DNA of 64,000 nucleotides, from the NCBI GenBank assembly GCA_017520845.1, contig JAFXEU010000067.1, positions 1 to 64,000 on the forward strand, given 5' to 3'. This DNA comes from Kiritimatiellia bacterium. Its GTDB lineage: Bacteria; Verrucomicrobiota; Kiritimatiellia; RFP12; UBA1067. The notes beneath the pieces were generated by a model that was given only the letters and a program-made list of their open reading frames with translations, searched no databases and was not told the DNA's origin. Of the stretch, positions 1 through 64,000 are shown piece after piece; position 1 is the stretch's first letter, and each line of letters opens with the position of its first letter. The position numbers were made by a program, and so were the translations under genes.

Positions 1-178
1 CGCAGATAGAAATCGTAGTGAGATCGAGCTCCCCGCCAACACCCTTAAAAGTAGGAGTGAAAAGCGTAAAGCCAGAAGGAACCTTAATCATTTGGTACCC
101 CACGATATTTGCACTCTCTAAAGCGAAAGTAACTGCCGCGCAGAGTCCTACGACCCCAGCAATCATTAATTTCTTCAT
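1..178 (-). CDS. Secreted protein of the ESANIVG family, 3' part outside window
   Basis: Only the first 59 codons are present; the gene runs off the left edge. The ATG at 176-178 has a good ribosome site (AAGGAG, about 9 bases upstream). The protein opens with a signal peptide (MKKLMIAGVVGLCAAVTFA) followed at once by the motif ESANIVGY and a segment reading KVPSGFTLFTPTF. I recall this layout, a signal peptide then [SA]N[IV]VGY and a glycine-rich FT[LM]F stretch, from secreted proteins of Verrucomicrobiota and Lentisphaerota gut genomes; its function is unknown to me. A 29-residue relative with the same start lies at 12658-12747. Confidence 0.7.
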   Translation of the reverse strand, partial: MKKLMIAGVVGLCAAVTFALESANIVGYQMIKVPSGFTLFTPTFKGVGGELDLTTISIC

Positions 179-484
179 CTCTTTTTCTCCTTAATTTTCC
201 TTGAATCCTTGTTCAAGGTGTCCATCAAACTCCAGGCTTGAGATTCGGAATCTCTTCCTCGAAGAACTCTCGCGATTCCCAGACCGCGTCTCCTTCTTCG
301 TCTCTTACCCGACGCCTTTCAGGACGTTTTGTAAGTGTCTTCAATAAGGATAAGCCCAAACCACCCGGAATGAACCTATTTCTCCTTAAATGGACAAGCC
401 CATTATCTCATAGTGATGCCCATAAGTCAAGGGGAGTAGCGAAAATAAATGAAAAAAGTTGGATGGGTGTTTTTTACCTCAAAA

Positions 485-518
485 ATCCATTTCACCCCAG
501 TAAAATAAGGGTGAAATG
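485..518 (-). terminator. Possible terminator hairpin
   Basis: On the minus strand a TTTCACCC...GGGGTGAAA stem is followed by TGGATTTTTGAGG. The T-run is short and a few bases off the stem, so this is a weak call. A near-identical stem occurs at 12984-13007 in the same accessory region. Confidence 0.35.
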
Positions 519-557
519 AGGGAACGGGGAACTGGGAATGGGAAACAGGGGACGGGG
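519..557. repeat. G-rich heptamer array A
   Basis: Imperfect tandem copies of a 7-base unit (GGGAACG, GGGAACT, GGGAATG, GGGAAAC). It is one of about eight arrays of the same unit in 0.5-19.5 kb. Runs of three to four G separated by three bases could form G-quadruplexes. Confidence 0.85.
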
Positions 558-618
558 ATCGAAAAATTTTTTCAAAAAAATTTCATTCGCTGTCGAGCTC
601 TCGCGAGGCTTTCCGCGG

Positions 619-668
619 TGGGAGAGGGAACGGGGAATAGGGAATAGGGAATAGGGAATAGGGAACGG
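619..668. repeat. G-rich heptamer array B
   Basis: Contains GGGAGAG, GGGAACG and then several perfect copies of GGGAATA before ending in GGGAACGG. The homogenised GGGAATA run suggests recent slippage or unequal exchange. Confidence 0.85.
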
Positions 669-676
669 TTTTAACT

Positions 677-703
677 CACGCAAAGTACGCGAAGTCCGCG
701 AAG
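677..703. repeat. Three tandem 9-base repeats
   Basis: The units CACGCAAAG, TACGCGAAG and TCCGCGAAG follow each other directly and are followed by a T-run. They are distinct from the heptamers that precede them. No function is apparent. Confidence 0.6.
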
Positions 704-821
704 TTTTTTCTACTGCGTCTTAAAGCGCGACGACTTAGAACGACGTTTGTGTGCGACAGATAGAAGGAAAGCTTGCGCCAAAGTCGATATAAGTCGTCTG
801 CGCGTAGCGCAAGTAAAAAGG

Positions 822-1511
822 TTAAATCTCTTTGCGCTTGATGCGCTTAAGAATATTGCGCTGGAAATCTCGTGGGCCGCCGAAAAAGCGATTCTCTGAA
901 CAAGTCAGCGGTATGCCATTCTTGATCTTCAATTCCATCAGATGCAACGTACAGACAAGATTAGCCAATTGAAACAGCCTATATTTCGCGGGGCGCACAT
1001 TTTGAACGAATTCAACTGGGCAACCTACATCATTCTCAAATGTTTGATGCAATAGATTCGTGACTGGAGATTGACCGCAATCATAATAGACCTTAACCAC
1101 ATCAAGACACGATAATTCTTCATGACGAGAATTTAAAAACGCTATCAAATCATTCCTGAGACTTGTAACAATTTGGTCTGTTGAATCTATAAACTTCTTG
1201 TTGACGCTTAGGCAATGATAACGGAAATCCACATGATGGGCAAATGCCATCATTCGAGAAAGAATACGCGCCCGGAATTTTCGACTAAGTATTTCGTAAC
1301 CTTTTTCCTTGCGGATAAGTAGACCTGCATGAAAGCAATGCCCCTCTAATCCCAATTCTTCTTCCAACCGTTCCAAATCGGCTACGTGTTTCTCAATGCT
1401 CTGTGATTGATCGTGAAGAATCATTCCAAGAATATAAAACGGTGAGTCAGAGTCCGGATATTGGAATCTTCCAGACTCATCAATAAAAATACTCAACGTT
1501 TTTTCAGACAT
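822..1511 (-). CDS. DUF3800 protein, copy 1
   Basis: This encodes a 229-residue protein of the DUF3800 family (PF12686), which has an RNase H-like fold and no settled function; many members sit near mobile elements or defence genes. The N-terminal strand LSIFIDESGRF with Asp-Glu-Ser is the family hallmark. Later landmarks are HCFHAG, KVYYDCGQ (an Asp expected near the active site) and KYRLFQLANLVCTL. I chose the ATG at 1509-1511 because GAGGA lies about 7 bases upstream and the family usually starts within a few residues of the FIDESG motif; the frame stays open further upstream but there it covers the leader. A paralogue sits at 16788-17486, with the same promoter-like element upstream. It is closely preceded by a candidate structured leader. 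Confidence 0.85.
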   Translation of the reverse strand: MSEKTLSIFIDESGRFQYPDSDSPFYILGMILHDQSQSIEKHVADLERLEEELGLEGHCFHAGLLIRKEKGYEILSRKFRARILSRMMAFAHHVDFRYHCLSVNKKFIDSTDQIVTSLRNDLIAFLNSRHEELSCLDVVKVYYDCGQSPVTNLLHQTFENDVGCPVEFVQNVRPAKYRLFQLANLVCTLHLMELKIKNGIPLTCSENRFFGGPRDFQRNILKRIKRKEI

Positions 1512-1612
1512 TTTTCCTCGTATAAAATGAGATGGTGACGGAAATCTCTCCCCGTCACCAACGCGAAGTCTTCTCTCCGCATCCCGATGATCCCTACCTT
1601 TCGGTTGAGATC
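1512..1612 (-). ncRNA. Candidate structured leader of DUF3800 copy 1
   Basis: Between the promoter-like element and the gene lie several possible hairpins: GAGAT/ATCTC, ACC-GAAA-GGT with a GNRA-type loop, and an 8-base stem GGTGACGG/CCGTCACC (1534-1541 with 52-59) ending about 20 bases before the start codon. The second DUF3800 gene also has a perfect 8-base stem at the same place, with different sequence, followed by the same CCATC..C..TTTAT stretch. I recall that conserved RNA motifs called DUF3800 RNAs have been described upstream of such genes; whether this matches one of them was not tested. Confidence 0.45.
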
Positions 1613-1619
1613 GGTTCAT

Positions 1620-1648
1620 ATTATCTCATATCGCGGTTCAGAAAGCAA
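1620..1648 (-). promoter_or_regulatory. Conserved promoter/operator of DUF3800 copy 1
   Basis: A -35 box TTGCTT (1643-1648) and -10 box GATAAT (1620-1625) are 17 bases apart. The same arrangement, TTGCCT then GAAAAT at 17 bases, lies upstream of DUF3800 copy 2. The 17-base spacer is also conserved (TCTGAA.CG..ATATGA), more than a plain promoter needs, which suggests a bound regulator. Confidence 0.6.
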
Positions 1649-1671
1649 GTGGGGAATTTTGAAACACGACG

Positions 1672-1730
1672 CTCCCTGTTCCCTCTTCCCCGTTCCCTGT
1701 TCCCCAAGCGAAGCGCTTCCCTCTTCCCTA
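1672..1730. repeat. G-rich heptamer array C
   Basis: On the minus strand this reads GGGAAGAGGGAAG, a GAAGCGCTTC palindrome, then GGGGAACAGGGAACGGGGAAGAGGG. It begins inside the TAG stop codon of the gene at 1728-2477, so the gene end and the array are fused. Confidence 0.8.
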
Positions 1731-2477
1731 ATCTAGTTGCAACAACTTTATGCCCAGATTGCGGAGCTGATTATTGCGCTCTTCCCACAGATCAAGATAG
1801 CGGTCAGAGGTCATTGTTTCCTTGGCTCTTTTCAATTCCGCCTTGGCTCGCTCATAAATCGCAATCTCGGCATCTTGCCTTTCTGTAAGGCGCTTGCCAT
1901 ATTCAACAACAGTTCCTCCGGCTTGAAGATACGCACGAGCCTCATCCTTCATTCCTTCGACCATTGCCTTTATTTGCCTCACTTCGAGCGAATCCGATGC
2001 CATTATCTCCTGTCGAGAATTCAGAGCCTGCATAAAGGATTCCTCGCTCGTGTTTCGCTGCCCAGGTCTAACGCCCGGTATTGCAAAACTCGCAAGAAAC
2101 CGATCCCCCTCAAGCTCAAAAACATCTGACCATCCGGTCAGAATACCCTTCTCAATTACGGCAACATCCCCTATAATCTGCCGACGCGTCTGATCCTCTT
2201 GAAATTGTGCGACCGCTTCATGCTCTCCCTTACGGGCTCCTGTAAAATAAGCGACACTTCCGACAATTACGGCTACACACACAATCGCTACAAACACCAC
2301 TCGCTTGCGAACGCCCCTCATTTCCCCATTCGCTTTTGAACCGTCAGCAGCAACAACTTTAATAGCCTTAATGCCGCGTTTGCGAAGTTCAGCGAACACC
2401 TCATCTCTCGATGAGGCGTTCATAGAGTCCTCATGGCGAACGCCGTCAGAGGTCTTGTATGCGTATGTATATTTCAT
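1728..2477 (-). CDS. Single-pass membrane protein with GspF-N-like domain
   Basis: This protein has 249 residues. Residues 1-45 (KYTYAYKTSDG, then LRKRGIKAIKV) resemble the N-terminal cytoplasmic domain of type II secretion GspF proteins, with the pattern Y-x-Y, A-S, L-x-x-x-G-I. A single hydrophobic segment follows at about 59-80, then a largely helical, charged outer region. The C-terminal part (AGGTV near residue 195 to the end) aligns with the protein at 3687-4625, so the two are paralogues. The ATG is preceded by heptamer array D ending four bases away, leaving no ribosome site; the 5' region may have been replaced. Function unknown. Confidence 0.7.
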   Translation of the reverse strand: MKYTYAYKTSDGVRHEDSMNASSRDEVFAELRKRGIKAIKVVAADGSKANGEMRGVRKRVVFVAIVCVAVIVGSVAYFTGARKGEHEAVAQFQEDQTRRQIIGDVAVIEKGILTGWSDVFELEGDRFLASFAIPGVRPGQRNTSEESFMQALNSRQEIMASDSLEVRQIKAMVEGMKDEARAYLQAGGTVVEYGKRLTERQDAEIAIYERAKAELKRAKETMTSDRYLDLWEERNNQLRNLGIKLLQLD

Positions 2478-2480
2478 TTT

Positions 2481-2515
2481 AGGGAACGGGGAACAGGGAA
2501 CGGGGAACAGGGAAT
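2481..2515. repeat. G-rich heptamer array D
   Basis: Alternating GGGAACG and GGGAACA units fill the gap between the stop of the four-helix-bundle gene and the start codon of the gene at 1728-2477. It occupies the space where a ribosome site would be expected. Confidence 0.85.
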
Positions 2516-2523
2516 ATTCATTG

Positions 2524-2874
2524 TCAGCCTCGCAATTTCTGAATCATCACATAGAGCATCTTGCTGATACTATCAATCAGAGCAGATGGAATATCCTTCT
2601 CAGCTACATATTGAAATCGTAATGCAAGATCGAGTTGCGTTCTTACTTCAAATAATGAACCTCGTGCTATAGAGATAAAATGAGCATATTCACTTCGTGA
2701 ATCACGCCCATTGCCTTCTGCAATATTCGATGGAATGGAAATAACAGCACGTCTCAACTGATCGCACAATGCATAACGCTCTTCTTGCGGGAATTTACGA
2801 ACTAGGCCATACACCTTTTCGCACAGTTCCATAGACTGCTTCCAAACCTCTAAATCTCTATAATCAAGAGCCAC
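2524..2874 (-). CDS. Four-helix-bundle protein, S23/IVP family
   Basis: This 116-residue protein belongs to the family named for proteins encoded in intervening sequences of 23S rRNA genes (PF05635, TIGR02436). The hallmarks are visible: DLEVWK at the start, F-P-x-x-E-R-Y-x-L-x-x-Q-L-x-R-A, SIPSNIAEG and the S-x-x-E-x-x-x-x-L motif. It is all helical and usually pentameric. Here it stands alone, not inside rRNA. The start is GTG at 2872-2874 with an AGAGGG-like site upstream. Relatives also occur with diversity-generating retroelements, but no reverse transcriptase is present. Its cellular role remains unclear. Confidence 0.85.
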   Translation of the reverse strand: MALDYRDLEVWKQSMELCEKVYGLVRKFPQEERYALCDQLRRAVISIPSNIAEGNGRDSRSEYAHFISIARGSLFEVRTQLDLALRFQYVAEKDIPSALIDSISKMLYVMIQKLRG

Positions 2875-2898
2875 AACTCATCCCTCTCTCTCTTCCAT

Positions 2899-2920
2899 GT
2901 TCCCAGTTCCCTGTTCCCTA
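2899..2920. repeat. G-rich heptamer array E (short)
   Basis: On the minus strand this reads ATAGGGAACAGGGAACTGGGAACA, just after the stop codon of the gene at 2923-3669. Confidence 0.7.
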
Positions 2921-2922
2921 TC

Positions 2923-3669
2923 TCACCGGCCTTTCTTCGGATCAAACTCAATCTTCATCGGATTCTTCGGAATGGAGTGAATTTCATCCCATATCGCCTT
3001 TTGGAAGGAGTTTGTCGGTTGCGCCGCCCAACCCTCCATGCAAGCACGGCGATAGGTTGTCTTGCGAGACTGAGTTACACCAAGATTCTGAAGGTTGCGC
3101 ATGATTGACTGCAATGCATCAAACGTGATTCCCTCGCTGTGCAATTTATCAAGATCACTGACGCTCTTGACCGTCTGCATCGGCGATCCCTTAAACTGCG
3201 AAACACCCGCTCCAAGAGTTGCAATCATAACACGAGCGAGCGCCTTATTGAAGCGAGGATTACCTTCAAGTTTAGCCACATTCAAAACGCCCCACTGCTC
3301 TTCCATCGCCACCAAGGTCAAGGGAAGGTTTGCGTCGTTAACGATGAAAACAGCCGCATTCGCACCTGCGGGAACCTTGTCGCCGAATTTCCACGACCCC
3401 TTCTCGATATCGATTTTCACGCGAATCGCACCATTGCACTTCTTAACCTGTGCATCAATATCCTGAACAGAATATTTATCCTGCGCATTCACGATAACGA
3501 TCCGCCCTGTGCCAGGCTTCTCGATAATGCCGCCTGTCTTCTCCATCATCCGCTGACGAGCCTGCGCCTTCTTCGCAGCCTTCTCCGCTTCTGTCAATTC
3601 AGCCCCCTTCTCCTGAGCATACGAGGCTATCGCGCAAAACGCGACAATTGCAATTACTAACTTCTTCAT
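2923..3669 (-). CDS. Secreted protein of unknown function
   Basis: The protein has 248 residues and a clear signal peptide (MKKLVIAIVAFCAIASYAQ, cut after about residue 19). A lysine- and alanine-rich helical stretch (22-45) is followed by a compact mixed region with GRIVIVNAQDKYS, RVKIDIEKGSW and AAVFIVND. The strand pattern suggests a small alpha/beta domain. I do not recognise the family. The start has AAGGA about 8 bases upstream. It lies between the two GspF-N-like membrane proteins on the same strand, with a 17-base gap to the upstream one, so the group may act together at the envelope. A heptamer array begins 3 bases after its stop. Confidence 0.65.
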   Translation of the reverse strand: MKKLVIAIVAFCAIASYAQEKGAELTEAEKAAKKAQARQRMMEKTGGIIEKPGTGRIVIVNAQDKYSVQDIDAQVKKCNGAIRVKIDIEKGSWKFGDKVPAGANAAVFIVNDANLPLTLVAMEEQWGVLNVAKLEGNPRFNKALARVMIATLGAGVSQFKGSPMQTVKSVSDLDKLHSEGITFDALQSIMRNLQNLGVTQSRKTTYRRACMEGWAAQPTNSFQKAIWDEIHSIPKNPMKIEFDPKKGR

Positions 3670-3686
3670 TTCACTGTCCTTTCTTT

Positions 3687-4625
3687 TTAGTCTTCAATTC
3701 CTAATTGTTCTTTTAATTTGGGCGGCAATTTTACAGGCCTGATCCCCTTTTGGGCAAGTCTGTTATTTATTTCCGCGATGTAGTCTGCTGCGAGGTCGGG
3801 TTCATCTCTTACGACCTGCAACACACTTTTTTGACATTCTTTCCACTCATTGTGAGCCTGCATCAGTTCGCCACGGTAGTATTCGAGAAACGAATCAACC
3901 GTGCCACCTTCTTTGATGTACTTAATCAGCTCCTTCTTTGCAAGCTCGACCATCTGCTTGGCCTCTTTGGCTTTTTCGCTATCGCCTTCGAAGATTGGAT
4001 TTTTAGCCATCAGAATTTCAGCCATATGAGCCTCGTCACGAATGGGAATACGTGGCAACGGTGGCGGCATCGCTCCTAATTCTGTCGTGAATATCCAACT
4101 CATCACCTGCTCTGTGCCGGTCTTGAAAAGGCGATTGGTTGACGGAGTTAGGTCTATCGGCTTTTTGGCTGCCTCCTCAAAGAGATATTGCATCCGCTCT
4201 TCCGGGGTCATGGCTCTTAATTTCGCGATGCGCTCGGCCTTCTCTTTATCAACTTTTGAAACCTCCTCAACTGGAGCAGGCGGCTGCTCCTTTGGCAGAG
4301 CCGGTTTTACGGTTCGCACAGTCCTTGGCGGCTTTTTCTCTTTTACTGGAGTCTTCTTAGGCGCTTCTTCCTGACAAAAATAGACTAAAGCACCACATAA
4401 TCCCAATATAGCGACAAGTACCAACAATAATATCTTAAAATTATTAGATGAGACTCCCCGTGATTTATTGGATCGCGAAGACTTCTTTGTCGCTTCATTT
4501 ATTGAAATTGGATTGATGCCCTTCTCCTTTAATTTTGGCCAAATGGCATCCTTAGAAGGTGCTTCGATTTGAAGCACCTCCTTACCTCCTGTTTTAGCAT
4601 TGCGATATGTAACATCAAATACCAT
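3687..4625 (-). CDS. Single-pass membrane protein with GspF-N-like domain, long form
   Basis: This 312-residue protein is a paralogue of the one at 1728-2477. Residues 1-46 follow the GspF N-domain pattern (VFDVTYRNAKTGG, LKEKGINPISINEA). A membrane segment lies at about 62-84, followed by a lysine/proline-rich linker (90-120), a helical stretch with MTPEERMQYLFEEA, and a C-terminal part with KEGGTVDSF that matches the paralogue. The linker suggests a domain held away from the membrane or spanning cell wall. Upstream, TGGTATAAT lies about 40 bases before the start, so this is likely the first gene of the unit. Function unknown. Confidence 0.7.
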   Translation of the reverse strand: MVFDVTYRNAKTGGKEVLQIEAPSKDAIWPKLKEKGINPISINEATKKSSRSNKSRGVSSNNFKILLLVLVAILGLCGALVYFCQEEAPKKTPVKEKKPPRTVRTVKPALPKEQPPAPVEEVSKVDKEKAERIAKLRAMTPEERMQYLFEEAAKKPIDLTPSTNRLFKTGTEQVMSWIFTTELGAMPPPLPRIPIRDEAHMAEILMAKNPIFEGDSEKAKEAKQMVELAKKELIKYIKEGGTVDSFLEYYRGELMQAHNEWKECQKSVLQVVRDEPDLAADYIAEINNRLAQKGIRPVKLPPKLKEQLGIED

Positions 4626-4654
4626 AATAAGTCCTTAATTTAGCACCTAACATT

Positions 4655-4665
4655 ATACCATAAGT
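4655..4665 (-). promoter_or_regulatory. Extended -10 element TGGTATAAT
   Basis: The plus strand reads ATTATACCA, giving TGGTATAAT on the minus strand upstream of the membrane protein starting at 4625. It matches the TG[A/G]TATAAT elements seen before many genes in this window. Confidence 0.55.
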
Positions 4666-4673
4666 ATATGGGG

Positions 4674-5588
4674 TTAAATCAAGTCCGTTACGCGAATATC
4701 ACCAATATTCGGTTGGGCTGGGTCGGCGTAATAATAGGTAATTGTCTTTATGTCATCGCCTGAAATCGACACAGCCATCTCCGCTCCGAACTTCTGATAT
4801 ACATGGTCGACGCATATTTTCCTCAGTTCATACGCACCTTTCGGACCATTGAAGCCCATATCGCGCATCTTCTGGTTGAGGCGTATGAAGATATCGTCAT
4901 CAAGAGTGGGGAGTTGATCGCCCTCCATCAAGGTCTGAATCTTATTCCATATTTCAGGATGAACCGGCCATTTGACCGTCCGCGCCGAGGAGTGAACCGT
5001 CTTATTCGGAGTATAGTTTAAATATACGCGCCCTTCGCGTTCAACAAAATTCCTCCGGCCAAGTCTCATGATATCGCCGTTTCGCATCGCAAACTCGAGC
5101 ATCATTGTTGTTACAAACCAAAGCTGGTCGATAGGCATAGACCGATACCATTCTTTTACCTTACCAAGCATTTCTCTTGAAGGCCGGGAATACCGGGGAG
5201 CCATCGGCTTCTTGCCGAACGATGGGAACATCGGCACTTTCCAGCCGTGATCTTCATAATAAGGACGCACCCAACGCGAGAAAAGCTGCCTAAGCTGGTA
5301 AATATATGTCATAGCCGTAATTGGCCGAGTACCACCCTTCAACAGATCTGCAAGGTACTTGTGTATTAAGGCAGGTTTTACCACCGACACCAGCGGAAAA
5401 CCATCTTCTAAATCTTTATAGTCATACCCGTTCTTCAACCTTCTTTCATTCATCCACCGAACAAAGCGCTTAACGCCCTGCTTCGTATTCTTGACCGTCC
5501 CCTTTTCAGGTCTGCCGCATTTCATTCGCTCAATGGCCGCAGCATCCACATAGGCCTTGAGCATTTTATCCATAGTTGGTGTTGTCAT
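4674..5588 (-). CDS. Divergent tyrosine recombinase
   Basis: The 304-residue protein has the layout of a phage-type integrase: a core-binding helical domain (about 30-115) and a catalytic domain (about 135-304). The first catalytic Arg is in FAMRNGD (Arg169), a Lys lies in the beta-hairpin (TPNKTVHS, Lys196), the second Arg is in YELRK (Arg256) and Tyr lies in TYYYAD (285-287). The two His positions are altered: HxxR reads YELR, and the GH before the nucleophile reads GD. Some active family members tolerate changes there, so activity is uncertain. The ATG has AAAGGA upstream. No clear attachment site was found next to it. Confidence 0.7.
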   Translation of the reverse strand: MTTPTMDKMLKAYVDAAAIERMKCGRPEKGTVKNTKQGVKRFVRWMNERRLKNGYDYKDLEDGFPLVSVVKPALIHKYLADLLKGGTRPITAMTYIYQLRQLFSRWVRPYYEDHGWKVPMFPSFGKKPMAPRYSRPSREMLGKVKEWYRSMPIDQLWFVTTMMLEFAMRNGDIMRLGRRNFVEREGRVYLNYTPNKTVHSSARTVKWPVHPEIWNKIQTLMEGDQLPTLDDDIFIRLNQKMRDMGFNGPKGAYELRKICVDHVYQKFGAEMAVSISGDDIKTITYYYADPAQPNIGDIRVTDLI

Positions 5589-5785
5589 CGTGTTTTCCTT
5601 TCTTTATTGTTTTCTGAGTCCAAACCAGCAGACCCTTCAACAATATATTAAACACGATAACTATTTTCTAAAACAATGGAGAATAGAGAACAGTGGGTAG
5701 GTTTGAGATGAATGAGAACATGGGTGAGAGTTCAGGTTGAAAGTCCGAGTTCAAGAATGGATAGTTTTAATACCTTTCTCATCCC
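5589..5785. other. Gap without a gene
   Basis: About 200 bases between the recombinase start and the small gene after AbiEii. A degenerate G-rich piece (GAGAATAGAGAACAGTGGG) near 5680 recalls the heptamers. No gene or clear promoter is seen. Confidence 0.5.
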
Positions 5786-5929
5786 TCACGGCAATCTATC
5801 AATAACCGCTTTCAGTTGCGCTTTCAGTTCATCAAGCTGCTCCCATTCTTCATGAGCCTCCGCATACGCCATCAATCCCTCGATGCGCCGAATCTCCTCT
5901 ATCAACTTATCTCTCTGCTGCATTGCCAT
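5786..5929 (-). CDS. Small coiled-coil protein in AbiE operon
   Basis: A 47-residue reading frame starts two bases after the AbiEii stop (ATG 5927-5929; a second in-frame ATG at 5921-5923). AAGGCG, overlapping the AbiEii end, lies about 6 bases upstream of the first ATG. The product is charged and helical throughout (KLIEEIRRIEGLMAY, WEQLDELKAQLKAVID), typical of a short coiled coil. Position and spacing suggest co-translation with the toxin. The second AbiE pair lacks such a gene. It could be a regulator, a partner, or a chance frame; I favour a real gene because coding-like composition and spacing agree. Confidence 0.5.
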   Translation of the reverse strand: MAMQQRDKLIEEIRRIEGLMAYAEAHEEWEQLDELKAQLKAVIDRLP

Positions 5930-5931
5930 AA

Positions 5932-6750
5932 TTACGCCTTATCAATCCTCTCAATCAACTCATTCGCCCACGCGACGGCTTCGTCGACAGTTTCCAGAAC
6001 TGCAAGCCCCCTTCCTGCGTCGGCATAAAGAGTATCCCATGTAGAACCTCTTACAACCTTCGGCGGCCAATTTTGGCGTCTGCGATAGTCGAAAAGCCTT
6101 AAGCAGATTTTTCTCGTAGCCGCTAAATCGACTTCTGAATTACTACACATAAGTTGGAGATCAATGAGGTCGTGAGGACGTTCTGCTCCTTCTGTTGTAA
6201 CCGCGTGTAATTTCTGCGCAATTTGATATGGAAGTTTCATCACCGGAACTGGTAATGGTCGAGGAAATCCAAGCTGTTCAAGGACATCGGCAATATCCGA
6301 AGGATATTCAAGTTCCGCTTCATCTGCGTCACCAATCTCATTATGTCCGATCTCAATTCGGACAGTTTGCCACGGCCTGTCGTTATAGGAGAGTTTTATG
6401 TCATAGGGAACCATAACATAAACTTGAGGCACACCTTCCGGATGCGGCGGCTCTACTCGCTGAAGTCTCCCTGTAAAGCCATTCCATCCAGCATTAAGGC
6501 GTTCTTCAAGTTTATCAAGATAAACTTCAAGACCCATGACTCGCGCTGTATCCATATCACGAGTATAGCGTGTCATGTCGCCGCCATAGCGAAACATTAG
6601 TGAACTGCCACCTTTTACCACACCATCAGGCAGCATTTGCGCTACGATGACGTTTGCGATTGCGCGGCTCAAACGCAGCGCATCACGCCCAGGGCCGGCA
6701 ATTCGGTTCACCGCCTTGATAAGGTTTGTGCAAGTGTTAGGTCTATTCAT
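5932..6750 (-). CDS. AbiEii-type nucleotidyltransferase toxin, copy 1
   Basis: This encodes 272 residues of the AbiEii/AbiGii family, the toxin half of type IV toxin-antitoxin and abortive-infection systems. Family members are DNA polymerase beta-like nucleotidyltransferases; MenT relatives add nucleotides to tRNA. The core motif is present: KGGSSLMFRYGG, then RDMDTARV, giving the G-G-S and D-x-D pattern. A later K-L-x-Y-Q-I-A-Q-K-L-H-A-V-T segment and RPHDLIDL are typical of the family. The start ATG shares one base with the stop of the AbiEi gene (TAATG), so translation is coupled. Confidence 0.88.
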   Translation of the reverse strand: MNRPNTCTNLIKAVNRIAGPGRDALRLSRAIANVIVAQMLPDGVVKGGSSLMFRYGGDMTRYTRDMDTARVMGLEVYLDKLEERLNAGWNGFTGRLQRVEPPHPEGVPQVYVMVPYDIKLSYNDRPWQTVRIEIGHNEIGDADEAELEYPSDIADVLEQLGFPRPLPVPVMKLPYQIAQKLHAVTTEGAERPHDLIDLQLMCSNSEVDLAATRKICLRLFDYRRRQNWPPKVVRGSTWDTLYADAGRGLAVLETVDEAVAWANELIERIDKA

Positions 6751-7277
6751 TATGCAAATTCCTTTTTAAGTTCTTGATATTCCTGCCTTCCGACAAGACC
6801 TTGTCGCCCAGCATCTTCAATCGCTTCCATCAATCGCTCTTTCATTACAGTTCCCTTACATGTGCGAATTGCATCAGCTACCGTTTGACGAGCAATCCCC
6901 TCATACACCTCTTCTTTTACAGAATCATCCTTCTTAACGAGCCGAATCCATTCCGGAAGTTTCTTGCGAACGCGCTTGCCCACGGCAACCTGAATCTGCC
7001 TTGGATTTACCAGCGCAAGATTATGCATGGACAAAACTCCGTCTCCATATATGATGGCATCTTCTCCAACAAGAGCAACCGCCTCTGCATAATGGTCAAA
7101 AGGAGTAGGAACATGATGATTGAGCCGATATACGCCACGTCCACACCGCTCAAGCCGCCCCATATTTTCCCAAAAAAGCAATTGTTTACGGTGAATGCCT
7201 AACCGCGCAGCATCCTCGACCGTAATAAGACCGTATCTTTCAACGGCGGCATCATACACTTTCTCAAAATTTTTCAT
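6750..7277 (-). CDS. AbiEi antitoxin/repressor, copy 1
   Basis: The 175-residue protein has an N-terminal winged-helix region (about 1-60: RYGLITVEDAARLGIHRKQLLFWENMGRLERCGRGVYRL) and a C-terminal domain as in AbiEi antitoxins, which neutralise AbiEii without direct contact and repress their own operon. The start codon lies only six bases downstream of a TATCAT -10 box and has no ribosome site, so the mRNA is probably leaderless. Four copies of an operator half-site surround the promoter (see 7277-7366), fitting autoregulation. Confidence 0.88.
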   Translation of the reverse strand: MKNFEKVYDAAVERYGLITVEDAARLGIHRKQLLFWENMGRLERCGRGVYRLNHHVPTPFDHYAEAVALVGEDAIIYGDGVLSMHNLALVNPRQIQVAVGKRVRKKLPEWIRLVKKDDSVKEEVYEGIARQTVADAIRTCKGTVMKERLMEAIEDAGRQGLVGRQEYQELKKEFA

Positions 7278-7366
7278 GTCAATATGATACCATAAATGAG
7301 GTCATTTTGACAAGACGCTTTGAAAAGATTGTCAAATTGATACTATTTTCGGTATCAAATTGACAA
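7277..7366 (-). promoter_or_regulatory. AbiEi operator-promoter with two inverted repeats
   Basis: The half-site TGTCAA..TGATAC(C) occurs four times in two inverted pairs. The distal pair is perfect (7330-7343 against 7352-7365, 8-base gap). The proximal pair (7277-7291 against 7300-7312) is imperfect and overlaps the promoter, whose -35 is TTGTCA and -10 TATCAT with an 18-base spacer. Known AbiEi proteins bind two inverted repeats cooperatively; the arrangement here fits that model. Confidence 0.75.
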
Positions 7367-7416
7367 ATCTTCTCTCCTGATCACACTTCCTCCCCCAGAA
7401 GAATGACAACCATCCC

Positions 7417-8277
7417 TCATACCTCATCCTTGGCGGCATCGCCGCCCCTCGAAAACATCACCGCATTATCAGGATCAAGGTATAGCCCAAGCGCCCTTAC
7501 CGCCGCCAGAATTGTGCCGGAATTGGCGCAACGTGACCGTCCCATCGACTCTGCGCCCTTCACAAGAAAATCCATGCCGCCCAATTCAATAAGCCGTGCT
7601 GTCACCGCATCTTCCGGGAGATCCTGGATCTGCGCAAGATAACACACCACTTCTTTTATGAGCCACTGCGGCGAGCCTTTAGGATAGGCCTTGTTCGCCA
7701 TTTTCTTATTGTACGCCGCCCACTGCTCGCTCGACCATTTCTCCTGCTCAACTGCAAGCGCAGCCGCCCTTCTCTTTCGGCGGTACTCCCTGTTGTACAC
7801 GCGAATCTTATCGCGCCTGCGTTCCCTCATCGCCGCTTCCATATCGCGGTCGTACCGCTTGCGTCCTTCAAACTCCTCTGGAGTTTCTGGCTTCTTCCCG
7901 AGCCTAAAGCCATACTTCTCCTTAATGTACGCCTTGCGCTCTTCACGCAAAAGCCGCTTCTTCTCTTTTGCGGCCAATTCTTCCGGGGCTCGAGCCTTGC
8001 GCTCCATTCGCTCTCTTGCCTTGTCGCACTTTTTCTGATCGCGTTCGAGCCGGGCGATCAAGTAATCCTCAAAAGACTTGCGGCACTCAAGGAGACAGGC
8101 ATTCCATTCTTTTCTCTGCTCTTGCGTCCATTCCGTTTTCTTCTTCGGAAGCTTCATCTTCCTGCGCATCATCTTCACCTTGTTCTTGTACGCAGTTACC
8201 TTCCACGGATAAGTCTCTCTCGCAAGCTCAAGCAAAAACCGCCGAGCCTCATGTTCTCTTCTAAGCTCTTCTCTCAT
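7417..8277 (-). CDS. Charged protein with conserved C-terminal domain, last gene of integrase operon
   Basis: I do not recognise this 286-residue family. Residues 1-115 are Arg/Lys/Glu-rich helices. At 116-157 lies a YGF repeat unit (KEKYGFRLGKKPETPEEFEGRKRY then RDxE and basic residues), which occurs twice in the upstream neighbour. The C-terminal domain from about 200 (GSPQWLIKEVVCYLAQ, LIELGGMDFLVKGAESMG, AVRALGLYLDP) is well conserved in a decayed copy at 16372-16736, so it is the selected, functional part. It starts two bases after the preceding stop. The basic, helical make-up suggests nucleic-acid contact; that is inference. Confidence 0.65.
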   Translation of the reverse strand: MREELRREHEARRFLLELARETYPWKVTAYKNKVKMMRRKMKLPKKKTEWTQEQRKEWNACLLECRKSFEDYLIARLERDQKKCDKARERMERKARAPEELAAKEKKRLLREERKAYIKEKYGFRLGKKPETPEEFEGRKRYDRDMEAAMRERRRDKIRVYNREYRRKRRAAALAVEQEKWSSEQWAAYNKKMANKAYPKGSPQWLIKEVVCYLAQIQDLPEDAVTARLIELGGMDFLVKGAESMGRSRCANSGTILAAVRALGLYLDPDNAVMFSRGGDAAKDEV

Positions 8278-8279
8278 CT

Positions 8280-9314
8280 TTAATCCTCCCCCTTCTCTTG
8301 AGCCTCGTTCTTTGCTGCTTGTCGCATCTCCAAATACCGCTGAATATTAGCCTCGCGCTCCAAGCGATACCTTTCCTCCAGCGCCAGCTCCGCTTCTCGC
8401 CTTGCCGCATTCTTCGCGACCTGCTCACGCCACCGAGCCACCCGCTCCTCCCGCTCTCGCCTCTTTAAAAGGAACTCCCTCTTCCTCGCCTCTGCCTTTG
8501 TGAGCTTTATTCGAAGAACTCTACTCTCAATATGCGCCTGTCGGCGCTCTTTAGCCAAACGCTCCTTCTCAAGTTTCCTCTGTTCGCGCTCCTTGGCAAT
8601 TCGCTCTTCTCGCTCCGCCTGGGCCTTGAGTTTCTCGTAAAGCTTCTGCTGACGGTAACGCACCCTTTCTTCATGCGTCATCCGCTGAATCATGCAGAGC
8701 TTTTCGTGTTTCGCCCTCTCCTTGGCAGCAGCCTTTGGATCGGTCGCTTCAAGAATCTTCATCCTCTCTTCAAAGCGCCGCTCATTCTCCTCGCGCCGTT
8801 TCGCGTTCTGTCTCTTTTGGCGCTCTTCGATCCGCTCTCGGTTCTTTAGCCTGTATTCCTTCTCACGATCCTTGCGATACCGTTCCCGACCGGCAAGCTC
8901 TTCTGCAGTCTTGGGAGGAGTATTCAGGTCAAACCCGTACTTCTCGCGAATATGCGCTTTCTGAGCATCATACTCCTTGCGCTTCTTTTTCTCTTCTCGC
9001 GCCTTTAGCCACTTTTCACCGCCACGCGCCTCATGAATACTTTCAAAGCCCGGCTTTTGAACCTTTACCCAATATTCATGCCGCCTCGCCCTCAACTCCT
9101 CACGATGCGTTTCCCGGTATCGTTTCTGCCAATCTCTGTAATAGCGCCGATGCGCTTCTTTTTCCGCAGCCGTTTTCAACTTGACGCCGAGCAGAAAACC
9201 ATATTCCTTCAATACCACCTTCTGCTTTTCAATAAACAATAAAAACTTCGATGGCTTTAAATCGCTCACCTCACTGTTGGGTGGAAAAACCTTCTCCTGG
9301 AAACCTCTACTCAT
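8280..9314 (-). CDS. Highly charged helical protein with two YGF repeats
   Basis: This 344-residue protein is extremely rich in Arg, Lys and Glu and is probably a long helix or coiled coil after residue 170. Two copies of a roughly 40-residue unit are seen (about 36-75 and 124-165, GTG-based numbering): [KE]YGF, a P-K-T-A-E-E stretch, R-x-x-Y-x-[RK]-D, then Y-R and basic residues. The same unit appears once in the next gene. ATG 9312-9314 is preferred over the in-frame GTG at 9323 because GGGGGTGGG lies just upstream of the ATG. It overlaps the end of the upstream gene by 8 bases, so the two are translationally coupled. Family unknown; low complexity makes similarity searches unreliable. Confidence 0.6.
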   Translation of the reverse strand: MSRGFQEKVFPPNSEVSDLKPSKFLLFIEKQKVVLKEYGFLLGVKLKTAAEKEAHRRYYRDWQKRYRETHREELRARRHEYWVKVQKPGFESIHEARGGEKWLKAREEKKKRKEYDAQKAHIREKYGFDLNTPPKTAEELAGRERYRKDREKEYRLKNRERIEERQKRQNAKRREENERRFEERMKILEATDPKAAAKERAKHEKLCMIQRMTHEERVRYRQQKLYEKLKAQAEREERIAKEREQRKLEKERLAKERRQAHIESRVLRIKLTKAEARKREFLLKRREREERVARWREQVAKNAARREAELALEERYRLEREANIQRYLEMRQAAKNEAQEKGED

Positions 9315-10428
9315 AATTCCCACCCCCGGTATTCATCCCTTCCACCGCTCGATAGTAGAACTCAAGCGCTCTGACCGCATCTGAAACGCGCCCTCGAAGA
9401 AGAGCCTCAGCCTCACGACCTTGAATCGCCTTTACATTGTCGACGCTTCGCATGAGCCAACCGACCACCCCGTCATCAAGAAATCTCGCCATCACACGCT
9501 GCCGGCTCATCCCGACCCTCTCCGCAAAGCGCGTTACTACATTTTCAAGGAAGTATGTCCTTCTCGATGCATTTCCCTTTTCCCTCGTAGACGAATGCAT
9601 CTTCTCCAAAAGAATCTCTCTTTCCGCCGCTCGGTTCTCTGGATCGACCCTTCTTGTGAACCTAAGTATTCTATCCGGAAACTGATACCCTCTTAAGGCT
9701 CCCCCGTCCTCCCAAGGCTCCCTGCCCGGCACAACCCAGTACATCGCCTTTTCAACGAGCCTGCGACCAGCTCTCGTCGTAACACCGCATTTTCTTTCCT
9801 TTTCATAGCGGTGATTAAGAACAATAAATGAATTGTTGCTAATGACTTCGTGAAGTATCACATCCTCGTCAATATCATCGTCAGACTCTATAAAAACGCT
9901 TCTCGCGCCAGCCATCCCTGCAAGGCCCAAGGCATCTGCAATGCTCTCCCCGAAAATCTCATGCGGTGAACGCTGATTCCAAAACGGTCCCCACGGCGTT
10001 ATTCGCTTTCTGAAGGCATCCGGGTAAATCTCCACCTCCACCTCAAGGTAGCACTCCTTCTTGACGCGCTCATCCGCCGTACCGGGGGCTCGGACGATCA
10101 TCTTCCCCATCTTCGCCCCCGCCTTGGGAATGGCCGTTATCGTGTCGAAATCCTCATCCGATATCTCAAATACATACGAGCGCGTTCCCGATATCTGATG
10201 CCACAGTTCCGCATGACCGTCCGGATTTATCCGCATTCCGTTGATGGTAAAGGCCGTTTCCCTTTGAACAGCCTCGTATGCAAGCTTCCATTTCGGCCAA
10301 CACCGAAATACCAGTTTATCCCGATGCCGCCAGCGACCTATGAAATTCGGAGCGAGAAAGGACGATGAAGGGACGGCAACTTTCTTCTCCTCGCCGTCAT
10401 CCGCCATAATCTCTTTCTCGCTTTCCAT
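9307..10428 (-). CDS. Unrecognised protein, second gene of integrase operon
   Basis: The 373-residue protein matches no family I know. The first 200 residues look like a mixed beta domain (FIGRWRHRDKLVFRCWPKWK, FTINGMRINPDG, YVFEISDEDFDTITAI). The C-terminal third is helical and includes a helix-turn-helix-like segment (VVTRFAERVGMSRQRVMARFL, near residue 310) and the phrase REAEALLRGRVSDAVRALEFYYRAV. An acidic patch (ESDDDIDED) lies near residue 190. It starts 8 bases after the integrase stop. A DNA-binding or replication accessory role is possible, but this is guesswork from position and the HTH-like stretch. Confidence 0.6.
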   Translation of the reverse strand: MESEKEIMADDGEEKKVAVPSSSFLAPNFIGRWRHRDKLVFRCWPKWKLAYEAVQRETAFTINGMRINPDGHAELWHQISGTRSYVFEISDEDFDTITAIPKAGAKMGKMIVRAPGTADERVKKECYLEVEVEIYPDAFRKRITPWGPFWNQRSPHEIFGESIADALGLAGMAGARSVFIESDDDIDEDVILHEVISNNSFIVLNHRYEKERKCGVTTRAGRRLVEKAMYWVVPGREPWEDGGALRGYQFPDRILRFTRRVDPENRAAEREILLEKMHSSTREKGNASRRTYFLENVVTRFAERVGMSRQRVMARFLDDGVVGWLMRSVDNVKAIQGREAEALLRGRVSDAVRALEFYYRAVEGMNTGGGNYE

Positions 10429-10436
10429 TTATTCCC

Positions 10437-12482
10437 TCATCCCTTCTTTGCGTTCAAATAGACATCCAACCCATCAAGAGCATCTCCCAAGGATATCGCA
10501 GCACCTCTTTCCCACAACTCCTGCAGGAATCGATACCCGCCATTGCCGACAAGCTTCGAAGTCCCCTCCAATAGCGATGTCTTCTTTAACTGACACCACC
10601 TTCTAACACACCGCCCGATCCATTCGTTACGCTCTTTGCGATCCCTCGATGGTGTCACAGCCGTTTGAGGAGCATTTTCACCCCAGCCGCCAAGCTGCTG
10701 TGCATCGCTGTTCGCCGCCTCGACGCTGGCGAGCTTCTCCTCTCGCCGGGCGAGAGAGCGCTCGGCAAACCGTCCCGTCGCCGGGGCTTCAACATGGGGA
10801 TTCGCCCGCTCTACGCCATCTGCGCTCACAACAATCGCAGGCTCCGCCTCGTAGGCGATCTGTGGCGCTTTAGGGACGCTGTTGGGTAAAACCGCCTGCC
10901 CCTTCACAAAAGGCGACGTGGGGGCGTTACAGCCCTTGTACGCGAGCCTTGAGGCGTCTGGCTGGGCAACCTTGCCCTCGGAGATGTCTCCTGTCTCGGA
11001 AATCGAGGGGATTGCCTCGACCGCCTGCTGAAGAGCCGCCACATTCTCATGGTAATAGTGCCTCGTCATCGCCGTCGATTCATGCCCGACAATCGCCTGG
11101 ACGATGTGGAGCGGCACACCCGCATTCGCGGACATTGAAACAAAGGTATGTCTAAGGGAGTGGAATGAAGCCTCCGGAGCCTTCCACTTTCGCCCCTCGA
11201 CCGCTACCGAGGTTACGATTCCGGCATTGTGGAATATCTTACCGATGCGGTGGTGAATTCTCCCCATCCCCTTCGGACCAAGAGCCGCCCACTCACCTAT
11301 TTGCGGAAGAACATACCCCGTTCGGTTCTCGATGGGCGTTTGCATAAGAAGATCGGCGAGAACCTTGTGGATCGGAATCGTCACCGGCCGTCCGCGACGG
11401 TACTTCTTCGTCTTCTCCGGAACCTTCTGAATGATGGAGCGGACAATATCCACCTCCGCCCAGGTGAGCTTGCAGCAGTCCCCAAGTCGCATTCCGGTGT
11501 ACATGGCGATACCGAAGAGGGTCCTGAACTCCGCGCTCTCCCTCGAAGCCATATCGACAAGCCTCGCCAGCTCCTCGATCGTCAGCTCGCGCCGCGTATG
11601 GGAATCGTCCGCCCTCAAAGGAAAGCCGTCCCAAGGGTTCTCCTTGGCCGCCGCCTTCTTCATGATCGTGCGATGAACCTCCCGCAAGACGCAAAGGCGG
11701 TTATTGTAGGTGGAGGCTGAATGATCCTTGCGGAGGGAATTGAGGTAGTTTTCGGTATGGTAGCGAGTTAAGTGGCGAACCTCAGTGACCTCCGGGAAAA
11801 GTAAATTTAGGTGTTCGACAAACTTCCTGACCACCTGCTCCTTACCGTTCAAGGTAGTCTGAGCAAGATCCCTTCGCATCGGTGAGGCAACATAGGCACT
11901 CCACATATCGGCAATCGTAAGCTGCGGACCTTCCGCCTCTCTCATCGCCGCAAGCTGTCTTTCCGTCATAACGGCAGCCTGAATGTTCTCGAACGTCCTC
12001 TCGGCGTCGTCCTTCACATAAGGAGCCATAAAGCGCTTAGCGAATTGCTCAGCCTCAGCCCTATCGCGAGTTCCGGTCGACTTGCTGATACGCCTGCCGT
12101 TGATGATACACCTTACAGTCCAAATGCCGGTCTTCTCAAGCTGAAGGCCACCCAAGCCCTTAGTCCTTCTGCGGCGAGTCTCCTTCGCCCGCGCCTTACG
12201 CTTAAGTGTTTCCCCTTCAGAACTCTCGACTTCAAAATCCTCAGTCATATCTCCTCCTTCACCCTTGGCAACACCACCGCTACACTGGTTTATTATCACA
12301 CTTGAATCTTTTGCGCACTGGTTTATCGCCACCGTATCATTTTCTAAAATATTCTTATCTTCCGCGTCATTCTCAGACTGTACTATCATCACAGTTGAAT
12401 TTTCTTGAGACTGTTCTACGTTTACAACAACGCGATCAGGCTCAAGAACTACACTTTCGATCTCATTCTGATCCAAATTCAT
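10437..12482 (-). CDS. Large tyrosine integrase with unusual N- and C-terminal extensions
   Basis: This 681-residue site-specific recombinase has an arm-type domain (about 110-170), a core-binding domain (185-285) and a catalytic domain (295-490). Catalytic residues are all visible: Arg332 in TGMRLGD, Lys near 360, His441 and Arg444 in HSLRH, His467 in GHES, and Tyr476/477 in RHYYHE. Two features are odd: an acidic N-terminus (1-80) with four short repeats of the type V-x-[IV]-x-Q-[SC], and a 190-residue tail after the catalytic Tyr with no known domain. Being the first gene of a four-gene operon is unusual for integrases. A strong promoter lies about 80 bases upstream. An alternative start at Met79 would remove the repeats. 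Confidence 0.88.
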   Translation of the reverse strand: MNLDQNEIESVVLEPDRVVVNVEQSQENSTVMIVQSENDAEDKNILENDTVAINQCAKDSSVIINQCSGGVAKGEGGDMTEDFEVESSEGETLKRKARAKETRRRRTKGLGGLQLEKTGIWTVRCIINGRRISKSTGTRDRAEAEQFAKRFMAPYVKDDAERTFENIQAAVMTERQLAAMREAEGPQLTIADMWSAYVASPMRRDLAQTTLNGKEQVVRKFVEHLNLLFPEVTEVRHLTRYHTENYLNSLRKDHSASTYNNRLCVLREVHRTIMKKAAAKENPWDGFPLRADDSHTRRELTIEELARLVDMASRESAEFRTLFGIAMYTGMRLGDCCKLTWAEVDIVRSIIQKVPEKTKKYRRGRPVTIPIHKVLADLLMQTPIENRTGYVLPQIGEWAALGPKGMGRIHHRIGKIFHNAGIVTSVAVEGRKWKAPEASFHSLRHTFVSMSANAGVPLHIVQAIVGHESTAMTRHYYHENVAALQQAVEAIPSISETGDISEGKVAQPDASRLAYKGCNAPTSPFVKGQAVLPNSVPKAPQIAYEAEPAIVVSADGVERANPHVEAPATGRFAERSLARREEKLASVEAANSDAQQLGGWGENAPQTAVTPSRDRKERNEWIGRCVRRWCQLKKTSLLEGTSKLVGNGGYRFLQELWERGAAISLGDALDGLDVYLNAKKG

Positions 12483-12563
12483 ACTGTGCTATCTTGCCTC
12501 GCTTAGTGCTTCCTTGCAAAAAAATTAGCGTCCGAAGGCCCAATTGCCCTCAAAACGCCGCTT

Positions 12564-12592
12564 ATTGTACAGTATAAACCAGTCTATGTCAA
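12564..12592 (-). promoter_or_regulatory. Strong promoter of the integrase operon
   Basis: TTGACA (12587-12592) and TACAAT (12564-12569) are 17 bases apart on the minus strand. The spacer contains ACTGGTTTAT, which also occurs twice, in the opposite orientation, inside the start of the integrase gene (12284-12293 and 12317-12326). That could mark binding sites for a regulator, perhaps the integrase itself. Confidence 0.75.
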
Positions 12593-12657
12593 CCCATCAC
12601 ATATCAAAAACCTCAAAAACCCTTGTAAAACCGCCCTTTTCACCACCTCTTATAGTT

Positions 12658-12747
12658 TTATCCAACGACGTTCGCGCTCTCTACGCCTTCTGCGAAAGTT
12701 ACTGCAACACAGAGTGAAGCAGCCAAACCAAGCATCATTTTCTTCAT
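12658..12747 (-). pseudogene. Remnant of an ESANVVG secreted protein gene
   Basis: From the ATG at 12745-12747, with a fine ribosome site (GGGAGG), the frame encodes a signal peptide (MKKMMLGLAASLCVAVTFA), then EGVESANVVG and a TAA stop after only 29 residues. The partial gene at the left edge has the same order of elements but continues for at least another 30 residues. The likeliest reading is a truncated gene cut just after the motif, perhaps when the integrase element arrived. It might instead be a real secreted peptide, as the start signals are intact. Confidence 0.55.
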
Positions 12748-13098
12748 TTTAACCTCCCGGGACCCAGCCCGAATTGTTTTTGAAAACGAAAACTCATTTA
12801 CGATACCCTGATCGCCAACTTGTTCTCGTTCATTTTGCCTGTACAGATGAAACCCACCTTGAGTTTCGACTATCCGCCCAAGCACCAATATTTTACACGA
12901 TATTGAGATTGTTTGTAAAGTGGGGTATACTCCCCTTCTACTTCTAACTTATACGCGGATGTGCATTTCGGCCAATAAAAATAGGGGTGAAACCCACTTT
13001 TCACCCCCTTAAAAATATTTTTTAATTTCTTTTATTTTCTCTCCCCTTCCCATCGCTACCGCCGCATTTTCACCCCTCGCGCGGTATTAATAACTGAA
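12748..13098. other. Gap with terminator and AT-rich DNA
   Basis: About 350 bases without a convincing gene. It contains a terminator-like hairpin (12974-13008) for the gene at 13099 and a transition into AT-rich DNA. A TTTCACCCC motif recurs near 13067. Confidence 0.5.
12974..13008 (-). terminator. Terminator after the 13099-14531 gene pair
   Basis: On the minus strand GGGGTGAAA and TTTCACCCC form a 9-base stem with a short loop, followed by TATTTTTATT. It lies about 90 bases after the stop at 13099. Confidence 0.7.
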
Positions 13099-13623
13099 TC
13101 ACTTCTCAATCATTACTCTCTCACTAACGTTGGTACGCAAACCAACAGGCCGATTATAAACACCTCCATTTTCAAACACAACCTCATATACAACCCCCGT
13201 CTTCTTATCTACATGCCGACTTTTCTCCCTCTTGAAATCATCCCATGTTGGATAATCCTTCAAAGCCATAGACAAATAGTCAATCACCCTGCCTTTAACC
13301 ATCTCAACTGTTTTATCATCAGCTTGTCCTGTAAGCCGCTTTGCTAATTCTATAAAACCTAAGTCCTTCTCCTCAGTAATACTCAGATGCTCAATCGAAG
13401 CTTTTTGTTGCTCAACAGCCACCCCCAAGTACTCTATCTCTTTTTCTATACGAGGGTCTATTGGCATCAGTGAATCTATCAATTTTCCGAGAACACCAGA
13501 TAAAGTTATAACCGTGGTTATAATGCACAATAATATATCGCGCCGCATAGAATGCTTTGTTTTCTCTTCTTTAGCACCCGAAACAGCCGAATCACCTTTT
13601 TTCTTTTTCATAGCTCTCCTCAT
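13099..13623 (-). CDS. Small membrane-anchored protein, partner of protease gene
   Basis: This 174-residue protein has a basic N-terminus (1-28), one membrane segment at about 30-52 (DILLCIITTVITLSGVLGKLI), a predicted coiled coil (60-90) and a small C-terminal domain ending VSERVMIEK. The ATG overlaps the stop of the upstream protease gene (ATGA), so the two are coupled. I do not recognise the family. DNA here is clearly richer in A and T than the flanks, which suggests transfer from elsewhere. Confidence 0.6.
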   Translation of the reverse strand: MRRAMKKKKGDSAVSGAKEEKTKHSMRRDILLCIITTVITLSGVLGKLIDSLMPIDPRIEKEIEYLGVAVEQQKASIEHLSITEEKDLGFIELAKRLTGQADDKTVEMVKGRVIDYLSMALKDYPTWDDFKREKSRHVDKKTGVVYEVVFENGGVYNRPVGLRTNVSERVMIEK

Positions 13624-14531
13624 CTTATATTGCCTTTTTCACTCAGTTTTCTAATTACGTAATCGCAAAGCTCACGAATTCTATCCGCTTTTATAACATT
13701 TACAATGGAGGCTGGAGTCCCTCCAAAAACCTCTCGATACTCCTTATTTTTAGTCATATCCACTCCGTCGTAGGAGATTCCAACTAAAACTAATCTATCT
13801 GCAAGTACAATATTTACACCTCCATTAGACCGATCATTATACATACCATCGTCAAATCTATACACGGCTGAACCATTTGAACCGCCATTATTTTGTATAT
13901 CTAACAAGAACTCTTTTTTACCCTTATAATTAAGTGACGGTCTAGTTGCATACACACCTCTTCTAAAAATAGGTTGTAAATTAAACTCATCCAAAAATCC
14001 TTTAGGATAACCAACCATCACTACTGGATCCAAGGGTAATTGGCTAAGATAAAATTTCTCATCTGCCAATACTGACATCTCCATAGCCAAATATAGTATT
14101 TCTTTTCCTCTCATTCTGCTGGCTTTAAGATCGTTATCAATAATAATTAAGCATAGATCTACGTTTGAATCGGGGTGATGCTCAACCAATATATCCCCTT
14201 TAGTGTAAGAAAAAGAAAACTTTTTCTGCATTGACGGCTCATCCGCACTTCTCCCAACAAATGAAATGCGTACTGCGTCCGCACCATCTACAAGATGCCG
14301 AACTGTAAGTACACCAACTGTCCCAAACGGAAAGTTCCTTGGATTGTTTAACTTGAACATTGTACCTGTTCCTATCAATTTAGCTTCACCAACTTTCGCC
14401 TCAATAAGAACTGATGATTCTGATATACGATTACGAAAGTTAGCATATCGAATATCTGCCTTCCACCCTTGAGCTTGAACTACAAGATCTCCAGCAAAGA
14501 CTATCAATACTATTAACAACGCTTTTCTCAC
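13620..14531 (-). CDS. Secreted trypsin-like serine protease domain protein
   Basis: The protein has 303 residues, with a signal peptide (about 1-20, ending VQAQG) and a trypsin-like fold. The usual three catalytic sites can be seen: His in VLTVRHLVDG, Asp in SNVDLCLIII, and Ser in NNGGSNGSAVY, where the common GNSGSP reads GGSNGSA. The serine is therefore probable but its loop is divergent. It probably acts outside the cytoplasmic membrane, next to its coupled membrane partner. TGGTATAAT lies near 14612, upstream. Such proteases can serve in protein quality control or in defence; nothing here decides. Confidence 0.72.
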   Translation of the reverse strand: MRKALLIVLIVFAGDLVVQAQGWKADIRYANFRNRISESSVLIEAKVGEAKLIGTGTMFKLNNPRNFPFGTVGVLTVRHLVDGADAVRISFVGRSADEPSMQKKFSFSYTKGDILVEHHPDSNVDLCLIIIDNDLKASRMRGKEILYLAMEMSVLADEKFYLSQLPLDPVVMVGYPKGFLDEFNLQPIFRRGVYATRPSLNYKGKKEFLLDIQNNGGSNGSAVYRFDDGMYNDRSNGGVNIVLADRLVLVGISYDGVDMTKNKEYREVFGGTPASIVNVIKADRIRELCDYVIRKLSEKGNIR

Positions 14532-14761
14532 GACACACTCCTTACTTACTGATAAAACTATCGTCTGATATGTTAATTATAGCATAAGTCTAACAATTCT
14601 AAATTATACCATAAAATGGGACTATAAATTCAAAACCCCTACCAAAGACTGCCTTTCCCATTTACTTAATAGTCTAAAGATATACCCTACGTAGTTTTAT
14701 AATCTCCCACATCCTCAAATTTTGATAAAATACTTACTCATAAAATTTGAATGGAGGTATA

Positions 14762-15592
14762 ATGAAAATTAATTCAATAATTAACACTTGCACAAACATA
14801 GCTACTATAGTTATCGCAATTTGTGCTATAGTTGGTCTATTACAGACGACAGAATCTCTCAAGGAAACCGCCAATATAAACAAAATGGCAACACAATACT
14901 ATTCTGCCCAAAACGCCCTTACGCGCCCAATTTTTCGTATTGAACAATCGAAATCTCTTAATTTTACAGATTTTTCAAGAGACGGCTGGACTTTACCATT
15001 CAATCCCGAAGATGTCTACAAAGACATAACCATTTTCAACGATGGTGCATGGATAAAAAGCGTCCAAGTGTCGATTGAAACATATTTAATGACAGCCTAT
15101 TTAACTCTAAGCCCAGATGATACCATTCAGAGTACAGCAATGTATATTCCGGTAAAGGATTTCTATCAATTCTCACAAAGCGGAAAAGTTAAAGGGCTTA
15201 TTGCTTCTTGTAAATCTTCAAATTTCCAAAAGAAACTAACAAGCCAAATCAAAGACGTCTATAAAAACAATGATGGCAAGCACCTTGTGCTATGTGCGCC
15301 ATGTAATATTTACACAATAAAGTATGAAGATGCTCTTGGGAATCATCTCGAAGAACATTATTCTATGGAAATGGAAATCACTGGCAAAGAATCAGAATTA
15401 GAACATAATTTAATGTATTCAAAAGAACTATTCAAAGGTCGCGTTTTTACCTCCGACGACTTTGATATTAGCACAATAATTAAAGAATATGGCGAAAAGG
15501 CAACAATCTTACAGGAGCGTTATGCAGATAAAGGGTATATACGCGATGTTTTTCAAGAATCTAGACCTGTATTTGAAAAAAAACAACAATAA
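14762..15592 (+). CDS. Membrane-anchored protein, unknown
   Basis: This 276-residue protein starts at ATG 14762 with GGAGG about 5 bases upstream; the in-frame ATG at 14747 would cover that site. One membrane segment lies near the start (INTCTNIATIVIAICAIVGLLQ), followed by an outer or cytoplasmic domain with many aromatic and charged residues (RPIFRIEQSKSLNFTDF, CNIYTIKYEDALGNHLEEHYS). No family recognised. It faces away from the protease pair, sharing a 230-base intergenic region, and lies in the same AT-rich island. Confidence 0.6.
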   Translation: MKINSIINTCTNIATIVIAICAIVGLLQTTESLKETANINKMATQYYSAQNALTRPIFRIEQSKSLNFTDFSRDGWTLPFNPEDVYKDITIFNDGAWIKSVQVSIETYLMTAYLTLSPDDTIQSTAMYIPVKDFYQFSQSGKVKGLIASCKSSNFQKKLTSQIKDVYKNNDGKHLVLCAPCNIYTIKYEDALGNHLEEHYSMEMEITGKESELEHNLMYSKELFKGRVFTSDDFDISTIIKEYGEKATILQERYADKGYIRDVFQESRPVFEKKQQ

Positions 15593-15728
15593 CCTCTCTG
15601 TTAAATACTAGGGAGCCTTATGCGACTTTCGTACTGCGTAAATTTCGAAATAATAATCTATATCCCATTAAGTTCTTTACCATTATAGCAGTAAATGCTA
15701 ATTTTTTTATACTCATACCTTATGATTT

Positions 15729-15734
15729 TATAAT
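15729..15734 (+). promoter_or_regulatory. -10 box close to the 15746 start
   Basis: A perfect TATAAT ends 11 bases before the ATG, and no ribosome site is visible between them. If used, the mRNA would carry only about five leader bases. Confidence 0.4.
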
Positions 15735-15745
15735 ACATACCCAAG

Positions 15746-16342
15746 ATGAAATCAATATTAAAGATATTAGCCTTTCCTTTTGCACTCATATACATATGCA
15801 TAATTTCCATATTTGGCATACTTTATGATGTACTCTGGAATATGACCCTAAAGTACATACTAGGGGGATTGTGCGAAATTTTGACTGGTATTCTTAGCGA
15901 CGTTTTTAAAGGAATATTTCAAATTCCTCGCTCTTTTAAAAGATGGAATGATGGTTGGGACAGAAGTAAATACGATGCCAAAACATTGGCATTCTGGGCT
16001 TTACAAAAATACGGCACAGATATTCAATCCGCTAAATGGATGTTAAAAGAAGATGATCTTGCTGAATACAAAGAGCTCATTAAACGATATCCCCAAGGTT
16101 ATTCCCAATACAAAAAAGAAGTAGAGGAAGCACAGAAAAAAGAAGAGGAAGAAGAGCGAAGACGGGAAGAGGAAAATGAGTTACGTTATTTAATGGACGC
16201 AAGAGAGTATGAACTCTATGTGGATTCTTTAAAAACTCCATACAAGGAAGAAGAGGATGACAATTATTTAGATTCACAATACAAAAACTCTATTGAGAAC
16301 GCTCTCAATGATGAAGACCCATTCCTAACCCCTAACCCCTGA
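15746..16342 (+). CDS. Membrane protein with charged coiled-coil tail, unknown
   Basis: The 198-residue protein has a hydrophobic N-terminus with one or two membrane segments (about 5-25 and 30-55), a middle part (FKRWNDGWDRSKYDAKTLAFWALQKYGTD) and a strongly acidic/basic helix (EVEEAQKKEEEEERRREEENE). There is no Shine-Dalgarno, only a TATAAT 11 bases before the ATG. I do not recognise it. It ends the AT-rich island; a few bases later the remnant of the integrase-operon gene begins on the other strand. Confidence 0.55.
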   Translation: MKSILKILAFPFALIYICIISIFGILYDVLWNMTLKYILGGLCEILTGILSDVFKGIFQIPRSFKRWNDGWDRSKYDAKTLAFWALQKYGTDIQSAKWMLKEDDLAEYKELIKRYPQGYSQYKKEVEEAQKKEEEEERRREEENELRYLMDAREYELYVDSLKTPYKEEEDDNYLDSQYKNSIENALNDEDPFLTPNP

Positions 16343-16371
16343 CTCTCCTCTCATACCTCATCCCTCATACC

Positions 16372-16736
16372 TCATCCCTTTGCGGCTTCGCCACTCGCAA
16401 ACATCACCGCACTCTCCGGATCAAGATATAGCGCCAGCGCTCTCACAGCTGCAATAACCATTGTTGCTGTTCCGCATCGTTGCTCTCCCATCGACTCAGC
16501 CCCTTTAACAAGAAAATCCATGCCGCCAAGCTCAATAAGCTTCTCGGTTATCACCTCTTCCGGCAATTGTTGAGCTTGAGAGAGGTATCTTACAACCTCC
16601 TTAACCAACCACTGCGGCGAGCCTTTTGGATTTCGCTTCTTCTCCTGCTTCTTTTCAAATCGCTCCCACTCTTCGCTCGACCATTTCGCCTGCTGAGCCT
16701 CAAGAGCCTCAGCCCTTTTCTAATCTCGTCCTTCAT
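16372..16736 (-). pseudogene. Decayed copy of the gene at 7417-8277
   Basis: The frame ending at 16372 encodes the same C-terminal domain as the gene at 7417-8277, with the stretch LIELGGMDFLVKGAESMG identical. The homologous frame continues upstream through KWSSEEWERFEKK to a TAG near 16717. An ATG with a good ribosome site (GAGAGG, 16734-16736) lies in another frame just before it (MKDEIRK), and a one-base shift in AAAAGGG would join the two. The first 160 residues of the intact gene have no counterpart. This looks like a truncated, frameshifted relic of a second element; flanking CTCATACCTCATCC sequence is also shared with the intact copy. Confidence 0.7.
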
Positions 16737-16749
16737 TTGCCTCTCTTTT

Positions 16750-16787
16750 GGGGAACGGGGAACGGGGAATGGGGAATGGTAATGGGA
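16750..16787. repeat. G-rich heptamer array G
   Basis: GGGGAACGGGGAACGGGG and GGGGAATGGGGAAT units fill the space between the stop codon of DUF3800 copy 2 and the relic gene. Four G-runs with three-base loops form a textbook quadruplex pattern. Confidence 0.85.
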
Positions 16788-17486
16788 TTAAATCCAGCGC
16801 TTGCGTTCAAGCGGCTTGAAAAAGTTCTTCCTCAAGCTTTGTATATTAAGAAAGAATAGTTTCTCTGTTTCAGAAATCTTCTTCTCTATCTCAAACTTAA
16901 TGCGCAGCAATTCAAGCGTAGCAATCATATCAGCAGCTTGAAACAAGCGATACCTTGATGGCAACACTTCTGGCACAAAATCTACACGGGATGAAAATAT
17001 TGCAAACGCCGTCTTTAATAATGCCAAAACCTCTTCCTGCCCATTATCGTAATATACCTTCAACTTCCCAAACGAATTAAAGTCATCAACATGAGTAATC
17101 AAGAAGCGCGTTATTTGCTGAAGCAGCTGGTCATGTAATTCTCCAGCGCTTGTAACATATTTTTTATCCACCCAAAAAGTCTGAAACTTAATCGGCGCAT
17201 GGCGAATAAAAGACATCATTCGATTAAATACAACGCGCCTATCTTGTCGTTTCAGATTACGATATGGTTCTTCCCAACGAACTAGCGGGCCTGCATGAAT
17301 CGCATGATCTTCAGCTAAATTCAACTGCAATAACATCTCGTTGAGTCGTGCTATGTCATCTAAAACGGAATCTGACTGATTATGAAAAACCATGCAGACA
17401 AGGTAATATCGAGAAGAATGAACATCAGGAGAAAAGCTTCCTGACTCATCAACAAAGATACTTATTTCCTTTACGCCATTCTTCAT
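16788..17486 (-). CDS. DUF3800 protein, copy 2
   Basis: This 232-residue paralogue of the protein at 822-1511 has the same landmarks: ISIFVDESGSF at the N-terminus, HAIHAGPL, KVYYDNGQ and RYRLFQAADMIATLELL. The start chosen is ATG 17484-17486, nine codons before the DESG motif; the open frame extends further upstream but there it covers the leader. The ribosome site is weak (AAGAACAG). The heptamer array begins immediately after the stop. Copies 1 and 2 differ widely in sequence but share promoter and leader layout, so they probably descend from a mobile cassette that carried its own control region. Confidence 0.85.
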   Translation of the reverse strand: MKNGVKEISIFVDESGSFSPDVHSSRYYLVCMVFHNQSDSVLDDIARLNEMLLQLNLAEDHAIHAGPLVRWEEPYRNLKRQDRRVVFNRMMSFIRHAPIKFQTFWVDKKYVTSAGELHDQLLQQITRFLITHVDDFNSFGKLKVYYDNGQEEVLALLKTAFAIFSSRVDFVPEVLPSRYRLFQAADMIATLELLRIKFEIEKKISETEKLFFLNIQSLRKNFFKPLERKRWI

Positions 17487-17642
17487 TGTCTGTTCTTGAT
17501 AAAGTGATGGCGAGGCTTGCGCCTCGCCAACGGCAGGGGCTTCCCCGCCAGCCGGTGGACTCCAGATAAATCCTTTGTCCAAAATTCTCTTAAGGCGGAG
17601 AACTTCCCCCGCTTCTCGAAGATCCCGCGTTAACAGCAAGAT
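17487..17642 (-). ncRNA. Candidate structured leader of DUF3800 copy 2
   Basis: About 155 bases between promoter and gene contain several stable stems: GCGG/CCGC around GGGAAGTTCT, GGAC/GTCC, GGCGGGG with CCCCTGCC, and a perfect GGCGAGGC/GCCTCGCC stem (17509-17528, loop TTGC) just before the start. The last stem takes the same place as a different-sequence stem in copy 1, followed by CCATCACTTTAT. Conservation of structure without sequence supports a functional RNA. Confidence 0.45.
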
Positions 17643-17649
17643 CACCTGT

Positions 17650-17678
17650 ATTTTCTCATATATCGTTTCAGAAGGCAA
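17650..17678 (-). promoter_or_regulatory. Conserved promoter/operator of DUF3800 copy 2
   Basis: TTGCCT (17673-17678) and GAAAAT (17650-17655), spaced by 17 bases, with the spacer nearly the same as in copy 1 (TCTGAA.CG..ATATGA). Flanking bases (AATTCC..ACTTGC) are also shared. Confidence 0.6.
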
Positions 17679-17765
17679 GTAGGAATTTGTAAAAGTTCCC
17701 CACCCGCGTTCTATATCGCTACCGCGGCATTTTAGGCGCTCGCGCGGTTTTGGCGGCTTCGCCGC

Positions 17766-17816
17766 GGGGAACGGGGAATGGGGAACGGGGAACGGGGAAT
17801 GGGGAATGGGGAATGG
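17766..17816. repeat. G-rich heptamer array H
   Basis: Seven near-perfect units of GGGGAAC/GGGGAAT abut the TGA stop codon of AbiEii copy 2 with no base between. It is the most regular array in the window and has a strong quadruplex pattern. Confidence 0.9.
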
Positions 17817-18653
17817 TCAGAAAATTGCCGTCAATACCTGACGAATTTTTTCACATACTTCATCAAACGGTATTCCTTTAGCATACGAGAATTCGCGGCA
17901 ATATTTTTCCCATCTTTCACGCATTGCACTTGAACCCTCGATCAACCTCAAGCCAGCCGACCAGCCTTCAAGTACTTCTTCCGTACCACGATGAATCGCC
18001 GTTGACCGTAATGCACTCGATAATCTCGCATTGCCATACTTTACAGTACAAAGAATCATATATGCATCATAGTAGTCACGTGGCCGCGTTGAAAGAACAC
18101 CAAGCGAAAGTATCGCTTCAATTTTTTCAGCCAGGACAGTTTCGATCGTATATGCCTTGATCCGGAAGTTACCGTTAGGCGTAAAACGACTCATGAAGAT
18201 GAAATCTTGAGGCGCGGGCGTTATCGCGTCCCCAGTCGATATATCTATCGAAAATGGTACAACGATTCCCTTATATGCAGCAATCAACTTAACTCTAAAT
18301 CCACCATACATATCATCATGACGAATCGGTGCAATTGATTTTAGATCCCAACTAATATCGTCTTCTAAATCAACCGTGAACACCATGTTGAGGTATTGCG
18401 TTATCGTCTCTTCAGAAAGTTTCGCTCCTACCATCGTCAAGTCGATATCCATCGTCGACCTTTTCGACAAGCCTAAATACTGAGAGATCAATGTTCCGCC
18501 TTTAACGATCAGGTTCTCATAGATAGTCGTCTTAGATAACCTTGCGAAGAAACGCTCAAACATGAAATTCTGAAGTACCACTTGCGCAGGTATCTGCTCT
18601 TCACTTGCGATACGTTTTATCCTCGCTTTAAAACTCATTTGCTCTGAACTCAT
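17817..18653 (-). CDS. AbiEii-type nucleotidyltransferase toxin, copy 2
   Basis: The 278-residue protein is a second member of the AbiEii family and is only distantly like copy 1. The nucleotidyltransferase motif is KGGTLISQYLGLSKRSTMDIDLT, with G-G-T and D-I-D. Further family landmarks are VPFSIDISTGD, IETVLAEKIEAIL and RPRDYYDAYMIL. Its start overlaps the AbiEi stop (ATGA), so production is coupled to the antitoxin. As AbiEii toxins act on host translation components, two different copies may answer different triggers; that is inference. Confidence 0.9.
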   Translation of the reverse strand: MSSEQMSFKARIKRIASEEQIPAQVVLQNFMFERFFARLSKTTIYENLIVKGGTLISQYLGLSKRSTMDIDLTMVGAKLSEETITQYLNMVFTVDLEDDISWDLKSIAPIRHDDMYGGFRVKLIAAYKGIVVPFSIDISTGDAITPAPQDFIFMSRFTPNGNFRIKAYTIETVLAEKIEAILSLGVLSTRPRDYYDAYMILCTVKYGNARLSSALRSTAIHRGTEEVLEGWSAGLRLIEGSSAMRERWEKYCREFSYAKGIPFDEVCEKIRQVLTAIF

Positions 18654-19243
18654 AGTATCACCTCTAAAATTTTATTAACCTTTTCTTCGATCCCCATGCG
18701 TTGTGCGTATTCGCCAAGTCGTGAAAGGTTTCGCGATTTATCGACAGCGTACGCCTTTATCGTCGAAAGGAAGAGCTCATCATCCATGCGACGGCGATTT
18801 CTGATAAAATCGCAAATCGTCCGCTCAATATTATAGCAAGGTACAATATTGCCAAATTGAGTCGCAATATCCATTCGACCTAAATCAAACAACTCATCCT
18901 TCACATAAAAACAGATTAAATCCTGACGCAAGGAGACAGGTATCGTGTCTCCCGACTTAACCGTAACATAATGATTGAATGGAGTTCTCTCAGACTTTCC
19001 AAGAAGGAACAACGCCGTTGCATGGGAGAATACCATCTTTTCATTCCGCTTTGAAAGCGCAAAAATCTCATCTGGCAATGAATCTACACTTGTATACAAC
19101 CCTCTTCCGACACGTTCAAGCAAACCTGCCGATACGTATCTTCCAAGCATAGTGCGAGAAATCCCAAGTGCTTTAATATCTTGAGATGTAATTGTTCCCT
19201 TTTGTTTAGCGAGAACTTCAGCTATTTCTTTAGGTATTTTCAT
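18650..19243 (-). CDS. AbiEi antitoxin/repressor, copy 2
   Basis: This encodes 197 residues: an N-terminal winged-helix region (1-55: LAKQKGTITSQDIKALGISRTMLGRYVSAGLLERVGRGLYT) and the AbiEi C-terminal domain (FALSKRNEKMVFSHATALFLLG, TVKSGDTIP, NIERTICDFIRNR). This is the longer AbiEi_4-like layout seen in many Bacillota and gut bacteria. No ribosome site is seen before the ATG. It is driven by a near-perfect promoter at 19263-19291 with a small palindrome (AATTTCGGTGAAATT) between -10 and start that could be its operator. Confidence 0.88.
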   Translation of the reverse strand: MKIPKEIAEVLAKQKGTITSQDIKALGISRTMLGRYVSAGLLERVGRGLYTSVDSLPDEIFALSKRNEKMVFSHATALFLLGKSERTPFNHYVTVKSGDTIPVSLRQDLICFYVKDELFDLGRMDIATQFGNIVPCYNIERTICDFIRNRRRMDDELFLSTIKAYAVDKSRNLSRLGEYAQRMGIEEKVNKILEVIL

Positions 19244-19262
19244 TGTTTACAATTTCACCGAA

Positions 19263-19291
19263 ATTATACGATTCTTCGGCTGTTTTGTCAA
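19263..19291 (-). promoter_or_regulatory. Consensus promoter of AbiE pair 2
   Basis: TTGACA (19286-19291) and TATAAT (19263-19268) are exactly 17 bases apart. A palindrome AATTTC-GGT-GAAATT overlaps the downstream edge of the -10 box, a usual position for a repressor site. Confidence 0.8.
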
Positions 19292-19305
19292 CCGCCCCGC
19301 TTAAT

Positions 19306-19493
19306 GGGGAATGGGGAACGGGGAACGGTTGGGAACGGGGAACGGGGAACGGGGAATGGGGAATGGGGAACGGGGAATGGTTGGGAACGGGGAACTGGGA
19401 ACGGTGAGAAATGGGAACACCGTTCCCCCACTACCGTTCCCCATTCCCCCACTACCGTTCCCCATTCCCCAACGGGAAGAGGGACTGTCCCCC
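19306..19493. repeat. G-rich heptamer array I with inverted half
   Basis: The largest array, about 190 bases. The left part reads GGGGAAC/GGGGAAT on the plus strand with two GGTT interruptions; the right part (from about 19428) reads GTTCCCC/ATTCCCC, so the two halves can fold back on each other. It lies between AbiE pair 2 and the fucosidase gene, at the right edge of the accessory region. Confidence 0.9.
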
Positions 19494-19498
19494 TCGAA

Positions 19499-20575
19499 TC
19501 AGGCGTCCGTCTTTCCGGCCAGGCCGTCTAGAATCTTTATTCCCGGAGCGGGTATGCGGCCGAGATGATCGGGACCTATATTGAGCATATAGTTCGAGCC
19601 TATCTCCTTCGACCTGTTTTTAAAGCCGAGAATCGTTTCGAGCGGTTTGTAATCCGTATCGGTCGGATGATAACCCCACGAATTGTTCATCGTTCCGACC
19701 ATTTCATAAAGCTCGTCCTTCTTCGTGTTTTCGGCAAGCGCGTTATCGGTAGGCGTATGGTAATCGCCCATCTTGTTGCCGATGCGGCCGTTGATGAGAC
19801 AGCCCGGCTGATACTTCCTTACGAGATCGCGGAACATCGTCGACTGCTCCAGGGTCGAGGTCATCGGAACATCAAACCAGATAAGGCACAGGTCGCCGTA
19901 CTGCGTAAGAATCTCCTTGACCTGAGGAACGGATTTCGACTGGAGGTACTCCTCGAAATTGTAATCCTCTTTCTTTATGTGGCCGAAATCCCAGTTGTTG
20001 CCCCAGACGCGCGGCTCGGACTTCATGTGATGCTTGCGGAAAAGTCCGCCGCCGTTTGGCTCGCTCCAGTCGACATCCTGCGAATAGTAAAGCCCGAACT
20101 TAAGCCCCGCGTCGCGGCAGGCTTCGGCGAGTTCTTCGACGATATCGCGCTTGAAAGGAGTCGCGTCGACGACATTGAACTTCGAAACTTTCGATCGGTA
20201 CATCGCAAAGCCGTCGTGATGTTTCGACGTCATGACGAAATACTTCATTCCCGCGTCGCGAGCGCGCTTCATCCAATCCTTCGGATCGAAGAAAATCGGA
20301 TTGAAAACCGTCGCGAGTTTTGCGTATTCCTTATTCGGGATCTTTCGCGCCCACTGTATCCATTCGGAATACGAGCCGCAGCGCTTGCCGCCCCACTCGC
20401 CCGCCAAGATCGAATAAAGACCCCAATGGGCCATCATTCCGAACTGAGCTTCCTTAAACCACTTCTTCGAAGCGGCGAGTTCAGGGGAATCACCCTTTGT
20501 CACATTAAAGGCGTCTGCAAAAACGCCGGCGGCCGAAAGAGCCGCCGCGCCGGTAATGAATTCTTTCCGTGTCAT
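19499..20575 (-). CDS. GH29 alpha-L-fucosidase, short C-terminus
   Basis: This 358-residue protein is an exported (Tat- or Sec-like start, MTRKEFITGAAALSAAGV) family 29 glycoside hydrolase that removes alpha-linked fucose from glycans such as mucin. Family features: FGMMAHWGLYS, TSKHHDGFAMYRS, GLYYSQDVDWSEP and CLIWFDVP, whose Asp is the expected nucleophile. It ends soon after MLNIGPDHLGRIP; most relatives go on for at least 30 more residues (W-L-x-x-N-G-E-A-I-Y). The heptamer array starts 5 bases after the stop, so the gene end may have been cut at the accessory-region border. It is 9 bases downstream of the DUF4886 hydrolase and shares its operon. Confidence 0.88.
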   Translation of the reverse strand: MTRKEFITGAAALSAAGVFADAFNVTKGDSPELAASKKWFKEAQFGMMAHWGLYSILAGEWGGKRCGSYSEWIQWARKIPNKEYAKLATVFNPIFFDPKDWMKRARDAGMKYFVMTSKHHDGFAMYRSKVSKFNVVDATPFKRDIVEELAEACRDAGLKFGLYYSQDVDWSEPNGGGLFRKHHMKSEPRVWGNNWDFGHIKKEDYNFEEYLQSKSVPQVKEILTQYGDLCLIWFDVPMTSTLEQSTMFRDLVRKYQPGCLINGRIGNKMGDYHTPTDNALAENTKKDELYEMVGTMNNSWGYHPTDTDYKPLETILGFKNRSKEIGSNYMLNIGPDHLGRIPAPGIKILDGLAGKTDA

Positions 20576-20584
20576 GACTTAAAC

Positions 20585-21544
20585 TTACTTCGCGACTTCG
20601 TTGGCGATCTTCTGCATAAGCTTAACGGTATCGGGAGCGTCTTTAAGATACTTGGGGACGTACTTGCACTTCGTTACGTCGACATTGAAAAGTTTAGCCG
20701 TCCAGACGAGCGCCTGAAGATATTCGCCCTTTCTGTTCAAATGGAAAGCGTCGCCGTCGAGCCAGATTTTGCCGTCTTTGAGAGTCTTGAACTTATTGAC
20801 GCCGACGACGTCGTACGCGTTAGAATCTTTACCTTCATCATTAACATACTTTACGGGAAGAGCTTTGCGGAAGCGCTGAACGGCCTCACCCGTCTTAATG
20901 ACGTCAAGACCATGATTCGCCGCGAACTTGCCGTAAGCGGACTCGAGCTTCTCGAACATCTGATTCTGGTCGATGCCCCATTTGCCGAGACGGCGATCCC
21001 AAGGCGTGTAGGACCATGTCTGCTGGACGTAAACCTTAGCCTGGGGTGCGCACTTCTTGATCATCTCAAGAAGTTTCGTACCGTGAGGCTCGTAGGACTT
21101 CTCCTGCCAGCTCTGGTGGCTGCCCTGCTGAACGGTGACGATATCCCACTTGTCGGCCTTGAGCATTCTTTCGATATTGCTGTGAGTCCGCAGATGGGCG
21201 TACTTGTTCTTAATCAGAACGAGAGCGTCCTTGAAAGGCTCCTCGCCCTTCTTGCATGAAACATAATCCCACGTGATGTAATAGGGGTTGGAGTCGGGCT
21301 TCTTCAGGTTGGCGGCGTGCCTGTCGAGCGTGCAGCCTCCGATATAAAGCGAGCAGAAATCGAGGGGACATCCGAGATCCTTAGCGACCTTGGGCATCTC
21401 CTTGCCGACGCAAATGGAAAACGAATTGCCGATGGCGAGAACCTTAAGAGGCTTTTCGCGCTTGGGCGCGGCATTTGATGTAGCTCCGATAAACGCGGCG
21501 GCAACCGCGAAGACTGTCGTAATTACTCTTGCAGAGACTTTCAT
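20585..21544 (-). CDS. Secreted SGNH hydrolase of the DUF4886 type
   Basis: The 319-residue protein has a signal peptide (about 1-26) and the SGNH/GDSL fold of the DUF4886 family. The block I motif is LAIGNSFS (nucleophile Ser), a Gly lies in LYIGGCTL, and WLDGDAFHLNRKGEY near residue 265 carries the catalytic Asp and His. Such enzymes remove acyl groups from sugars. Paired with the fucosidase downstream, it may de-acetylate fucosylated or pectin/mucin glycans before cleavage. A TGATATAAT promoter lies 67 bases upstream. Confidence 0.82.
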   Translation of the reverse strand: MKVSARVITTVFAVAAAFIGATSNAAPKREKPLKVLAIGNSFSICVGKEMPKVAKDLGCPLDFCSLYIGGCTLDRHAANLKKPDSNPYYITWDYVSCKKGEEPFKDALVLIKNKYAHLRTHSNIERMLKADKWDIVTVQQGSHQSWQEKSYEPHGTKLLEMIKKCAPQAKVYVQQTWSYTPWDRRLGKWGIDQNQMFEKLESAYGKFAANHGLDVIKTGEAVQRFRKALPVKYVNDEGKDSNAYDVVGVNKFKTLKDGKIWLDGDAFHLNRKGEYLQALVWTAKLFNVDVTKCKYVPKYLKDAPDTVKLMQKIANEVAK

Positions 21545-21610
21545 TTTTTGTTCCTGTTCGTTGATTTTTTTTTAATCGCATACATGCATCATATATGCAA
21601 ACACCCAGAT

Positions 21611-21619
21611 ATTATATCA
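21611..21619 (-). promoter_or_regulatory. Extended -10 TGATATAAT before the SGNH-fucosidase operon
   Basis: A perfect extended -10 box on the minus strand, 67 bases before the SGNH hydrolase start; about 65 bases away a TATAAT serves the divergent gene. Confidence 0.65.
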
Positions 21620-21682
21620 GATTCCATCCCCTATGACCATAATGATTGTGCCCTTTGCCAACATTCAATCCGTAAAAAATGA

Positions 21683-21688
21683 TATAAT
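21683..21688 (+). promoter_or_regulatory. -10 box of the 21705 gene (TGATATAAT context)
   Basis: TATAAT preceded by TGA on the plus strand, 16 bases before the ATG at 21705. The transcript leader would be about ten bases, without a ribosome site. Confidence 0.6.
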
Positions 21689-21704
21689 AACAGCTACAAT
21701 CAAA

Positions 21705-22637
21705 ATGACACTTGCTTGCGCCATAATTGCGGCAACGCTTTCGAGAGCTGAACTCGTAGAGCGGATGCGTACACCCCCGATGACAAGATCGCACGGGCTC
21801 GTTCAGGTATTCGCGAACTGCCCCGCCGACATGCGCGATGAATTCCACTCTCCGGTCGCCCGATTCGTTTCCAAAACATGCGACAGCCTGTACGCCTCGA
21901 CCACGAATACGCCCGCGCAGTTTTCGTCCGCGGGAATCATGGTTTTCATCGGCGACGGCAGAACGAACGACGCGAGCGTCGTCGCCCGCGCGTACTCCCG
22001 CAAAGACGGCACGTTCTATACCCGCATCTACCTGCCTTCCCCCGAATATTCGGATCTCGAGAAATTTAGAATCGAAATCGCTAAAGCCTTCATGCTGGCC
22101 GTCGAAAACCGCGAAATCTCCACTGATAAAGCCGTCGCCCTGCTGCGCGACCTTGACCCTAAAAAGCGCGTCGACAACAAGTATGACGAAATTGAAAAAT
22201 GGCTCCGCGGCGAACCGGTAGAATCGAGTGAAGAAGAAGTTCTTAAACTTATGCGGAGCGTTCTTCAGCCCGGCGTTGCCCGCCAGTCAGATGTACTGAG
22301 GTTCGCATCCCGCCTCTATCTGCACGCGCCGCTTTTCAATTTTCCTTTGGCGGGCAAATACCACACCTGCAATTTTCGCCAGGCCGTCGATCTCGTTAAA
22401 GTCGATATGACGGTAAGATATCTCGCATACAAGAAAGCGCCCCATCTCATCGCCTACGGGGGCGGACGCAGCAAGGAGCTCGCCGACGCCGCGCAAGCGT
22501 ACTACGACTTCCTTTTTGAACTAGGCCGCGCGAAAAAAGACAGGGAAGAGCTCCTGGACATGCTCGAGGCCGCAGAAACAAAACTCAACATCGCTTTGGA
22601 AGAAGCCCGCAAATACGAGGAAGGGATTAAACAATGA
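21705..22637 (+). CDS. Secreted protein of unknown function upstream of argH
   Basis: The 310-residue product begins, from the ATG at 21705, with a short signal peptide (MTLACAIIAATLSRAELV). I prefer this start because the upstream ATG at 21633 lies before the -10 box. Middle parts read GIMVFIGDGRTND, TFYTRIYLPSPEYSDLEKFRIEIAKAF, then FASRLYLHAPLFNFPLAGKYHTC and a C-terminal helix. The fold is unknown; the helix with R-I-E-I-A-K-A-F and following helices recalls peptidase-like helical bundles, but no HExxH is present. It overlaps argH by four bases (ATGA). Confidence 0.65.
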   Translation: MTLACAIIAATLSRAELVERMRTPPMTRSHGLVQVFANCPADMRDEFHSPVARFVSKTCDSLYASTTNTPAQFSSAGIMVFIGDGRTNDASVVARAYSRKDGTFYTRIYLPSPEYSDLEKFRIEIAKAFMLAVENREISTDKAVALLRDLDPKKRVDNKYDEIEKWLRGEPVESSEEEVLKLMRSVLQPGVARQSDVLRFASRLYLHAPLFNFPLAGKYHTCNFRQAVDLVKVDMTVRYLAYKKAPHLIAYGGGRSKELADAAQAYYDFLFELGRAKKDREELLDMLEAAETKLNIALEEARKYEEGIKQ

Positions 22638-24007
22638 AGAAAACAGAAACGAAAAAGACGATCACAGACAATACGGTCGACCCCGACATTCTGGCCTACA
22701 CCGTCGGCGACGATCCCGTTCTCGACCTTAATCTCGCCGTATGGGACTGTATGGGCACCGCGGCCCACGTGACGATGCTTTCGGAAATGAAGATAAAAAC
22801 CCCCGTCGTCACGAAAGACGAAGCGAGGAAAGTCCGCAAGGCTCTCGGTGAAATCGTAAAAGAGATCGAAAAGGGAGAATTTACGATTCTCGTCGACGAT
22901 CAGGACGTCCACATGGCGGTCGAGCGTCTTTTGACGGAGCGTCTCGGCGACCTCGGAAAGAAGATCCACACCGGCCGCTCCCGCAACGATCAGGTCGCGG
23001 TCGATGTGCGCCTTCACATGAAAGACGAAATTCTCCGCGCCGAAAAGGAGACCGTCGAACTCGCCTCGTCCCTCGTTAAATTCGGAGCGAAATACGGCCG
23101 CACCCCTCTCGTCGGACGCACTCATCTGCAGCCCGCGATGCCCTCCTCGGTCGAGATGTGGGCGACGGGACACGCCGAAATGATCGCCGATCAGCTCGAG
23201 AATCTCGAAGCGGCCTACCGCCTCGCCGATCTGAATCCGCTGGGCTCCGCCGCCGGATACGGCGTACCGCTGCCGCTCGACAGAAGCCGCACGACAAGGC
23301 TCCTCGGCTTCTCGCGCACGATCCACAACGTGTTCGGCGCCTCGATGGCGCGCGGCGAATGCGAAGCCGCCCTTCTCTCGGCGCTCGCCCAGCTCATGGC
23401 CGTTCTTTCGCGTCTCGCCGAAGATATGATCATTTTCTCGATGCCGGAATTCGCCTACTTTAAACTTCCGCGCGAATATTGCACCGGAAGCTCTATCATG
23501 CCGCAGAAATTCAATCCCGACGTCCTGGAACTCGTCCGCTCGAAGGCGGCTCAGGTTCTCGGGCTTCAGACGGCTTCGCTCTCTCTCCTCCACGCGATGC
23601 CCGGCGGCTACAACCGCGATCTCCAGGACTGCAAGTGGCTCTACATGAAAGGCCTCGACATCACCCGCACGACGCTCAGGATTCTCACGAAAGTCGTCGC
23701 CGGAACTTCCGTCGACAAGGCCGTATGCCGCGCCGCGTTCACTCCGGGCGTTTTTGCGACCGACGTCGCCTTAAGGAAAGTCGCCGCGGGCACGCCCTGG
23801 CGCGACGCCTATCACGATGTGCGCGATCATCTCGAACAGTTGGGAGATGAAGATCCCGACTCCGCCGTCGCCGCAAAGACCCATGAGGGTACGACATCCG
23901 GCATCGACATCGCTCTTTACAAAGCGCGTCTCTCCCAATCGGAGAAAACGTTCAAGGCGCGACTCTCCGCGCTTGAAAAATGCAAACGCTCGCTCTTTAA
24001 GGCGTAA
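22634..24007 (+). CDS. argH: Argininosuccinate lyase
   Basis: This 457-residue cytoplasmic enzyme splits argininosuccinate into arginine and fumarate, the last step of arginine synthesis. Signatures are HTGRSRNDQVAVD, GRTHLQPAMPSS and the fumarase-superfamily loop GSSIMPQKFNPD with the catalytic Ser. Length is usual for the family. The start overlaps the preceding secreted-protein gene by four bases and the ABC ATPase gene begins one base after the stop, so all three are probably co-transcribed. No other arginine gene is nearby except argD at the right edge. Confidence 0.96.
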   Translation: MKKTETKKTITDNTVDPDILAYTVGDDPVLDLNLAVWDCMGTAAHVTMLSEMKIKTPVVTKDEARKVRKALGEIVKEIEKGEFTILVDDQDVHMAVERLLTERLGDLGKKIHTGRSRNDQVAVDVRLHMKDEILRAEKETVELASSLVKFGAKYGRTPLVGRTHLQPAMPSSVEMWATGHAEMIADQLENLEAAYRLADLNPLGSAAGYGVPLPLDRSRTTRLLGFSRTIHNVFGASMARGECEAALLSALAQLMAVLSRLAEDMIIFSMPEFAYFKLPREYCTGSSIMPQKFNPDVLELVRSKAAQVLGLQTASLSLLHAMPGGYNRDLQDCKWLYMKGLDITRTTLRILTKVVAGTSVDKAVCRAAFTPGVFATDVALRKVAAGTPWRDAYHDVRDHLEQLGDEDPDSAVAAKTHEGTTSGIDIALYKARLSQSEKTFKARLSALEKCKRSLFKA

Positions 24008-24008
24008 G

Positions 24009-24743
24009 ATGAACCTTCTTGAAGTCACCGACCTGCACGTGAAATACGGCAAATTCGAAGCCGTAAAGGGCGTCTCGTTCCATCTGGACAAAGGCGAAAT
24101 CGTCGGCATCGTCGGACAGTCGGGAAGCGGAAAGTCTACCATCGCGAAAACCCTCGTCGGAATCGAGAAGAAAAGCTCGGGAAAAATCGAGGTATCCGCG
24201 AAATCGATGCAGATGGTTTTTCAGGACGCAGTAGGCTCTCTCAATCCGCGCATGACGGTACGCTCTACGCTGCGCGAGGTCATCCGCCACGGAAAAGGCG
24301 TAAAGCGCTCGGAAGAGCCTATCGAAAAACGCATCGCCGCGCTCCTGTCGCACGTCGGTCTCAGCGAGGCGGTGCTCGACCAGTACCCGCGCGAAATGTC
24401 CGGCGGACAGTGCCAGCGGATTTCAATAGCGCGGGCGCTGGCGTTCGATCCCGACGTCCTGATAGCCGATGAGCCCGTATCCGCGCTCGACGTGTCGGTT
24501 CAGGCGAAGGTTCTGAATCTTCTGCGCAAACTCCGCGACGAACGGAATCTGACGATTCTCATAATCGCCCACGATCTCGCGGTTGTAAAGAACGTCTGCG
24601 ACCGCGTTTATGTCATGGAGCGCGGGCTTTTCGCGGACGAGGGAGAAAGCGAAAAGGTTTTCTCCGATCCGAAGAGCGAATACACAAAGGCCCTGCTCGC
24701 CGCCGTTCCGGACGTTGAGCGGGCCCTTGATGCCAGGAAATAA
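24009..24743 (+). CDS. ABC transporter ATPase, oligopeptide/nickel-like
   Basis: The 244-residue protein is an ABC ATPase of the Opp/Dpp type. Walker A is GQSGSGKST, the Q-loop lies in MQMVFQDAVGSLNPRMTV, the signature is MSGGQCQRISIARAL, and Walker B is VLIADEPVSALDVSVQ, with a switch His in IIAHDLAVV. The phrase SLNPRMTV and the DVSVQ sequence are typical of DppD/DppF-like subunits. The gene has no permease or binding-protein partner in the window, and it lacks the C-terminal extension found in most DppF proteins. ATG at 24009 is chosen; the longer frame upstream overlaps argH. Confidence 0.85.
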   Translation: MNLLEVTDLHVKYGKFEAVKGVSFHLDKGEIVGIVGQSGSGKSTIAKTLVGIEKKSSGKIEVSAKSMQMVFQDAVGSLNPRMTVRSTLREVIRHGKGVKRSEEPIEKRIAALLSHVGLSEAVLDQYPREMSGGQCQRISIARALAFDPDVLIADEPVSALDVSVQAKVLNLLRKLRDERNLTILIIAHDLAVVKNVCDRVYVMERGLFADEGESEKVFSDPKSEYTKALLAAVPDVERALDARK

Positions 24744-24758
24744 ACCCCGCAAGACGCC

Positions 24759-26129
24759 TTACGGCGCCATATAAACGGGGACCTTGGACTGCCTGTCGGT
24801 CGGAGAGATGTAAAACTCCTGACCCGTGGCGTCCATGACGCTGCGCCAGAGGTCGCTCTTAAGCGAAATCTTCTGGCGCTCGATCGTCGCGAGCTTGATC
24901 GGGACAAGCGCATAGCTCTCGCCGAGATTGCCGACGACGCAGTTCGTGCGACCCGCCATAGCGGCGTGGACGGCGTTGCGCGCGAGCATATAGCAGCGGA
25001 TCGCGTCCGTGCCGCGGGCCGGAACGGAACGGATCGTATAGCTCGGGTCGAAATACTTGACCGAGCTCACAACGCCCTTCTCCTTGAAATGCGCCGAAAT
25101 CTTCTGCTTAAGAAATTCTCCGATATCCTTCTTGAGGATATTGCCGCTGGCGTCGCGACGCTCGGGCTCGCCGAGGATGAGATCCTGTCCGGCGCCTTCG
25201 GCGACGACGATTACGGCGTGCGTCTTACCCGCCTTGAAACGGTTTTCAAGCGCGGTCAGAAGTCCGCGCGGACCTTCAAGCTCGAAGGCCATCTCGGGAA
25301 CGAGGCAGAAGTTCACTACGGGATTCGCGGTCGACGCGTACGCCGCGATAAAGCCTGAGTCGCGACCCATCAGTTTGACAAGTCCGATGCCGCCCGAGGT
25401 GCCCTTAGCCTCAACATGCGCGTTGCGAATCACGTTAGCGGCCTCCGCGACGGCGGTTTCAAAGCCGAACGAACGGCCGACGAACTGAAGATCGTTGTCG
25501 ATAGTCTTCGGAATTCCGACAACCGAAATCTTGAGATTGCGCTTCAAGCATTCCTCCGCGACTTCGCGGGCGCATCTCAGCGAACCGTCGCCGCCGACGC
25601 AGAAGAGAATATTTATATTCATTCTCACCAGCGTATCGACGATGATATCGGTAGGCTGCTGACCGCGGCTGGAGCCGAGAATCGTTCCGCCGAGCTCATG
25701 AATCGTATCGACCGTATCGGGGTTGAGCATTACGGGCTGATATCCGAAATCGGGATTAAGCCCGGCATAACCGAAACGGATGCCGAAAATGTTCTTGACG
25801 CCGTAATCGAAGGAGAGAATCTCGACGAGGCCCTTGATCACGTTGTTAAGTCCGGGGCAGAGACCGCCTGCCGTAACGATGCCGACACGCGTCCAGTTCG
25901 GATCGTGAAAAATTTTAGGCAGCGGCCCCGCTCGCTCGAATGTAGGAAGATGGCCGAGCTTCTTCTCCATCTCCTTCATATACGCCTCTTCTTCAGAAAC
26001 GAAAATACGCTCGCCTTCACGGATAAACTCGTGATGGTGGACCGGTGAAACTATTTTGCACTCGCCAAGGGTATCAACCTTGCAGGAATACTGATCCTGA
26101 TGAGATGCGATTTTATCCAATGCCGACAT
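24759..26129 (-). CDS. 6-phosphofructokinase, group with plant/trypanosome type motifs
   Basis: The 456-residue enzyme phosphorylates fructose 6-phosphate in glycolysis. The substrate motifs are VGIPKTIDNDL and KLMGRDSGFIA, and the nucleotide motif is GGDGSLRCA. Gly in GGDGS favours ATP, while Lys in PKTIDND is common in pyrophosphate-dependent forms; the pair together is the mark of the ATP-dependent clade including trypanosome and plant enzymes. I therefore lean to ATP. The N-terminal 90 residues before the fold are also usual for that clade. A TGATATAAT promoter and GAGGAGG site precede the ATG. Confidence 0.9.
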   Translation of the reverse strand: MSALDKIASHQDQYSCKVDTLGECKIVSPVHHHEFIREGERIFVSEEEAYMKEMEKKLGHLPTFERAGPLPKIFHDPNWTRVGIVTAGGLCPGLNNVIKGLVEILSFDYGVKNIFGIRFGYAGLNPDFGYQPVMLNPDTVDTIHELGGTILGSSRGQQPTDIIVDTLVRMNINILFCVGGDGSLRCAREVAEECLKRNLKISVVGIPKTIDNDLQFVGRSFGFETAVAEAANVIRNAHVEAKGTSGGIGLVKLMGRDSGFIAAYASTANPVVNFCLVPEMAFELEGPRGLLTALENRFKAGKTHAVIVVAEGAGQDLILGEPERRDASGNILKKDIGEFLKQKISAHFKEKGVVSSVKYFDPSYTIRSVPARGTDAIRCYMLARNAVHAAMAGRTNCVVGNLGESYALVPIKLATIERQKISLKSDLWRSVMDATGQEFYISPTDRQSKVPVYMAP

Positions 26130-26167
26130 TTTTCCTCCTCAATGCCGCTTAAACGACATTAGATAAT

Positions 26168-26176
26168 ATTATATCA
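26168..26176 (-). promoter_or_regulatory. Extended -10 TGATATAAT of the phosphofructokinase gene
   Basis: Perfect extended -10, about 40 bases before the ATG on the minus strand. Confidence 0.65.
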
Positions 26177-26210
26177 TTTTATCGCGGAAAGAGTAATAGT
26201 CTTCTGAAAA

Positions 26211-26246
26211 CAAAAAAACGTTTCATCACTAAAGGCGATGAAACGG
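26211..26246 (-). terminator. Terminator after tRNA-Ala
   Basis: Minus-strand stem CGTTTCATC/GATGAAACG with an 8- to 9-base loop is followed by seven T. It lies 11 bases after the tRNA 3' end. Confidence 0.85.
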
Positions 26247-26256
26247 ATTTTCAAAA

Positions 26257-26332
26257 TGGTGGAGAAGAAGAGATTCGAACTCTCGACCCCCACGTTGCGA
26301 ACGTGATGCTCTACCAACTGAGCTACTTCCCC
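26257..26332 (-). tRNA. tRNA-Ala (anticodon CGC)
   Basis: A 76-base tRNA gene with encoded CCA. The anticodon loop reads TTCGCAA, giving CGC for codon GCG. The acceptor stem GGGGAAG/CTTCTCC has the G3-U70 pair that marks alanine tRNAs, with discriminator A. D-arm and T-arm (TTCGAAT) are regular. Confidence 0.95.
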
Positions 26333-26351
26333 ATTTGCTAAAACGCCGTAT

Positions 26352-26360
26352 ATTATATCA
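26352..26360 (-). promoter_or_regulatory. Extended -10 TGATATAAT of tRNA-Ala
   Basis: Perfect extended -10 box ending about 20 bases before the mature 5' end. Confidence 0.65.
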
Positions 26361-26409
26361 TTTCTGATTTCAGTTATCAAGGGGGCGATTCGCATAAATT
26401 TCAGAAAAC

Positions 26410-26440
26410 AAAAAAGAGAGCGTATCGCGCTCTCTTTTTT
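26410..26440 (-). terminator. Terminator after tRNA-Ser
   Basis: GAGAGCG-TATCG-CGCTCTC stem flanked by A-run and T-run on either side, so it could act in both directions. It follows the tRNA-Ser 3' end by about 12 bases. Confidence 0.88.
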
Positions 26441-26451
26441 ATCGCCGTAAT

Positions 26452-26545
26452 TGGCGGAGGGAGGGGGATTCGAACCCCCGGTACGGAAGTTAAACCGTAC
26501 GACGATTTAGCAAACCGCTGCCTTCAGCCACTCAGCCATCCCTCC
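26452..26545 (-). tRNA. tRNA-Ser (anticodon GCT)
   Basis: A 94-base class II tRNA gene with encoded CCA, long variable arm (GTACGG...CCGTAC stem), and anticodon GCT in loop TTTGCTAAA for codons AGC/AGU. Discriminator G as expected for serine. Confidence 0.95.
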
Positions 26546-26560
26546 AAATCGTTGAGATAT

Positions 26561-26569
26561 AGTATATCA
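26561..26569 (-). promoter_or_regulatory. Extended -10 TGATATACT of tRNA-Ser
   Basis: TGATATACT about 16 bases before the tRNA 5' end; the same variant precedes tRNA-Asp and tRNA-Val. Confidence 0.6.
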
Positions 26570-27724
26570 AATCCGCTGCTCGCCGTCAACGAAGACTGCA
26601 GACGTCTTCCAGCTGCGCGGATTAAGGACGACGAGGTCGGCCGTATAGCCCTTCTCGACCTTGCCGAGTTCGTCGCCGAGACCGAGTTCGATCGCCTGGT
26701 TCCACGAAGTCGTTCTCACGAGAGACTTGAGCGGAATGCCCGTAACGTCGTGGACGTTCTTAAGACCGATGCCCATCCAAAGCGTGGAGCCGGCGAGATT
26801 GCCGCCCTTGACGAGGCGCGCTTCGCCGTTCTCGAGCTTAACCTCGAGTCCGCCCATCGTGAACGCGTAACCGTCCTTGCAGTGGGAGCAGCGGAGCGAG
26901 TCGGTGATAACCTGAACGTGGGCGAGATTGCGGCGCGTGAATACGAGCCTCAACATATCGGGGCAAAGGTGAATCTTATCGCAGATGACCTCGGTGTTGA
27001 GATCCTCGATCAGGAAGCCCGCGCCGACCATACCGATTTCGCGGTGATGCAAAGGCGTCATCTGATTGCAGAAGTGGGTCATGTGCCTTAAGCCGTTTTT
27101 GTAGGCGGGCATAAGCTCGCTGAGCTTTGCGCCCGTATGGCCGCAGCTGGGCACTACGCCCATTTTGATGCAGTCCTTGGCGAACTTCGCGCCGCCCTCG
27201 GTCTCGGGAGCGTACGAGATCATCTTAACGGGATAGATTTTCGAAATCTCCTTGACCTCGGAAATCGCGGGCTTGCGGACGAACGCGGGATTCTGGGCAC
27301 CGCAGCATTTGACGTTGATGAACGGACCTTCGAGATGGATACCGGGAATCTTGGAATATGGCATTCCCGCCTCGGCGTACTTCTTCGCGTTCTGAGCGGC
27401 GACCTTCAGCTCTTCGGTCGAAACGGTAAGCGTTGTCGGAAGGAACGAGGTCACGCCTTCCTGAAGCTTGGCCTCGGCGAGCTTGAAAACGGCCTGCTCG
27501 TCGGCGTCGCAGAAGTCGTACGTAAGAGCTCCGTGGGTATGAACATCGATAAAGCCGGGCATCACATACTGGCCCTTGACGTCAACGACCGTCGCGGCGC
27601 CCTTTTCGGACACCTTCTTCTTGGTGACGGTTTTAATCTTCTTGCCTTCGATGACAATCGTGGCGTTCTCGATATCCACATCGGGTGAAATGACGTGGGC
27701 GTTCTTGATAATCGTCTTGCTCAT
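26567..27724 (-). CDS. nagA: N-acetylglucosamine-6-phosphate deacetylase
   Basis: This 385-residue cytoplasmic amidohydrolase removes acetate from GlcNAc-6-phosphate, feeding amino sugars to glycolysis. Metal and substrate residues are seen: HxH in DVHTHGALTYDF, Glu in HLEGPFIN, His in SCGHTGA and in HFCNQMTPLHHR, and the Asp in VITDSL. The final residues reach into the tRNA-Ser promoter. The ATG has AAGGAG upstream and a TGATATAAT promoter 30 bases away. With the nearby fucosidase and sialate esterase it points to use of host-type glycans. Confidence 0.95.
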   Translation of the reverse strand: MSKTIIKNAHVISPDVDIENATIVIEGKKIKTVTKKKVSEKGAATVVDVKGQYVMPGFIDVHTHGALTYDFCDADEQAVFKLAEAKLQEGVTSFLPTTLTVSTEELKVAAQNAKKYAEAGMPYSKIPGIHLEGPFINVKCCGAQNPAFVRKPAISEVKEISKIYPVKMISYAPETEGGAKFAKDCIKMGVVPSCGHTGAKLSELMPAYKNGLRHMTHFCNQMTPLHHREIGMVGAGFLIEDLNTEVICDKIHLCPDMLRLVFTRRNLAHVQVITDSLRCSHCKDGYAFTMGGLEVKLENGEARLVKGGNLAGSTLWMGIGLKNVHDVTGIPLKSLVRTTSWNQAIELGLGDELGKVEKGYTADLVVLNPRSWKTSAVFVDGEQRI

Positions 27725-27753
27725 AGCAATTCTCCTTGTTGTTGAATACGTAT

Positions 27754-27762
27754 ATTATATCA
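27754..27762 (-). promoter_or_regulatory. Extended -10 TGATATAAT of nagA
   Basis: Perfect extended -10 about 30 bases before the nagA ATG. Confidence 0.65.
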
Positions 27763-27790
27763 CATACAATAAAAATCCGGTAAACTTACT

Positions 27791-28420
27791 TCAATCGAGA
27801 AATCCGGCCCGGGCGAGATCGTCTTCGGTAAGACCTTTGCGGGGAATCGATTTTGCGACATACTTGCCCAGAACGTCCCCTTCAAGATTTACCTTGTCGC
27901 CGACCTTCTTCGCGCCGAGAGTCGTCTCAGCCGCCGTGGTCGGAATCAGATCAACGCTCAGCCAATCTTCGCCAACGCCGGTAATGGTCAACGAAACTCC
28001 GTCGACAGTGACAGATCCCTTAACCACCGATTGCGCGGCCAAAACGCGACCGCAGGCGATGCGCAGACGAAAATCACGACCTTTAGGCTCCTTCGCCAAA
28101 ACAGCGCCGCGGCAATCGACATGGCCCTGCACGATATGCCCGCCCATGGGATCGCCGGCCCTTAACGCGCGCTCAAGATTGACTTTAGAGCCAGGAAGGA
28201 GCTCGCCGAGCCCCGTGCGCGACTCTGTCTCTCTCAGAACGTCCGCCGTAAACCGGCGTTCGTCGAAATTAACCACCGTAAGACAGACGCCGTTGACCGC
28301 AACGGATTCGCCCTTCTCGAGAGGTCGCGCCCACGGTTCGAAGCCTATTTCAAGAACAAGGCCCGAACCGCGCGAAATGCGCTTTACCGTTCCGGTTTTC
28401 TGGATCAGTCCTGTAAACAT
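27791..28420 (-). CDS. ribE: Riboflavin synthase alpha subunit
   Basis: The 209-residue enzyme joins two lumazine molecules to make riboflavin. It begins MFTGLIQKTGTV, as nearly all members do, and shows two internally repeated lumazine-binding halves (1-95 and 96-209) with VNGVCLTV and VDGVSLTI in matching places, plus GGHIVQGHVD. It starts two bases after the stop of the sialate esterase gene and is probably in its operon. No FMN riboswitch is visible, and no other rib gene is present. Confidence 0.95.
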   Translation of the reverse strand: MFTGLIQKTGTVKRISRGSGLVLEIGFEPWARPLEKGESVAVNGVCLTVVNFDERRFTADVLRETESRTGLGELLPGSKVNLERALRAGDPMGGHIVQGHVDCRGAVLAKEPKGRDFRLRIACGRVLAAQSVVKGSVTVDGVSLTITGVGEDWLSVDLIPTTAAETTLGAKKVGDKVNLEGDVLGKYVAKSIPRKGLTEDDLARAGFLD

Positions 28421-28422
28421 CG

Positions 28423-29910
28423 TTACTTGGATTCAGATTCAAACGGTCCGAGAGGCAGCGACGCCTCGTTGTAGACGGTGCCCATGGTGTAAGCCTTGAT
28501 CATATAGCGGACCTTAACGGGATTTTTAATTTTATCGCACGTAAGCTCGATATGATCGCCCTTGATTACGCCGTTCTCCTTTACGTTGAGAACTTTCGCC
28601 TTCATCCACGCGCCGTTCTTTCCGGCCAACTCGAACGCAGGCTCGATGGAACGGTTATCGGCGTAAATGTAAAACGATTTGGCGTTATCGAAGTACACCT
28701 TCGCCTTCGCTCCGTCAAACTCGACCTTTTTGAAAACGGGCGAATCCGTTTCGGGGATATCAAAGCCGTAATCGTTCTTCAACGCGTGAACGGCGAGACG
28801 GCGGCCGACGATCTCCTTGTTGTTGGGATGAATATCGCTAAAGTTGCCGACGTCGGCGGTTACGGCTATCGCCGCGTTTTTCTGCTCGGCGGCGAATTTG
28901 TTCTGAGCCTTCACGATACCGGGCCAATTCTGATTGTAGGGAGCGAGCTGAACGAAATACAATTTGAAATCGGGATTCTCGAACTCTTTCGCCCAGCCGT
29001 TGTAGAGCGCGTGCATTTTAGCCGCGTAAAGTTCGCTCTCGCCGTTGTTATGGCAGCCCTGATACCAGATAAAACCGCGCGAAGCCATCGGAGCCCACGC
29101 GCTGACCATCCCGTTCCATAAAACGGTCGGCTGCTGATGGGCGCGGCTTATAGGCTTTGTAGCGTCGGTTTTAGGATTCCAGTTCTTCTTGACCTCATAG
29201 TCAGCGACGGCCTTGATGGAAGGATCGCACCCTTCGTATCCGGACCTGGGAGTCCACGCGTCGATATTCGTTCCGCCCCAGTTCGCGCTGACGATACCGA
29301 CCGGCACGCCGCCGAGAGCGAGATAAATCTCGCGCGCGAAATAAAAGCCTACGGCTGAAACCTGACGGCCCGAGGTCAATTCTTTAGGATTGAATCTGCG
29401 CCAGGGAGTTTTCTGGGCTACAGGTTCGACGGACCATTTATGTTCTACCGCGGCGAAACGGATGTTGTTCAAAAATGTCGAGGCAACCATCAATCCGCCG
29501 TTCGCGTCGCGATAGCGCGGATTCGAGCCCCATATCGGACACTCCATATTGCTCTGCCCCGACGCGAGCCATACTTCACCGACGACGACGTCGTTCACTT
29601 CGACGGTATCGACCGCCGCGCCGCCGTTTGGAGCCGTCTCTGTTACAATCATCTTGCGCGAAACGGCGGATGCCTCGAGCGGAGAAAGATCGACACGCCA
29701 TTTACCGTCGGCGCCGACCTTGGCAGAAACCTTCTGCCCCGCGAAATCAACGGAAACATCATTGCCGGCAGATGCACTTCCCCATACAGGCAGCTTCATT
29801 CCGCGCTGCAATACCGCATGATCCGAGAACGGAGTTCCCAAATCGATTTTCGCCAAAAGCTGCTGGGAGCAAAGAACAGCAGTTGAAATTATCATCAATC
29901 GTTTTACCAT
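28423..29910 (-). CDS. Sialate O-acetylesterase
   Basis: This 495-residue exported protein (signal peptide about 1-20) removes O-acetyl groups from sialic acids or other sugars. SGNH-type landmarks are ASGQSNMECPI (Ser), VSANWGGTNIDAW, and IWYQGCHNNGES; the late DIHPNNKEIVGRRLA carries the Asp-x-x-His pair. A beta domain before the catalytic part and a C-terminal beta domain are usual in the family. Related enzymes act on xylans as well, so the true substrate is open. It leads the operon with ribE. Confidence 0.9.
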   Translation of the reverse strand: MVKRLMIISTAVLCSQQLLAKIDLGTPFSDHAVLQRGMKLPVWGSASAGNDVSVDFAGQKVSAKVGADGKWRVDLSPLEASAVSRKMIVTETAPNGGAAVDTVEVNDVVVGEVWLASGQSNMECPIWGSNPRYRDANGGLMVASTFLNNIRFAAVEHKWSVEPVAQKTPWRRFNPKELTSGRQVSAVGFYFAREIYLALGGVPVGIVSANWGGTNIDAWTPRSGYEGCDPSIKAVADYEVKKNWNPKTDATKPISRAHQQPTVLWNGMVSAWAPMASRGFIWYQGCHNNGESELYAAKMHALYNGWAKEFENPDFKLYFVQLAPYNQNWPGIVKAQNKFAAEQKNAAIAVTADVGNFSDIHPNNKEIVGRRLAVHALKNDYGFDIPETDSPVFKKVEFDGAKAKVYFDNAKSFYIYADNRSIEPAFELAGKNGAWMKAKVLNVKENGVIKGDHIELTCDKIKNPVKVRYMIKAYTMGTVYNEASLPLGPFESESK

Positions 29911-30104
29911 AACGTTTCCTTTTTATTATTGTCGTTTATTAGCAACCGGTGGCGTTATCCTATAGTTTACAGGATTTTGAAAACGAAGACAAAACCCCAG
30001 ATGCAACATGGACAGTATACCCAATCCATAAGCAAATAGTCAACCTGATTCCTCGTGCTGGAATATCACCACCTTCCCCATTTGCTTTTATCCGCTGTTC
30101 TATA

Positions 30105-30134
30105 AAAACAAAAAAACCGCATTAACTGCGGTTC
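30105..30134 (-). terminator. Terminator after tRNA-Gln
   Basis: AACCGCA-GTTAA-TGCGGTT stem followed by T-run on the minus strand, 17 bases after the tRNA 3' end. Confidence 0.88.
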
Positions 30135-30150
30135 TTTTAATTCAACTGAA

Positions 30151-30225
30151 TGGTTGCCTCGCAGGGACTCGAACCCCAACAAGCAGAATCAGAATCTGCG
30201 GTGCTACCATTACACCACGAGGCAA
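30151..30225 (-). tRNA. tRNA-Gln (anticodon CTG)
   Basis: A 75-base tRNA gene with encoded CCA. The anticodon stem-loop GCAGA-TTCTGAT-TCTGC gives CTG for codon CAG. The acceptor stem starts with U as is usual for glutamine tRNAs. Confidence 0.95.
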
Positions 30226-30244
30226 TCTCGCGTACTTTCGGTAC

Positions 30245-30321
30245 TGGCGGGGTCGACGGGGCTCGAACCCGCAACCCCCGGATCGACAGTCCAGTGCGCT
30301 AACCAATTGCGCCACGACCCC
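30245..30321 (-). tRNA. tRNA-Asp (anticodon GTC)
   Basis: A 77-base tRNA gene with encoded CCA and discriminator G. The loop CTGTCGA gives GTC. It lies 19 bases upstream of tRNA-Gln and probably shares its transcript. Confidence 0.95.
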
Positions 30322-30343
30322 CGCGTTCCTGAAAGTGATTCAT

Positions 30344-30352
30344 AGTATATCA
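30344..30352 (-). promoter_or_regulatory. Extended -10 TGATATACT of the tRNA-Asp/Gln unit
   Basis: TGATATACT ends about 23 bases before the tRNA-Asp 5' end. Confidence 0.6.
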
Positions 30353-30410
30353 TAACCTGCGTGAGTTTGACAAGGGGGTATTTTAACTTTTTTTATTTTT
30401 TTTACTTCGG

Positions 30411-31712
30411 TCAAAAAACGCCTTCTTCGCGTTCCTTGACGTCGCCGCCCTTCCACGCCGGATCAGGGACCAAAAGCTCGTCGTCGAGCTTAACGCCCGA
30501 GGCGAGAAGGCTTGAGCGGAGCGCCGCAGAATCAAGCCCCGCATACGAACCCCCTTTGGCGAGCAGAGCCGCGGCGGTTCCCGCCGCCTGTCCGGACGCG
30601 CAGCACGCCGGCAGACAGCGCACAACGTCCCACATCTCTTCGGCGCAGGCGATGCATCGCCCCGCGACGAGAAGGTTGGACACAGAGGGGACGGTCAACT
30701 GACCGAACTTCAGCGGATAAACGGGGCCGCTCTTGCGCCAATCCGAAAATATGCCGACGATCGCGTCCTCCGGTCCGCCGCAAGCGAGCTTCTGAAGCTT
30801 CAGCATCGTCGAATACGTCGGAATCGAAAAAATGTGAACGGGGCTTTTGCCTTCAGCCTTAAGGCGCCTGTTCTCCTCGGCGTTATCCTGGAGTATCGCC
30901 TTATGAACAGCCTGCATGTGGAGCGAACGATCAATCAGACTGTCGCCCCTGTAATTGCGCGCCTCAAGCGGAAAATTCTTTTTGAAAAACCTGCCTGCGC
31001 CGGTTCGCATGGAAACCTGACGTTTCTCATTGACGACGTAATACCAGCCGCCGGGAATGTTACCCTTTATCCCGGCATTGACGACCGCGCCGCAACGTTC
31101 GGCTACGACCGCCGCGCCCGTCGCGTCAGTGAACGCGTTCGCCTTGAGACGAACCGCATCGCATCCGCAATGAGCGCGGACTTCGGCGATGCGTCCGTCC
31201 TCCATATCGACGCCGTCGACATCGCAATCGTAAAAAACCTCCACGCCCGCCTCAAGCAACAAGCGCTCCATGCCGAGCATCATAGGGCCGGGATCAAAGA
31301 CGAGTTCATAACGCTTTGAGGACAGCTCCGCCTTCGTGCCTTTTTTATTTTTCCAGAATCCGTTTGGGCGCGCGGCGGAATATTTCATCGGAAGCCGCAG
31401 AAGCTCTTCAGGTATCCCGTACGTGACCTGACGCCCGAATCCGTCGCAAAGGGGCATGAAAACTATAACATGACCTTGCGTCGAAAGCCCTCCGAGAACG
31501 GACGTGCGCTCGACGAGACACGTCTTCGCGCCCGCTCTGGCAGAAGCGAGAGATGCGGCAACGCCCGCGAAGCCTCCGCCTATGACGACGTGATCATATT
31601 CGAGACCGAGCGAAGGACCACCGCGCCGCACTTTTGATTTTCGCGCACCGAACGCGACCGTCGCTCCCAGAGCCGCCGCGCCCGCAAAAAAATCTCTTCT
31701 GCCGAAATCCAT
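30411..31712 (-). CDS. Tat-exported FAD-dependent oxidoreductase
   Basis: The 433-residue protein begins with a twin-arginine signal (GRRDFFAGAAALGATVAFGA) and a Rossmann motif DHVVIGGGFAGVAASLASARAG with Glu-containing LVERTSVLGGLSTQG. It fits the FAD-dependent oxidoreductase family PF12831, common in PVC and planctomycete genomes, often near sugar hydrolases. The C-terminal GRCIACAEEMWDVVRCLPACCASGQAAGTAAALL resembles the closing FAD-binding segment of this family. Substrate unknown; a role in sugar oxidation is inferred from neighbours. Confidence 0.85.
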   Translation of the reverse strand: MDFGRRDFFAGAAALGATVAFGARKSKVRRGGPSLGLEYDHVVIGGGFAGVAASLASARAGAKTCLVERTSVLGGLSTQGHVIVFMPLCDGFGRQVTYGIPEELLRLPMKYSAARPNGFWKNKKGTKAELSSKRYELVFDPGPMMLGMERLLLEAGVEVFYDCDVDGVDMEDGRIAEVRAHCGCDAVRLKANAFTDATGAAVVAERCGAVVNAGIKGNIPGGWYYVVNEKRQVSMRTGAGRFFKKNFPLEARNYRGDSLIDRSLHMQAVHKAILQDNAEENRRLKAEGKSPVHIFSIPTYSTMLKLQKLACGGPEDAIVGIFSDWRKSGPVYPLKFGQLTVPSVSNLLVAGRCIACAEEMWDVVRCLPACCASGQAAGTAAALLAKGGSYAGLDSAALRSSLLASGVKLDDELLVPDPAWKGGDVKEREEGVF

Positions 31713-31744
31713 CTCTAATCTTCCTTTTTCGATCCGGTCAGCCG

Positions 31745-33028
31745 CTACGGTTCCAGGAGAATCCGGCGGAGTTTTTCGATATCCCCGTCGGTAAAGCCGC
31801 AGTCGCGAAAATAAGCCTCAGCCTTCTCGCGCGTCGTTTCACCGGGATAGCGCCCCAGGACATCAGTATAAAGTTGGAGAAAAAGATCCTTGTGGCAGAA
31901 CCAGTTCCCGGGATTTGTAAACCCGGAACATTCCCAATCGCGGTAAAGCTCCTCGTCGTCGACGCCCAATACCGCTTCGATGATAAACGCGAGAGAGCCA
32001 GTGCGATCCTGGCCGCCGATGCAATGAAACACGATCGGATAATTGGACTCATCGAGAAAAACATCGAGACATGCCTTTGTCATCTTCATTCCGCGAGGTC
32101 TGCCGAATCCGGAATATGCGGACGATGGCGAATGGATCCACTTCACGCGGTCCCCGAGGGGCGACTGGCTCATACCGGCGATCTCGCCGTCATTGCGCAG
32201 ATCGAGATCGGTTCGGATACCGAGAGCGTCGAGCATAATCGCGCGGGACTCGTCGCTCAGGCGCTCCCTGCCTCGCGCATTTGCGATCGGTACGCGATGC
32301 CAGTCGTTCGACGGCCATGAGCCTGAATATATCTTGGCCATGTGCTTCGCCTGCCAAGGAGCGCGGTTGGTCAGCGTTCCGGCGGCGAATTCAGCCCTGC
32401 ATTCCGCCCATGTGAGAAAATCGATGTCTTCGGGATTGTTATTGAGACCCGCCGAACGGTATACGAGCCCCTGACGAATGCGCCGGGAGTTCATCGCGAC
32501 GCGGCCTCCGATATCGCGGACGTTGGGGACGCCGGGAACGCGAATGAGACGAGGGGCCGTCGCGTCGGTTTCAAAATCGCGCGCGGCTCTCGCGACCGTC
32601 CGACCGCCCACGACGGCGGAAACGATGACGCGATATTTCTCGCCGATCATAAGATTATCGAAGAACGCGTAAGGCTCGCGGGCGTCGACAACGCGCACGG
32701 CGCGATCTTCTCCGACTCCGACATGGCGAAGTTCGACTGAAAAGACAGGCGCAGTGCCGCCCTTCTCGCCTGTCCACCGCCAGGAAACGAGAACCGGCTG
32801 CGGCTCGTTTTTGTCGAGCGCCAGCTGAGCGCGCTCACCCGCGTCGGCGAACTTCTTAATCCTCTCTTCACGGGGCAACTTAAGATATTCAAGCTGACGC
32901 TTCGAAAGGAGTTTCACCTTCTCTTCTCCGCCTTCAGGCTGAAGAATCTCGAGCCTCGGCGAAGCCGAAGCCGCCAAGGCGCCCATTCCCACGACGCCCG
33001 CCAGAAACAGACCTAAACTCAAACGCAT
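31745..33028 (-). CDS. Secreted tyrosine-type protein phosphatase
   Basis: From the ATG at 33026-33028 the gene encodes 427 residues with a signal peptide (MRLSLGLFLAGVVGMGALAASA). After a fibronectin-like beta region (about 70-155) comes a phosphatase domain: RVPGVPNVRDIGG, GLVYRSAGL, IRTDLDLRNDGE, and the P-loop IVFHCIGGQDRTGSLAF, matching H-C-x-x-G-x-D-R-T. This is the DSP/PTP-like Y_phosphatase3 family, which acts on phosphorylated proteins or phosphoinositides and inositol phosphates. The long frame upstream overlaps the GH9 gene in another frame and is spurious. It starts 14 bases after the GH9 stop. Confidence 0.85.
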   Translation of the reverse strand: MRLSLGLFLAGVVGMGALAASASPRLEILQPEGGEEKVKLLSKRQLEYLKLPREERIKKFADAGERAQLALDKNEPQPVLVSWRWTGEKGGTAPVFSVELRHVGVGEDRAVRVVDAREPYAFFDNLMIGEKYRVIVSAVVGGRTVARAARDFETDATAPRLIRVPGVPNVRDIGGRVAMNSRRIRQGLVYRSAGLNNNPEDIDFLTWAECRAEFAAGTLTNRAPWQAKHMAKIYSGSWPSNDWHRVPIANARGRERLSDESRAIMLDALGIRTDLDLRNDGEIAGMSQSPLGDRVKWIHSPSSAYSGFGRPRGMKMTKACLDVFLDESNYPIVFHCIGGQDRTGSLAFIIEAVLGVDDEELYRDWECSGFTNPGNWFCHKDLFLQLYTDVLGRYPGETTREKAEAYFRDCGFTDGDIEKLRRILLEP

Positions 33029-33042
33029 TGTTTTACCGCCTT

Positions 33043-36000
33043 TCACTTTTCGGGATTCTCGGAGGAAAGCAAACCGAATATAAACATGGTATTGGCCATA
33101 TTGTTTACGGTAGGCTCGTCCATCGCTATGGCAAAATGGACGTCGGAATGCTGATATAAAAGAGCGAAGCGCTCGGCGCACCTCGGATACGCCGTATCGC
33201 GATAGGAATATCCGGCGAAGTTCCTGTTGGGGCCCTGCTCCTGGATTCCGTCGGCGGGAAGACCTTCGGGGCGGTAGCGGCTGTTGTGCAGCGGGCAGCG
33301 CACCGTGCGCGACCCGAGCCCGGTAATCCAGCTCAACCCCATCGGATTTGCGCCGAGCGTATTGTCGCAGGTGCGGACGAGCCAGTCGCGCCATTTGCTC
33401 TCGCCAGTAAGTTTCCAGAGATACGCCGCGGGCACGGCGTAATTCTCGTACGCGCCCGTACCCCATGTGATCGGCGCATAAGGATGACGCAGAAACTTGT
33501 AGGCCATCTGCCCGGAGCCGCGCACATACATTTCGCCCTCCTTGCGTATCGATCCGAGAACAGCATCCCATACCGCGGCATCGGCCTTCTCGCGCGGAAT
33601 CATCACGTACGCGTATGCGGCGAGCTGCAGGTTGAAGTAACCGTGGCTCATAAGTTCGGTTTCGGGCTTCTCGCGCCACGGCGTTGAAGCGATAAAATCG
33701 TCGTGGTACTTTTTCTCCCATGTCGTATGGTAGAGCTGCGCAGCCGCGTACGCTCTGAGCGCCAAATGATATTCGCCCCAATCAGAAAGACTCTTCATGC
33801 CCTTGACGGGATTCTTCTCGGCCCACTCGTAAGCGTGGCGCGAGCGAAGAAGAAGATCATTCGAGCGCTTCTTCTTCCCGCACTTTTCCAAAATACGCGA
33901 CAACTGCGCGAAAACGCCTGAAGCGAGATACGACCCCTTCACATCCTTGGCCCAGGCGTAGTCGCCCTTATCGTCAAGCTCGACCGTCTGGATAAAGTTG
34001 GGATCTCCCTGAGATTCCGTTCCGTTTCTGACGCCCCCGTCCGAATCATCCTGAAGCCCCTCCCAGAGCCTTACGGCCCAAATCGCCTCATCGACTATAT
34101 CGGGAATTCCGTTGCCTCGCTCCGGAACGGAAAGCTGGGAATCCGTGAAATTTTCAGGCGCCAGCTCATACGCGTTCAAAAGCGCCTGGGCAACATCGAT
34201 ATGCGAACGCGGATTGTAGTCGCCCGCGTCGTGATGGCCGCCTCTAATATGAAGACGATGAGGAATCTTCTCAGGAACGGACGATGCGAGATCCTTAAGC
34301 TCGCTCATATCGAGCGCGCGGTTAAATATCATGGGGTCCGCCGTGTACAATCCCTCGGCCGCGCCCGAAGCCTTGGCGAATTCGATCTTCTGGGGCTTCG
34401 TCAGATCGACGCTCGCGGTCATGCCGCCCCAGCGCTGTCCGTCATAAAACACGTCGACGGGATGTTTTTTGCCGGCGTCGGCGGGAGAAATGCGCACGAC
34501 GACGCGATGCCATTTCTTGTCGTTGATTCTCAAAGAAAACTTCGGATGGAATTTCACTACACCCCAGTTCACCCAAATCGCGAAGAGATTCCTGCCTTCC
34601 CCGATACGAACGAGCTGTCCGCCCCAATTGTTCCCGGCGAGAGAATCGTCGCGGCGCACCATAAACGAGAACGTCAGACCCTTATCAGGATCGAACGAGA
34701 TCGGAGATGTTTCAACGCCGTTGTGCGTCTGATCGTCGCCGCAGGCAAAAACCTCTTTGAACGCCGCATCGGAAACCCGCTTCGTTTTCCCGACAAGTTT
34801 AAATTCCGGCTTTAGACGCGACGGATCGTTCTCGACCTTCTTGCGGCAAAGATTGACCAAATGATAATCCGGATTCGGAAACATCTCCATATTATCGGTA
34901 AAATCTCCCCACTCACCCGCCGAATGACGCTGGACAGTCGTTGTTATTATACCTTTGTTATGACAAGCCGTTCGCTCCCAACCTCCAGAAAGTTTGGGAT
35001 CAATCTCGCAACCGCAGCGCTGGAGGTAAATACCGCGCGCCTGGGCGAGAAACGCCTTTTTATAGACATCGGCTGAAATCTCAAACTGCAGGGATCTACC
35101 GACGCCGTCAACTGAAAGAACATAAACACCGGGCTTTTTAAACTCCGTAAAATCAGCCTCGTAGACATTCTCCGCCGAATGATTGGCTTTCCCGTCCATA
35201 TCCAAACCGTTATGCACGAGCTTAAGCGCACCTTCAAAAACCTTCCTCCCGCTCGCTGCTTCCAAAAGCGAGAACGTGCGATCGCCGCGAAGTCGAAGGG
35301 CGTAAGGCGCAAGCGAATCGTAATCGTTTTTACGCGAAGTTGGAGCCGCTGCCGTCGCAATCTTCTCTTTCTCGGCCTCAGCCGCCTTCTCCGCCGCTAT
35401 TCTCGCGTTTTCGCGCTCCTCCTGAGTACCCTTTCCCGCTTCGGCATAATAGGCCTCCTTTGAAAAATTTGTCGCACCCTCCGCCTTCGCTTCAGCGGAT
35501 ACGGCGCCGGAGTCGGGCATCGACCCGAGCCAGCGCCCCACGTAGGCGACTTTCAGCGAGTCGGGCAGATATCCCACCTGATTGACCTTAATCGACTGCG
35601 AAAGCGACTTTGCTGGATCGAACCGCATCGAGGCTGAACGGGCTCCTGCACACACGCCGGGCGAAACCTCAACGACGACGTTATCGCCCTTCTTAAGTTC
35701 CCCGCCGAGATCAAGAAAGATCGAGTGCTCCAGATAGCCCTTGAACGGCCATCCTGTAGGCTGGTAGCACTCAAGCCGCGTACGGCGACCGAGCGCGAGA
35801 ATCTTTCGCTCTTCGCCGTTGACCAAGACCTTCCAGTTCGAAAGTCTCAACCCGCCGTCCGGGGAATAACCGTGACCGAATTCGCAGAGCACCTTGCCGT
35901 CGCCGACGGACGAAATGCGCCTTAACCCCGTCATTCTCGCGGCAATCCCGTCGCCGTCCTCGTCCGCGTCGGGATTGCCGCCGTAAACGAAGGACGCGGC

Positions 36001-36462
36001 GCAAAGTCCCGCCGTAACCATGGTTCCGCCTTCGCCCTGCGCGATGATATGATAACGCACACCCTTTTTAAGCGGATATGGAAGTTCAAGTGTAACCTCG
36101 GAACGGGTGAGCGACGTCGCGGCGCCTTTCGTTCTCACTCCTCCAGGAATGTCGAATTCGTTCTTGGACGGTTTCGCGAGCAGAACCTTCGTCGGAGTTA
36201 CGAACTTCCGGTATGCGTAATTATTGTCGCCGTCGCCGATTATGCGATACGATTTAGGCTGCGAACGGACATGGGTAACCGAGCTTCCGATCACAATTCG
36301 GACCGTCTTCTCGTCCAGCGCACGCGCGCTGCGTACGCCGTAAACGCGCATGACATCGCGCTTGATATCGGGAACATCCGTAAAATCACTGGCGAATGTT
36401 ACGCCCGACAGAAAAACGCCGAACACCAAAGCTCCAATCAGAGACGAGTACGATGATTTCAT
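33043..36462 (-). CDS. GH9-type glycoside hydrolase with inserted LamG-like domain
   Basis: This 1139-residue secreted protein has an N-terminal beta region (25-285), a cellulase N-terminal Ig-like domain (291-460; KVNQVGYLP, with a charged helical insert 340-380), then the GH9 catalytic domain from about 465. Catalytic residues: the Asp pair in GGHHDAGDY (741-749) and the acid Glu1116 in MDEPTVNNM. Between AC-H (499-501) and GGHHDAGDY lies a beta-rich insert (about 585-720: GLTFSFMVRR, WHRVVVRIS, VDVFYDGQRW, DPMIFNRAL) with LamG/concanavalin-like features. GH9 enzymes cut beta-1,4-glucans; the target here is unproven. It overlaps the next gene upstream by four bases. Confidence 0.85.
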   Translation of the reverse strand: MKSSYSSLIGALVFGVFLSGVTFASDFTDVPDIKRDVMRVYGVRSARALDEKTVRIVIGSSVTHVRSQPKSYRIIGDGDNNYAYRKFVTPTKVLLAKPSKNEFDIPGGVRTKGAATSLTRSEVTLELPYPLKKGVRYHIIAQGEGGTMVTAGLCAASFVYGGNPDADEDGDGIAARMTGLRRISSVGDGKVLCEFGHGYSPDGGLRLSNWKVLVNGEERKILALGRRTRLECYQPTGWPFKGYLEHSIFLDLGGELKKGDNVVVEVSPGVCAGARSASMRFDPAKSLSQSIKVNQVGYLPDSLKVAYVGRWLGSMPDSGAVSAEAKAEGATNFSKEAYYAEAGKGTQEERENARIAAEKAAEAEKEKIATAAAPTSRKNDYDSLAPYALRLRGDRTFSLLEAASGRKVFEGALKLVHNGLDMDGKANHSAENVYEADFTEFKKPGVYVLSVDGVGRSLQFEISADVYKKAFLAQARGIYLQRCGCEIDPKLSGGWERTACHNKGIITTTVQRHSAGEWGDFTDNMEMFPNPDYHLVNLCRKKVENDPSRLKPEFKLVGKTKRVSDAAFKEVFACGDDQTHNGVETSPISFDPDKGLTFSFMVRRDDSLAGNNWGGQLVRIGEGRNLFAIWVNWGVVKFHPKFSLRINDKKWHRVVVRISPADAGKKHPVDVFYDGQRWGGMTASVDLTKPQKIEFAKASGAAEGLYTADPMIFNRALDMSELKDLASSVPEKIPHRLHIRGGHHDAGDYNPRSHIDVAQALLNAYELAPENFTDSQLSVPERGNGIPDIVDEAIWAVRLWEGLQDDSDGGVRNGTESQGDPNFIQTVELDDKGDYAWAKDVKGSYLASGVFAQLSRILEKCGKKKRSNDLLLRSRHAYEWAEKNPVKGMKSLSDWGEYHLALRAYAAAQLYHTTWEKKYHDDFIASTPWREKPETELMSHGYFNLQLAAYAYVMIPREKADAAVWDAVLGSIRKEGEMYVRGSGQMAYKFLRHPYAPITWGTGAYENYAVPAAYLWKLTGESKWRDWLVRTCDNTLGANPMGLSWITGLGSRTVRCPLHNSRYRPEGLPADGIQEQGPNRNFAGYSYRDTAYPRCAERFALLYQHSDVHFAIAMDEPTVNNMANTMFIFGLLSSENPEK

Positions 36463-38069
36463 TTTACCTCCACCTTGAACGGTTTGTCAGACAAAACTTT
36501 AACGACGGGCTTTTCAGAGCGCGAAGAGCGCTTCTCGCATATAAGCGAAACTACGTTCCCGTCAGGAAGAGTCAGATTCTCGATTCCGTGCCGCTCAAGG
36601 AGTCTCACGCGCCAGACGACCTTCCCCGGAGTAAACTCCATGCCGAACACGTCGCGCACGAGCATCGCAATCGGCGTCACACCGGAAAAGCCGACAAAAT
36701 CGCGGCGGACGCTCTGTCCGTAAAGCTTGCCGTGAGTAACCTTCTCCGGGTCATAGCTCTCCCAGACAGTCCCCGTATCGGCATACACCTTGGCAACAGC
36801 GCAAACATGGCGCATCGCAAGATTGTGAGCATCTTCATTTAAACCGCATTCAGCGAGCCCGCGCACAATCGCCCAGTCGGTGATGCACCAGACTCCGCCG
36901 CGCCAGTAATTACCGCCGTCGCGTTCATAACCATCCTCGCCCTTCGCGAGCGAGCGCGTACCGCAAGGGGCGGCGAACGTCGCGCCGTCAGCAAGCGAGA
37001 TAGCGAGACGACGCGCCCTTTCCGGCGGAGCGACGCGCGCGAGAAGCGCCCAAAAGCCTCCTATATGACGCACGGAAACGCGATTGCCTTCACGGTCCAG
37101 ATCGTGATAAAGACCGGTAGCCTCGTCCCACATTTTTTCGTTGGCGATTTTCTCGAGCGCGGCGATCTCATCCTCAAGACTCTTATCGCGCCTGATTCCG
37201 ACGGCGTCGGCGATGGCGAGCAGGTTTTTCGCGTTGAAAATCTGCTGCATCGTCACGTCGACGAACGAAATGAATCCGTGATGGAATTCGGCGGAATACC
37301 TGGTCGTGTCCATGCGGGGAATATTATCCATCCCGCATCCCCAGCCTGACGAAAAATAAGTGCCGTCCTTCCATGTGCGGTTTTTGCGCATCCAGTCGTG
37401 ATAGGCCATGAGCACGGGGTAAACGCGCTTTAAGCGAGCCTTGTCGCCGCTGAAACGGTACCACTCAAGTTCGGCCCACGCGAAAATATTGCCGCCGACC
37501 GAAGAGAGGTCGTTGCGTTCGAACTGGCTTCGCCCGTCGTATATCCCGAGTTGCCTCGGTATGAATCCGTCGGGAGTCTGAGCCGCGTAGAAGTTATCAA
37601 GCTGCTCGATGAACGGAAACACGTTCGAAGCGTATTGCCCGAACATCGTAATGAACGAACTGCCCCAGACGAAGACGCTTTTACCGAACGGGGTATAAAC
37701 GAAATTCCGTTTGAAATTCGTATTCGCCTCCGGCTTGTGCAGTTTGGCGCCGACCATCTCCCACGAATTCGAAAACGCTGCGACCTCATCGGGATGGCCG
37801 TCCCATATCGCCCTAGGCACGGCGGTGCGCCATAAATTGGCGGACGGCAGAGGTCGGTTATCGACGCGCTCAGAGATAAACGTATTTTCTTTCACTCTCG
37901 CGTCGCGAGCATAAGTTCCGAAGTAGTAGTCCTTGCGCGAGGCAGGATCTTCGCCGGCGTTGAGCGTCGAAGCCGTCAAACCTGAAAAAACGACGGCGGA
38001 AATCAGAACGCCATTTATTTTGTTTATGAACACCACGAACCGAAACCCCTTTCCGGAAGTTAACGTCAC
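36459..38069 (-). CDS. (alpha/alpha)6 glycosidase, GH37/GH63/MGH-like
   Basis: The 536-residue secreted protein shows the trehalase/GH63-like barrel: VFVWGSSFITMFGQYAS, TPDGFIPRQLG, FAWAELEWYRFSGD, YFSSGWGCGMDN, GGFWALLARVAPPERA, GGNYWRGGVWCITDWAIVRGL and GTVWESYDPE. Such enzymes act on trehalose, glucosylglycerate, mannosylglycerate or N-glycan alpha-glucose. Substrate cannot be told. The start is unclear: GTG 38067-38069 overlaps the TadE-like stop, while GTG at 38033 gives a cleaner signal peptide (FINKINGVLISAVVFSG). Its stop overlaps the GH9 start by four bases, so these two glycosidases and the phosphatase form one operon. Confidence 0.78.
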   Translation of the reverse strand: MTLTSGKGFRFVVFINKINGVLISAVVFSGLTASTLNAGEDPASRKDYYFGTYARDARVKENTFISERVDNRPLPSANLWRTAVPRAIWDGHPDEVAAFSNSWEMVGAKLHKPEANTNFKRNFVYTPFGKSVFVWGSSFITMFGQYASNVFPFIEQLDNFYAAQTPDGFIPRQLGIYDGRSQFERNDLSSVGGNIFAWAELEWYRFSGDKARLKRVYPVLMAYHDWMRKNRTWKDGTYFSSGWGCGMDNIPRMDTTRYSAEFHHGFISFVDVTMQQIFNAKNLLAIADAVGIRRDKSLEDEIAALEKIANEKMWDEATGLYHDLDREGNRVSVRHIGGFWALLARVAPPERARRLAISLADGATFAAPCGTRSLAKGEDGYERDGGNYWRGGVWCITDWAIVRGLAECGLNEDAHNLAMRHVCAVAKVYADTGTVWESYDPEKVTHGKLYGQSVRRDFVGFSGVTPIAMLVRDVFGMEFTPGKVVWRVRLLERHGIENLTLPDGNVVSLICEKRSSRSEKPVVKVLSDKPFKVEVK

Positions 38070-38392
38070 AGCTGAGGTATTTTCATATTCGGGATATGAA
38101 CTTCCTCCTTTATTTCAAGTTCGGAAGAACCGAAAATATACTCCGCCGCCATCGGAGAGACCGTAACCGTATCGCGCTTCGATGACGACGAATACGACTC
38201 CCCTCCCCCCATGGACGTCAGGGCCGAGCGCCCGGCCTCGGCTCTTGTATCGCGGGAGAAATTCAGCCACGACACGATATAATGAAGAAACGCCAAAAGA
38301 GCGACCATGACGAGCGTGATGCAAAACAGCCCGATCGCCAGCTCGATTATCGCCTGAGCGGAGCGCATCTTGAATCGCTTTTCAGTGGCCAT
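38066..38392 (-). CDS. TadE-like pseudopilin (small)
   Basis: The 108-residue product starts at ATG 38390-38392 with GGAGGA upstream. It has the TadE-like N-terminus KMRSAQAIIELAIG followed by a membrane segment (18-45) and a short periplasmic tail. The pattern A-Q-A-I-I-E matches the class of prepilin-like proteins whose leader is cut by TadV/CpaA before the hydrophobic helix. It overlaps the upstream TadG-like gene by 11 bases. It is the last pilus gene of the operon. Confidence 0.75.
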   Translation of the reverse strand: MATEKRFKMRSAQAIIELAIGLFCITLVMVALLAFLHYIVSWLNFSRDTRAEAGRSALTSMGGGESYSSSSKRDTVTVSPMAAEYIFGSSELEIKEEVHIPNMKIPQL

Positions 38393-39800
38393 GGCTAGTT
38401 CCTCCGTGTCCGCTCGGTCCGCCGCCGATAGGTCTGTGGCAGGTGTGCGAATTGAACTTAAGCCAGATCGACCCTTCACGCCTGAAAGACGCGCGTTCCC
38501 AGGTCACGAGCTGGGCGCAATAATAACAGGAGCTTCCGTAACGCGGCCCGTTCTCCATATACGCGCCGAGATGATCGCGGATATGCGTAACCCAATCGTA
38601 ATCGGCCGTTGCCAGATGCGCGCCGCCTACCGCGTCGAGGGCGACAAGTCTCGTATCCGTAAACGCGGGAACCACGAGCGAATTAAGAGCCGTCACGACA
38701 GACGTGCGCCCCTCGAAATCTTCGACGCACCCGAACGGCTTCGCCGCGGCGGACCAATGGAATTTCGAGGTCGATTCGACGGCGACCGTCCGATTCTCGC
38801 CGACACAGCGGCACACCGCGGCGCAACCCCGAACGTTGTACTCGTCTTTTATTTCGCCGACTATGGGAAATTCGTATCCGTATTCATCATCGGCAAGCGA
38901 AAGCCCGTTGAACCACTGCCTCCATGAACCCATATCGAAAAAGAACCATGTCTCTTCCTGATCGGCGAGAAGATGAGACTTTGCGATTTCCTCCTCTGTC
39001 AAGGTCTCGTCGGAATAGCGCTTTACCAGCTCCATTATCTCTTCGGTTGTAAATACGGACTTAAACGCGATTTTCCGGGACACGACGTGAAGCGAAAAGA
39101 CTTCACTGTTGTCGAGCGGATTTTCACGCTCTACCGGCAAAGGCGCCCAGTCGGTGTACTTTGAGTAATCATCAAGAAGATTCTTGCTGTTGAAAAAAAA
39201 CCAGCACCAGTCCTTTCCCGCGATCGCATGATAAAACTGGCGGTTGAGCAGAAGGTGCCCGGAGAGCGAGTCGTAAAACTCAAGATTGTCCGGACCCGTA
39301 GCCAACCCCTCGGAAATGACGCTTGAAATCGCGGCGGCATAAGCTACCCAGGCGCCGGGGAAAGGTTCGGGATACGGAGCGCCCGCACCGTTGGCGCCCG
39401 CACAGTAAACGGTTCTTATATCGTTGACGTGGCGCTGGAGAATCGCGGCGAATTCAGGACGCTCCTCCATTCCGTTCTTCTTCGCCGCCTTATTCGCAAG
39501 ACGAAGAGCCTCCACCGGCTCCAAAAGCGCCAAGCGCCGCTGTTCGAGAACGATTCTGCGGCACTCGTTCGTCTCATCGCGCGCGGCCGCGACCAGATGC
39601 TCGATATTCAGCCGGCCGATTTCATTGAGTATCTGACCTTGTTTGTTCGCGGCCGCGATCGCCGCAGCGTCGCCGCCGTGCTGGATTTGCGTCTTCTCGC
39701 GCACGGATGTGAAAATGTCGACGTTAAGAAGGACGAAACTCGTCAGAACAACGAGAATGAACACGAGAAGCAATATTATCTGACCGCTACGCGTACGCAT
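38382..39800 (-). CDS. TadG-like pilus assembly protein
   Basis: The 472-residue protein starts MRTRSGQIILLLVFILVVLTSFVLLNVDIF, the N-terminal helix with a G-Q motif of Flp pilus-assembly TadE/G-like proteins (PF13400 type). The rest is a large periplasmic domain rich in aromatic residues (KDWCWFFFNSKNLL, RYGSSCYYCAQLV) and Cys pairs near 345-365. It ends in a His/Gly-rich tail (PIGGGPSGHGGTSHGH) that could bind metal. The adjacent genes are all pseudopilins. The gene shares one base with the TadE gene upstream. Confidence 0.75.
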   Translation of the reverse strand: MRTRSGQIILLLVFILVVLTSFVLLNVDIFTSVREKTQIQHGGDAAAIAAANKQGQILNEIGRLNIEHLVAAARDETNECRRIVLEQRRLALLEPVEALRLANKAAKKNGMEERPEFAAILQRHVNDIRTVYCAGANGAGAPYPEPFPGAWVAYAAAISSVISEGLATGPDNLEFYDSLSGHLLLNRQFYHAIAGKDWCWFFFNSKNLLDDYSKYTDWAPLPVERENPLDNSEVFSLHVVSRKIAFKSVFTTEEIMELVKRYSDETLTEEEIAKSHLLADQEETWFFFDMGSWRQWFNGLSLADDEYGYEFPIVGEIKDEYNVRGCAAVCRCVGENRTVAVESTSKFHWSAAAKPFGCVEDFEGRTSVVTALNSLVVPAFTDTRLVALDAVGGAHLATADYDWVTHIRDHLGAYMENGPRYGSSCYYCAQLVTWERASFRREGSIWLKFNSHTCHRPIGGGPSGHGGTSHGH

Positions 39801-40270
39801 CAGAACCCCGCATCATGCATGTAAAAAGGGAAATGAGACTCAACCTTGGCGTTACCCTCCACGTCGAATTCCCCGGTCGACATCTCGAGCCGCGCCTCGG
39901 CAACGGGGGCTATACCCATCCCGGATTGGACGTCAATACCCGTAGAATGCCAATATTCATATTCAAGTATCGCGTTGGCGCGAGGAGGATTTTCGCTCGC
40001 AAGATAAATCGGCACGCGCGCCACCTCGTCAATACCTGAATCCTCAGGCCAGAGACGCTTGCCGGCGACGGGGATAATCGCCGCACGCGCCGATTTTCGG
40101 CACATAAAATCGTTGAACCCGACGGCCTTGGCGCGCGCGGCGCGCGCCGCGCCGTAATCAAGAAGCGTTCTAGCGGCGAGTTTGCGTGAAAGCGTGAACG
40201 CGCTCGTGAAAATAAGCATAATCACGAGCACGGCGATCAGCGTCTCGACCATGGCTTGGGCGCGCTTCAT
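39800..40270 (-). CDS. TadE-like pseudopilin
   Basis: A 156-residue protein with the N-terminus MKRAQAMVETLIAVLVIMLIFTSAFTL: the A-Q-A-M-V-E-T-L motif and one membrane helix typical of TadE minor pseudopilins, followed by a periplasmic domain. The ATG at 40268-40270 is preferred over the TTG one codon upstream. It lies between the Flp pilin and TadG genes. Confidence 0.78.
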   Translation of the reverse strand: MKRAQAMVETLIAVLVIMLIFTSAFTLSRKLAARTLLDYGAARAARAKAVGFNDFMCRKSARAAIIPVAGKRLWPEDSGIDEVARVPIYLASENPPRANAILEYEYWHSTGIDVQSGMGIAPVAEARLEMSTGEFDVEGNAKVESHFPFYMHDAGF

Positions 40271-40300
40271 CAAGGGCCCCTTTTATCCTTAAGAGCTATA

Positions 40301-40459
40301 TTAGTCGTTGCCGGCGTCATCAATCTGCTCGGCGGCGTCTTCGGTTTTATCTCTAATCTTATCCTTCAAGAGAGTGAACGTACCGATAAGGGCGATGGCG
40401 ATAAGGCTGATAATAAGAATATATTCAACCATCGTCTGACCTTTTTTCATCTTCTTCAT
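40301..40459 (-). CDS. Flp-type pilin 1
   Basis: A 52-residue gene too short for most gene finders. The product has a basic leader (MKKMKKG), then QTMVEYILIISLIAIALIGTFTL and a charged tail (DKIRDKTEDAAEQIDD). G-Q-T-x-x-E-Y is the Flp prepilin cleavage and assembly motif; the peptidase would cut after Gly7. AGGAGACAAC lies before the ATG. It is the likely major subunit of a Tad pilus or a pseudopilus. Confidence 0.85.
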   Translation of the reverse strand: MKKMKKGQTMVEYILIISLIAIALIGTFTLLKDKIRDKTEDAAEQIDDAGND

Positions 40460-40484
40460 TGTTGTCTCCTTTCAGTTCGTTATT

Positions 40485-40640
40485 TTACGGATATTCTGAA
40501 CTTACATGGCGCTCGGTTCTCACCACAGACGACTTCGTCGCCCTCAGCAGATACGCAAGCGCCCCGACCGCAAGGACAAGGATTGAGAACGTGATTACGT
40601 ACTCAAGAGCTGTTTGGCCTCTCCTCGCTTTCATTTTCAT
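40485..40640 (-). CDS. Flp-type pilin 2
   Basis: A 51-residue gene, first in the operon. The product MKMKARRG-QTALEYVITFSILVLAVGALAY has the same G-Q-T-x-x-E-Y motif and hydrophobic helix, with a different tail. A TGATAATAT element lies just upstream. Two different Flp pilins in tandem suggest a major and a minor subunit. Confidence 0.82.
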   Translation of the reverse strand: MKMKARRGQTALEYVITFSILVLAVGALAYLLRATKSSVVRTERHVSSEYP

Positions 40641-40705
40641 GCCACTATATTATCACAAAAAACCAAAAAGCACAACTCTACCGGAAATCCCGGTTAATTT
40701 CGCTA

Positions 40706-40735
40706 TTGAAATCGGCCGACAGTTTTTGATATACT
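40706..40735 (+). promoter_or_regulatory. Promoter of tRNA-Val
   Basis: TTGAAA (40706-40711) and TATACT (40730-40735) with an 18-base spacer; the -10 is also extended (TGATATACT). It ends 16 bases before the tRNA. Confidence 0.7.
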
Positions 40736-40751
40736 ACACGCATACTTTTTC

Positions 40752-40828
40752 GGGCGGTTAGCTCAGTTGGTTAGAGCATCTCGTTTACACCGAGAGGGTC
40801 GGGAGTTCGAGTCTCTCACCGCCCACCA
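40752..40828 (+). tRNA. tRNA-Val (anticodon TAC)
   Basis: A 77-base tRNA gene with encoded CCA. The loop TTTACAC gives TAC for GUN codons; the acceptor stem GGGCGGT/ACCGCCC is fully paired. It lies between the pilin operon promoter and the signalling module, converging on the latter. Confidence 0.96.
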
Positions 40829-40832
40829 TTCT

Positions 40833-41372
40833 TCACCCCAACGCTTCTTCCTGTGAAGCGAGAAATTCACGGGCCATCATGAGCCCGTCGATCGTTTCAA
40901 GGCCCCCTACCGCTTCGGCCAGTTCAGATCTCGCGATTGAGTATTCCTCCGAACCTTTACGGTGCGTAAAGACAAGCTCAAACTCTCCCGGAAAGTTGAA
41001 AAGCGAAACGACCGTCTCGACGAGATTCCCCAACGGCGGCAGATCGATATGCCCGGCGGAGAAAGAATATTCAAGGCGGGTTCCGACACCCTTCTCGGAT
41101 TTAAGGCTCACGCTCCCGTCGGTCGCGTCGCAAAGCTGCTTGAGAATGGGCAGTCCCAATCCGACTTTGCGCTTATCATGCTTGCCTGCCTCCGTATAAA
41201 AAGGATTGAACGCTCTTTTAAGGACATCCTCGTCCATCCCTTTGCCGTTGTCGTCGATCGTCACCTTGAAAAACTTGCCGTCCTCCTCGATCTCAACGAG
41301 AACACGCGACGCGCCCGCTTCGATGGAATTGTGCGCCGTATCCGCAATGACATCCGATAATGTTGCGTGCAT
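40833..41372 (-). CDS. Stand-alone HATPase protein
   Basis: The 179-residue protein is a GHKL ATPase domain like those of histidine kinases (N box DTAHNSIEAGAS, G1 IDDNGKGMDED, G2 KVGLGLPILKQL and KGVGTRLEYSF) but has no sensor or phospho-acceptor part. The C-terminal 60 residues form a small separate domain. It is the last gene of a five-gene module (DRTGG, CBS-HATPase, DRTGG, PHP, HATPase). In Clostridia and Thermotogae this set accompanies electron-bifurcating [FeFe] hydrogenase genes. Its likely role is redox- or nucleotide-linked control of hydrogen metabolism. Confidence 0.85.
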   Translation of the reverse strand: MHATLSDVIADTAHNSIEAGASRVLVEIEEDGKFFKVTIDDNGKGMDEDVLKRAFNPFYTEAGKHDKRKVGLGLPILKQLCDATDGSVSLKSEKGVGTRLEYSFSAGHIDLPPLGNLVETVVSLFNFPGEFELVFTHRKGSEEYSIARSELAEAVGGLETIDGLMMAREFLASQEEALG

Positions 41373-41380
41373 ATCAACTC

Positions 41381-42112
41381 CTAAAATCTCGTAAGGCGCG
41401 GCGAAACGACGGTCGCCTTTGAAGCAAACGCCTTTTTAAGCCCTTCTACGGAAAATGAATCAAGCTCCGCCTCGGTCCAGACGCGAGCGACATCATCGAG
41501 ATTGTGCGCGTCGGAACTTCGCGTAATCGCATATCCGGGAACCTTTTCACGCCAGAACGTCTCGTCGGCGGTGCGCGAAAACTCCACCGCATCGAACCCT
41601 TCGGCGCCGGAAATCCCGCCTAACTGCGAAAAGACGGAAAACGTTGAGCGGTCAACGTGCGCCGCGATAAAAAGCCCGCCCAGTTCATGACACTTCGCCG
41701 ACACGTCCGGTATCGTTTTTCGGCACGCCATGGCGAGAATGCGCCATTCCATATCAACGATATCGTCGTCCCATGTGACGACCGGCTGATCGCCGAAGAC
41801 GTCAGGATCGTTGACGCGCTTAGGCAATGCGGCGTACACCCACTCGGTCATCGCGGCGGCCTCGTCGACAGTGTCAAAAAGGCAGAGCGTATGAACTTCT
41901 TCGGCGGTACACACCTCAAGCCCGCAAAGGCATCCGATCCCCGCCCGGCGCGCGCACTCCGCGACGGCAGGGGCGTTGCGCGACGACTGGTGATCGGTTA
42001 TCGCGATTCCGCCCATTCCCGCGGCGACAGCCTTTGCGACTATCTCCGAGGGAGACATCTCAAGACTCGCACAGGGCGAAAGACAGCTGTGGATATGCAA
42101 ATCGAACTTCAT
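41381..42112 (-). CDS. PHP-domain metal-dependent phosphoesterase
   Basis: This 243-residue PHP-family protein has the expected metal motifs: FDLHIHSCLSPCA (His-x-His), IAITDHQSSRN, FIAAHVDRS and TRSSDAHNLDD. PHP proteins hydrolyse phosphoesters, for example in nucleotides or histidinol phosphate. In hydrogenase-linked modules the PHP member probably turns over a signalling nucleotide, but no substrate is established. It starts 6 bases after the DRTGG gene stop. Confidence 0.87.
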   Translation of the reverse strand: MKFDLHIHSCLSPCASLEMSPSEIVAKAVAAGMGGIAITDHQSSRNAPAVAECARRAGIGCLCGLEVCTAEEVHTLCLFDTVDEAAAMTEWVYAALPKRVNDPDVFGDQPVVTWDDDIVDMEWRILAMACRKTIPDVSAKCHELGGLFIAAHVDRSTFSVFSQLGGISGAEGFDAVEFSRTADETFWREKVPGYAITRSSDAHNLDDVARVWTEAELDSFSVEGLKKAFASKATVVSPRLTRF

Positions 42113-42118
42113 TTGAGA

Positions 42119-42448
42119 TCAGCACGGCGGCAGAGACGAAAGCGCAAGCGCGACGGCATACTGCGAAAGCGGCGTGACGACGATCGCGACGCCCTCGCGT
42201 TTCGCGCCCTCGACCATATCGGGCGGAACGGGGCGCGAATGGCAGATCACGACGACAGAGCACCCGACGAGAGTGCAGACCGCGATAGTGTTGAGATGAT
42301 TCTGAATCGTAACGAGCGCGCAGTCCTCGCCCGCGTGGCCCATCACGTCCGAGAGGAGATCTCCTACGTAAACGCTCTCGGCTTTCGCATCTTCTACATC
42401 GACGACGATTTCGCCGCCGACCTTTTCGCAGACTTCACTTAATGTCAT
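42119..42448 (-). CDS. DRTGG-like small domain protein 2
   Basis: A 109-residue protein related to the one at 43495-43842, with the same plan: N-terminal EVCEKVGGEIV, VYVGDLLSDVM, then VVVICHSRPVPPDMV, VVTPLSQYAVALAL. DRTGG domains are associated with CBS and HPr-kinase-like proteins and probably bind nucleotides. Its ATG overlaps the CBS-HATPase stop by four bases. Confidence 0.78.
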   Translation of the reverse strand: MTLSEVCEKVGGEIVVDVEDAKAESVYVGDLLSDVMGHAGEDCALVTIQNHLNTIAVCTLVGCSVVVICHSRPVPPDMVEGAKREGVAIVVTPLSQYAVALALSSLPPC

Positions 42449-43467
42449 GATGCGGAATTCTCCTCAGATTTCTTGGGCGCGAGATTAAAAACGCACTTCA
42501 CGTTCGTGAATTTTCCGATTTCGGACTTTATCTCGAAATCGTCCGCCACGCGCTTCGAATTCGAAAGCCCCATGCCGGCGCCGAATCCGAGCGACCGGAT
42601 CCAGTCGTTGGCCGTCGAGGTGCCGTCGCGGCATGCCCATTCGATATCTGTGATGCCGGGACCGCGGTCTTTCGCCGTGATCGTAACGCTATCGTTCGTA
42701 ATCATCAGAACGAGCACTCCTCCGTGGGAATGGATGCAGATGTTGATTTCGAGCTCGTACGCCGCGACCGCGATGCGCCGCACTATCGAGCGGTCGATCT
42801 TGCGCTCGCGCAAGATACCCTTTATGTCGTTGGCGGCGTGACCCGCGCGCGAAAGATCGTTCCTCACTACCGCCCACTCGCGCCGGAAGTAATTCTCGCT
42901 CGCCTCCTTCGACGTTTCGGCGATGCTCTTCGATGTCTTGCGCTCGAGTTTGCGGATTTCGACCGAAAGCTCGTAAAGAAGCGCGCGCATCACGTCGCGC
43001 TGGGAAATTATCCCGACGAGTTTCCGGTTTGAATCAAGAACGGGGAAGCGCCCGTACGTGTAGTTGTTGAAATACCTGAGCGCGAACGCGATCGGCATAC
43101 CCGCCTCGAGAACGACGAGATTGGTCGCCATGTGTTTCTCGCACGGATCGTCCATCCAGCCGCCGTCGAGACCGCGGATGATGTCGTTCACTGAAACGAT
43201 TCCGAAAAGGCGGCCGTCTTCGCAGACGGGCACACCCGATATGCGGTTGTCACGCATCAGAACCTGAGCCTGGCGCAACGTCGCTCTGCGGGGGATGGTG
43301 ATCACCTGGCGCTTCATCACGTCGCGGACCTTGAAGCGCTGAAGAAGCTCCATTATGATAACGCTCGAATCCCCTCCGAGCGCTTTCGCGTCAAGCGGCG
43401 ACTTGGCCAGAATCTCATCGTCATTCGTCTTCTGACCCTGGAGAATCACGGGTTTGTATTCCGCCAT
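42445..43467 (-). CDS. CBS-pair protein fused to HATPase domain
   Basis: The 340-residue protein has a CBS domain pair (about 45-170: VRDVMKRQVITIPRRATLRQAQVLMRDNRISGVPV, then FPVLDSNRKLVGIISQRDVMRAL) and, after a helical linker, an anti-sigma-factor-type ATPase domain (about 225-330: AAYELEINICIHSHGG, AKDRGPGITDIEWA, GFGAGMGLSNSKRVADDF). CBS pairs sense adenine nucleotides, so the protein may couple energy charge to a phosphorylation switch. Same module as its neighbours. Confidence 0.87.
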   Translation of the reverse strand: MAEYKPVILQGQKTNDDEILAKSPLDAKALGGDSSVIIMELLQRFKVRDVMKRQVITIPRRATLRQAQVLMRDNRISGVPVCEDGRLFGIVSVNDIIRGLDGGWMDDPCEKHMATNLVVLEAGMPIAFALRYFNNYTYGRFPVLDSNRKLVGIISQRDVMRALLYELSVEIRKLERKTSKSIAETSKEASENYFRREWAVVRNDLSRAGHAANDIKGILRERKIDRSIVRRIAVAAYELEINICIHSHGGVLVLMITNDSVTITAKDRGPGITDIEWACRDGTSTANDWIRSLGFGAGMGLSNSKRVADDFEIKSEIGKFTNVKCVFNLAPKKSEENSAS

Positions 43468-43494
43468 GGCAAAATCCTTCCGGTTGGCGCGGCA

Positions 43495-43842
43495 TCAGCC
43501 GCGCTCTTCGGCGAGAAACGCGTCATGAAGCCTGACGCACGCGTCATACTTCGACAACGGACTCGACACGAGAGGAATGCCGAGATCCTCGGAGACCTTA
43601 AGCATCGTTTCCGAAAGAGGCTTCGCATTATGTACGACGACGCCCATCGCGCCTACGATGTGAGCCGTACGGATGGCCTGATCGCTCGCGAGCGAAGTCA
43701 CAAGGAGAATATCGTCGGCGTCATAAAGAAGGACGTCGCTCATCAGATCGTTGGCGACGACCTCGCCCACCGCGCGTGGACTGGTACCGTCGCCTGCGAC
43801 AAGTTTACCGTCGAGAATTTTTACAACATCTGCTATCGTCAT
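43495..43842 (-). CDS. DRTGG-like small domain protein 1
   Basis: A 115-residue protein (MTIADVVKILDGKLVAGDG, VVANDLMSDVLLYDADDILLVTS, AMGVVVHNAKPLSETML, LVSSPLSKYDACVRLHDAFL). It is the first gene of the module. The pair of DRTGG-like genes on either side of the CBS gene is also typical of hydrogenase-linked clusters. Confidence 0.78.
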   Translation of the reverse strand: MTIADVVKILDGKLVAGDGTSPRAVGEVVANDLMSDVLLYDADDILLVTSLASDQAIRTAHIVGAMGVVVHNAKPLSETMLKVSEDLGIPLVSSPLSKYDACVRLHDAFLAEERG

Positions 43843-43957
43843 TGTTAAAACCGCCTTTCCGCCCCTCCGGGCTTTAATGCGATTATCTCATAATCCGACG
43901 ATAAAATCAAGTTGAGATATTCCAGGGTGAAAACGGCTTCATATAAAACCTCTATTA

Positions 43958-43966
43958 TGATATAAT
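43958..43966 (+). promoter_or_regulatory. Extended -10 TGATATAAT of the GH97 gene
   Basis: Perfect extended -10 on the plus strand, followed by AAGGAG (43985-43990) and ATG at 43997. Confidence 0.68.
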
Positions 43967-43996
43967 AAGTGAAGTTTAATCTTTAAGGAGAAACTC

Positions 43997-46090
43997 ATGA
44001 AAAAGACTATGATGGCTATGGCTCTTGCCGCGACGGTTGCGGGTTTGGGTACTACCGGTTGTTACTCTGTTTATAAAAACTGCGCGAGCGCCGTTTCGCC
44101 CGACGGGAGGAATAAGATCTGCTTCAGTTTTGATCCGTTAGCCTATACGGTAACGCGTGACGGCAAAACTGTCGTCGCCAAGACCGAAGTCGGGCTTAAT
44201 ATTAACAATATAATGTTAACCAGCGATAGGATCGTTACCTCAGATCAGATAACCAAGCGCAAGATCGAAGGTGTCGCCGATGCGGCAGTCTACAAAAAGT
44301 CGAAAGTCGATCTTTCGGCCAACGAAACTCTCGTAGATTGGAAGGAGTGGGGATTGTCTTTGAGACTAATCGCCCGCAATGACGGTGTCGCCTATCGTTG
44401 GGAGACGAACAGAAAAGGCGAGATTACCATAAGAGACGAGAAAGCGGCCTTTACGATTCCTGATTCAAAATGTAAAGTCTACTCCAACTTCTCCTATATG
44501 GAAGGATTTCTGGATACGGACAGGATGAAGGAGGCCGATCCCTTCCAGAACAGCTGGGAAAGCATCCCCGAAGAACATTGTGCCGGACAGTTCAAGGTTC
44601 CCGCAGGCAAAATCGGGTATCTGCCGCTCGTATATACGCTTGAAGACGGAACGGCAGTATGCGTTACCGAATCTGATCTGGTCAACTATCCCGGCTGGAA
44701 CTTCGGCTATTCCACTGCCCAAGCGGATTCGTCCGTTAAAATTGACGGCGCGTTCGCTAAAATTCCCGAAAAATACATTTATATGAACTGGGGCTCCGAA
44801 AAGCCCTACAGCGAGAAGCGCGGCCTTCGCTACGAGCGCGTCACCAAACGCGGCAATTATCTCGTTAAAACCAAGGGGACGCGCACATTCCCGTGGCGTG
44901 CGTTTATGCTCGCCGACAATGCCTCCGATCTCGTCGCCAATGATCTCGTTTGGGCGCTCGCGACTCCCGCCAAGGGTGATTTCAGCTGGGTTAAGCCCGG
45001 CAAGGTAGCCTGGGACTGGTGGAACAACTGGAATCTTCAGGGCGTCCCCTTCAAGTCCGGCTGCAACACAAAGACCTATGAATATTACATCGACTTCGCC
45101 GCGAAGAACGGTGTTGAATACGTGATTTTCGACGAAGGTTGGAGCCAGAAGCTCAACATCTGGAAGTACAATCCCGAAGTTGACGTCGAGCACCTAATCA
45201 AGTACGCCGAGAAAAAAGGCGTAGGCATCATCCTCTGGATGGCCTGGGCTCAGATCGTCGGCGAAGAAGAGCGCGTCGCAAAGCACTTCGCCAAGCTCGG
45301 CGCCAAAGGCTTTAAGGTCGACTTTATGGATCGCGATGACGCCAAGTGCGTCGATTTCCTCTGGAAGTTCGCCGACGTCTGCGCCAAGGAGAAGATGCTT
45401 GTTGATTATCACGGCATGTTTAAGCCTATGGGAATGGAAAGAGCGTATCCCAATGTTCTCAACTTCGAGGGCGTTCATGGTCTTGAGTGCGCGAAGTGGT
45501 TTAATAACGATTACGACTTCCCGAAGAACGATATCGGCGTCTATTTCGTCCGTATGAGCGCTGGCCCCATGGATTATACGCCCGGCGCCATGGATAACTA
45601 TCCTATCGGAAAATACAGGGGAACCACCGAGAACGCCGGCTCCGTCGGTACGCGCTGCCGTCAGATGGCGATGATGACGATGTATTTCGCGCCGCTCCAG
45701 ATGCTTTGCGATTCGCCCTCGAAATACGAGAAGAATATGGAATGCTTCTCCTTCATGGCTAAGACGCCTGTCGTCTGGGACGATACGGTCGGCATCGCGG
45801 GCGATATCAACAACTTCGGCTACGCCGCCTGTGCGCGCCGCAAGGGCGATGTATGGTACGCCGCCGGCATGACCGACTCCAACGAGCGCGCAGTCGAGGT
45901 TCCGACCGACTATCTCGGCGAAGGCAAGTGGGCCGCCGAAATATTCCGCGATCATCCCACGGCCAATACTAAGCCGATGCGCTATATTCATGAGACGCGC
46001 ATCGTCAAGAAAGGCGACAAGATCGCGATCAAGATGGCCAAGGGCGGCGGTTATGTAATCCGCTTCACCCCCGCCGGGAGCAAACTTTAA
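43997..46090 (+). CDS. GH97 glycoside hydrolase (alpha-glucosidase/alpha-galactosidase type)
   Basis: This 697-residue protein has a short export signal that may carry a lipobox (GLGTTGC). An N-terminal beta-sandwich (25-290; SPDGRNKICFSF, GEITIRDEKAAF) precedes the TIM barrel with WDWWNNWNLQGVPFKSGCNTKTYEYYIDFAAKNGVEYVIFDEGWS split over several strands, FKVDFMDRDD, VDYHGMFKP, LNFEGVHGLE and a C-terminal beta domain. This matches SusB-like GH97. The Asp in KVDFMDRDD would fit a retaining enzyme, in which case alpha-galactosidase activity is as likely as alpha-glucosidase. No SusC/D genes are near. Confidence 0.9.
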   Translation: MKKTMMAMALAATVAGLGTTGCYSVYKNCASAVSPDGRNKICFSFDPLAYTVTRDGKTVVAKTEVGLNINNIMLTSDRIVTSDQITKRKIEGVADAAVYKKSKVDLSANETLVDWKEWGLSLRLIARNDGVAYRWETNRKGEITIRDEKAAFTIPDSKCKVYSNFSYMEGFLDTDRMKEADPFQNSWESIPEEHCAGQFKVPAGKIGYLPLVYTLEDGTAVCVTESDLVNYPGWNFGYSTAQADSSVKIDGAFAKIPEKYIYMNWGSEKPYSEKRGLRYERVTKRGNYLVKTKGTRTFPWRAFMLADNASDLVANDLVWALATPAKGDFSWVKPGKVAWDWWNNWNLQGVPFKSGCNTKTYEYYIDFAAKNGVEYVIFDEGWSQKLNIWKYNPEVDVEHLIKYAEKKGVGIILWMAWAQIVGEEERVAKHFAKLGAKGFKVDFMDRDDAKCVDFLWKFADVCAKEKMLVDYHGMFKPMGMERAYPNVLNFEGVHGLECAKWFNNDYDFPKNDIGVYFVRMSAGPMDYTPGAMDNYPIGKYRGTTENAGSVGTRCRQMAMMTMYFAPLQMLCDSPSKYEKNMECFSFMAKTPVVWDDTVGIAGDINNFGYAACARRKGDVWYAAGMTDSNERAVEVPTDYLGEGKWAAEIFRDHPTANTKPMRYIHETRIVKKGDKIAIKMAKGGGYVIRFTPAGSKL

Positions 46091-46112
46091 TTCCTGAAGA
46101 TCTGACCACATA

Positions 46113-46152
46113 AAGAAAACGGCCGCAAATGTCGCGGCCGTTTTCTTTTTTG
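46113..46152. terminator. Bidirectional terminator after GH97
   Basis: A long perfect stem AAAGAAAACGGCCGC/GCGGCCGTTTTCTTT with a 7-base loop and A/T runs on both sides lies between two converging genes. Confidence 0.92.
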
Positions 46153-46181
46153 TCGTATCCGATTTTAAGCTTATACCGCGC

Positions 46182-47021
46182 TTAAAACGCGTCCGCCGCT
46201 TCATTCACGGCTTTCGCGCGGTTCTCGATGGCTTTGCGGAACGCCTCGTCGCGCATTTCGCGCAATTCAGACGCCGCGAGGCGGGCCGCATCGTCATCCC
46301 AAGCCGTAATAACGGTCTCGTAATCGCTCGATGCGTCGGCAAGGCAGATGGAAACGCCGCGATTAGGAGCGATGTCGAGCAGGTAAAGCGGACGAGCCCA
46401 GCTGGCGAGACGTGCCGGCACTCCATAGCGGCGTTCAAGAGCCTCGACGAGATAATGACGCCGCCCGAATGAATCAGCCGCCACCTCTTCTCTCGCGCAG
46501 GCACAGACCTTCACAAGCTTATGGGTCTTCGGGGAAACAAACGCGTAATAATCGTCAAACCCGTTGAGTTTCTTCTCCGGTGTGAACTTGATCATCTTAA
46601 GAGCGCTCTCCCCGGGAACGGCCTCCGCTTTATCGGCACCGGCGGGAACCTCGCCGAACTTCAATCCGAGAAACGAATCGTTCGGCGCCTTCGGCACGGC
46701 CTTTTCGGTCGCGTTCTCCGGCCCCGCGGTTTTATCTTTTGGATCGTTGACCTCGCTCTTGTTTTGCGGCGCGGCAGAATCCGCAGGAACCGTTTCGGAA
46801 TAAACGCTCGTCTCGTGTCCGATGACATTGCCGTCGGAGTCCTTAATTTCGCGCTCCGAACGTTTTGTTCTAGTGACGGTCCCGTTGGCGTTAGTCACTA
46901 CGGTTTCCTTCTCATTTACGGTCGAAGGAACGTTCTTCGTATCGGACGCCTGAAGATCGCCGCAACCGGCAAGCCCCGCCATGGCGGCAATCATTCCATA
47001 TTTCATCGTATCTGTATTCAT
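46182..47021 (-). CDS. Lipoprotein of unknown function
   Basis: The 279-residue protein begins with a lipoprotein signal (MAGLAGC, Cys at about 20). A low-complexity, Lys/Asp/Thr-rich stretch (25-110) includes NANGTVTRTKRSEREIKDSDG, like a flexible tether. The globular C-terminal part starts at about 117 (FLGLKFGEVPAG), a phrase typical of small repeat-like domains in secreted PVC proteins, and contains KVCACAREE and RRHYLVEALERRYG. No known family. It faces the GH97 gene. Confidence 0.65.
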   Translation of the reverse strand: MNTDTMKYGMIAAMAGLAGCGDLQASDTKNVPSTVNEKETVVTNANGTVTRTKRSEREIKDSDGNVIGHETSVYSETVPADSAAPQNKSEVNDPKDKTAGPENATEKAVPKAPNDSFLGLKFGEVPAGADKAEAVPGESALKMIKFTPEKKLNGFDDYYAFVSPKTHKLVKVCACAREEVAADSFGRRHYLVEALERRYGVPARLASWARPLYLLDIAPNRGVSICLADASSDYETVITAWDDDAARLAASELREMRDEAFRKAIENRAKAVNEAADAF

Positions 47022-47192
47022 TTTATTTTTCCTTTCCTTTTCGGCGCTTCATGCGCCGTCACAAACAGATACAGCATACGACGTGCCAACGAAGAAATCA
47101 GCAACCTTACGAGTAAAAACGAGTCATTTTGTCTCATTCAATAAACAAAATGTGACACTTCTTCACCTTGTATGACAAGGCAAATGCTGAAA

Positions 47193-47201
47193 TGATATAA
47201 T
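47193..47201 (+). promoter_or_regulatory. Extended -10 TGATATAAT of the DUF486 gene
   Basis: Perfect extended -10, about 50 bases before the ATG at 47252. Confidence 0.62.
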
Positions 47202-47251
47202 ATGCGAAATGCTTGAACTTTGATCGGCATCCCTTCAAAAGGAAAACTCAT

Positions 47252-47632
47252 ATGTCTTTTATAGCCCGCCACTCCGGCGTCATACTGACCGTCGCAATGC
47301 TTGTAGCCAGCAATCTTTTCATGACCTTTGCATGGTATTGGCATCTAAAAGCGCATAAGCCCGGCTCGTCAAGTTGGCCGCTTATCGCCATAATTCTTGT
47401 GAGCTGGCTCATCGCCCTCGTCGAATATATGATTGCCATTCCCGCCAATAGACTAGGCACATCCTCCGGCCTTAACGTCGCGCAGTTGAAAATCATTCAA
47501 GAGGTGGTAACGGTCAGCGTCTTTATCCCCTTTTTAATAATTTTCATGGGCGAGAAATGGCGATGGGACTACCTCTGGGCGCTTCTTTGTATGATAGGCG
47601 CAGTTTACTTCGTCAACCGCTCGAACATATGA
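47252..47632 (+). CDS. DUF486 (DMT-like) membrane protein
   Basis: A 126-residue protein with four membrane helices, starting at ATG 47252 with AAGGA 8 bases upstream; the longer frame from 47213 lacks a site. It matches the DUF486 family of small drug/metabolite-like transporters (VASNLFMTFAWYWHLK, IALVEYMIAIPANRLG, QLKIIQEVVTVSVF, WRWDYLWALLCMIGAVYF). Substrate unknown. Confidence 0.88.
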   Translation: MSFIARHSGVILTVAMLVASNLFMTFAWYWHLKAHKPGSSSWPLIAIILVSWLIALVEYMIAIPANRLGTSSGLNVAQLKIIQEVVTVSVFIPFLIIFMGEKWRWDYLWALLCMIGAVYFVNRSNI

Positions 47633-47643
47633 CCGATGTGTTA

Positions 47644-47680
47644 GACGCCGAGGGTAAGAATCCCTCGGCGTTAATTTTTT
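47644..47680. terminator. Bidirectional terminator between DUF486 and trmL
   Basis: A GACGCCGAGGG/CCCTCGGCGTT stem followed by AATTTTTT. It overlaps the end of trmL, which runs the other way. Confidence 0.85.
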
Positions 47681-48129
47681 GCCGAAATCTGCCGATAACA
47701 TTCGTAAGCCGCGATTGAAGCAGCGTTCGCAAGATTTATCGAACGGGCGTGTTCGCCCGGCATGGGAATTTTAAAAAGACGATCCTTGTATTTCGAATAA
47801 AAATCACGCGGCAGACCCGAACTTTCGTTACCGAACACAAGTGCATCCCCTTCGCGAAATTCACACTCGTACAACGAACGCTCGCCGCGGGTAGAAAGCA
47901 TAAAAAACCGGTTTGGATTTTCAACCCGAAGATAATCATCCCACGTATCATGAATGCGAAGATCAAGATTTTTCCAATAATCAAGCCTCGCCCTTTCGAT
48001 CGACTTCTCGTCTAAACGAAACCCAAGTGGACGGATCAGATTCAAAGGAACGCCGAGCCCGACACAAAGCCGTCCGATCGCGCCAGTATTATGGGGAATT
48101 TCAGGCCTTACCAAAACGATTGAGAACAT
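47671..48129 (-). CDS. trmL: tRNA (cytidine(34)-2'-O)-methyltransferase
   Basis: The 152-residue SPOUT-family enzyme methylates the wobble base of certain leucine tRNAs. Landmarks: VRPEIPHNTGAIGRLC, ARLDYWKNLDL, ALVFGNESSGLP and the knot segment KIPMPGEHARSINLANAASIAAYE. Length is normal. It is the last gene of a minus-strand run from murG or purL downward. Confidence 0.92.
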   Translation of the reverse strand: MFSIVLVRPEIPHNTGAIGRLCVGLGVPLNLIRPLGFRLDEKSIERARLDYWKNLDLRIHDTWDDYLRVENPNRFFMLSTRGERSLYECEFREGDALVFGNESSGLPRDFYSKYKDRLFKIPMPGEHARSINLANAASIAAYECYRQISAKN

Positions 48130-48138
48130 TTGAGTCTC

Positions 48139-48597
48139 CTATCGTTTTTCTTCAGCATTCCCGACCTTACGGTTAAGCTCCTCCTCGGTAGGACGACGAA
48201 AAGCGAAAACCGCGATTTCAAGACCGACAAGAGAGAGCAGCGTCGCCACGCCCGCCAATGCATACATCCCGGCGGCAACCGTCATTCCGATTCCCGACGA
48301 AACCCATATTCCCGCGGCTGTCGTCAAACCGTGCACCGCATGACGACGGTCCATAATGATGGCGCCCGCACCGATAAACCCAATTCCGCTGACTATCTGG
48401 GCGGCCACGCGCGAAGGATCTCCCTGCCCTTCAAATCCGTACTGCGACAAAAGCATTAAAAGAGCAGAACCGATCGCGACCAAAAGATGTGTGCGCAGAC
48501 CCGCAACTTTCGAACGATATTCACGCTCCAGCCCGATAAGCCCACCGAGCAGCGCCGCCACAAAAAGGCGGATTATCATTTCTCCTGTTCCGATCAT
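48139..48597 (-). CDS. mgtC: MgtC/SapB family membrane protein
   Basis: A 152-residue protein with four to five membrane helices. The MgtC signature is clear: LIGLEREYRSKVAGLRTH, GIGFIGAGAI, HGLTTAAGIWVSSGIGM. Family members help survive low magnesium and, in pathogens, modulate ATP synthase. Here it lies among core genes, so a housekeeping role is likely. The C-terminal tail after residue 130 is short, without the extra soluble domain. Confidence 0.9.
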   Translation of the reverse strand: MIGTGEMIIRLFVAALLGGLIGLEREYRSKVAGLRTHLLVAIGSALLMLLSQYGFEGQGDPSRVAAQIVSGIGFIGAGAIIMDRRHAVHGLTTAAGIWVSSGIGMTVAAGMYALAGVATLLSLVGLEIAVFAFRRPTEEELNRKVGNAEEKR

Positions 48598-48616
48598 TTA
48601 AATCCTCCAGCAAAAC

Positions 48617-49108
48617 TCATGAAGATGTTTTATTCAACAATGCTACCGCATGAACTTCTATGCCGACACCCGCACCGACGTCGTCCATCCGCTCGTTCGT
48701 TTTACCCTTTACGCTTATACGATTGACGCCGTCCTCTTCACCAGGGAAAAGTATTCCGGCGAGACGCTTTCGGATCGCGGGGATATGAGGCGAAAGTTTC
48801 GGTCTTTCGCATATTACCGTCGCGTCGACGTTCCCGACGCACCAACCGGCATTGCGAACCTCAGCAACGACCGCTTCGAGAAGTTTCGTCGAATCAGCAC
48901 CGCGCCACTTTTCGTCGGTATCGGGAAAATGAGAGCCGATATCGCCGAGAGCCGCCGCGCCGAGAAGCGCGTCAATTATCGCATGGATAAGCACATCTGC
49001 GTCGGAATGTCCCTTTAAGCCCTTTTCGTACGGTATCACCACACCGCCGAGAATGAGCTTTCGCCCTTCCTCGAAACGGTGTGAATCATATCCGAAACCG
49101 ACGCGCAC
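48617..49108 (-). CDS. ispF: 2-C-methyl-D-erythritol 2,4-cyclodiphosphate synthase
   Basis: The 163-residue enzyme closes the cyclodiphosphate ring in the MEP route to isoprenoids. Zinc ligands are in GYDSHRF and [24 protein letters not shown] and the late [15 protein letters not shown] are family signatures. It begins directly after the purL stop. Confidence 0.96.
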
Positions 49109-52100
49109 TTATTTACCTTCGGTGGCGAAGCGGTAGACGTTCTGGAACATACGCATCCACGGACCGTTCTCTTTGAAGACGTCGGGATTGTAGCTCAGCT
49201 GGCACGCTCTGAAGCCGCGCTCCGGATGAGGCATCATAATCGTGGCGCGACCGTCGGCCGACGTAAACGCCGTCTGACCACCGATAGAGCCGTTCGGATT
49301 GTAGGGGTAGCGCTCCGTCGCGTTGCCGCGTCCATCGACATAATGAGCGGCGCACGTGGCGGGCGTAAAGCCGTCGGTCCAGACGCGACCCTCACCGTGA
49401 GCGACGGCGATCGGGAGACGGGAGCCTTCCATTCCCTTGAAGAAGATGGACGGAGAAGGCTCTATCTCGATCGTCGCATAGCGCGCTTCGAACTGCTCGG
49501 AAACGTTGCGGACGAACTTAGGCCAGGCTTCAGCTCCGGGAATGATATCCTTAAGCTGAGAGAGCATCTGGCAGCCGTTGCAAACGCCGAGCGAGAAAGT
49601 ATCCTTACGGGCGAAGAACTTAGCGAACATCTTTTTAAGGCGATCGTTATAAAGGATCGAGCGCGCCCAGCCGGAGCCGGCGCCGAGAACATCGCCGTAA
49701 GAGAAGCCTCCGCACGCTACGAGGCCCTTGAAGTCGGCAAGGTCGACCTTACCGGAAATCAAGTCGCTCATGTGGACGTCCTGACAGTCGAAGCCTGCGA
49801 GAGAGAATGCGGCAGCCATTTCGATATGGCCGTTAACACCCTGCTCACGAAGAATGCACATCTTAGGCTTCATGGACGATTTAGCCTTAAACGCCTTATC
49901 GTCGGGATTGTAAGTCAACTTAAAGTTAAGCCCGGGATCCGTCTCATCAAGACCGTTATCGTACTCCTCCTTCGCGCAGACGGGATTATCGCGCAACGCC
50001 TGCATACGATAAGTCGTCTCGCTCCAAGCACGGCGAAGATACGTAAGATCGGTCTTGACCGCGAGGCGCGAACCGACGGAAACCTCAAAGTCTCTCGTAT
50101 CGTCGGGCTCGCCGATAACGACGGCGGGAACGCGCGCGGACTTAAAGATCGCGAGGACATCCTTGAGATTCTCGTCGGCTACCTGAAGAACGGCGCCGGG
50201 CTGCTCCGTAAAGAGCTGACCGAGAACATCACCATCAGGAAGCTCGACTTTAATGCCGCGGCCACCAGTAATCGCCATTTCAGCGAGCGTTACCACGATA
50301 CCGCCGTCGGAGCGATCATGGTAAGCGAGAGCCTTCTTCTCGCGGACGATCTTCTGCATCGCGTTGAAAAAGCGCTTCAGATCGGCGGCGTTGCAATCGG
50401 CGTGAGTGTTGCCGAGCTGCGTGTAAACCTGAGCGAGCGCGGTCGCGCCGAGGGGGCATGCGCCGTTACCGAGATCGACGTAGACGAGTTTAGACGCGCC
50501 AGGCTTCAAGTCGGGAGTGAGCGTTAAGCGAACATCGTTCACGGGCGCGAAGCTCGAAATCACGAGAGAGAGAGGCGCGACCTGCTTTTTATCTTCGCCG
50601 TTCGAATCCTTCCACGTCGTATGCATTGAGCAAGAGTCTTTGCCGACGGGAATCGAAACGCCGAGTTTCGGGCAGAAATTAAGGCCGACCTCCTGAACGG
50701 TATCATAAAGAATCGCGTCTTCGCCGGGATCGCCGCACGGAGCCATCCAGTTGGCCGAAAGACGGATCTGGCCGATGTCGCCGACATCGGCGGCGGCGAG
50801 GTTCGTAATCGCCTCAGTAATCGCCATACGGCCGGAAGCGGGTCCGTCGAGAAGCGCGATGGGAGTGCGCTCGCCGGTAGCCATCGCCTGACCGTTGAAG
50901 GTCTTGTATCCCATCGTCGTAACGGCGCAGTCCGCCGCGGGAAGCTGATACTTACCTACCATCTGATCGCGGGCTACGCGGCCTGTAACCGTGCGGTCGG
51001 TAATCGTAATAAGAAACGTCTTGTCGGCGACCGCGGGAAGATGGAGAACTCGCGTCAACGCGTCGATGGGCTTTACGCCCTCGAAATTCGCGGCCTTGCG
51101 AACCTGCTTAACGCGCTTGACGTTACGCACCATGCGCGGAGGCTTGCCGAGAAGAACCTTAATATCCATGTCGATAGGCTTATCGCCGAAATGCTCATCC
51201 TCGAGAATAAGCTGACCGTCGCCGGTCGCGACGCCGATGAACGCGACGGGGCAGCGCTCGCGCTCGCAGAGAGATTCGAAGAACGCCTTAGCCTCGGGCT
51301 TGAGAGCGAGAACATAACGCTCCTGAGCCTCGCAGCACCAGATCTCCATCGGGTTCATCGACTTCTCTTCGTTATGAATCGAGCGAAGAGAGAACTTACC
51401 GCCCGTAGCTTCGACGAGCTCGGGACAACCGTTCGAAAGACCTCCCGCGCCGATATCATGGATCGAGAGAATCGGGTTAGCCTTGCCGAGCGAAGAACAC
51501 GCATCAATAACGCCCTGGCAGCGACGCTGCATTTCGGCGTTGCCGCGCTGAACGGAGTTAAAGTCGAGAGCTTCGGAGTTCGTACCCGTCATCATCGAGC
51601 TCGCCGCGCCGCCGCCGAGACCGATGCGCATGGCGGGACCGCCGATCTGAACGATGAGAGAGCCGATCTTAACAGGCTTCTTCTGAACCTGGCTGTTGCG
51701 GATCGAGCCCATACCGCCTGCGAGCATAATCGGCTTATGGTAACCGCGCAATTCGCCGGCGATTTCGCCTTCGTACGTGCGGAAGAAACCGCAAAGCTGG
51801 GGACGACCGAACTCATTACCGAACGCCGCGCCGCCGATAGGACCTTCGGTCATGATCTGAAGAGGCGTCGCGAGGCGAGTCGGGAAATCGGCGAAAATAC
51901 GCTCCCAAGGCTGAGGGAAGCCGGGGATGCGGAGGTTGGAAACCATAAAGCCGCAGATGCCCGCGCCAGTGCAGGAGCCGGCGCCCGTAGCCGCCTCGTC
52001 GCGGATTTCGCCGCCGACGCCGGTCGCCGCGCCAGGATAAGGCGAAATCGCCGTCGGATGGTTGTGGGTCTCGACCTTCATAAGCTGATCAAGATCGTCC

Positions 52101-52918
52101 TTCTTAAAGGCGTAGGAATTAGTCTTAGGATTAATCGAGAATACGTCAGTCTTAAAGCCAGCGATGACGGACGAGTTATCCTTATACGCCGAAAGCGTAT
52201 CTTTAGGACGCTTAGCGTGGGTATTCTTAATCATCTCAAAAAGAGACTTCTTCTGACGCTTACCGTCGATGATGAACTCGGCGCCGAAAATCTTGTGGCG
52301 GCAATGCTCGGAGTTTACCTGACCGAACATCACAAGCTCAGTGTCAGTCGGGTTGCGGCCGGCCGCCGCGAAGCTCTTCGCGAGATACTCCATCTCAGGC
52401 TCGGAAATCGCAAGACCGAGCTCGTCGTTCGCCTCGCGAATTGCTTCGATACCCTTAGTGAGAACATCGAAAATCCTGCCGGGCTTAGGCTCGCCCGCCT
52501 CGAAAAGATCGGCGATATCCTCATAAACGCCCTCGGTCATCTTATCGTAAAGAGCGGAGAAACACTGCTCGGGGAGCGGTTTCGAGGTCTTAAAGCGGAT
52601 GCCGCGCTCTACGCGCTCAATCGACTTAAGATCGCAGTTATGAAAAATATCGGTAGCCTTGGTGCTCCAGGGAGAAATGGTACCCTTTCTCGGGGTTACG
52701 AAAAAGTCCGCGTCATCGCACTGACCTTCGGCATTGAGCAGCACACCCGCGCGCTGAAGCTCTTCAACCGAAAAAGACTCGTCTTTCATTTTAAGGGCAT
52801 AAACCCACTTCGCGTCAATCTCGACAGGGCCAAGCGTGGGGTCGAGCTTGGCGATAGCGTCTTTTATCGCATCAAGTCTGAACGGCGAATAAGCATCAGA
52901 ACCGATAAGAAGAATCAT
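49109..52918 (-). CDS. purL: Phosphoribosylformylglycinamidine synthase, large form
   Basis: This 1269-residue enzyme turns FGAR to FGAM in purine synthesis, with ammonia made by its own glutaminase domain. The N-terminal and two synthetase halves are seen (VETHNHPTAISPYPGAATG split by further blocks, GGGAASSM, LSIHDIGAGGLSNG). The C-terminal glutaminase runs from about 1005 with its Cys in GVCNGCQML and His/Glu in MPHPERGF. ATG 52916-52918 is chosen: GGAGAG lies 7 bases upstream, whereas a TTG six codons earlier would cover it. A TGGTATAAT promoter lies 50 bases upstream. Confidence 0.95.
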   Translation of the reverse strand: MILLIGSDAYSPFRLDAIKDAIAKLDPTLGPVEIDAKWVYALKMKDESFSVEELQRAGVLLNAEGQCDDADFFVTPRKGTISPWSTKATDIFHNCDLKSIERVERGIRFKTSKPLPEQCFSALYDKMTEGVYEDIADLFEAGEPKPGRIFDVLTKGIEAIREANDELGLAISEPEMEYLAKSFAAAGRNPTDTELVMFGQVNSEHCRHKIFGAEFIIDGKRQKKSLFEMIKNTHAKRPKDTLSAYKDNSSVIAGFKTDVFSINPKTNSYAFKKDDLDQLMKVETHNHPTAISPYPGAATGVGGEIRDEAATGAGSCTGAGICGFMVSNLRIPGFPQPWERIFADFPTRLATPLQIMTEGPIGGAAFGNEFGRPQLCGFFRTYEGEIAGELRGYHKPIMLAGGMGSIRNSQVQKKPVKIGSLIVQIGGPAMRIGLGGGAASSMMTGTNSEALDFNSVQRGNAEMQRRCQGVIDACSSLGKANPILSIHDIGAGGLSNGCPELVEATGGKFSLRSIHNEEKSMNPMEIWCCEAQERYVLALKPEAKAFFESLCERERCPVAFIGVATGDGQLILEDEHFGDKPIDMDIKVLLGKPPRMVRNVKRVKQVRKAANFEGVKPIDALTRVLHLPAVADKTFLITITDRTVTGRVARDQMVGKYQLPAADCAVTTMGYKTFNGQAMATGERTPIALLDGPASGRMAITEAITNLAAADVGDIGQIRLSANWMAPCGDPGEDAILYDTVQEVGLNFCPKLGVSIPVGKDSCSMHTTWKDSNGEDKKQVAPLSLVISSFAPVNDVRLTLTPDLKPGASKLVYVDLGNGACPLGATALAQVYTQLGNTHADCNAADLKRFFNAMQKIVREKKALAYHDRSDGGIVVTLAEMAITGGRGIKVELPDGDVLGQLFTEQPGAVLQVADENLKDVLAIFKSARVPAVVIGEPDDTRDFEVSVGSRLAVKTDLTYLRRAWSETTYRMQALRDNPVCAKEEYDNGLDETDPGLNFKLTYNPDDKAFKAKSSMKPKMCILREQGVNGHIEMAAAFSLAGFDCQDVHMSDLISGKVDLADFKGLVACGGFSYGDVLGAGSGWARSILYNDRLKKMFAKFFARKDTFSLGVCNGCQMLSQLKDIIPGAEAWPKFVRNVSEQFEARYATIEIEPSPSIFFKGMEGSRLPIAVAHGEGRVWTDGFTPATCAAHYVDGRGNATERYPYNPNGSIGGQTAFTSADGRATIMMPHPERGFRACQLSYNPDVFKENGPWMRMFQNVYRFATEGK

Positions 52919-52966
52919 TTTTTTCTCTCCAAACAAAGTAAATTATTTTAAGGGAATATTAGTCAT

Positions 52967-52975
52967 ATTATACCA
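52967..52975 (-). promoter_or_regulatory. Extended -10 TGGTATAAT of purL
   Basis: Perfect extended -10 about 50 bases before the purL start on the minus strand. Confidence 0.62.
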
Positions 52976-53004
52976 TATTCAACCCAAGGCTGACGAAATA
53001 AACT

Positions 53005-54081
53005 TTATCGCTTCGCAACCGTTTTCTCCACCAGATCGGCAACCCGTTTAGCGGCGTCGGGGATTGACATCATACCCATCTTATCCGCCATCGCCTCAAG
53101 TTTCTCGCCCGCGTCGTATTTCGACAATATGTAATGGCAAAGATTATGAGCCGTGAGCTTGTCCTGAATGGCTTCGTCCGCGGCCCCCTTTTTAACGAAA
53201 GCTTCGGCGTTGAAGTGCTGATGATTCCGGAGCGCTGACGGCAACGGTATGAAAAGCGCGGGCTTTTTACATTCGGCAAGTTCAAAACACGTCGACGCGC
53301 CGGCCCGGGCAATGACGAAATCGGCGGAGGCGAACGCATCGGCCATACGATCCTCGAACGCTTTAACGCGCGAGGGGATAGACTTAAGCAGATACGCCGC
53401 AATCACGCGCCCCTCGTCCATGCCGCCTGTCTGGTGGATGACGTACAGCGGACGGGACGATTTTCCCCTCGCTTGGAGAGTCTTATGCAAAAGAATAACC
53501 GCATCCGTCACAAGATCGTTTACGGCGTGGGCGCCCTGGCTTCCGCCCGTGATAAAAACAACGAACGACCCGGCGGGAATAAAATCGAACCGCTTGCCCT
53601 GCGAAATGCCGGCGCGGACGGGAAGCCCCGTATGAACGGTTTTTACGGAAGGAAGATACTTGCTTGTATCTTCGAAACTTATCGCCACAACCTTGGCGTA
53701 GCGGGAAAGAAATTCAACGGCCTTGCCGGGAACGGTATTCGCTTCATGAAGAACGACAGGAACGCCCGCAGACTTGGCCGCAAGCACCGGAGCGAGCGAC
53801 GAATAGCTGCCCATCGCAAGCAGCACATCCGGCTTCACGCGCCGCATTTCTCTCCGGCAGCGGAAAATCGCTCTCAGATTGGCAAAGGCGTTCCCCAGCG
53901 ACATCTGCCTGGCGCCGGTCGAAAAAAGCTGCCCCTTCCAGTTTCGCATGACGCTTGATTCAACATCGCGGCCGGAATCCCAAATCGTCACTTCATGGCC
54001 ACGTTTCAAAAGTTCTTCCGCAACCGCAAGACCCGGGAACGCGTGTCCGCCGGTACCGCCGCAAGCTACAACAATCTTCAT
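53005..54081 (-). CDS. murG: UDP-N-acetylglucosamine transferase of lipid II synthesis
   Basis: The 358-residue membrane-associated GT28 enzyme adds GlcNAc to lipid I. The N-terminal glycine loop is ACGGTGGHAFPGLAVAEEL; other marks are LLAMGSYSSLAP, VLHEANTVPGKA, TGGSQGAHAVND and RAGASTCFEL. Length is normal. It lies far from the usual mur/fts cluster, next to the aerotolerance-like helical protein gene. Confidence 0.94.
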   Translation of the reverse strand: MKIVVACGGTGGHAFPGLAVAEELLKRGHEVTIWDSGRDVESSVMRNWKGQLFSTGARQMSLGNAFANLRAIFRCRREMRRVKPDVLLAMGSYSSLAPVLAAKSAGVPVVLHEANTVPGKAVEFLSRYAKVVAISFEDTSKYLPSVKTVHTGLPVRAGISQGKRFDFIPAGSFVVFITGGSQGAHAVNDLVTDAVILLHKTLQARGKSSRPLYVIHQTGGMDEGRVIAAYLLKSIPSRVKAFEDRMADAFASADFVIARAGASTCFELAECKKPALFIPLPSALRNHQHFNAEAFVKKGAADEAIQDKLTAHNLCHYILSKYDAGEKLEAMADKMGMMSIPDAAKRVADLVEKTVAKR

Positions 54082-54085
54082 CGCC

Positions 54086-55555
54086 TTACCAATCCCTTTC
54101 GTTAGAAGGAAGCCTCATGCTGCGCATACGCGCCTTTTTGTCGGCCTCATGTTCATCACTTCTCTCCTGAGCCCTCTTCAGTAGAGCCTCGATTTCTTTC
54201 ATCTCAGATTCCTTTTCCCGTGCTTCGCCCTTACGCTCATCGCCTTTATTCTCCCGAGCGTCTTCATTATCCCGATCGTTCTTTTCGGATTCCTTGTTTT
54301 CAGACCGGTTATCTTCCTTTCCGTCGGATTTATCTTCGCCGGAATTATCCTTATCGTCCTTATTCTGGTCGTTTTGCCTGTTCTGATCCGACTTCCCGTC
54401 GTTGTTTTGTTTATCCTGCCGTTTATTGTTATCGTTCGAATTATCTTGATTGTTGTCTTTCGGCAGAAGCCTGGATATCTCGACCGCCGACTCCAAGGCT
54501 TCGCGCCGCTTGTCCGAACTCGGATTTTTTACGCATTCCTCCTGAGCCCGTTCCAGTTTCTCGGCAAGATCGCTTATTCTGGCCTGAACTTCGGCGGTAA
54601 AAGGCGGCTTGTTCGTATCGGCCTGAGCCATCATCTCCTGCTGTTTGGCCCATTCGGGGAATTTCGAGCGAAATGCCTTCGTATAATCAAGCGACTCATT
54701 CAACCAAGGTCTTCCGCATTCCGCAGCGACATTGTCGCAGGCGTTGGACAAACTTTGGACAACCTCGTTCATCGCCTCCGGCGGAGGGACCACGTTCTTG
54801 TAAAACTCCGTAAATCCCCCTTCGGCTGCAGCAAGATCGCGCTCTGCATCGGCATCGAGATCGGAAAGTTTACGCGCCGCGTCAACCGTCCTCTTGTGCA
54901 GCTCGTCGACGTACCGAAGAATCTCCGCCTGTTCGTTCTGGTTCGTTACGGATTTTAAAATAGACTCTTTCAGCAAAATCCACTTATCAGCGAGTTTTTC
55001 GCCGCGGGAACCGAAAGCGTCCGCCGTCGACACCGCCTTGTCGGCGTCGTTCGTTGCCGCGACAATCAAATCCTCGAGCCCGGATATCAGATTCCTGGAC
55101 TCTGAGACGGCTTCTTTCAAAAGCTGAACGGGCGAAACATTCTGCGCAGAAGCGAGAAGTTCGTCCATCCGCTTACGCTCGCGCAATTCCGGAATATCGG
55201 CAATCGCCAGAGAAAAATTGTCGTTAAGCCTCTTGTCGTCAGGGGCGGCGCGAAGCGCGATCTGGGCGGCGCGGGCGGCTTTCTCAAGACGCTCCAGCAC
55301 ATTTGTGGATCCTTCCGCACGCGCCGCGTCGTACTCAAGTTTCGCGACGACCTCGGCGGCCCGTGCTCCGTGCGTCCGCGAATTCATAAGCTGGCGCATA
55401 ACGGAAAGCGCATTCGTTACATCGCCTGAATTGTAACTGTCTACACCTTCATTCCATATTTCGGAATCCGTCTTCGGCCCGTCGGTTTGACCGCCTCCGC
55501 CAAAAAGAGGAAGAATAGCCGTTGAAAAAACGAGTAATAGACCAGTCTTCCTCAT
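54086..55555 (-). CDS. Secreted helical repeat protein, Bat-operon-like tail
   Basis: The 489-residue protein has a signal peptide (about 1-20), TPR-like helices near 35-75 (YNSGDVTNALSVMRQLM), long coiled-coil regions (100-345) and a low-complexity Asn/Asp/Lys stretch (365-445). The end (IEALLKRAQERSDEHEADKK then RSMRLPSNERDW) looks like the close of BatC/BatB-type aerotolerance proteins in PVC bacteria, which often finish with basic residues and Asp-Trp. No BatA, MoxR or vWA gene is adjacent, so the link is tentative. It may bind or brace envelope components. Confidence 0.6.
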   Translation of the reverse strand: MRKTGLLLVFSTAILPLFGGGGQTDGPKTDSEIWNEGVDSYNSGDVTNALSVMRQLMNSRTHGARAAEVVAKLEYDAARAEGSTNVLERLEKAARAAQIALRAAPDDKRLNDNFSLAIADIPELRERKRMDELLASAQNVSPVQLLKEAVSESRNLISGLEDLIVAATNDADKAVSTADAFGSRGEKLADKWILLKESILKSVTNQNEQAEILRYVDELHKRTVDAARKLSDLDADAERDLAAAEGGFTEFYKNVVPPPEAMNEVVQSLSNACDNVAAECGRPWLNESLDYTKAFRSKFPEWAKQQEMMAQADTNKPPFTAEVQARISDLAEKLERAQEECVKNPSSDKRREALESAVEISRLLPKDNNQDNSNDNNKRQDKQNNDGKSDQNRQNDQNKDDKDNSGEDKSDGKEDNRSENKESEKNDRDNEDARENKGDERKGEAREKESEMKEIEALLKRAQERSDEHEADKKARMRSMRLPSNERDW

Positions 55556-55581
55556 CGCGGGTTAACGGCAAATCCATCCAC

Positions 55582-56451
55582 TTAAGCGCCGGGATTCTGG
55601 GACTCGTAATTAGACTTGGCCTTCAGGAATATAAGAGCGCCCAAAGGAACGGTTAAAATATAAATCGCGCCGATTACTCCAAGCGTCAGCCAGAGATTGA
55701 AGAAAAGGCAGCCGACGATAAAAAGCCCCAACGCGACAACAGGCATCTGGGAACTCTTTTTCACACGGATCGCCTTGAGCGAAACAGTCGGAATTCTCGA
55801 GGCCATGAGCACGCCGACGAAAAGAAGCATCGCCATTCCAAAATAGGGATGGGACATGAATTCGTAAACTTTAGGGTAAATCGCTCTGGCTCCGATAGTT
55901 TTCTCGAACGAATCAAGCAGAATGTACGGCGTAAGAACCATCCAGCAACCGCCGGGCGCCGGTACGCCCGTAAAGAAGTGTTTCCAGTACGGGAGCTGCT
56001 CCTGCTCGAGCATCGTGTTGAATCGGGCGAGACGGAAGCAATCGCACATCGCGTAAAAAAGAGAACAGGCCAAAACCGCGCGAATCAAAACGGGATTCAT
56101 TTTTACACCGTCTATCTCATGGGTCGGACCGCCTGTAAGCCAAAAATACATGAACATCGCGGGCGCGACGCCGAAATTCACGAAATCGGCGAGAGAATCG
56201 AGTTCGGCGCCGAGCTTTGAACTCGCGTTCAAAAGGCGCGCGACCCTACCGTCCATGCCGTCGCAGACGCAGGCTATAAGCAGCGCCACCAATGCTTCGC
56301 CAAAACGCCCCTCGCTCGAAAGGGAGATCGACGTTATGCCCGCGCATGCGGCGATTGATGTTATAAGATTGGGAATGAGAGCCTTTAGGGGAATGCTTTT
56401 TTTAACGTCATCCCTCTTGTCTTTGCGGCCTCTGAATCTGAACCTGCCCAC
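55582..56451 (-). CDS. pssA: CDP-diacylglycerol-serine O-phosphatidyltransferase
   Basis: The 289-residue membrane enzyme makes phosphatidylserine. The CDP-alcohol transferase motif is complete: CDGMDGRVARLLNASSKLG then ELDSLADFVNFG, giving D-G-x-x-A-R...G...D...D. Eight or so membrane helices follow. It sits right after psd, so the two steps from CDP-diacylglycerol to phosphatidylethanolamine are encoded together. Confidence 0.93.
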   Translation of the reverse strand: MGRFRFRGRKDKRDDVKKSIPLKALIPNLITSIAACAGITSISLSSEGRFGEALVALLIACVCDGMDGRVARLLNASSKLGAELDSLADFVNFGVAPAMFMYFWLTGGPTHEIDGVKMNPVLIRAVLACSLFYAMCDCFRLARFNTMLEQEQLPYWKHFFTGVPAPGGCWMVLTPYILLDSFEKTIGARAIYPKVYEFMSHPYFGMAMLLFVGVLMASRIPTVSLKAIRVKKSSQMPVVALGLFIVGCLFFNLWLTLGVIGAIYILTVPLGALIFLKAKSNYESQNPGA

Positions 56452-56464
56452 GAGAAAGCTCCTT

Positions 56465-57193
56465 TCAGCTTAAATGCCCGAGAATCGTTTCGCCCGCGAC
56501 CATAATCTGACCGATGCGCACCTCCGGCTTCACACCCTCGGGAAGATAAACATCGAGACGCGAACCGAACCTGATGAGACCGAACCTTTCGATCCGCTCC
56601 AAATGCTGTCCTTCCTCAACCTGAGGAACGATGCGGCGGGCGACGAGACCCGCAATCTGGGTAACCCCGTACACCTGGCCGTTGTCGGCCTTTACGAGAT
56701 AATTGCAGCGTTCGTTGTCCTTGGAGGCCTTGTCGAGCGAAGCGTTGAAGAACTTGCCGGAAATGTACTCCTTTTTAAGGACCGTTCCCGCCGTCGGCAA
56801 ACGATTGACATGGATATCTAAAACGCTCATGAAAACGCTGACGCGCCAGAACTTTTTACCCTTGTACTCTTCCATCTCGCCGAACGAATCGGGCATCTCG
56901 ACCTCGCTGATGAGGCAGACGCGCCCGTCGGCGGGCGAAAGAATAGCCTTCTCGTCATCGGGCTGATAACGCTCCGGATCGCGGAAGAAAAGGAACACTC
57001 CGTAAGCCAGCAGGAAAAACGGAATCACTCCTAAAAACCACCAAACCTGGAAGAACCTTTCAAACGCGATAAACGCCCAGGCCGTGTAGGCCGCCGCCAG
57101 CACGAGCGCGATAACGCCGAATTTGATTCCCTCAGGATTAATGTGCGGAAAAAGATACGCCTTGTTTGAAAAGTCAGGCTTAGGTTCGTTCAT
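56465..57193 (-). CDS. psd: Phosphatidylserine decarboxylase
   Basis: The 242-residue protein has two N-terminal membrane helices (about 20-60) and the decarboxylase core with LSPADGRV, FMSVLDIHVNRLPTAG and the self-cleavage site RFGSRLDVYLP, where cutting before Ser makes the pyruvoyl group. This is the short archaeal/PVC-type form. The product, phosphatidylethanolamine, is the main membrane lipid in such cells. It lies between infC and pssA. Confidence 0.93.
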   Translation of the reverse strand: MNEPKPDFSNKAYLFPHINPEGIKFGVIALVLAAAYTAWAFIAFERFFQVWWFLGVIPFFLLAYGVFLFFRDPERYQPDDEKAILSPADGRVCLISEVEMPDSFGEMEEYKGKKFWRVSVFMSVLDIHVNRLPTAGTVLKKEYISGKFFNASLDKASKDNERCNYLVKADNGQVYGVTQIAGLVARRIVPQVEEGQHLERIERFGLIRFGSRLDVYLPEGVKPEVRIGQIMVAGETILGHLS

Positions 57194-57208
57194 GAGAAAG
57201 CTCCATTG

Positions 57209-57793
57209 TTAACTTACCGAAATGCGGATTCCGCCCTCGGCCGAATCCTGGCCGCCGGAAGCGGAGGCGCCCTTCGAAGCGTTCTTTCTGGGCGGACCGA
57301 TGAGAGCGCCGAGAACACGCCCGAGAGTCTTGGGAGCCTGCTCGACAAAGCATTCGTCCTTAATCGCCTCTAAAACGCGATTGATTACATCTTCGCCAAG
57401 TTCACGGTGGGCATTTTCGCGACCACGATACTGAAGAGTAAGTTTAACCTTGCACCCGTCCTTCAAAAAGCCGCGGATCTGACGAAGCTTGTATTCGAAG
57501 TCGTTTGTATCGGTACCCGGATGGAATTTGATTTCCTTAACCTTCTGAACCTTCTGGGACTTACGCGCCTTCTTCTCGCGGATGGACTCTTCGTACTTGT
57601 ACTTTCCGTAGTCCATAATCTTACAGACCGGCGGCACGGCGTTGGGCGTAATCTCTACGAGATCGAGACCCTTCTCCTCCGCCATTCTCTGCGCGTCGCG
57701 CGTAGCCATTACGCCGAGCATTTTACCCATAGAATCAAGAACACGAACCTGAGGAACGCGAATCTTGTAGTTTACACGTGTGAACTGTGCGAT
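57209..57793 (-). CDS. infC: Translation initiation factor IF-3, apparent AUC start
   Basis: The frame has no ATG, GTG or TTG before Met22, yet codons upstream encode a typical IF-3 start (FTRVNYKIRVPQVRVLDSMGKMLGVM). The best start is ATC at 57791-57793, three bases after GAGGTGG; this gives 194 residues. Non-standard starts (AUU, AUC) are known for infC and let IF-3 limit its own synthesis. Later marks are GLDLVEITPNAVPPVCKIMDYGKYKYE split in two blocks, LTLQYRGRE and the C-domain. The C-terminal tail is longer than usual. rpmI and rplT, the usual neighbours, are absent. Confidence 0.9.
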   Translation of the reverse strand: MAQFTRVNYKIRVPQVRVLDSMGKMLGVMATRDAQRMAEEKGLDLVEITPNAVPPVCKIMDYGKYKYEESIREKKARKSQKVQKVKEIKFHPGTDTNDFEYKLRQIRGFLKDGCKVKLTLQYRGRENAHRELGEDVINRVLEAIKDECFVEQAPKTLGRVLGALIGPPRKNASKGASASGGQDSAEGGIRISVS

Positions 57794-57827
57794 AACCCAC
57801 CTCTTTTGTTTAGTTTATAATATTGAT

Positions 57828-57836
57828 ATTTTACCA
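57828..57836 (-). promoter_or_regulatory. Extended -10-like TGGTAAAAT before infC
   Basis: TGGTAAAAT on the minus strand, about 35 bases before the AUC start. Confidence 0.5.
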
Positions 57837-57858
57837 TAATCACGCGATTAACGGCAAA

Positions 57859-59373
57859 TCACTTGGCGACGAGAGGCCTATCGAGCATCCTCTCGTAAAG
57901 TTCGATATATTGTCTGGCGCATTCCTTGTGGTTGAAGCGCGTAAGCGATTCGGACATGATGCGCGAAATTTCGCGCTCGCGGATTTCGCGCGGAGCCATG
58001 AAAAACTCCATCGCCTTGTCCATCGCCCACATAAGACCGCCGGAGTCGTACGTATCGAACACGAACCCGTTACCCTTCGACGCGCCCCAGTCGAGCATAT
58101 CGACGGTGTCGTGCAATCCGCCCGTATTGTGGGCGATGGCGAGCGAACCGTAGATGGGAGCCTGCATCTGCGGCAATCCGCACGGCTCGAACAGCGAAGG
58201 CATGAACGTATAGTCGGAGGCCGCGAAGCCGAGTTGCGAAAGACGACCGTCGAAATTCCTGACGGCGAGGCGATTGCCGATGCCGTGAAAATTGCGGATA
58301 TCCCAGAACGCCTGCTGATAGGGGCCGCTGGCGATAATCGCGATCTGAGCGCCCTGATCGTGATACTTCTCAAGGAAGCGGTACGTGATATCAGTCAGAA
58401 GCTGAGGCCCCTTTTGGACGGGATCGAGACGGCTCGGCCAGAAGAAAAGCGGAGCGTCGGGATTCTCTTCAAGACCGAGAGCGTGCTGGAGAGCAAGCTT
58501 ATTCTGACGCTTCATTTCCCAATGATTATCAGGGCCGTACTTAAAGGGGATCTTATCGTCCGTTACGGGATTGTCGATCGGGTCGGGCGCGTTGAGAATG
58601 CCGCTCGCGCATCCGGCGTTGTACTTGTTCCTGATTTCGTTGCGGATCGAATCCGGCACGAACGAGTGCCAGCCGTCGACAATCTCCTTAAGGAACGTGG
58701 GAGATACCGTGTTGATGAAGTGGGACGCGAAGCAGCCCGACGCCTGGAGGTCGATCTGGTTGTTGCTGCGCGATTCCTCATAACTGTAGGGAGGATAGCT
58801 GTAGTAAAGATTGTTCCAGAACTCGGCCGCATCGATACCCATATCCTCGACCCAGTCGAGAGTAAGTTTCTGGGTATGGATGTTATGGACCGTAAAGAGG
58901 CTCGGAATACCCATACGGCGCGCCGCCGCGGGAATAAGCCCCGTCATCCAATCGTTGCAGTGAACGAGATCGGGCTGAACGTACGGGATGCAGTGGTTGA
59001 TGACTTCGCGCTGGAACGCCAAGGCGAGCTTAATGTTGCCGTCGCCGCGATCATAGACGGTATCGCGATAATAAAAACAGCGATCCTCCGCAAGATGAAT
59101 GCGCTCATCGGGGAGATGGCTCTTGTACTTTTTAAGCTCGTCAGCAACGAGCTTCGCCGTCTCCTCGTGGAACATCCGGCGATAATGCGGCAGAGCGACG
59201 TGGACATCCGCGCCGAGCTCGTAGAGCGCGGCGACGAGCGAGGCCGATACGTCGGCCATACCGCCCGCCTTCGCGGACATCTTTCCGGCGAGATTGCCCA
59301 TACCCTCAGGCAAATACGTAATCTCCGGCGTTACAATGAGAATTCTCGGATTCTTCGTTTTAACCTTCGCCAT
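57859..59373 (-). CDS. glgA: Glycogen synthase (ADP-glucose type, GT5)
   Basis: The 504-residue enzyme extends glycogen from ADP-glucose. The GT5 start EITYLPEGMGNLAGKMSAKAGGMADVSASL is split by an insertion but keeps the K-x-G-G loop (KAGGM). Other marks are VHCNDWMTGLIP, TVHNIHTQ, FWPSRLDPVQKGPQLL, and the late FMPSLFEPCGLPQMQAP with Glu. The GGLHDTV motif is also present. The ATG has GGAGG upstream. It lies after the carboxyltransferase gene without other glg genes nearby. Confidence 0.92.
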   Translation of the reverse strand: MAKVKTKNPRILIVTPEITYLPEGMGNLAGKMSAKAGGMADVSASLVAALYELGADVHVALPHYRRMFHEETAKLVADELKKYKSHLPDERIHLAEDRCFYYRDTVYDRGDGNIKLALAFQREVINHCIPYVQPDLVHCNDWMTGLIPAAARRMGIPSLFTVHNIHTQKLTLDWVEDMGIDAAEFWNNLYYSYPPYSYEESRSNNQIDLQASGCFASHFINTVSPTFLKEIVDGWHSFVPDSIRNEIRNKYNAGCASGILNAPDPIDNPVTDDKIPFKYGPDNHWEMKRQNKLALQHALGLEENPDAPLFFWPSRLDPVQKGPQLLTDITYRFLEKYHDQGAQIAIIASGPYQQAFWDIRNFHGIGNRLAVRNFDGRLSQLGFAASDYTFMPSLFEPCGLPQMQAPIYGSLAIAHNTGGLHDTVDMLDWGASKGNGFVFDTYDSGGLMWAMDKAMEFFMAPREIREREISRIMSESLTRFNHKECARQYIELYERMLDRPLVAK

Positions 59374-59404
59374 AAAAGCAACCTCCTGGAATTATTGATA
59401 AACG

Positions 59405-61111
59405 TTAAGCTATAACGGCGACTACCTGACCCTTGGTAACCGCCTTACCGTGTTCGGCGATGAAAGTGATCTTTCCGCCGGCGGGAGCCTTGATCGGATT
59501 GAAAAGCTTCATCGCCTCGACAACGCATACCGCATCGCCCGCTTTCACGGTCGCACCGTCGGCGGCCATGTCGGGCTTGCCGGGAGCGTCACTGCGATAG
59601 AACGTTCCGTTCAATGGCGCCGTAACGGGCGTACCCTCGACAGTGCTCGCGGCACCTGCGGCCGGCTTCGCGGCGACGGCAGCCTGAGGCGCGGACGCGG
59701 CGGAAGCCTGAGACGCTTCTTCGACATCTGCGGGGATCGGCTCGCGCTTCGCGGGATCGGCGTTGCGCCACTTGAAGTAACCGAGCGCCACTTCGGGGAA
59801 GAGCGCGTAGGAAAGAATATCCTCTTCAGCCTGAATCGTATTGGCCGGAAGCTCTTCGGCCGCGGCGGCGAGGCCGGGCTTCAGAAGATCGGCGGGGCGG
59901 CAGTCGATCGCCTTAAGTCCGCCGCAGAGTTTCTTGCGGAGCTTCGGATCGATCGGCGCGGGAGTGCGCCCGTAGTAACCGGCGGCATACTTCTTCGTCT
60001 CGTCCGTGACCATCGAATAGCGCTTACCCGAAAGAACATTGAGAACGCTCTGAACGCCGACAATCTGAGAGGTCGGAGTGACGAGCGGAGGATAGCCGAG
60101 ATCCGCGCGCGCGTTGGGAAGTTCGGCGAGCACTTCGTCGAGTCTGTCGAGCGCGTCCTGCTGGGCGAGCTGACTGCGGAGATTGGAGATCATTCCGCCG
60201 GGAATCGCGTGGACGAGAACGCCCGCGTCGACGGCTTCGACCTTGGAGGAGGAAGCGGGCTGACGCTTCTTCTTAAGCTCTTTGAAATAGTTGTTGATCT
60301 TAGCGAGCTTAACCTGATCGAGCCCCGTATCAAAGCCCTCGGACTCGAGAATCGAAACGATCGACTCGGTCGGCGGCTGGGACGAGAAGGAACTCATCGT
60401 GGAAATCGCGCAGTCGACGCAACCGGCGCCCGCTTCGGCTCCGGCCATATACATCGCGCTCGCCATTCCGCTCGTCATGTGGGAGTGGATCTGTATGGGC
60501 ATTTCAGGCATCGCCTTTACGAGGGCCGCGACGAGTTCGCGCGCGGCGCCGGGCGTAAGAATACCCGCCATATCCTTGATGGCGAGAGAATCAATACCCA
60601 TCGCCTCCTGCTCTTTAGCGAGCTTAACGTAATTCTCAACCGTGTGGACGGGCGATGTCGTATAGCAGATCGTACCCTGGGCATGACCGCCGTATTTCTT
60701 GACGCTCGCGATCGCAACCTCGAGGTTGCGCGGATCGTTGAGCGCGTCGAACACGCGGAAAATATCCATTCCGTTCTCGCAGGCGAGCGCGACAAAGCGC
60801 TCTACGATATCGTCGGGATAATGCTTGTAGCCGAGAATGTTCTGACCGCGAAGAAGCATCTGCAGCGGCGTCTTGGGGCACGCCTTCTTTATCCTGCGCA
60901 GTCTCTCCCACGGATTCTCGCGCAAAAAGCGCATGCATACGTCGAACGTCGCGCCGCCCCAGCATTCAAGCGAGTAAAAGCCCGCGTCGTCGATCTCAGA
61001 AGCGATTTTAAGAATATCGTCGGTACGCATGCGTGTAGCCCAAAGCGACTGATGGGCGTCGCGCAATGTCGTGTCGGTAATACGGATTTTCTTTCTCGTA
61101 ATTTCTTTCAT
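59405..61111 (-). CDS. Biotin-dependent carboxyltransferase (pyruvate carboxylase B / oxaloacetate decarboxylase alpha)
   Basis: The 568-residue protein has an HMGL-like carboxyltransferase domain (1-300: TDTTLRDAHQSLWATRMRT, DIFRVFDALND, IKDMAGILTPG, HSHMTSGM), a conserved middle domain (310-455), an Ala/Pro hinge and a C-terminal biotinyl domain with EAMKLFNPI. It can serve as OadA or PycB; no partner biotin carboxylase or beta/gamma pump subunit is in the window, so which one is open. The -10 box TATAAT (61118-61123) lies six bases before the ATG, suggesting a leaderless mRNA; no ribosome site is seen. Confidence 0.9.
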   Translation of the reverse strand: MKEITRKKIRITDTTLRDAHQSLWATRMRTDDILKIASEIDDAGFYSLECWGGATFDVCMRFLRENPWERLRRIKKACPKTPLQMLLRGQNILGYKHYPDDIVERFVALACENGMDIFRVFDALNDPRNLEVAIASVKKYGGHAQGTICYTTSPVHTVENYVKLAKEQEAMGIDSLAIKDMAGILTPGAARELVAALVKAMPEMPIQIHSHMTSGMASAMYMAGAEAGAGCVDCAISTMSSFSSQPPTESIVSILESEGFDTGLDQVKLAKINNYFKELKKKRQPASSSKVEAVDAGVLVHAIPGGMISNLRSQLAQQDALDRLDEVLAELPNARADLGYPPLVTPTSQIVGVQSVLNVLSGKRYSMVTDETKKYAAGYYGRTPAPIDPKLRKKLCGGLKAIDCRPADLLKPGLAAAAEELPANTIQAEEDILSYALFPEVALGYFKWRNADPAKREPIPADVEEASQASAASAPQAAVAAKPAAGAASTVEGTPVTAPLNGTFYRSDAPGKPDMAADGATVKAGDAVCVVEAMKLFNPIKAPAGGKITFIAEHGKAVTKGQVVAVIA

Positions 61112-61117
61112 AACGTT

Positions 61118-61126
61118 ATTATATCA
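61118..61126 (-). promoter_or_regulatory. Extended -10 TGATATAAT abutting the carboxyltransferase start
   Basis: Perfect extended -10 on the minus strand; only six bases (AACGTT) separate it from the ATG, so transcription probably begins at or next to the start codon. Confidence 0.68.
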
Positions 61127-61147
61127 CATTTTAATCTGAAATTGCAC

Positions 61148-61777
61148 TTAAACCTTCTTTGAACCGAAAAAGTAAATCTTGTTCTCTGTACCGTTTAGAA
61201 GCCTCACGATGTTCGAACGGTGCTTCCAAATGACAAATAGCGCGATAAGAGTAACAAGTATGCACTGAGGAAGATCGTTATACCCTCTTGCTCCCAAAAT
61301 CGGAAACCATACTGAAACCGCGAGAAACGCCGCCGCGCTGCAACTCCCGAGAGAGATGTAGTTCGACAGCGCGAAAACGAGGACGAAAAGAGCGAATGCG
61401 ACACCCACAAGAGCGGGCACGAGTCCTATAAGCATTCCGAACGCCGTAGCGACGCCCTTGCCGCCCTTGAACTTCATATACGGAGTAAGCATGTGACCCA
61501 CTACGCATGTTACGCCGACAGCGAGAGGCATCCACGGCTCGACCGCCCAGCACTTTGCGGCCAGCGTCGGCAGCAATCCCTTAAGGACATCGAACGCAAA
61601 GGCGATAAGCCCCCACTTCTTGCCGACAGTGCGAAAGACGTTCGTAGCTCCAATGTTTTTGGAGCCGACCGTTCTGACGTCGACGCCGCGCATCTTGCCG
61701 ATAATAAAACCGAACGGAATGCCGCCGACGAGATACGCCCCGGCGATCCACAACGCTGAAATGATATGTTCTTGCAT
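61148..61777 (-). CDS. plsY: Acyl-phosphate:glycerol-3-phosphate acyltransferase
   Basis: This 209-residue membrane enzyme makes lysophosphatidic acid. Conserved loops are GGIPFGFIIGKMRGVDVR, GSKNIGATNVFRTVG and KGGKGVATAFGML. Five to seven membrane helices are apparent. A TGATATAAT promoter ends eight bases before the ATG and there is no Shine-Dalgarno, so translation may be leaderless. Confidence 0.93.
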   Translation of the reverse strand: MQEHIISALWIAGAYLVGGIPFGFIIGKMRGVDVRTVGSKNIGATNVFRTVGKKWGLIAFAFDVLKGLLPTLAAKCWAVEPWMPLAVGVTCVVGHMLTPYMKFKGGKGVATAFGMLIGLVPALVGVAFALFVLVFALSNYISLGSCSAAAFLAVSVWFPILGARGYNDLPQCILVTLIALFVIWKHRSNIVRLLNGTENKIYFFGSKKV

Positions 61778-61785
61778 GATGCGAT

Positions 61786-61794
61786 ATTATATCA
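61786..61794 (-). promoter_or_regulatory. Extended -10 TGATATAAT close to plsY start
   Basis: Perfect extended -10, eight bases from the plsY ATG on the minus strand. Confidence 0.65.
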
Positions 61795-61837
61795 TTTTTA
61801 ACGAAAGATTTGGGAACACGTGCCCGTCGTAATTAAA

Positions 61838-61873
61838 TAAAAAAAACGCGGCGGAAAGTCATCCGCCGCGCCG
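61838..61873 (-). terminator. Terminator after the 61899 gene
   Basis: CGCGGCGG/CCGCCGCG stem with an 8-base loop followed by eight T on the minus strand. Confidence 0.9.
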
Positions 61874-61898
61874 TCACGATAACAGTTATAGAATTCTG

Positions 61899-62723
61899 TT
61901 ATTTGTCGAGCTTCTTGGGAAGGCTGACGATAGCGCGTACAATTTCAGCAAAGAAATTGACGAACAGATATATAAAATAGGCAATCAGCGGAAGAACAAC
62001 GGTAAGAACAAGCGTACCGGTAAATGTCTCAACCGCTTCAATAGAATAAAACTCGCTCTCAAAAAGCTCGGTTAAACCGATTACGACACCCCCGATCACC
62101 AAGCCTGCGATCACGTATGTAAAAAGCGCTACAAAAACTTTGTAAGGCAACAAGCAAAGCGTAATCAACTCCTCAGAATAATTCGGCGGACAATCAGCTT
62201 TAACACCCATAATCTTCGGATTTGCAGCCAACACTACTAAAACAAGCGAGACAACGAGAACTACAAGCACTTGAACAAAATCACACCCGGAAAACAACAA
62301 GGACGCGGCAAAAACGAGCCCCACAGTCTTCATTACACCTAATACTTGAGGTCTAATGGCTTCATCCTCTCTATTGTCTAAAAGCGAAGTTACAAGTGTT
62401 GTTGTTTTCGGCAAGAGATACAGAACAAACGCAACAAGAACCACAAGACCCAAAAGTCCCTTAAGAACAGTTCCAAATCCGAGATCAGCACGGCATGCTA
62501 CGATAATCGTCGAAAGTACTGTCAGCGCACCAAGAAACGCTACGGCTAAAGGAAGATAGCGAAGAACATATTTTTCACCGACTTTCAACCAATTAGCCCA
62601 GGGATGATCGACAATAAAACCAAGAGTCTTGTCAATACAAGAATTCATCTTATCAAAGATTCCCGTAATTTTAGCTTCAATTCCAGAACCGGAATTTTCA
62701 ACGTTCATATTTGTTTCGCTCAT
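61899..62723 (-). CDS. Multi-pass membrane protein, unknown
   Basis: The 274-residue protein has a polar N-terminus (1-48) and about six hydrophobic helices (near 53-75, 83-105, 128-148, 150-168, 190-220, 235-262). Many Val/Leu repeats (VQVLVVLVVSLVLVVLAANPK) mark the middle. No known family or motif; a lone Cys-Asp (GCDF) lies near residue 145. A TGGTAAAAT element lies upstream and a strong terminator downstream, so it is a single-gene unit. Confidence 0.65.
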   Translation of the reverse strand: MSETNMNVENSGSGIEAKITGIFDKMNSCIDKTLGFIVDHPWANWLKVGEKYVLRYLPLAVAFLGALTVLSTIIVACRADLGFGTVLKGLLGLVVLVAFVLYLLPKTTTLVTSLLDNREDEAIRPQVLGVMKTVGLVFAASLLFSGCDFVQVLVVLVVSLVLVVLAANPKIMGVKADCPPNYSEELITLCLLPYKVFVALFTYVIAGLVIGGVVIGLTELFESEFYSIEAVETFTGTLVLTVVLPLIAYFIYLFVNFFAEIVRAIVSLPKKLDK

Positions 62724-62799
62724 AGCAGTCCTTTTTTACTTGTTTTTTTACAACTACCGATTTACGGCACTCGTCGCAAACCAATGTATATTTTACCAC

Positions 62800-63999
62800 T
62801 TATTCTCCATACACGCAATCAAGCGCATCGGAAATCATATCGGAAGCCTCCTCAAGAGTCTCTTCCTTGAGAACGAGCGGCGGGAGGAAGCGAACGACGT
62901 TCGATCCGGCCGTGAGAGCGAGAAGCCCCTGATCCTTAAGGGCGTCGACGATTTCCTTCGGGTCGCCGTCGACGACAAGGCCGAGCATAAGGCCCTTGCC
63001 GCGGACTTCAAGGAGTTTATCGTACTTGTCGACAAAGCCCTGAAGAACTTCCTTGAAAAGATCGCCGATTTCGGTCGCGCGCTTAAGAAGCTTCTCCTCC
63101 TCGATAACCTCGATGACGGCAAGCGCGGCGGCCGCGGCGACGGGATTGCCGCCGAACGTCGAAGCGTGGGCCGATTTCGTGAAAACATCCGCAAGCTTTG
63201 CGTTGGAGACAAGAGCGCCCATCGGAATGCCGTCGGCCAGAGACTTCGCGAGAGTAAAGAGGTCGGGCTTTACGTCGTAACCCTGCCAGGCGAACCATGT
63301 GCCCGTGCGGCCCATGCCGGACTGAACCTCGTCGCAGATCATAAGAAGATTCTTCTCGTCGCAGAGCGCACGCACGCCGGCGATGAACTCGGGCGTCGCG
63401 GGCGTAACGCCGCCCTCACCCTGAACGGCCTCGATCATAATGGCTACTGTCTTCTCGCTGACGGCGGCCTTTACGCTTTCAAGATCGTTAAAGTCGGCGT
63501 ATGCGAAACCGACGGGAAGAGGATCGTAACCCTCCTGGCACCACGACTGGGCCGTCGCGGCGACGGTCGCGAGCGTGCGGCCGTGGAAACCCTGGCGCAT
63601 CGTGACGATTTCAAAGCGGCCGCCGTTCTGGGAACCCCACTTGCGGGCGAGCTTGATGGCGGCCTCGTTGGCCTCGGCGCCGGAATTGCAGAAGAAGACC
63701 TTACCGCCCAACCCCGAAAGCTCGACGAGCTTCGCCGCAAGTTCCGTAGCGGGGGAGTTCGCAAAAAGATTGGACGCGTGAATGAGTTTCGCGGCCTGAT
63801 CCTGAACGGCCTTGACGACCTTGGAGTGGGAGTGTCCGACGTTATGGACGCCGATGCCGGAAGTGAAGTCGTAAAGCGCGAGCCCGTCGATATCGCGGAC
63901 CGTGACGCCCTTGCCGCTTGAGAGCACCGTCGAAGGCGCATACGTAGGCATGACTACGCTGTTGTACAGTTCAAGTGTTTCCTGGGTCTTGTTGCTCAT
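62800..63999 (-). CDS. argD: Acetylornithine aminotransferase
   Basis: The 399-residue PLP enzyme of class III converts N-acetylglutamate semialdehyde to acetylornithine. Marks are FTSGIGVHNVGHSH, FCNSGAEANEAAIKLAR, GFHGRTL, MICDEVQSGMGRTGTWFAWQ, and the PLP lysine in TLAKSLADGIPMGA. Its ATG lies at the right edge of the window, so its promoter is not visible. A related 4-aminobutyrate or ornithine transaminase is possible, but length and motifs favour ArgD. Confidence 0.9.
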   Translation of the reverse strand: MSNKTQETLELYNSVVMPTYAPSTVLSSGKGVTVRDIDGLALYDFTSGIGVHNVGHSHSKVVKAVQDQAAKLIHASNLFANSPATELAAKLVELSGLGGKVFFCNSGAEANEAAIKLARKWGSQNGGRFEIVTMRQGFHGRTLATVAATAQSWCQEGYDPLPVGFAYADFNDLESVKAAVSEKTVAIMIEAVQGEGGVTPATPEFIAGVRALCDEKNLLMICDEVQSGMGRTGTWFAWQGYDVKPDLFTLAKSLADGIPMGALVSNAKLADVFTKSAHASTFGGNPVAAAAALAVIEVIEEEKLLKRATEIGDLFKEVLQGFVDKYDKLLEVRGKGLMLGLVVDGDPKEIVDALKDQGLLALTAGSNVVRFLPPLVLKEETLEEASDMISDALDCVYGE

Positions 64000-64000
64000 T

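Follow-up and report, generated by a model that had tools for sequence, protein, structure and literature searches.

The 64,000-nucleotide stretch analysed here (the window) carries what we are somewhat inclined to regard as a site-specific integrative island in which the integrase acts jointly with an accessory complex holding an exapted Cas12a core. Four genes, int, g2, g3 and g4, form an operon on the minus strand:

10437..12482, minus strand: tyrosine integrase (int), 681 aa (Pfam PF00589, 2.9e-23; PHROG 1, 2.6e-56; alignment A4)
9307..10428, minus strand: g2, 373 aa, a reduced, predicted nuclease-dead Cas12a relative
8280..9314, minus strand: g3, 344 aa, a basic coiled-coil-like protein with YGF units
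7417..8277, minus strand: g4, 286 aa, with a YGF unit and a C-terminal domain common with g2

The layout agrees with a first-pass annotation of this DNA, which had described a 681-residue integrase followed by three tightly linked genes, a YGF unit in two of them and no capsid, relaxase or transposase gene. An 8-base gap separates int from g2, g2 and g3 overlap by 8 bases, and 2 bases lie between g3 and g4 (the length of g3 is counted from an ATG; an alternative GTG start at 9323 is possible). Two YGF units are present in g3 and one in g4, and capsid, relaxase and transposase genes are absent from the operon interval. The integrase catalytic residues R332, H441xxR444, H467 and Y476/Y477 are invariant in alignment A4. 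The same order, which that annotation had proposed to seek elsewhere, recurs as int-g2-g3/g4 in four ruminant-gut Kiritimatiellae genomes, with g2 beginning no more than 8 bp after the integrase gene, or overlapping it, in all four loci. Comparison of g2 with a 92%-identical fragment from another genus gives a dN/dS of 0.056, which shows purifying selection at the sequence level; the recurrent gene order and this selection on g2 are, judged together, beyond chance.

Three separate and unrecognised genes had been reported downstream of the integrase. They are separate in the window, while in two relatives a single ORF covers both g3 and g4 and encodes a 666-aa protein, g3 matching its N-terminal and g4 its C-terminal part. 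Alignment further shows a C-terminal domain common to g2 and g4 (E 7.7e-8), and the view of three unrelated genes was rejected on both counts. The best non-self matches of the integrase C-terminus are the C-termini of g4 proteins (E 0.006, 0.07 and 0.19), a weak link by which the integrase probably carries the g2/g4 domain as well. Single-protein searches of g2, g3 and g4 gave no match in Pfam, PHROGs or NCBIfam, and g2 and the fused g3/g4 had none in PADLOC; g3 and g4 thus remain without a family match, but g2 remotely matches Cas12a. A remnant of another element lies in the same window:

16372..16740, minus strand: decayed copy of the C-terminal part of g4 (63% amino acid identity; HMM match)

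This copy, noted before and confirmed here, is interrupted by one in-frame TAG; the stretch aligned at 63% identity spans 16378-16734. Together with insertions in several relatives it makes the proposed repeated arrival of the element type likely.

Profile comparisons through intermediates show g2 to be a remote, miniaturised Cas12a relative. Its own profile is weak alone, reaching Cas12a in the PDB at a best E of 0.005, and 14 of its 15 matches there are to Cas12a, all at the same place. A profile of 590- to 640-aa nuclease-dead Cas12a relatives (A2) finds the window g2 at E 4.2e-8, and hhalign joins g2 to mini-Cas12a at 6.5e-9 and to a 921-aa relative at 7e-10. The mini-Cas12a proteins of loci L027, L029 and L031 in turn match Cas12a at 1e-15 to 1e-19, with mini-Cas12a scoring 6e-19 against PDB Cas12a and 1.6e-24 against genuine Cas12a. 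Related bacteria hold a size series of Cas12a (1,318 aa), a form of ~920 aa with two module copies, mini-Cas12a (~600 aa) and g2 (373 aa). For g2, AlphaFold gave poor models (pLDDT 55, with alignments of 4 and of 9 sequences); the first Foldseek list was uninformative, and the Cas12a matches of the models are not significant (E 0.04 to 0.2). Cas12a tops the Foldseek results only with a Cas12a-rich alignment, which already held Cas12a relatives, and then at an E of at least 0.04.

Residues ~30 to 45 of g2 are WED-I-like, residues ~80 to 260 correspond to the WED-III/RuvC-I/RuvC-II segment, and the C-terminus is the helical domain common to g4. Mini-Cas12a relatives are colinear with Cas12a (Cpf1, type V-A) over WED-I, WED-II/III and RuvC-II, of which g2 keeps the WED-I-like strand and the segment from WED-III to RuvC-II with its signature KLNYLV..GG.LRGYQ. 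Whereas Cas12a has ~1,200 to 1,300 aa, the 373-aa g2 is without the REC lobes (seen as alignment gaps), the catalytic D or E and RuvC-III; the RuvC-I motif IIGxDRGE and the RuvC-II motif VxEDLN are replaced in the A2 sequences and in g2. Unlike Cas12a, g2 sits in an integrase operon and has no array: no CRISPR array with a Cas12a-type repeat was found in the window or the element loci (against 15 repeats at L070, the genuine Cas12a locus), nor any Cas12a-type hairpin in the element.

In Cas12a the crRNA handle is gripped by a part that overlaps with the WED and RuvC-II side, and these are segments that g2 retains. Such retention would suit a crippled Cas12a fragment serving as a counter-defence decoy, which would protect the island during transfer by competing either for the crRNA handles that host Cas12a would use or for the enzyme itself. 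This role is quite unlikely in our judgement, even with the precedent of the phage-encoded dead Cas9, likewise a Cas homologue that has lost its activity and is carried, with no array, by a mobile element, and which was proposed to act as an anti-CRISPR mimic with an RNA matching host repeats (PMC10910872). Here, however, searches of the host genome and of those genomes sampled from its family turned up no full-length Cas12a (just 1 of 126 relatives has one), and g2 is far smaller than the phage mimic. The segment that processes pre-crRNA is deleted in the mini-Cas12a relatives, and a decoy leaves unexplained both the translational coupling of g2 to the integrase and the domain common with g4.

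That the operon belongs to a mobile element, as the first-pass annotation had claimed, is borne out by site-specific insertion seen in the ends and the empty site of relatives. The window island breaks a signal-peptide gene at the codons for SANVVG|Y:

12658..12747, minus strand: signal-peptide gene cut short (MKK...ESANVVG*), forming the host part of the left attachment site

The host/element junction falls within the Tyr codon (GTTGGATA|AAAC, about 12659/12658), which puts the left end at ~12659, ~180 bp upstream of the start given earlier. The truncation SAN(V/I/T)VG* lies just upstream of the integrase gene in L021, L022 and L024 too, making four loci with the window. L021 is a complete element of 7,061 bp with both ends, whose flanks when joined give one ORF. 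A natural empty site, another feature that the earlier annotation had suggested looking for, is present in G107, where the orthologue in G109 is occupied; the two diverge directly after GTTGT(C/G)GGCTA. An attR arm motif is aligned in eight loci. Taken together, the alignments show that this integrase family inserts in NVVGY codons, just past the signal peptide of secreted-protein genes, that the insertion core CGYTGTSGGNTA has a conserved arm motif beside it, and that the host gene is truncated by insertion and restored when the flanks are joined. With the site in codons that follow the signal peptide, such a gene would be switched off by insertion and on by excision.

Defined ends and an empty site are established in relatives, and the window copy shows the left end alone. 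Searches of the window by the arm and core pattern found no right end, and no remnants of the secreted-protein C-terminus were found between the element and p312. Having no recognisable right end, the window copy is therefore probably stranded. The right side of the island may be marked by a protein, of uncertain membership, with homologues at L105:2999-3886 and L072:5279-6022:

4674..5588, minus strand: 304-aa degenerate tyrosine-recombinase-like protein (PHROG 1, 1.3e-9)

Integrase cousins for which no Cas12a-like gene was detected also use the CGYTGTSGGNTA core and its arm, so the choice of target does not depend on g2, and RNA-guided choice of the insertion site was rejected as the main idea.

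Upstream of the integrase gene and within its 5' part lie several candidate control elements:

12564..12592, minus strand: sigma-70 type operon promoter, TTGACA-17-TACAAT (11/12 consensus matches)
12573..12583, plus strand: operator-like 11-mer ATAAACCAGT within the promoter spacer
12518..12559, minus strand: leader hairpin followed by 7 T (fold -17.6 kcal/mol)
12284..12327, minus strand: (A/G)ATAAACCAGT, present twice at a spacing of 33 bp, in the 5' portion of the integrase coding sequence

The promoter, rightly called strong before, scores best of the region and is aligned in L021, L022 and L024. The hairpin and T-run just downstream of it had been missed; its pairs are kept with two-sided changes in four loci. 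It looks like an ordinary attenuator or terminator, and may be either an intrinsic terminator/attenuator or a ~45-nt RNA. The ATAAACCAGT motif has 5 matches in the window against 1.06 expected, the spacer copy being inverted relative to the two within the integrase gene. The layout is the same in L021 and L022, and L024 has a different 14-mer in the same layout.

A conserved hairpin RNA downstream of a strong promoter would be consistent with g2 and its larger relatives being TldR-like, RNA-dependent regulators, which would act through a bound small RNA on the integrase promoter or on the secreted-protein operon. In the same direction, two relatives of g2, of 590 to 640 aa, are encoded next to intact SANVVGY operons in divergent orientation, and a protein of the operon has a C-terminal domain in common with them. 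The precedent is TldR, nuclease-dead TnpB-like repressors (PMC13418256): there too, an RNA-guided nuclease of the RuvC family lost catalysis and became tied to other genes, in some cases on prophages. TldR, however, comes from TnpB, whereas g2 matches Cas12a; a guide RNA has been demonstrated for TldR, whereas the conserved leader hairpin is terminator-like and holds no guide match. Because g2 is without the REC lobes, which hold the guide:target duplex, and neither a guide-like match to the target site nor a Cas12a-type repeat was found, we hold a regulator of this kind to be unlikely.

Next to the operon lie two AbiE genes:

6750..7277, minus strand: AbiEi-type antitoxin/regulator (Pfam PF13338, 2.2e-9; PADLOC AbiEi, 1.6e-48)
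5932..6750, minus strand: AbiEii-type nucleotidyltransferase toxin (Pfam PF08843, 7.4e-21; PADLOC AbiEii, 6.6e-103)

They are adjacent and in the order of known type IV toxin-antitoxin systems, with nothing unusual. With AbiE genes in the window and in four other loci, this predicted toxin-antitoxin is a recurrent cargo of defence or addiction genes, and the suggestion of a defence-carrying element thus holds. Gamma-mobile-trio (GMT) and similar islands consist of an integrase, then tightly linked genes, and defence cargo, as does the window island. GMT differs in its partner genes, site and hosts, and GmtZ (NCBIfam NF047926) matches the integrase over only ~50 aa, at 22 bits against a cut-off of 600, which leaves the integrase outside that family.

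The description of the element as satellite-like is unproven. Replication-initiator-like and small- and large-terminase genes lie downstream of the same module in L024 only, and they would fit a degraded prophage or phage satellite that by chance kept an integrase and three early genes. Such an origin is very unlikely: in two other loci int-g2-g3/g4 comes with different cargo and phage genes are absent, searches of IMG/VR and INPHARED records did not recover the module, and the complete L021 element is 7 kb with no structural genes. Neither the window interval nor L021 has phage packaging or capsid-hijacking genes. A viral origin was also rejected on g2, of which no relative was found in four IMG/VR scans or in INPHARED and PLSDB protein searches.

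In the integrative island that we favour, the integrase, g2 and g3/g4 would form one nucleoprotein complex. The Cas12a WED/RuvC core of g2 would serve as a nucleic-acid-binding scaffold and, bound to attachment-site DNA or to leader hairpin RNA, would stabilise integration and excision or regulate them. The leader terminator, together with the integrase or a partner bound at the ATAAACCAGT operators, would keep the operon repressed, and AbiE would addict or protect the host. A bolder version, to which we give little credence, has g2 bind the leader hairpin RNA of the element and, via the C-terminal domain that it has in common with g4, and probably with the integrase, switch the integrase between integration and excision; if true, it would be a tyrosine recombinase under the control of an exapted CRISPR effector.

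Exaptation of RNA-guided nucleases is documented for CRISPR-associated transposons, for dead-Cas mimics and, as TldR (PMC13418256), for nuclease-dead TnpB. We found no report in the open-access literature of Cas12a reduced to a catalytically dead core of 373 to 640 aa, or of a Cas12a-derived protein in a tyrosine-integrase operon. A graded size series from Cas12a to g2 is now available within related bacteria, and the shrunken Cas12a in an integrase operon suggests that parts of an RNA-guided enzyme have been recruited to aid in moving or regulating a mobile element.

The four-gene operon described in the first-pass annotation lies on the minus strand, its members separated by an 8-base gap, an 8-base overlap and a 2-base gap, and a truncated gene stands upstream of it:

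ending at 12658, upstream of the integrase: 29-codon ORF, a truncated secreted-protein gene start, MKKMMLGLAASLCVAVTFAEGVESANVVG*
12482-10437, minus strand: tyrosine integrase, first gene of the operon
10428-9307, minus strand: g2, second gene
9314-8280, minus strand: g3, third gene
8277-7417, minus strand: g4, fourth gene

The promoter (TTGACA-17-TACAAT, 12592-12564), previously called strong, is the best in the region, and the decayed copy of g4 is real (16378-16734, 63% identity, one TAG). The start of the window coincides with one end of contig C62, which belongs to a 2.74-Mb MAG; among named records, the closest are MAGs labelled uncultured bacterium or Kiritimatiellae (RUG14821, RUG10619 and RGIG9427, the last from yak cecum). 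An integrase-led island with defence cargo is a known kind of element. AbiEi/AbiEii follow g4 in the window, and other loci also have AbiE-family genes: L022 downstream of the module, L030 and L112 close to their integrases, and L025 next to a decayed module. Instead of AbiE, the related locus L024 has replication-initiator-like, small-terminase and large-terminase genes downstream of int-g2-g3 (L024:5915-8800), and is possibly a phage-related version of the element.

Intact relatives of the 29-codon ORF read ...SAN(V/I)VGYQ... and have a PEP-CTERM gene and three more genes downstream. A truncated SAN(V/I/T)VG* also precedes the integrase in three related loci (L021, L022 and L024). In L021 the remainder of the interrupted gene (VVGYTQTG...) lies 7,061 bp away, and the joined flanks form one uninterrupted reading frame. 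An empty site was also recovered: the gene occupied in genome G109 has an intact orthologue in G107, the two being alike up to GTTGT(C/G)GGCTA and divergent thereafter. Eight loci share a right arm, CAC-TT-CTGCACSRYNTCTGCACC, ~75 nt before the core CGYTGTSGGNTA. These junctions show site-specific insertion, the Tyr codon of SANVVGY being the target. The left end of the window copy is clear; neither the right arm nor the rest of the interrupted gene was found in the window, so this copy may be unable to excise. The right end was likewise not found in L024, so the replication-initiator-like and terminase genes there may or may not be part of the element.

The window's contig ends ~100 bp inside an intact SANIVGY gene (window 1-178), and the break in the L024 contig is at the equivalent point; this gene and the truncated copy at 12658 are the only two copies found genome-wide. 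Smaller element cousins at the same site type (L113, L116, L117 and L118), whose left ends were not found, have a promoterless VVGY... C-terminal fragment that lies ~40-160 bp after the integrase stop. Window 4674-5588 encodes a member of a degenerate tyrosine-recombinase-like family with E replacing the active-site H; its relatives in L105 and L072 adjoin operons of this kind. A four-helix-bundle protein of the 23S-intervening/Avd type (TIGR02436) is encoded between two secreted-protein operon genes (2524-2874).

The three genes after the integrase had been assigned to no known family. This holds for g2 searched alone, which has no match in Pfam, PHROGs, NCBIfam or PADLOC, but not for g2 compared by profile, which links it to Cas12a. 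Among 192 related genomes, full-length g2 relatives occur in G107, G109 and G001, while G104 has a 94%-identical fragment and G018 a decayed relative; in addition, proteins of 590-950 aa match weakly over residues 224-316. Three of these proteins (L027, L029 and L031; 590-642 aa, "mini-Cas12a") match Cas12a at 1e-15 to 1e-19 (PADLOC) and 6e-19 (PDB), and are colinear with the genuine 1,318-aa Cas12a of G125 (E 1.6e-24). Missing from them are the aspartate of RuvC-I and the glutamate of RuvC-II, RuvC-III as a whole, the greater part of REC, and the segment with the pre-crRNA-processing residues, the residue roles being those known for Cas12a. A profile of the three proteins, built without g2, recovers the window g2 at E 4.2e-8 in a search of its own genome, and profile-profile comparison gives 6.5e-9 against the three and 7e-10 against a 921-aa form. 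Conversely, when the g2 profile was run against 177,635 PDB sequences, 14 of the 15 matches to E 1.2 were Cas12a (best E 0.005), all falling at the same place. The combined alignment is colinear over g2 residues 80-260, ending at YWVVPGREPWEDGGALRGYQFPDR, which corresponds to KLNYLVFKD....GG.L.AYQLT in Cas12a. The AlphaFold models obtained for g2 are poor, and Foldseek places Cas12a first only when the alignment includes Cas12a relatives, and then without significance; we do not count these predictions as independent support. A search of the window and of the element loci for Cas12a-type repeat arrays found none, whereas the G125 locus has 15 repeats. In the open-access literature searched we found no report of an integrase operon that includes a catalytically dead Cas12a core.

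One C-terminal domain is common to g2 and g4 (hhalign 7.7e-8). When a profile of integrase C-termini was searched against 2,462 ORFs, the three best non-self matches were g3/g4 C-termini (E 0.006, 0.07 and 0.19), which is suggestive, not proof, that the integrase carries this domain too. Integrases of the wider family have instead a SHOCT-like C-terminal domain, below the Pfam cut-off, and the L027 mini-Cas12a also ends in one. Integrase and Cas12a-like protein thus appear to have matching C-terminal domains in both lineages, and are therefore argued to work together. In L021 and L022 one protein of ~666 aa corresponds to g3 and g4 together; in L022 a GGGGAAC/GGGGAAT heptamer array (L022:8239-8310) encodes the linker between the halves, and a change in copy number there would shift the frame. 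Arrays of the same 7-bp units and their complements, resembling cyanobacterial STRR heptamers, lie between genes of the window:

506-669, 1670-1733, 2468-2518, 16737-16801, 17753-17831 and 19303-19474: intergenic heptamer arrays

Directly after the promoter stands a hairpin with a T-run, kept in four loci; 3-4 of its 13 pairs have changed on both sides. Its share of paired cells is, however, favoured by a structure derived from one of the four loci compared. The 11-mer ATAAACCAGT of the promoter spacer recurs as two inverted copies, with 33-bp spacing, within the 5' part of the integrase coding sequence. L021 and L022 have this layout, and L024 has it with a different 14-mer. Together these features fit autoregulation plus attenuation, and g2 may possibly have a small RNA partner.

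g2 is under purifying selection: dN is 0.020 and dS 0.35 between g2 and a 171-codon fragment from another genus. dN is also well below dS for g2, integrase and g3/g4 between L021 and L022. The fragment from the other genus (L023:6783-7298) has 92% DNA identity to g2, which points to horizontal transfer between genera, although it lies at a contig end. There it is fused to an apparent secreted-protein gene, possibly a transfer or an assembly chimera. The window also has two DUF3800 genes (822-1619 and 16788-17678); a G001 copy of the second (L130) is 94.5% identical in DNA and adjoins the same 145 bp present at window 12944-13088.

A further family of ~920 aa has a Cas12a-derived module in two copies (about residues 310-402 and 740-825), is the partner gene of the L027 mini-Cas12a, and lies near cousin integrases in L026 and L030:

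L026:6192-8957, L028:99-2885, L071:3390-6164 and L030: ~920-aa two-module proteins

The nuclease-dead Cas12a relatives at L029:5493-7271 and L031:2993-4912 (590-640 aa) have no integrase beside them; each is divergently oriented next to an intact SANVVGY operon. A protein of that operon (window 2477-1728) has their C-terminal domain at its N-terminus, and they are candidate regulators of the neighbouring operon. Cas12a-like proteins may have a regulatory role like that of TldR, the nuclease-dead TnpB-like repressors, especially these 590-640 aa forms beside intact SANVVGY operons. That g2 is an anti-CRISPR decoy is less likely, because full-length Cas12a was not found in the host or in sampled members of its family. 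Cousin integrases at the same site, with no Cas12a-like gene detected, use the same core and arm; targeting is, by this comparison, a property of the integrase, and g2 is therefore unlikely to guide insertion. On the best reading, g2 and g3/g4 would be accessory factors of the recombination complex, in which the Cas12a WED/RuvC core of g2 would act as a putative nucleic-acid-binding scaffold.
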